Source: a bacterium (GTDB lineage Bacteria; B130-G9). From it: a stretch of DNA of 9,402 bases. Positions 1 through 9,402 of this stretch are shown here, piece by piece (within the stretch, counting starts at the first letter, position 1; every line of letters starts with the position of its first letter). The notes under the pieces were generated by a model, which was not told the origin of the DNA, made no database searches, and saw only the letters and a program-made list of their open reading frames with translations. Both the position numbers and the translations under genes were made by a program. The DNA lies in the NCBI GenBank assembly GCA_021160245.1, contig JAGHCW010000041.1:1-9402 (forward strand), given 5' to 3'.

Positions 1-116
1 CCGAATGCATCTGCAATCTCGGCAGCCCTCACCAGTTCACCATCCCGATTGCCGAGAAACGCCAGCGCGTGTATGGCGATAGCCGCGGCATCCGATGCCT
101 TAAATAGTCTTGCCAT
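1..116 (-). CDS. Rrf2-family transcriptional regulator, N-terminal part (runs off left edge)
   Basis: The reverse strand from the ATG at 116-114 reads MARLFKASDAAAIAIHALAF and continues open to the window edge (38 codons). The start resembles Rrf2 proteins, whose first helix has the pattern M-x-L-(F/S)-K-x-S-x-A-(A/R)-x-A-x-x-A-L and is followed by an A-x-E-I-A helix; here RAAEIADAF fits the beginning of the winged helix-turn-helix. The start is supported by an AGGAGGG ribosome site about 5 nt upstream and by a promoter at 155-183. The wing and any cysteine-rich sensor loop lie outside the window, so it is not known whether it binds an Fe-S cluster. Its N-terminus differs from that of the second Rrf2 protein at 6270-6698, so the two are distinct paralogs. 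The family call rests on 38 residues only. Confidence 0.72.
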   Translation of the reverse strand, partial: MARLFKASDAAAIAIHALAFLGNRDGELVRAAEIADAF

Positions 117-154
117 AAAAGCCCTCCTAGACCACATTCTGATATTCACGTATA

Positions 155-183
155 ACAATATGGCTTTATCGAGAATATGTCAA
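155..183 (-). promoter_or_regulatory. Sigma70-like promoter of the left rrf2 gene
   Basis: On the minus strand TTGACA (183-178) is followed after exactly 17 nt by TATTGT (160-155), and the ATG lies about 40 nt further on. The -35 box is a perfect consensus match and the -10 matches at 4 of 6 positions. An AT-rich imperfect repeat (GATATTC at 141-147, GAATATG at 173-179) brackets the -10 box and might be an operator, but the arms are short and widely spaced. Confidence 0.65.
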
Positions 184-205
184 GTGCTTTCTTATTGCGA
201 TCGTT

Positions 206-245
206 CCAATTGGGGATTTCGGATTTCGGATTGGGGATTATTCGG
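206..245. repeat. Dispersed GGGATT/TCGGATT intergenic repeat, copy 1
   Basis: The stretch is built of short iterations (AATTGGGGATT, TCGGATT twice, TTGGGGATT). Related sequence occurs at 6769-6793, and a reverse-oriented piece (AATCCGAAATCGGAAAT) lies at 403-419. In the remembered experience of this annotator such iterations are common noncoding repeats of metagenome-derived genomes; that is general knowledge, not a search result. Confidence 0.55.
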
Positions 246-278
246 CGAGGTGGGCTGCACTGATGGGACTTGGGACAA

Positions 279-401
279 TCACAGGATTTGGCTTGCTTGC
301 ACCTTGAGGGCAACGGCTCGCTTCTCATTCATTGCACCAGCCTCGACGGCAAGCGCAAGCCAGTAGATCGCCTCGTCGCAATGGGCAAACGTGGCTGCCA
401 T
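279..401 (-). pseudogene. Fragment resembling C-terminus of a four-helix-bundle (23S rRNA intervening-sequence) protein
   Basis: A 40-codon minus-strand frame starts with ATG at 401-399 and stops at 281-279. It contains CDEAIYWLALAVEAGAMNEK followed by a helical stretch ending SQIL. Four-helix-bundle proteins of about 120 residues typically end with a segment of the form (A)DE-x-x-(Y/F)WL-x-L-x-x-E/A-x-G-x-(L/M), followed by a final amphipathic helix, which is what is seen here. The first two thirds of the family are absent, and a piece of the dispersed repeat (403-419) abuts the truncation point. It is therefore most likely a gene remnant and not a functional small protein. Alternatively it is a chance helical ORF. 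Confidence 0.38.
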
Positions 402-402
402 T

Positions 403-425
403 CAATCCGAAATCGGAAATTTCGT
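403..425. repeat. Dispersed TCGGATT repeat, inverted partial copy
   Basis: CAATCCGAAATCGGAAATTTCG is the reverse complement of the TTCCGATTTCGGATTG type units found at 206-245. It lies directly at the truncated 5' side of the four-helix-bundle fragment, so the fragment is bracketed by oppositely oriented repeat copies. Between here and position 557 no further gene or convincing promoter is visible. Confidence 0.5.
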
Positions 426-557
426 TTGACTTCACGGGCTTGAGTGCTCATTCTGATGATGGCTTTAGCATTCGGCATTGCAGAATGTGTAATATGGGAA
501 AACCAGAGGCGCCGGCCGAAGTCCGGAGCAATTCAGTCAAGTTGGCTCTTCTGAAGT

Positions 558-2032
558 ATGGGCAAGCAGAACAAGAAGCGAAAAAAGCACAAAGGTTCAA
601 AGAGCGGGAAACCCCGTACACCAATCAGTGGACATACTCATAAGGGCAAAGAGCTTCTTCCTCCAATTGCCAAAGCCCCGACTAGGGTGGCCTTTGTCTC
701 ATGGATGAACGACCGTTTACCAGAGATGCTTTGGGCTGCGTTGATTCGCGTATCTTCCAATCAAGATTGCGCGCTCAGCCAGTTTCGCAGAATATTGACC
801 TACATTGAAAGGCACGAACAGAGGGAGTTGCTTTCCGACATTACATTAACTGGGTTATCAAAGCTGGATGCTCGTTTGCGGGAGGAAGTTATTACTTTCA
901 TTCTTGGACCCCCGGAAGCCAGCGAACCTCTTGTGGCTCTGCGTCTGTTTCAGACTCTTCCCGCTCGTGAGTCATGGGACAAGTTACTACCCCCGTTGAA
1001 ACCTGATGTCCGATTATTGATGAGGGCTGTGGGCGCGACTCTATCGGATCAATCACAAGAAGCGACGGATTGCCGATGGTTGCGTCTGATGGCCCGACTG
1101 CTAGCTGGCACACTGTGAGCTTGCCAGAAGATAACGCGAAAGCCTTCTGGGGCTACCCTAGTGAGGGTGATCAACACACGGTACGGTCGAGTATCCGAGC
1201 CGCGGAGGGTTTACTCAACTCAATCGAATCTGCTGGTTCGACTTGGCCCAAGGCCTTTTGGCAAGAGGCATGGCATGGGAGCCCATGTCTTCCGCTTGCG
1301 GAATCATGTCCGACAATGCAGGTTCAGGGTATTGTTACGCCTGATCGAATAGAAGATGTATCCGGTGCCCTCGAAGAACATTGGAAAAGGACACATTCCA
1401 CAACAGCAATTGACGCGAGACACGACGCTGTTTTTGGAATGGCATTCTATTGCATTCGTATTCTGAAGGAGCTTCTGGGAATCGGAATTGGTACTTCGAT
1501 TCTTGGGCGTCTTGCCCTGAGAACAATTGTGGAGGTTCGGATAAACCTCCATTACTTGCTCAAGGAAGAAAATTTGGAGTTATGGAAGAAGTGGCGCGAA
1601 TACGGAGTGGGTCAAGCAAAGCTAAACGCCCTCAAGTTCGACGACAGCCTGGAGCCTCCGAAGTACATTGATATTGAAAGCATTGAACAGATCACTGGTG
1701 AAGATCTCTGGGAGGAGTTTCTTACGATAAACATTGGAGGTTGGTCTGGACTTGACCTCCGTCGACTGAGCGAGAAAGCAGGGCTGAAAGACCTCTACGA
1801 CAGCCATTACTCATGGACCTCGGGCTACACACACGGCACTTGGGGACCGATAAGGGAATCGTGCTATCAAACATGTGGGAATCCCCTTCATCGCCTACAT
1901 CGCTATCCCGAGAGAAAGTCATTACGTGAGACGGTCGAAGATGCCGCACATGTTGTAGATGACATGCTTGACGATGTCGATTTCGCGTATCCAGGTTACG
2001 GTCATCGGATTACAGAAAAAACCAAAAAATGA
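558..2032 (+). pseudogene. DUF5677-like protein gene split by a -1 frameshift
   Basis: Two overlapping frames form one protein of about 491 residues. The first (558-1118, 186 aa) has a very basic N-terminus (MGKQNKKRKKHKG), then SWMNDRLPEMLWAALI and a helical region ending CRWLRLMARLLAGTL. The second, open from 1007 and likely joined near 1112, continues VSLPEDNAKAFWGYPSEGDQ through TAIDARHDAVFGMAFY, GRLALRTIVE, YGVGQAKLNAL, YSWTSGYTHGTWG and NPLHRLHRYP to the stop at 2032. The joined order matches a family of hypothetical proteins of about 480-490 aa with a C-terminal DUF5677 domain as I recall it; the function is unknown. The frame moves back one base, consistent with loss of one nucleotide near 1105-1116. 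No slippery heptamer is visible, so programmed frameshifting is unlikely; mutation or a sequencing indel is more likely. No strong ribosome site precedes 558. Confidence 0.7.
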
Positions 2033-2139
2033 GGCCGAATAAGGCACTGCACCGGACGGCTATTTCGCTGCGCTTGATAACGAAGGCCAGTTTATTCGCT
2101 AGACGGTAATGAGTATGAGATTCTGAAGACGAACTGCCC

Positions 2140-2326
2140 ATGAGGGTTAGAAACATCATTAAGATGATAGAAAGGGATGGCTGGCGGTTGGTGCGCCAAG
2201 GGGTAGCCATCGACAGTAAAGATTTGCCTTGGACCCCGGTATGGCATCCCCATATCCGGCAATCCAAGAATAGAGATGCCTCCCGGGACACTTAACAGCG
2301 TCCTGAAGCAGGCTGGGCTCAAGTGA
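2140..2326 (+). pseudogene. hicA: Degraded HicA-family mRNA interferase toxin
   Basis: HicA toxins are small double-stranded-RNA-binding-fold RNases that cut mRNA and are neutralised by HicB. From ATG 2140 the frame gives MRVRNIIKMIERDGWRLVRQ, the typical start (K-x-x-E-x-D-G-W-x-L-V-R-Q). The frame then breaks: the GSHRQ motif containing the catalytic histidine is read one frame away at 2202-2216, and the typical ending ISGNPRIEMPPGTLNSVLKQ, followed by AGLK and a stop, lies in a third frame (to 2326). Actual translation from 2140 would stop at 2295 after 51 residues with scrambled sequence from residue 21. Both shifts fit single-base losses. The order toxin then antitoxin with 10 nt to hicB is normal for hicAB. 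The remnant is clear; whether the breaks are biological or sequencing errors is not. Confidence 0.85.
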
Positions 2327-2336
2327 GGAAAGATCG

Positions 2337-2552
2337 ATGAAGTATATGGTGATAATCGAGAAGGGGCTGAAGAGCTGGGGAGCGTTCGTTCCGGACCTGC
2401 CCGGGTGTGTCGCGGCTGGCGAGTCCAGAGATGAGGTTGTCCGCCTTATTAAGGAGGCCATGGAGTTTCATCTTGAAGGTCTCAAAGCGGATGGCGCCTC
2501 GATCCCCCAGCCGAGCTCCGAAATCGAATACATCGAGATCGCTGCCGCATAA
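2337..2552 (+). CDS. hicB: HicB-family antitoxin
   Basis: This 71-residue protein starts MKYMVIIEKGLKSWGAFVPD, then LPGCVAAGESRDEVVRLIKE, then EAMEFHLEGLKADG. This is the usual HicB pattern: a first beta strand, the F-x-P-D-L-P-G-C motif with G-x-S/T-x-x-E following, and a helix ending in the (I/L)-x-x-H-(L/I)-E-x-(L/M) motif. The fold is a degraded RNase-H-like domain that covers the HicA active site. No extra ribbon-helix-helix or HTH domain is present, so it is the short form and may not repress on its own. The GAGGA site at 2325-2329 gives a good start at 2337, and the gene begins 10 nt after the hicA remnant. It is intact although its toxin is broken. Confidence 0.88.
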   Translation: MKYMVIIEKGLKSWGAFVPDLPGCVAAGESRDEVVRLIKEAMEFHLEGLKADGASIPQPSSEIEYIEIAAA

Positions 2553-2590
2553 CAACGGCATAACAATAACATGGCCACTGGAGGCTTGGC

Positions 2591-2836
2591 ATGAGCATGC
2601 AAGCAATTGAGTCGCACGACTTAGCGCAAGAAGCCCGATTCACAGAAGACGACATGGTCGTGAGGCTTGTTGATGGGCGAACGGTCTCCGTTCCATTGGA
2701 GTGGTTTCCGCGTCTGGCCAAAGCGACAAGAGAGCAATTGGAACACTATGAGATTCTCGGTGACGGAGAGGGGATACACTGGCCTGACGTTGACGAGGAC
2801 CTAAGCGTCGAAGGGCTGCTGCGCGGCAGTCATTAG
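2591..2836 (+). CDS. DUF2442 domain-containing protein
   Basis: An 81-residue acidic protein. Residues 22-80 contain MVVRLVDGRTVSVPLEWFPR, then LAKATREQLEHYEILGDGEG, then IHWPDVDEDLSVEGLLRG. This is the signature of DUF2442 proteins: two beta strands, a (L/W)-F/Y-P-R-L motif, and the near-invariant G-I-x-W-P-x-(V/I/L)-D-E-D-(I/L)-S-V-x-x-L-L ending. The role is unproven; the family commonly lies beside DUF4160 in toxin-antitoxin-like pairs, but no DUF4160 gene is seen here. The start at 2591 has a GGAGG site at 2580-2584. It lies 38 nt after hicB in the same direction, so it is probably cotranscribed and belongs to the same accessory block. Confidence 0.88.
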   Translation: MSMQAIESHDLAQEARFTEDDMVVRLVDGRTVSVPLEWFPRLAKATREQLEHYEILGDGEGIHWPDVDEDLSVEGLLRGSH

Positions 2837-2878
2837 GTTGATCATATATCCAAGAATGAATCGAGCGCCTCGGAGGGG

Positions 2879-2993
2879 GGTGAGGGCGTCTGTTCCCCTA
2901 GTGCGCGTTGGGCGGAGTGCGCCAAGGGTTGGCGTACATCTGGCACAAACCAGCCTTTCGAGCCGACCGGCTTGGGGTTCAATCGCCCTCACT
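2879..2993. other. Multi-hairpin intergenic element closed by a 9-bp inverted repeat
   Basis: GTGAGGGCG at 2880-2888 and CGCCCTCAC at 2984-2992 are perfect inverted repeats, extendable by one G-T pair. Inside are a 9-bp hairpin with a 3-nt loop (GTGCGCCAA 2917-2925, TTGGCGTAC 2929-2937, one G-U), a 4-bp hairpin (CTGG 2940-2943, CCAG 2950-2953) and a hairpin at 2959-2974 (CGAGCC with GGCTTG, loop GACC). The element fills most of the gap between two convergent genes. It could act as a bidirectional terminator, a small mobile repeat or a structured RNA. There is no consistent tRNA T-arm or anticodon arm, so I do not call it a tRNA. Confidence 0.45.
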
Positions 2994-3007
2994 AAAAGCT
3001 CATCCGA

Positions 3008-3823
3008 TCATAGAGCCACCCGCTCCTTCAGCGCTTCCACATCCTCGCCCTTCTGAGCGAAGTAGTCGTTGATGTGGTCATCCAGAATAGCTCGCTTCTC
3101 ACGCATGAAATCCACGATACTCTCTTCCTTCAACGGAAGGCCGACCTTCATGAACTCGCGGAATATCGTGATAACGTCGCCGAATAGGCAGATCGGCTGC
3201 GTCCCAAAGTCCCTGTCCGCAATGCGGCGCCCCATCGAAAGGCCCGCCTCGCGCAACGTCTCACGCGCCTTCTCCCGAGTGCCGAAGTGATAGACGGGGT
3301 TTGAGTAGATCAATCCATAGTCCTCATGAAGACGCTTGTACTCGGCCAGGGTCACGGGCATCTGGTCGGGCATCCAGGCCGTTGCCGCCGAGGCGCCGTC
3401 AGATATGTATGGGATTCCGTGTTCGAGGTTATAGATCACAGATTGGGCATGCATCGCCATCTTGCAGCCCACACAGACAATAAATAGCGCCTTGTATCTC
3501 TTGAAGTCAGCGATAAAACTGTTTAGTACGAGCTTTCTGAAAAGTTCCCGAACGCTGGCCCCAAACTGCGTGAAAACTGGCCTTCCGAGGTGCCTTTCGA
3601 GCTCTGGGACACGCACCCTTGAGCGGCCAACAAACCAATGACCATAGCCTCGGTTATAGGTGAGCAAATGAACATTCTCGTATTGCTCAGCAAGCGTCAG
3701 AGCCGTAACGGTCGAATCCAATCCGCCCGAAAACATCAACGAGACAGCCGGCTTCTTCGAGCTCGGCTCCCGTCCGTTCTCCTTCACTACGCCAGTTTTT
3801 TCACCACAAAGACACTGAGACAC
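3008..3823 (-). CDS. PP-loop ATPase with CxxC...C cysteine triad (paralog B), putative sulfurtransferase
   Basis: A 271-residue member of the adenine-nucleotide alpha-hydrolase/PP-loop superfamily, whose members adenylate a substrate carbonyl oxygen before replacement by sulfur or nitrogen. The PP-loop FSGGLDST is at 31-38, followed by VHLLTYNRGYGH. Cysteines C117 and C120 (CVGCKMAMH) and C212 (GTQPICLFGD) form a CxxC plus distal Cys arrangement like the [4Fe-4S] ligands of TtcA; cluster binding is inferred. It is a clear paralog of the protein at 5402-6205: the shared blocks are LLT-x-x-x-GYGH, C-x-x-C-K-x-AMH, SDG-(A/S)-S and GTQP-x-C. The GTG start at 3823 is supported by AGGAG (3830-3834) overlapping the stop of the desulfurase gene 9 nt upstream. 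The first 12 residues come from a dispersed repeat, so cysteines 4 and 6 are probably irrelevant. It is last in the operon. QueC-like chemistry is an alternative, but QueC's four-cysteine zinc site is absent. Confidence 0.85.
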   Translation of the reverse strand: MSQCLCGEKTGVVKENGREPSSKKPAVSLMFSGGLDSTVTALTLAEQYENVHLLTYNRGYGHWFVGRSRVRVPELERHLGRPVFTQFGASVRELFRKLVLNSFIADFKRYKALFIVCVGCKMAMHAQSVIYNLEHGIPYISDGASAATAWMPDQMPVTLAEYKRLHEDYGLIYSNPVYHFGTREKARETLREAGLSMGRRIADRDFGTQPICLFGDVITIFREFMKVGLPLKEESIVDFMREKRAILDDHINDYFAQKGEDVEALKERVAL

Positions 3824-3829
3824 AGAGAG
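3796..3829. repeat. Dispersed 'TTCACCACAAAGACAC..GAGACACAGAG' type repeat
   Basis: The plus-strand sequence TTTTTTCACCACAAAGACAC continuing TGAGACACAGAGAG matches a motif that I recall as very frequent between genes of many uncultured bacteria and archaea. Here it overlaps the first codons and the start of the PP-loop ATPase gene, so the protein begins with repeat-encoded residues. No second copy is visible in this window, so the repeat status rests on recall. Confidence 0.45.
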
Positions 3830-3832
3830 CTC

Positions 3833-5053
3833 CTACCGATAGTGCTTGATCAATTGGGTTAGAACTTTGGCAAACAGCTCGCATTCAGCGGGCGTGTTAT
3901 AGACATAGACCGAGGCGCGGATTGAGTGCGCGAGGTCGTTGGCGTTGTACCACGAGTGGACGCAGAGGTAGCCGGCCCGAACCATGATATTGTGAGCCTG
4001 ATCGAGTATTCGAGCGACTTCCAGCGCTTTCATCCCATCAATGGACATGTTGAGAATGCCGCCTCGCAGTTCCGGGTTGTCCGGTCCGATGATGCTAAGT
4101 CCATCGATGCCGATAAGCATGTCGGTCATGATGCGATTAAGAGCGACTTCATGTTCATGAACCTCCTCAGGCCCAAGCTCCATCAAGAACTCCGCCGCAA
4201 CTCCGGCGCCGATGGCGCCCGCATAGTTTTGAAGCCCCGCCTCGAACCGGTCGGGTAAACCTGCGAGGACATAGCTATCATAAAACGTGTTGAGCACGGT
4301 CTCGCCACCGACGATGAACGGCTCCAGCTTGTTGAGCACTTCCTCTTTGGCCCACAGGACACCGACGCCGGTTGGCCCCATCATTTTATGCACGGAGAAT
4401 ACGAGAATATCGATACCCAGCTCCTGAACGTCAATCCTGCTGTGGGCCACAGATTGCGCTCCATCGACCATCACTAGGGCGCCGTGCTTGTGAGCGATTT
4501 CGGCGATCTCCGTGACCGGCACAGTGACCCCGGTCAGGTTCGACGTGTGTGCCACACTGACGAGCTTCACGTCGTCCGACATCGCCTCTAAGAATGCAGC
4601 GTGGTCAAACATCATGTCCTCATCTAGCTCCACAATGACGTGTCTCACTCCGCGCCGGCGCTTCAAGACCTGCCAGGGCAGGAGGTTGGAGTTGTGCTCA
4701 ACATTGGTTGTGACCACGATGTCGCCTTCCGAGAAGGGCAGCGAGTTTGAGATGAGGTTCAGGCCCTCGCTCGTGTTTTTTACGAAGATAAGCTCCTTGG
4801 ACTGCGGGGCATTGATAAGTCTGGCAAGCCGCTCCCTCGCGCGATCGTATTCTTCAGTAGTGCGCCGTCCAAAATAGTAAGTCGTTCTGCCGTGACATCC
4901 CGAGTAAGAGTAGTAATAATCGTTCATCGCCTCAACTACCGGAATCGGCTTCAACGACATACATGCGTTGTCGAGATAGACGACCGGTTTCCTGTTGATC
5001 TTAACGTGAAGCGCCGGAAAGAGCTTTCTTATGAGTGCAACATCCAGAGTCAT
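3833..5053 (-). CDS. Class V aminotransferase, SufS/CsdA-like cysteine desulfurase
   Basis: A 406-residue PLP enzyme of family length. Cysteine desulfurases convert L-cysteine to alanine and hold the sulfur as a protein persulfide. Visible motifs: LDNA near 27-30, VEHNSNLLPW (118-127) with the PLP-stacking His120, DGAQS (197-201) with Asp197, FSVHKMMGPTG (219-229) with the PLP-binding Lys223, GGE (249-251), FEAGLQNYAGAIG (270-282), and VRAGYLCVHSWYN with Cys364. The last lies where SufS carries its catalytic Cys, and the ending SIRASVYVYNT also matches SufS. The usual N-terminal HRGVHTLS-like segment is instead CHGRTTYYFGRRTTEEYD, so it is a divergent type. The start at 5053 has AGGA about 8 nt upstream and is 4 nt after the two-TM gene stop. 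Between two PP-loop ATPases it most likely feeds them sulfur. A related class V aminotransferase activity is less likely given Cys364. Confidence 0.9.
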   Translation of the reverse strand: MTLDVALIRKLFPALHVKINRKPVVYLDNACMSLKPIPVVEAMNDYYYSYSGCHGRTTYYFGRRTTEEYDRARERLARLINAPQSKELIFVKNTSEGLNLISNSLPFSEGDIVVTTNVEHNSNLLPWQVLKRRRGVRHVIVELDEDMMFDHAAFLEAMSDDVKLVSVAHTSNLTGVTVPVTEIAEIAHKHGALVMVDGAQSVAHSRIDVQELGIDILVFSVHKMMGPTGVGVLWAKEEVLNKLEPFIVGGETVLNTFYDSYVLAGLPDRFEAGLQNYAGAIGAGVAAEFLMELGPEEVHEHEVALNRIMTDMLIGIDGLSIIGPDNPELRGGILNMSIDGMKALEVARILDQAHNIMVRAGYLCVHSWYNANDLAHSIRASVYVYNTPAECELFAKVLTQLIKHYR

Positions 5054-5057
5054 TATG

Positions 5058-5405
5058 TCATCCTGCGAGTTTGAATACCGTGCCGGCCAGAAGACCCATT
5101 AGGCCGAGCATCCCGATTATCAGAAACAAATTGAAATACTTGAATACGAATCCGGAGAACGCTGGCGAGAGACCAAAGAGCTTGCCTGATACGATGCACT
5201 TGAGGTCCGGCCGCCAGAAATATGAATCGTTGAGCAGCTCGTTAAACATCCGTGGGGTTGATACCGAGAGAACGGTCGCAAGCGTCCGAGCCCAAAAGCG
5301 GAAGCGCTTGGAAAACATTCCAAGGCCTCCGAACAGCAGGAGGCCAAGACCGCCTAAGACGACGGAAAATGTCAGAAATATGAGCAACCCCAACATTGAG
5401 GTCAT
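5058..5405 (-). CDS. Small two-TM membrane protein of unknown function
   Basis: I do not recognise a family. The 115-residue protein has two strongly hydrophobic segments, about 4-30 (LGLLIFLTFSVVLGGLGLLL and beyond) and about 88-112 (FKYFNLFLIIGMLGLMGLLA and beyond). They are joined by a basic loop (SKRFRFWAR at 32-40) that by the positive-inside rule should be cytoplasmic, placing both ends outside. The loop also has a single Cys70 in DLKCIVSGK. The ATG at 5405 overlaps the stop of PP-loop ATPase A as ATGA, a translational coupling arrangement; a longer reading from 5435 would overlap that gene by 34 nt and has no better ribosome site. The position inside the operon, with 4 nt to the desulfurase, implies a role in the same pathway, perhaps anchoring or transport of a sulfur compound. 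That is inference only. Confidence 0.75.
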   Translation of the reverse strand: MTSMLGLLIFLTFSVVLGGLGLLLFGGLGMFSKRFRFWARTLATVLSVSTPRMFNELLNDSYFWRPDLKCIVSGKLFGLSPAFSGFVFKYFNLFLIIGMLGLMGLLAGTVFKLAG

Positions 5406-6205
5406 GCCCTTGCCGCTAAGTCCACAGCACGCCATCCCGAGCCATCGCCTCCTTTCAATCTTTGCACAAGCTCGTCCATATCCAAGCCCTTCTGGTCGAA
5501 CTTCTCTCTCATATAAGACACAGCAATCCGTTTCTTCTCCTCGATAAACTGCAGAACATCGTCTTGGGCATATTTAGGGTGTATCTTGAAAAACGTCGAG
5601 AAGAAATATATGAGGTTGCCCGGCACACAAAGCGGCTGCGTCCCCGGATTCCTGCCCGCGATATTAAGGCCCACGCTCCCGATCCCCTTTTGTGCCAGTA
5701 TCCTCTTCTCCTCATCCCTGCTACCCACCCGATAAACCGGCGTCGAGAAGTCGATGCCAAACTCCGCGTAGTAATCCTTAATCGCCCGCAAACTCTCCTC
5801 CATCTGCTCCACATAGTAGTTGGTCTGTGTCGATGACCCGTCCGATGAATGCCGAATCTCGTGCTCGAGGCAATACATGATCGTCTTGGTGTGCATCGCC
5901 AACTTGCAGGCCATGCACCATATAAACTTGGATTTGTACCGCCGATAATCGCCCGGCAACGTATCGATCAGGAGTTTCTCAAAGAGGTCCGAGCAGTCAT
6001 TTATTACGTGAACAAAGCGATGTTGCCCTAATATCCGATCGAAGTTGGGTCCCTGCCTCTTAGACCAATTCATAAAGCAGTGGCCGTAGCCATTGCAGAA
6101 CGTCAAAAGGTGCAACTTCTCATAAATGTCGGACAGCAACACGACGGTCGTCGTTGAATCGAGTCCGCCCGAGAACATAACCGTGCTCTCTCCTTGCCTC
6201 GTCAT
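5402..6205 (-). CDS. PP-loop ATPase with CxxC...C cysteine triad (paralog A), putative sulfurtransferase
   Basis: A 267-residue PP-loop ATPase. FSGGLDSTTT (11-20) is the pyrophosphatase loop, then LHLLTFCNGYGH. C97 and C100 (CMACKLAMH) with C193 (GTQPLCVPGN) repeat the CxxC plus distal Cys pattern of its paralog at 3008-3823 (spacing from second to third Cys 93 against 92), and SDGSS occupies the same place as SDGAS there. The frame is open upstream to 6472, but that would overlap the rrf2 gene by about 200 nt and give a low-complexity arginine-rich N-terminus. The ATG at 6205 is preferred: it has AAGGA 5-7 nt upstream, lies 64 nt after rrf2 and gives a length equal to the paralog. By family knowledge it should adenylate a substrate for thiolation; the substrate is unknown. 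Differences between the paralogs (extra C37, C43, C71 here) suggest two substrates or a heterodimer. Confidence 0.87.
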   Translation of the reverse strand: MTRQGESTVMFSGGLDSTTTVVLLSDIYEKLHLLTFCNGYGHCFMNWSKRQGPNFDRILGQHRFVHVINDCSDLFEKLLIDTLPGDYRRYKSKFIWCMACKLAMHTKTIMYCLEHEIRHSSDGSSTQTNYYVEQMEESLRAIKDYYAEFGIDFSTPVYRVGSRDEEKRILAQKGIGSVGLNIAGRNPGTQPLCVPGNLIYFFSTFFKIHPKYAQDDVLQFIEEKKRIAVSYMREKFDQKGLDMDELVQRLKGGDGSGWRAVDLAARA

Positions 6206-6241
6206 ATCTTCCTTAAAAACTCCCTGCGATTTAGTATTTTT

Positions 6242-6253
6242 GCAGAATTCTGC
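6242..6253. repeat. 12-bp perfect palindrome in the rrf2 / PP-loop ATPase gap
   Basis: GCAGAATTCTGC is its own reverse complement and lies in the 64-nt gap between rrf2 and PP-loop ATPase A, about 37 nt before the ATG at 6205. In transcript direction it is followed by AAAAATA, so it is not a canonical terminator for the operon; read on the plus strand it is preceded by a T tract. It could be a protein-binding site or chance. Confidence 0.3.
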
Positions 6254-6269
6254 TTGACGCCGAGCTGTC

Positions 6270-6698
6270 CTAATGTGGGCCGAAGCACCCTCTCTCTCCC
6301 TCCCCGGCCGCAAGATCAAGAAGGGAAATGCCCCGCAAGCTCTCTTTGACGGCTGAGGCGATATGCGACCACACTTTCCGCGTGGGGCAATCCCGCGCCT
6401 TCTTGCACAGGGAGGGATCATCGACGCATTCAACAAGGCAAAGGCTGCCCTCAAGCGCTGTGATAATCTCATCCACGCGAATCCGGTCCGCGGGTCGCCC
6501 CAGCACGTATCCGCCTCCTTGACCCCTGACGCTTCGCAGCAGGCCGGCCTCTCGAAGCTGCATCAGGATTCTATCCAGATATTTTTTCGATAATCCCTCA
6601 TTGTCCGCAACCACTTCACTTGAAGTCACCACACCGTTCTTACTGGCTATGAGAACCATTGCCCTCAGTCCATATCGAGAGCGAGTAGAAAGTTTCAT
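6270..6698 (-). CDS. Rrf2-family regulator with IscR-like cysteine motif
   Basis: A 142-residue winged-helix regulator. MKLSTRSRYGLRAMVLIA is the standard Rrf2 first helix, the recognition region is SSEVVADNEGLSKKYLDRIL (26-45) followed by LREAGLLRSVRGQGGGY with the wing, and the dimerisation helix follows. C91, C98 and C104 (with C87 nearby) have spacing C-x6-C-x5-C, close to the C92/C98/C104 [2Fe-2S] ligands of E. coli IscR, so Fe-S sensing is likely. The start at 6698 has a perfect GGAGGTGA ribosome site (6709-6702). It is first in the operon, 64 nt before PP-loop ATPase A. A perfect inverted repeat overlapping its own -10 region (6716-6736) suggests autoregulation and control of the whole cluster according to Fe-S or sulfur supply. 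The tail EGERGCFGPH adds another Cys and His. Confidence 0.9.
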   Translation of the reverse strand: MKLSTRSRYGLRAMVLIASKNGVVTSSEVVADNEGLSKKYLDRILMQLREAGLLRSVRGQGGGYVLGRPADRIRVDEIITALEGSLCLVECVDDPSLCKKARDCPTRKVWSHIASAVKESLRGISLLDLAAGEGERGCFGPH

Positions 6699-6715
6699 AA
6701 ATCACCTCCGCCTAT

Positions 6716-6745
6716 AATATACCTCTGTGGTATATTTAATGTAAA
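6716..6745 (-). promoter_or_regulatory. Promoter of the sulfur operon with overlapping perfect inverted-repeat operator
   Basis: On the minus strand TTTACA (6745-6740) and TATATT (6721-6716) are spaced 18 nt, matching sigma70 boxes at 5 of 6 and 5 of 6 positions. AATATACC (6716-6723) and GGTATATT (6729-6736) form a perfect 8-bp inverted repeat with a 5-nt spacer that covers the -10 box and the spacer. Symmetric AT-rich sites with ATACC/GGTAT ends recall IscR and other Rrf2 operators. Binding by the adjacent Rrf2 protein is therefore likely but inferred. Confidence 0.68.
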
Positions 6746-6768
6746 CAGCGAATCGACTGCGGAGGTTC

Positions 6769-6793
6769 CCAATTGGGGATTGGGGCGGGCGAG
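6769..6793. repeat. Dispersed AATTGGGGATT repeat, copy 2
   Basis: CCAATTGGGGATTGGGGCGG resembles the beginning of the repeat at 206-245, in the same orientation. It starts 24 bp beyond the -35 box of the second rrf2 gene, against 23 bp for the first. Flanking bases are also partly shared (TGCG, then GTTCC, just before AATTGGGGATT). Confidence 0.5.
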
Positions 6794-6818
6794 ATCAAGA
6801 TCGCAATCGGCGCCAGCC

Positions 6819-6846
6819 TTGACTTGGCGACTTGGCGTGTTAGATT
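6819..6846 (+). promoter_or_regulatory. Weak candidate promoter for the restriction-modification genes
   Basis: TTGACT (6819-6824) and TAGATT (6841-6846) are 16 nt apart, a partial match to sigma70 boxes, about 115 nt upstream of the endonuclease ATG. A hairpin follows at 6850-6865. No better promoter is evident in this gap; the call is tentative. Confidence 0.3.
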
Positions 6847-6849
6847 CTG

Positions 6850-6865
6850 ACGATGTTCGCATCGT
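6850..6865 (+). promoter_or_regulatory. UUCG-loop hairpin in the restriction-modification leader
   Basis: ACGATG (6850-6855) and CATCGT (6860-6865) pair perfectly around a TTCG tetraloop and are followed by TCCCTTTT. It could be a weak attenuator or terminator in the endonuclease leader or a symmetric regulator site. A second palindrome, AGCGATCGCT, lies at 6901-6910. No gene for a controller (C) protein is seen. Confidence 0.35.
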
Positions 6866-6960
6866 TCCCTTTTGTGAGGTGTATTGAGTGGGCAGGAAGT
6901 AGCGATCGCTCTTAGTGCAAGAAGCAGCTGAGCAATGTTCAGCACGGGAAAGGAAACCAT

Positions 6961-8031
6961 ATGCCACAGCTCTATCGGGTGATCATAGCATCTCTTCTTG
7001 CTTCAACTCCCTTTGAGATTCAGCCGAACCTGCAAGTAACAGGAAGGCGGCCAACATTGGCTAACTCAGAATTCTTGACCAACAAAGAGCAGGGCGACTG
7101 GGCGGAACAGATCGTATTTGCTGCTATAAATGAGAATTCTCCCGACTATTGTGCTGTGAAATATGGAAGATCGGAGTCACTTTCCGCAGGCGATCCTGGA
7201 TTCGATGAATTCTATCAAACCTACCAAGATGAGCTAAATGATATAGGGAAACGCCCGGACCTACTCATCTTTCGGAGGTCAGATATCGATAGACAGATCA
7301 TAGATCCGGATGATGAGCAGACGATTACCAGCGCAGTTGCTGCCATTGAAGTTAGATCAAGTTCCTTTCTTGCGAACCGCTATTCCCAATTCATGGAAAG
7401 ACGTGCAGAAACGGCCGTGCAGCAATGCCGGCATATTAGGTCAGAGCTGATGGAGCCACGAATGGCAGCTCTGCTCCATCAGAAGAGCCCGGAGATCCTC
7501 GCGCTGATCCAGGGTTCAACGGATGAGACCTTCAGGGAGCTCGATTTTCGGTTTCGTTCCTGGTCATCATCTACAGAGCTTCGCCAGCTATCAGAATTGC
7601 TCGGATCACTTAAAGAGCAGATTAAGATACTGCACAAACGAGACTACCTGAGTATAACGCCGAAGCTTGAGGATCTCGCGCTTGTCAATCGGTGGATTCA
7701 GCATTTCAATGTCAGGCATTACTATCTACAAGTGTTCTTCGACAAGGCTTATGTGATACCGTTTAGGGATATTCTTGAAATAGTATCGGATCCCGACAAG
7801 GAAGGCATAGTATTTTCTGTTGAGGAAGACGTCAAAAATCAGGGAAAGACGACAATAAAGATTAACGTTCGAGTCGCTAAGGAAATATTGGGGCGGATCG
7901 ATATGCCCGAGCACACATCGGCAATGAAAGAGCAGGAGAGGGGACGCCTCCTTTTCTACGTCACATTTCAAGGCGGGCGAGGCTACTTGGATAACAATGT
8001 CTTTGTTAATGAGATAATAAATGACCGATGA
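6961..8031 (+). CDS. Type II restriction endonuclease, AccI-like (tentative)
   Basis: A 356-residue protein upstream of, and overlapping by 11 nt, a gamma-type N6-adenine methyltransferase gene: a restriction-modification arrangement. The segment LQVTGRRPTLANSEFLTNKE, then QGDWAEQ, then GKRPDLLIFRR (96-106) and VAAIEVRSSSFLANRYSQF (126-144) resembles AccI-family endonucleases as I recall them. It fits a PD-(D/E)xK nuclease with E49, D100 and E130-x-R132; arginine stands where lysine is usual. AccI cuts GTMKAC, but specificity here is not established. The ATG at 6961 has AAAGGA (6949-6954) at 6-nt spacing. The enzyme would cleave unmodified foreign DNA and is toxic without its methylase. The PD-ExK plus R-M context is well supported; the exact family is less certain. 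Confidence 0.78.
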   Translation: MPQLYRVIIASLLASTPFEIQPNLQVTGRRPTLANSEFLTNKEQGDWAEQIVFAAINENSPDYCAVKYGRSESLSAGDPGFDEFYQTYQDELNDIGKRPDLLIFRRSDIDRQIIDPDDEQTITSAVAAIEVRSSSFLANRYSQFMERRAETAVQQCRHIRSELMEPRMAALLHQKSPEILALIQGSTDETFRELDFRFRSWSSSTELRQLSELLGSLKEQIKILHKRDYLSITPKLEDLALVNRWIQHFNVRHYYLQVFFDKAYVIPFRDILEIVSDPDKEGIVFSVEEDVKNQGKTTIKINVRVAKEILGRIDMPEHTSAMKEQERGRLLFYVTFQGGRGYLDNNVFVNEIINDR

Positions 8032-9402
8032 CCTTGCAGGAGCATATAGCTCAATCGTATCTCCTGAACATAGGCGAGCACTAGGGCAATTCTTTACGCC
8101 ATATAGTGTTGCGATCTTCATGTGCCGATGGGCTATGGCAAGCGGCGCCGATGAACTCCATGATCCCGCCTTCGGATTGGGTTCCTTTTATTTCGCGGCA
8201 AAGGCTCTCTTCGCATCCCAGAAGTTCACAGGCAAAGAGATCGATGCTGATATCTTAGATTATTTCCTTACGCATGCTCCTGAAGCACCACGCTTGGTTC
8301 TGAGACAAGGAGACTATTTGGCTGATTGGGGGAAGACTCATGAGGCAATTGTCTGCAATCCTCCATATATGCGATTCCAGCATTTCGCCAATAGATGTGA
8401 AGTACTGGCATCTTTTGAACGCCATCTCAAAATGAAGCTTTCCGGTTACACGAACATTGCCTCTGCTTTCTTGCTCAAATCGCTTTCAGAATTGGCGTCT
8501 GGAGGTCGCCTTGCTTTTATCATGCCGCTTGAGTTTCTGAATACGGGCTACGGCAAAATCGTTAAGGATAGGCTTCTTCAGAATGGAATGCTGAAGGCGC
8601 TTATCAAGCTTGAGCCAGAAAAGGAGATTTTCCCAGATGCAACAACCTCACTTGGAATTGTCTTGGCGAGTAAGAACGCACTTATCGAACCAGTAAGGTT
8701 CTATGCTGTACAGAATCTGGAGGAATTACCGAATGTGCTCTCCTCGTTGCCCTTGCGAGAAGTTGATTCTACGGACCTGGACCCGGCAGAGAAGTGGTTC
8801 AAGTATTTTGAAGATGGTCGCTCCTCATTCAGTGTTTCTGATTGTGTTTCTGATTGTGTTTCCGTTGATTTCTATGGCAGATTCAGTCGTGGCATTGCAA
8901 CAGGGGCAAATGAGTTCTTTACGATGTCGCGGAGCAAAAGAACGCAGCTTGGTATTTCTCGCTCCTACTTTCTGCCTTGCATATCTAAGAGCGCCCAGAT
9001 CAAGACACCTGTATTCACTCATTCAGACTTCAGCGAACTAGAGGATTCGGACTCTAAGGTGTTCTTACTGAATGTTGATGGCGAACCAGCAGAGGCAGTA
9101 TACGACTATCTCAACGCTGGCAAGAAAATGGGCTACCACCTCAGGTATCTCACGAAGATGCGAACGCCTTGGTATAAGCTTGAGCGAAGGACACCGGCTC
9201 CGTTGCTGTTTGGGGTGTTCTCAAGGGGGAAATACAAAGTTGTTCGTAATTTGAGCTCTGCAATTAACCTAACATGCTACCACTCCTTCTATCCGAATCT
9301 TTTCGGGCAACGGCTTTGCGATGCTCTGTTCCTGTACTTTCAATCAAGAGCAGCTCGGAGGATTCTTAGTACAAATATGAGACGGTATGGAGACGGGCTG
9401 GA
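8021..9402 (+). CDS. N6-adenine DNA methyltransferase of a Type II R-M system (3' end outside window)
   Basis: The frame from ATG 8021 is open to the window end (460 codons). It begins MTDDLAGAYSSIVSPEHRRA, then LGQFFTPYSVAIFMCRWA (motif X type, GQFFTP at 22-27), DPAFGLGSFYFAA (48-60, SAM-binding motif I), GKEIDADILDYF (motif II), and CNPPYMRFQHF (112-122, catalytic motif IV NPPY). LAFIMPLEFLN is motif VI. The order X-I-IV before a long C-terminal target-recognition region is the gamma class, as in M.AccI and M.TaqI. It transfers a methyl group from SAM to adenine in the site cut by the partner endonuclease. The start codon lies 11 nt inside the end of the endonuclease gene, so translation is probably coupled; there is no strong ribosome site. 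A 12-bp in-frame tandem repeat is at 8832-8862. The carboxyl end is missing. Confidence 0.92.
   Translation, partial: MTDDLAGAYSSIVSPEHRRALGQFFTPYSVAIFMCRWAMASGADELHDPAFGLGSFYFAAKALFASQKFTGKEIDADILDYFLTHAPEAPRLVLRQGDYLADWGKTHEAIVCNPPYMRFQHFANRCEVLASFERHLKMKLSGYTNIASAFLLKSLSELASGGRLAFIMPLEFLNTGYGKIVKDRLLQNGMLKALIKLEPEKEIFPDATTSLGIVLASKNALIEPVRFYAVQNLEELPNVLSSLPLREVDSTDLDPAEKWFKYFEDGRSSFSVSDCVSDCVSVDFYGRFSRGIATGANEFFTMSRSKRTQLGISRSYFLPCISKSAQIKTPVFTHSDFSELEDSDSKVFLLNVDGEPAEAVYDYLNAGKKMGYHLRYLTKMRTPWYKLERRTPAPLLFGVFSRGKYKVVRNLSSAINLTCYHSFYPNLFGQRLCDALFLYFQSRAARRILSTNMRRYGDGL
8832..8862 (+). repeat. In-frame 12-bp tandem repeat in the methyltransferase
   Basis: GTGTTTCTGATT occurs twice in tandem (8832-8843, 8844-8855), followed by a partial third copy GTGTTTC (8856-8862). 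It encodes SVSDCVSDCVSV in the region between the catalytic and recognition domains. The unit is a multiple of three, so slippage would add or remove four residues without breaking the frame. Confidence 0.8.

Follow-up and report, generated by a model that had tools for sequence, protein, structure and literature searches.

What is the role of an operon that places two PP-loop ATPases beside a cysteine desulfurase, a small membrane protein and an Rrf2 regulator? A preliminary description of the locus had proposed an undescribed pathway adding sulfur to a tRNA base, DNA, a metabolite or a lipid. Here we ask how far that proposal holds and which kind of substrate the genes point to.

Organisation and setting of the operon

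The window, that is, the whole stretch of 9,402 nucleotides analysed, is contig C37 of a 3.43-Mb draft genome; a contig scan for relatives gave one match, labelled Candidatus Coatesbacteria, which is the closest named relative. On the minus strand, reading from 6698 to 3008, lie in order the Rrf2 regulator, PP-loop A, the small membrane protein, a SufS-like desulfurase and PP-loop B, five genes in one direction at the positions first given for them. The spacings along the operon are 64, − 34, 4 and 9 nt when the membrane protein is taken from its MACCG start. Three of these are as originally reported, whilst the supposed overlap of 3 nt is most likely one of 34 nt, since the start at 5435 (MACCG...) is kept across phyla. 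All five genes are under purifying selection (pN/pS 0.16–0.27 between the window and the relative G001). Given the spacings, the domains, the promoter, the purifying selection and the copies in relatives, this is not a chance array of open reading frames, and the operon is confirmed as real.

A phage origin was rejected, no relative being present among the viral contigs and phages searched, as was a plasmid origin, the plasmid matches being to Ycf/Tgs-type proteins only. A defence system was also discarded: PADLOC matched DndA/SspA only, via the desulfurase fold. On the plus strand, an AccI-type restriction endonuclease is found at 6961–8031 (Pfam RE_AccI, 9e-114), followed by a frame resembling an N6-adenine methyltransferase with an NPPY motif (about 8015–9402), which runs past the window end. 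Flanking the operon are HicB-like antitoxin and DUF2442 genes at 2337–2552 and 2591–2836 (plus strand), probably toxin–antitoxin remnants.

Promoter and regulator

A candidate promoter (− 35 TTTACA, 18-nt spacer, − 10 TATATT) matches the consensus at 6716–6745 on the minus strand and has a similar counterpart, aligned with it, ahead of rrf2 in two relatives. The locus had been credited with a single evident promoter; the candidate is one of the two best among four consensus matches in the region, where 2.6 are expected by chance. Inside its spacer, at 6718–6734 and assigned to neither strand, is an operator-like palindrome, TATACC-N5-GGTATA (TATACCTCTGTGGTATA), the sole exact match in the window, with 0.07 matches expected at two or fewer mismatches. 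Upstream of rrf2 in the two relatives, the − 35, half-sites and − 10 are recognisable, and the palindrome takes the form CTAC(C/T)..GGTATA.

The regulator itself (6270–6698, minus strand, 142 residues; Pfam Rrf2, 3.6e-35) scores 121.6 bits against TIGR00738 (rrf2_super), above the cut-off of 73.3. It is not IscR by TIGR02010 (91.5 bits, cut-off 207.55) and falls below the cut-off of the NCBIfam CymR model. Its cysteines 87, 91, 98 and 104, an Fe-S-like set, are conserved among the copies of the window, G001 and G003, in line with its initial assignment as an Fe-S-type regulator. We infer that it binds the promoter palindrome, through which it would tune expression to the Fe-S or redox state.

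The PP-loop proteins and YcfA

PP-loop A (5402–6205, minus strand, 267 residues) has SGGLDS at 12–17, a CxxC at 97/100 and a third cysteine at 193, motifs that are invariant over 18 homologues. PP-loop B (3008–3823, minus strand, 271 residues) has the same SGGLDS and keeps the triad; it is 38% identical to A and falls in a separate clade. The two are old paralogues. At 3802–3828, in the stretch between the desulfurase gene and that of PP-loop B, a repeat-like sequence (CACAAAGACACTGAGACACAGAGAG) overlaps the GTG annotated as the start of B, whose true start is therefore uncertain.

Against Pfam and NCBIfam, both proteins give weak matches only, over the ATP motif. With the QueC model TIGR00364 they score 22.3 and 23.4 bits (cut-off 150.3), over the PP-loop segment only; with the MnmA model TIGR00420, PP-loop B scores 19.5 bits (cut-off 236.95) and PP-loop A has no match. 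No curated LarE model is listed for either at E up to 0.1. By sequence there is one clear relative in the PDB, the top match 9kq6, which is YcfA of Erwinia amylovora (E 1.6e-10 from a single sequence, 5e-32 from a profile). The structure predicted by AlphaFold for PP-loop A (mean pLDDT 83.5; about 45 in the low-confidence loop before C193) also fits YcfA best, with a VIA-align Z of 27.1, an rmsd of 1.8 over 213 residues and a Foldseek E of 4e-12. The next family is ThiI (Z 16.4), with QueC (13.9), LarE (12.9) and the nitrile synthetase ArtA among the lower matches.

By sequence and predicted fold, then, the PP-loop proteins belong with YcfA and TgsB of 6-thioguanine synthesis, with which they share the full PP-loop domain fold and the K-(L/I)-A-x-H, DG and EQ motifs. 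They are not QueC, MnmA or TtcA, and they lie far below the QueC and MnmA cut-offs. The preliminary description had not recognised the gene set as a named pathway and had called for structure prediction; the PP-loop proteins are no orphans, being kin to an enzyme of 6-thioguanine synthesis. Two further candidates were dismissed: replacement of MnmA, which is present in the genome, and selenocysteine in the relatives' PP-loop genes, where the in-frame TGA is an ordinary stop at the gene end.

The cysteine triad

Without exception, the 18 rows of alignment A1 carry the CxxC + C triad, and so do the added proteins of G106, G228, G316 and G182. The triad is absent from the three Ycf/Tgs-type proteins, which have LLG(D/E)K and LEGVS instead and differ from PP-loop A and B in this respect. 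In the tree the Ycf/Tgs-type rows form their own clade (100/99), and all the other proteins carry the CxxC (97/100 in PP-loop A) and the third cysteine at 193, mostly as QP-x-C. A very distant candidate, G258, deviates from the triad and was kept out of the final tree.

In LarE of Thermotoga maritima, Cys92, Cys95 and Cys172 hold a catalytic [4Fe-4S] cluster that is fed in vitro by IscS (PMC9283937), and the same triad binds [4Fe-4S] in NcsA (Cys142, Cys145, Cys233) and TtuA (PMC10067955, PMC7138817). The open iron of such a cluster is thought to carry a transferable sulfide (PMC9283937, PMC10067955, PMC7138817). The PP-loop proteins here share with TtuA, TtcA, NcsA and this LarE the SGGxDS motif, a triad of similar spacing and a basic residue after the CxxC, and their triad sits where TtuA, TtcA and NcsA ligate the cluster, which by analogy makes an Fe-S site probable. 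The use of desulfurase sulfur, seen in vitro for T. maritima LarE, would be a further common feature. The proteins here differ from these enzymes in that the fold match is only moderate (Z about 13 for LarE) and zinc fingers are lacking: PP-loop A has no further CxxC of the kind paired in TtuA and NcsA, and B offers no more than a C-x-C at an N-terminus that is itself in doubt.

The desulfurase

The desulfurase (3833–5053, minus strand, 406 residues) has a class-V aminotransferase/SufS-like domain (E 4e-109) and aligns over its full length to solved SufS proteins (E to 5e-86). Among the residues that align with these type II enzymes are the catalytic Cys364, within VRAGYLCVH, and, at the PLP site, an H-K with the PLP lysine. 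It differs from SufS in its score against TIGR01979 (397.4 bits, under the cut-off of 475.1) and in the extra cysteines 31 (in D-N/S-A-C) and 53, which are conserved in its clade, at positions mostly occupied by Ala and Asn in the SufS proteins aligned. The genome differs too: SufB/D (PF01458) is absent from it and from six of the other seven searched, all control genomes being positive. The desulfurase is thus unlikely to serve a SUF machine, and a SUF-linked role was rejected. IscU/NifU-type scaffolds are found in seven of these eight genomes and MnmA in all eight, including a true MnmA elsewhere in the window's genome. Also in that genome, a related desulfurase and an RsmD-like gene lie together without a PP-loop gene (L095:6399–8297).

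In staphylococci, too, the 6-thioguanine system links a PP-loop gene to a class-V PLP enzyme, TgsA. The one TgsA sequence compared, that of Staphylococcus chromogenes, aligns with a gap at the catalytic-cysteine loop, which it seems to lack, whereas the operon desulfurase keeps Cys364. The persulfide and Fe-S features thus appear to be missing from the 6-thioguanine pair and present in the operon, as read from that single, divergent alignment.

The MxCCG protein and conservation of the module

The membrane protein (5058–5435, minus strand, 125 residues) has two predicted transmembrane helices (hydropathy peaks at 17–35 and 103–121) and a conserved segment around LSP..SG..(F/Y)KY. It has no match in Pfam or NCBIfam, and its structural model (pLDDT 57) is too poor for a fold search. 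Its relatives (family A3) all begin with MxCCG and all directly follow a PP-loop gene. Strong matches occur in 6 of 386 genomes, every one of them among the 12 that carry the PP-loop family and always adjacent to the PP-loop gene. The six are not independent, three coming from one family and two from one genus, and we count them as three phylum-level lineages. As far as we have searched, the MxCCG protein would be an undescribed family dedicated to these PP-loops.

G001 and G003, members of the same family, have six genes: Rrf2, PP-loop A and MxCCG are followed by an additional, longer MxCCG copy, and then by desulfurase and PP-loop B. G106 has PP-loop, MxCCG protein and desulfurase, as does G228, with an acyl-ligase-like gene upstream that is under all family cut-offs. 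In G088 the PP-loop and MxCCG genes are adjacent and a desulfurase relative is on another contig. The module includes its desulfurase in G106, in G228 and in the three related genomes. PP-loop relatives were found in the phylum of G037, none with an MxCCG neighbour. The five-gene order, whose conservation elsewhere had been named as a check on the proposal, is kept in two related genomes, and the core recurs in three phylum-level lineages. The core unit is PP-loop, MxCCG protein and desulfurase, the remaining genes being lineage-specific.

The PP-loop family is expanded, A and B each having a stand-alone paralogue in the same genomes. The paralogue of B, B', adjoins rsmA in two genomes (L025:1925–3551, L031:7500–9108). 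There is also a type C, which in G002 and G001 has a related desulfurase and rsmD as its partners (L026:702–3528, L030:1721–4629). Just downstream of the G001 operon is a Thi4-like gene (L020:5608–6420, minus strand) with in-frame TGA and TAG, which looks like a pseudogene.

Plasmids of S. chromogenes and Alicyclobacillus carry homologues whose operons also contain NUDIX, DMT-transporter and HAD genes, as does the tgs operon for 6-thioguanine, which is laid out in the same way (PMC7994395). The ycf and tgs operons differ from ours in their NUDIX, exporter and (in tgs) HAD phosphatase genes and in the absence of an MxCCG partner. None of those genes is in the window or was seen in the relatives' module; they are present in S. 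chromogenes (L034). Since the NUDIX, phosphatase and exporter genes of 6-thioguanine synthesis are missing, no product chemistry is indicated.

Proposed function

We think it fairly probable that the operon encodes a thiolation module, dedicated, ATP-dependent and belonging to the YcfA superfamily, that is fed by the desulfurase and relies on [4Fe-4S]. Its target would be a small molecule located in the membrane or close to it, and its expression would respond to Fe-S or redox state. The thiolation chemistry is well supported by homology, and in view of the YcfA kinship, the triad and the linked desulfurase, thiolation remains the best reading, as first proposed. In this scheme, which follows chemistry established for the homologous enzymes, the desulfurase would form a persulfide on Cys364 with sulfane sulfur drawn from L-cysteine. 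That sulfur would pass to a [4Fe-4S] cluster on the triad of each PP-loop protein, to be held as sulfide on the unligated iron. The PP-loop site would adenylate a substrate oxygen, and the sulfide would displace AMP, turning C=O into C=S. What the MxCCG protein does is guesswork: it may hold the module at the membrane, or its vicinal cysteines may form a dithiol that carries or accepts sulfur. The PP-loop paralogues might each have a substrate of their own, or modify different positions of a shared one.

The substrate is most likely a small molecule, nucleotide-like or a membrane-linked metabolite. The nucleotide-like option is considered because YcfA structures have been solved with GTP. Kinship with YcfA, the membrane partner and the absence of RNA-binding domains all speak for a small molecule or membrane-linked metabolite rather than RNA. 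This narrows the range of substrates originally listed, of which DNA finds no support here. TgsA and TgsB in 6-thioguanine synthesis provide the small-molecule precedent, the enzymatic reactions being unknown in that report (PMC7994395). More tentatively, the module could belong to an undescribed membrane-associated pathway in several uncultured phyla that makes a thio-metabolite or lipid, the MxCCG protein being a novel type of membrane-anchored sulfur carrier or itself sulfur-modified.

We consider it unlikely that the module thiolates a tRNA or rRNA base in the manner of TtcA, TtuA and NcsA, with the membrane protein as an accessory. The triad is that of TtuA and NcsA, ThiI is the second-best fold, and B' and C (the latter with its desulfurase) adjoin rsmA (L025, L031) and rsmD (L026, L030), respectively. 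Against these points, the PP-loop proteins are small and single-domain, without THUMP or the zinc-finger cysteine pairs; MnmA is present in all eight genomes searched; the family is sparse (12/386 genomes); and a conserved membrane partner would be odd for an RNA enzyme. PP-loop enzymes also form amides, lysidine and nitriles, and the two proteins might transfer nitrogen to give an amide, amidine or nitrile (like N-acetyl sugar amidotransferase, QueC or ArtA), the desulfurase having a separate function. QueC and ArtA are indeed among the lower fold matches, and distant homologues lie near carbamoyltransferase-like and glycosyltransferase-like genes. We nevertheless find this quite improbable: YcfA stands about 13 Z units above QueC and ArtA, the desulfurase is linked in three lineages and again with paralogue C, and the operon has no glutaminase or ammonia source. 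More improbable still is Fe-S assembly or repair in a lineage without SUF, with the desulfurase feeding clusters and the PP-loop and membrane proteins helping. The Rrf2 regulator comes from an Fe-S-sensing superfamily and SufB/D is missing in seven of the eight genomes, but IscU/NifU-type proteins in seven of the eight provide a general scaffold elsewhere, the operon has no scaffold, carrier or ATPase of known assembly systems, and PP-loop enzymes are not, to our knowledge, involved in assembling clusters.

Thiolation of a small molecule thus remains our preferred reading. The synthesis of 6-thioguanine is among the few known routes in which a PP-loop enzyme adds sulfur to a small molecule in its free form, and our comparison suggests that the YcfA superfamily is split between a cysteine-less branch and a wider one in which an Fe-S-type triad goes with a true persulfide-forming desulfurase. 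The module offers a test case for a change in sulfur delivery between the two. It also ties an undescribed membrane protein family to sulfur transfer and is a pointer to thio-compounds in uncultured phyla. A search of open papers gave nothing further on this gene set or on the mechanism of YcfA. The claim of an undescribed pathway stands in that sense and gives way for the PP-loop proteins, which go with YcfA and TgsB; within those papers the operon appears to be an undescribed, conserved variant of PP-loop sulfurtransferase with a new membrane partner family.

Distant PP-loop relatives (L062, L064, L114, L115) lie near NodU/CmcH-like carbamoyltransferases, B12 radical-SAM enzymes and membrane glycosyltransferases, identified by eye from N-terminal sequences, neighbours suggestive of a surface glycan or lipid modified with sulfur or nitrogen.
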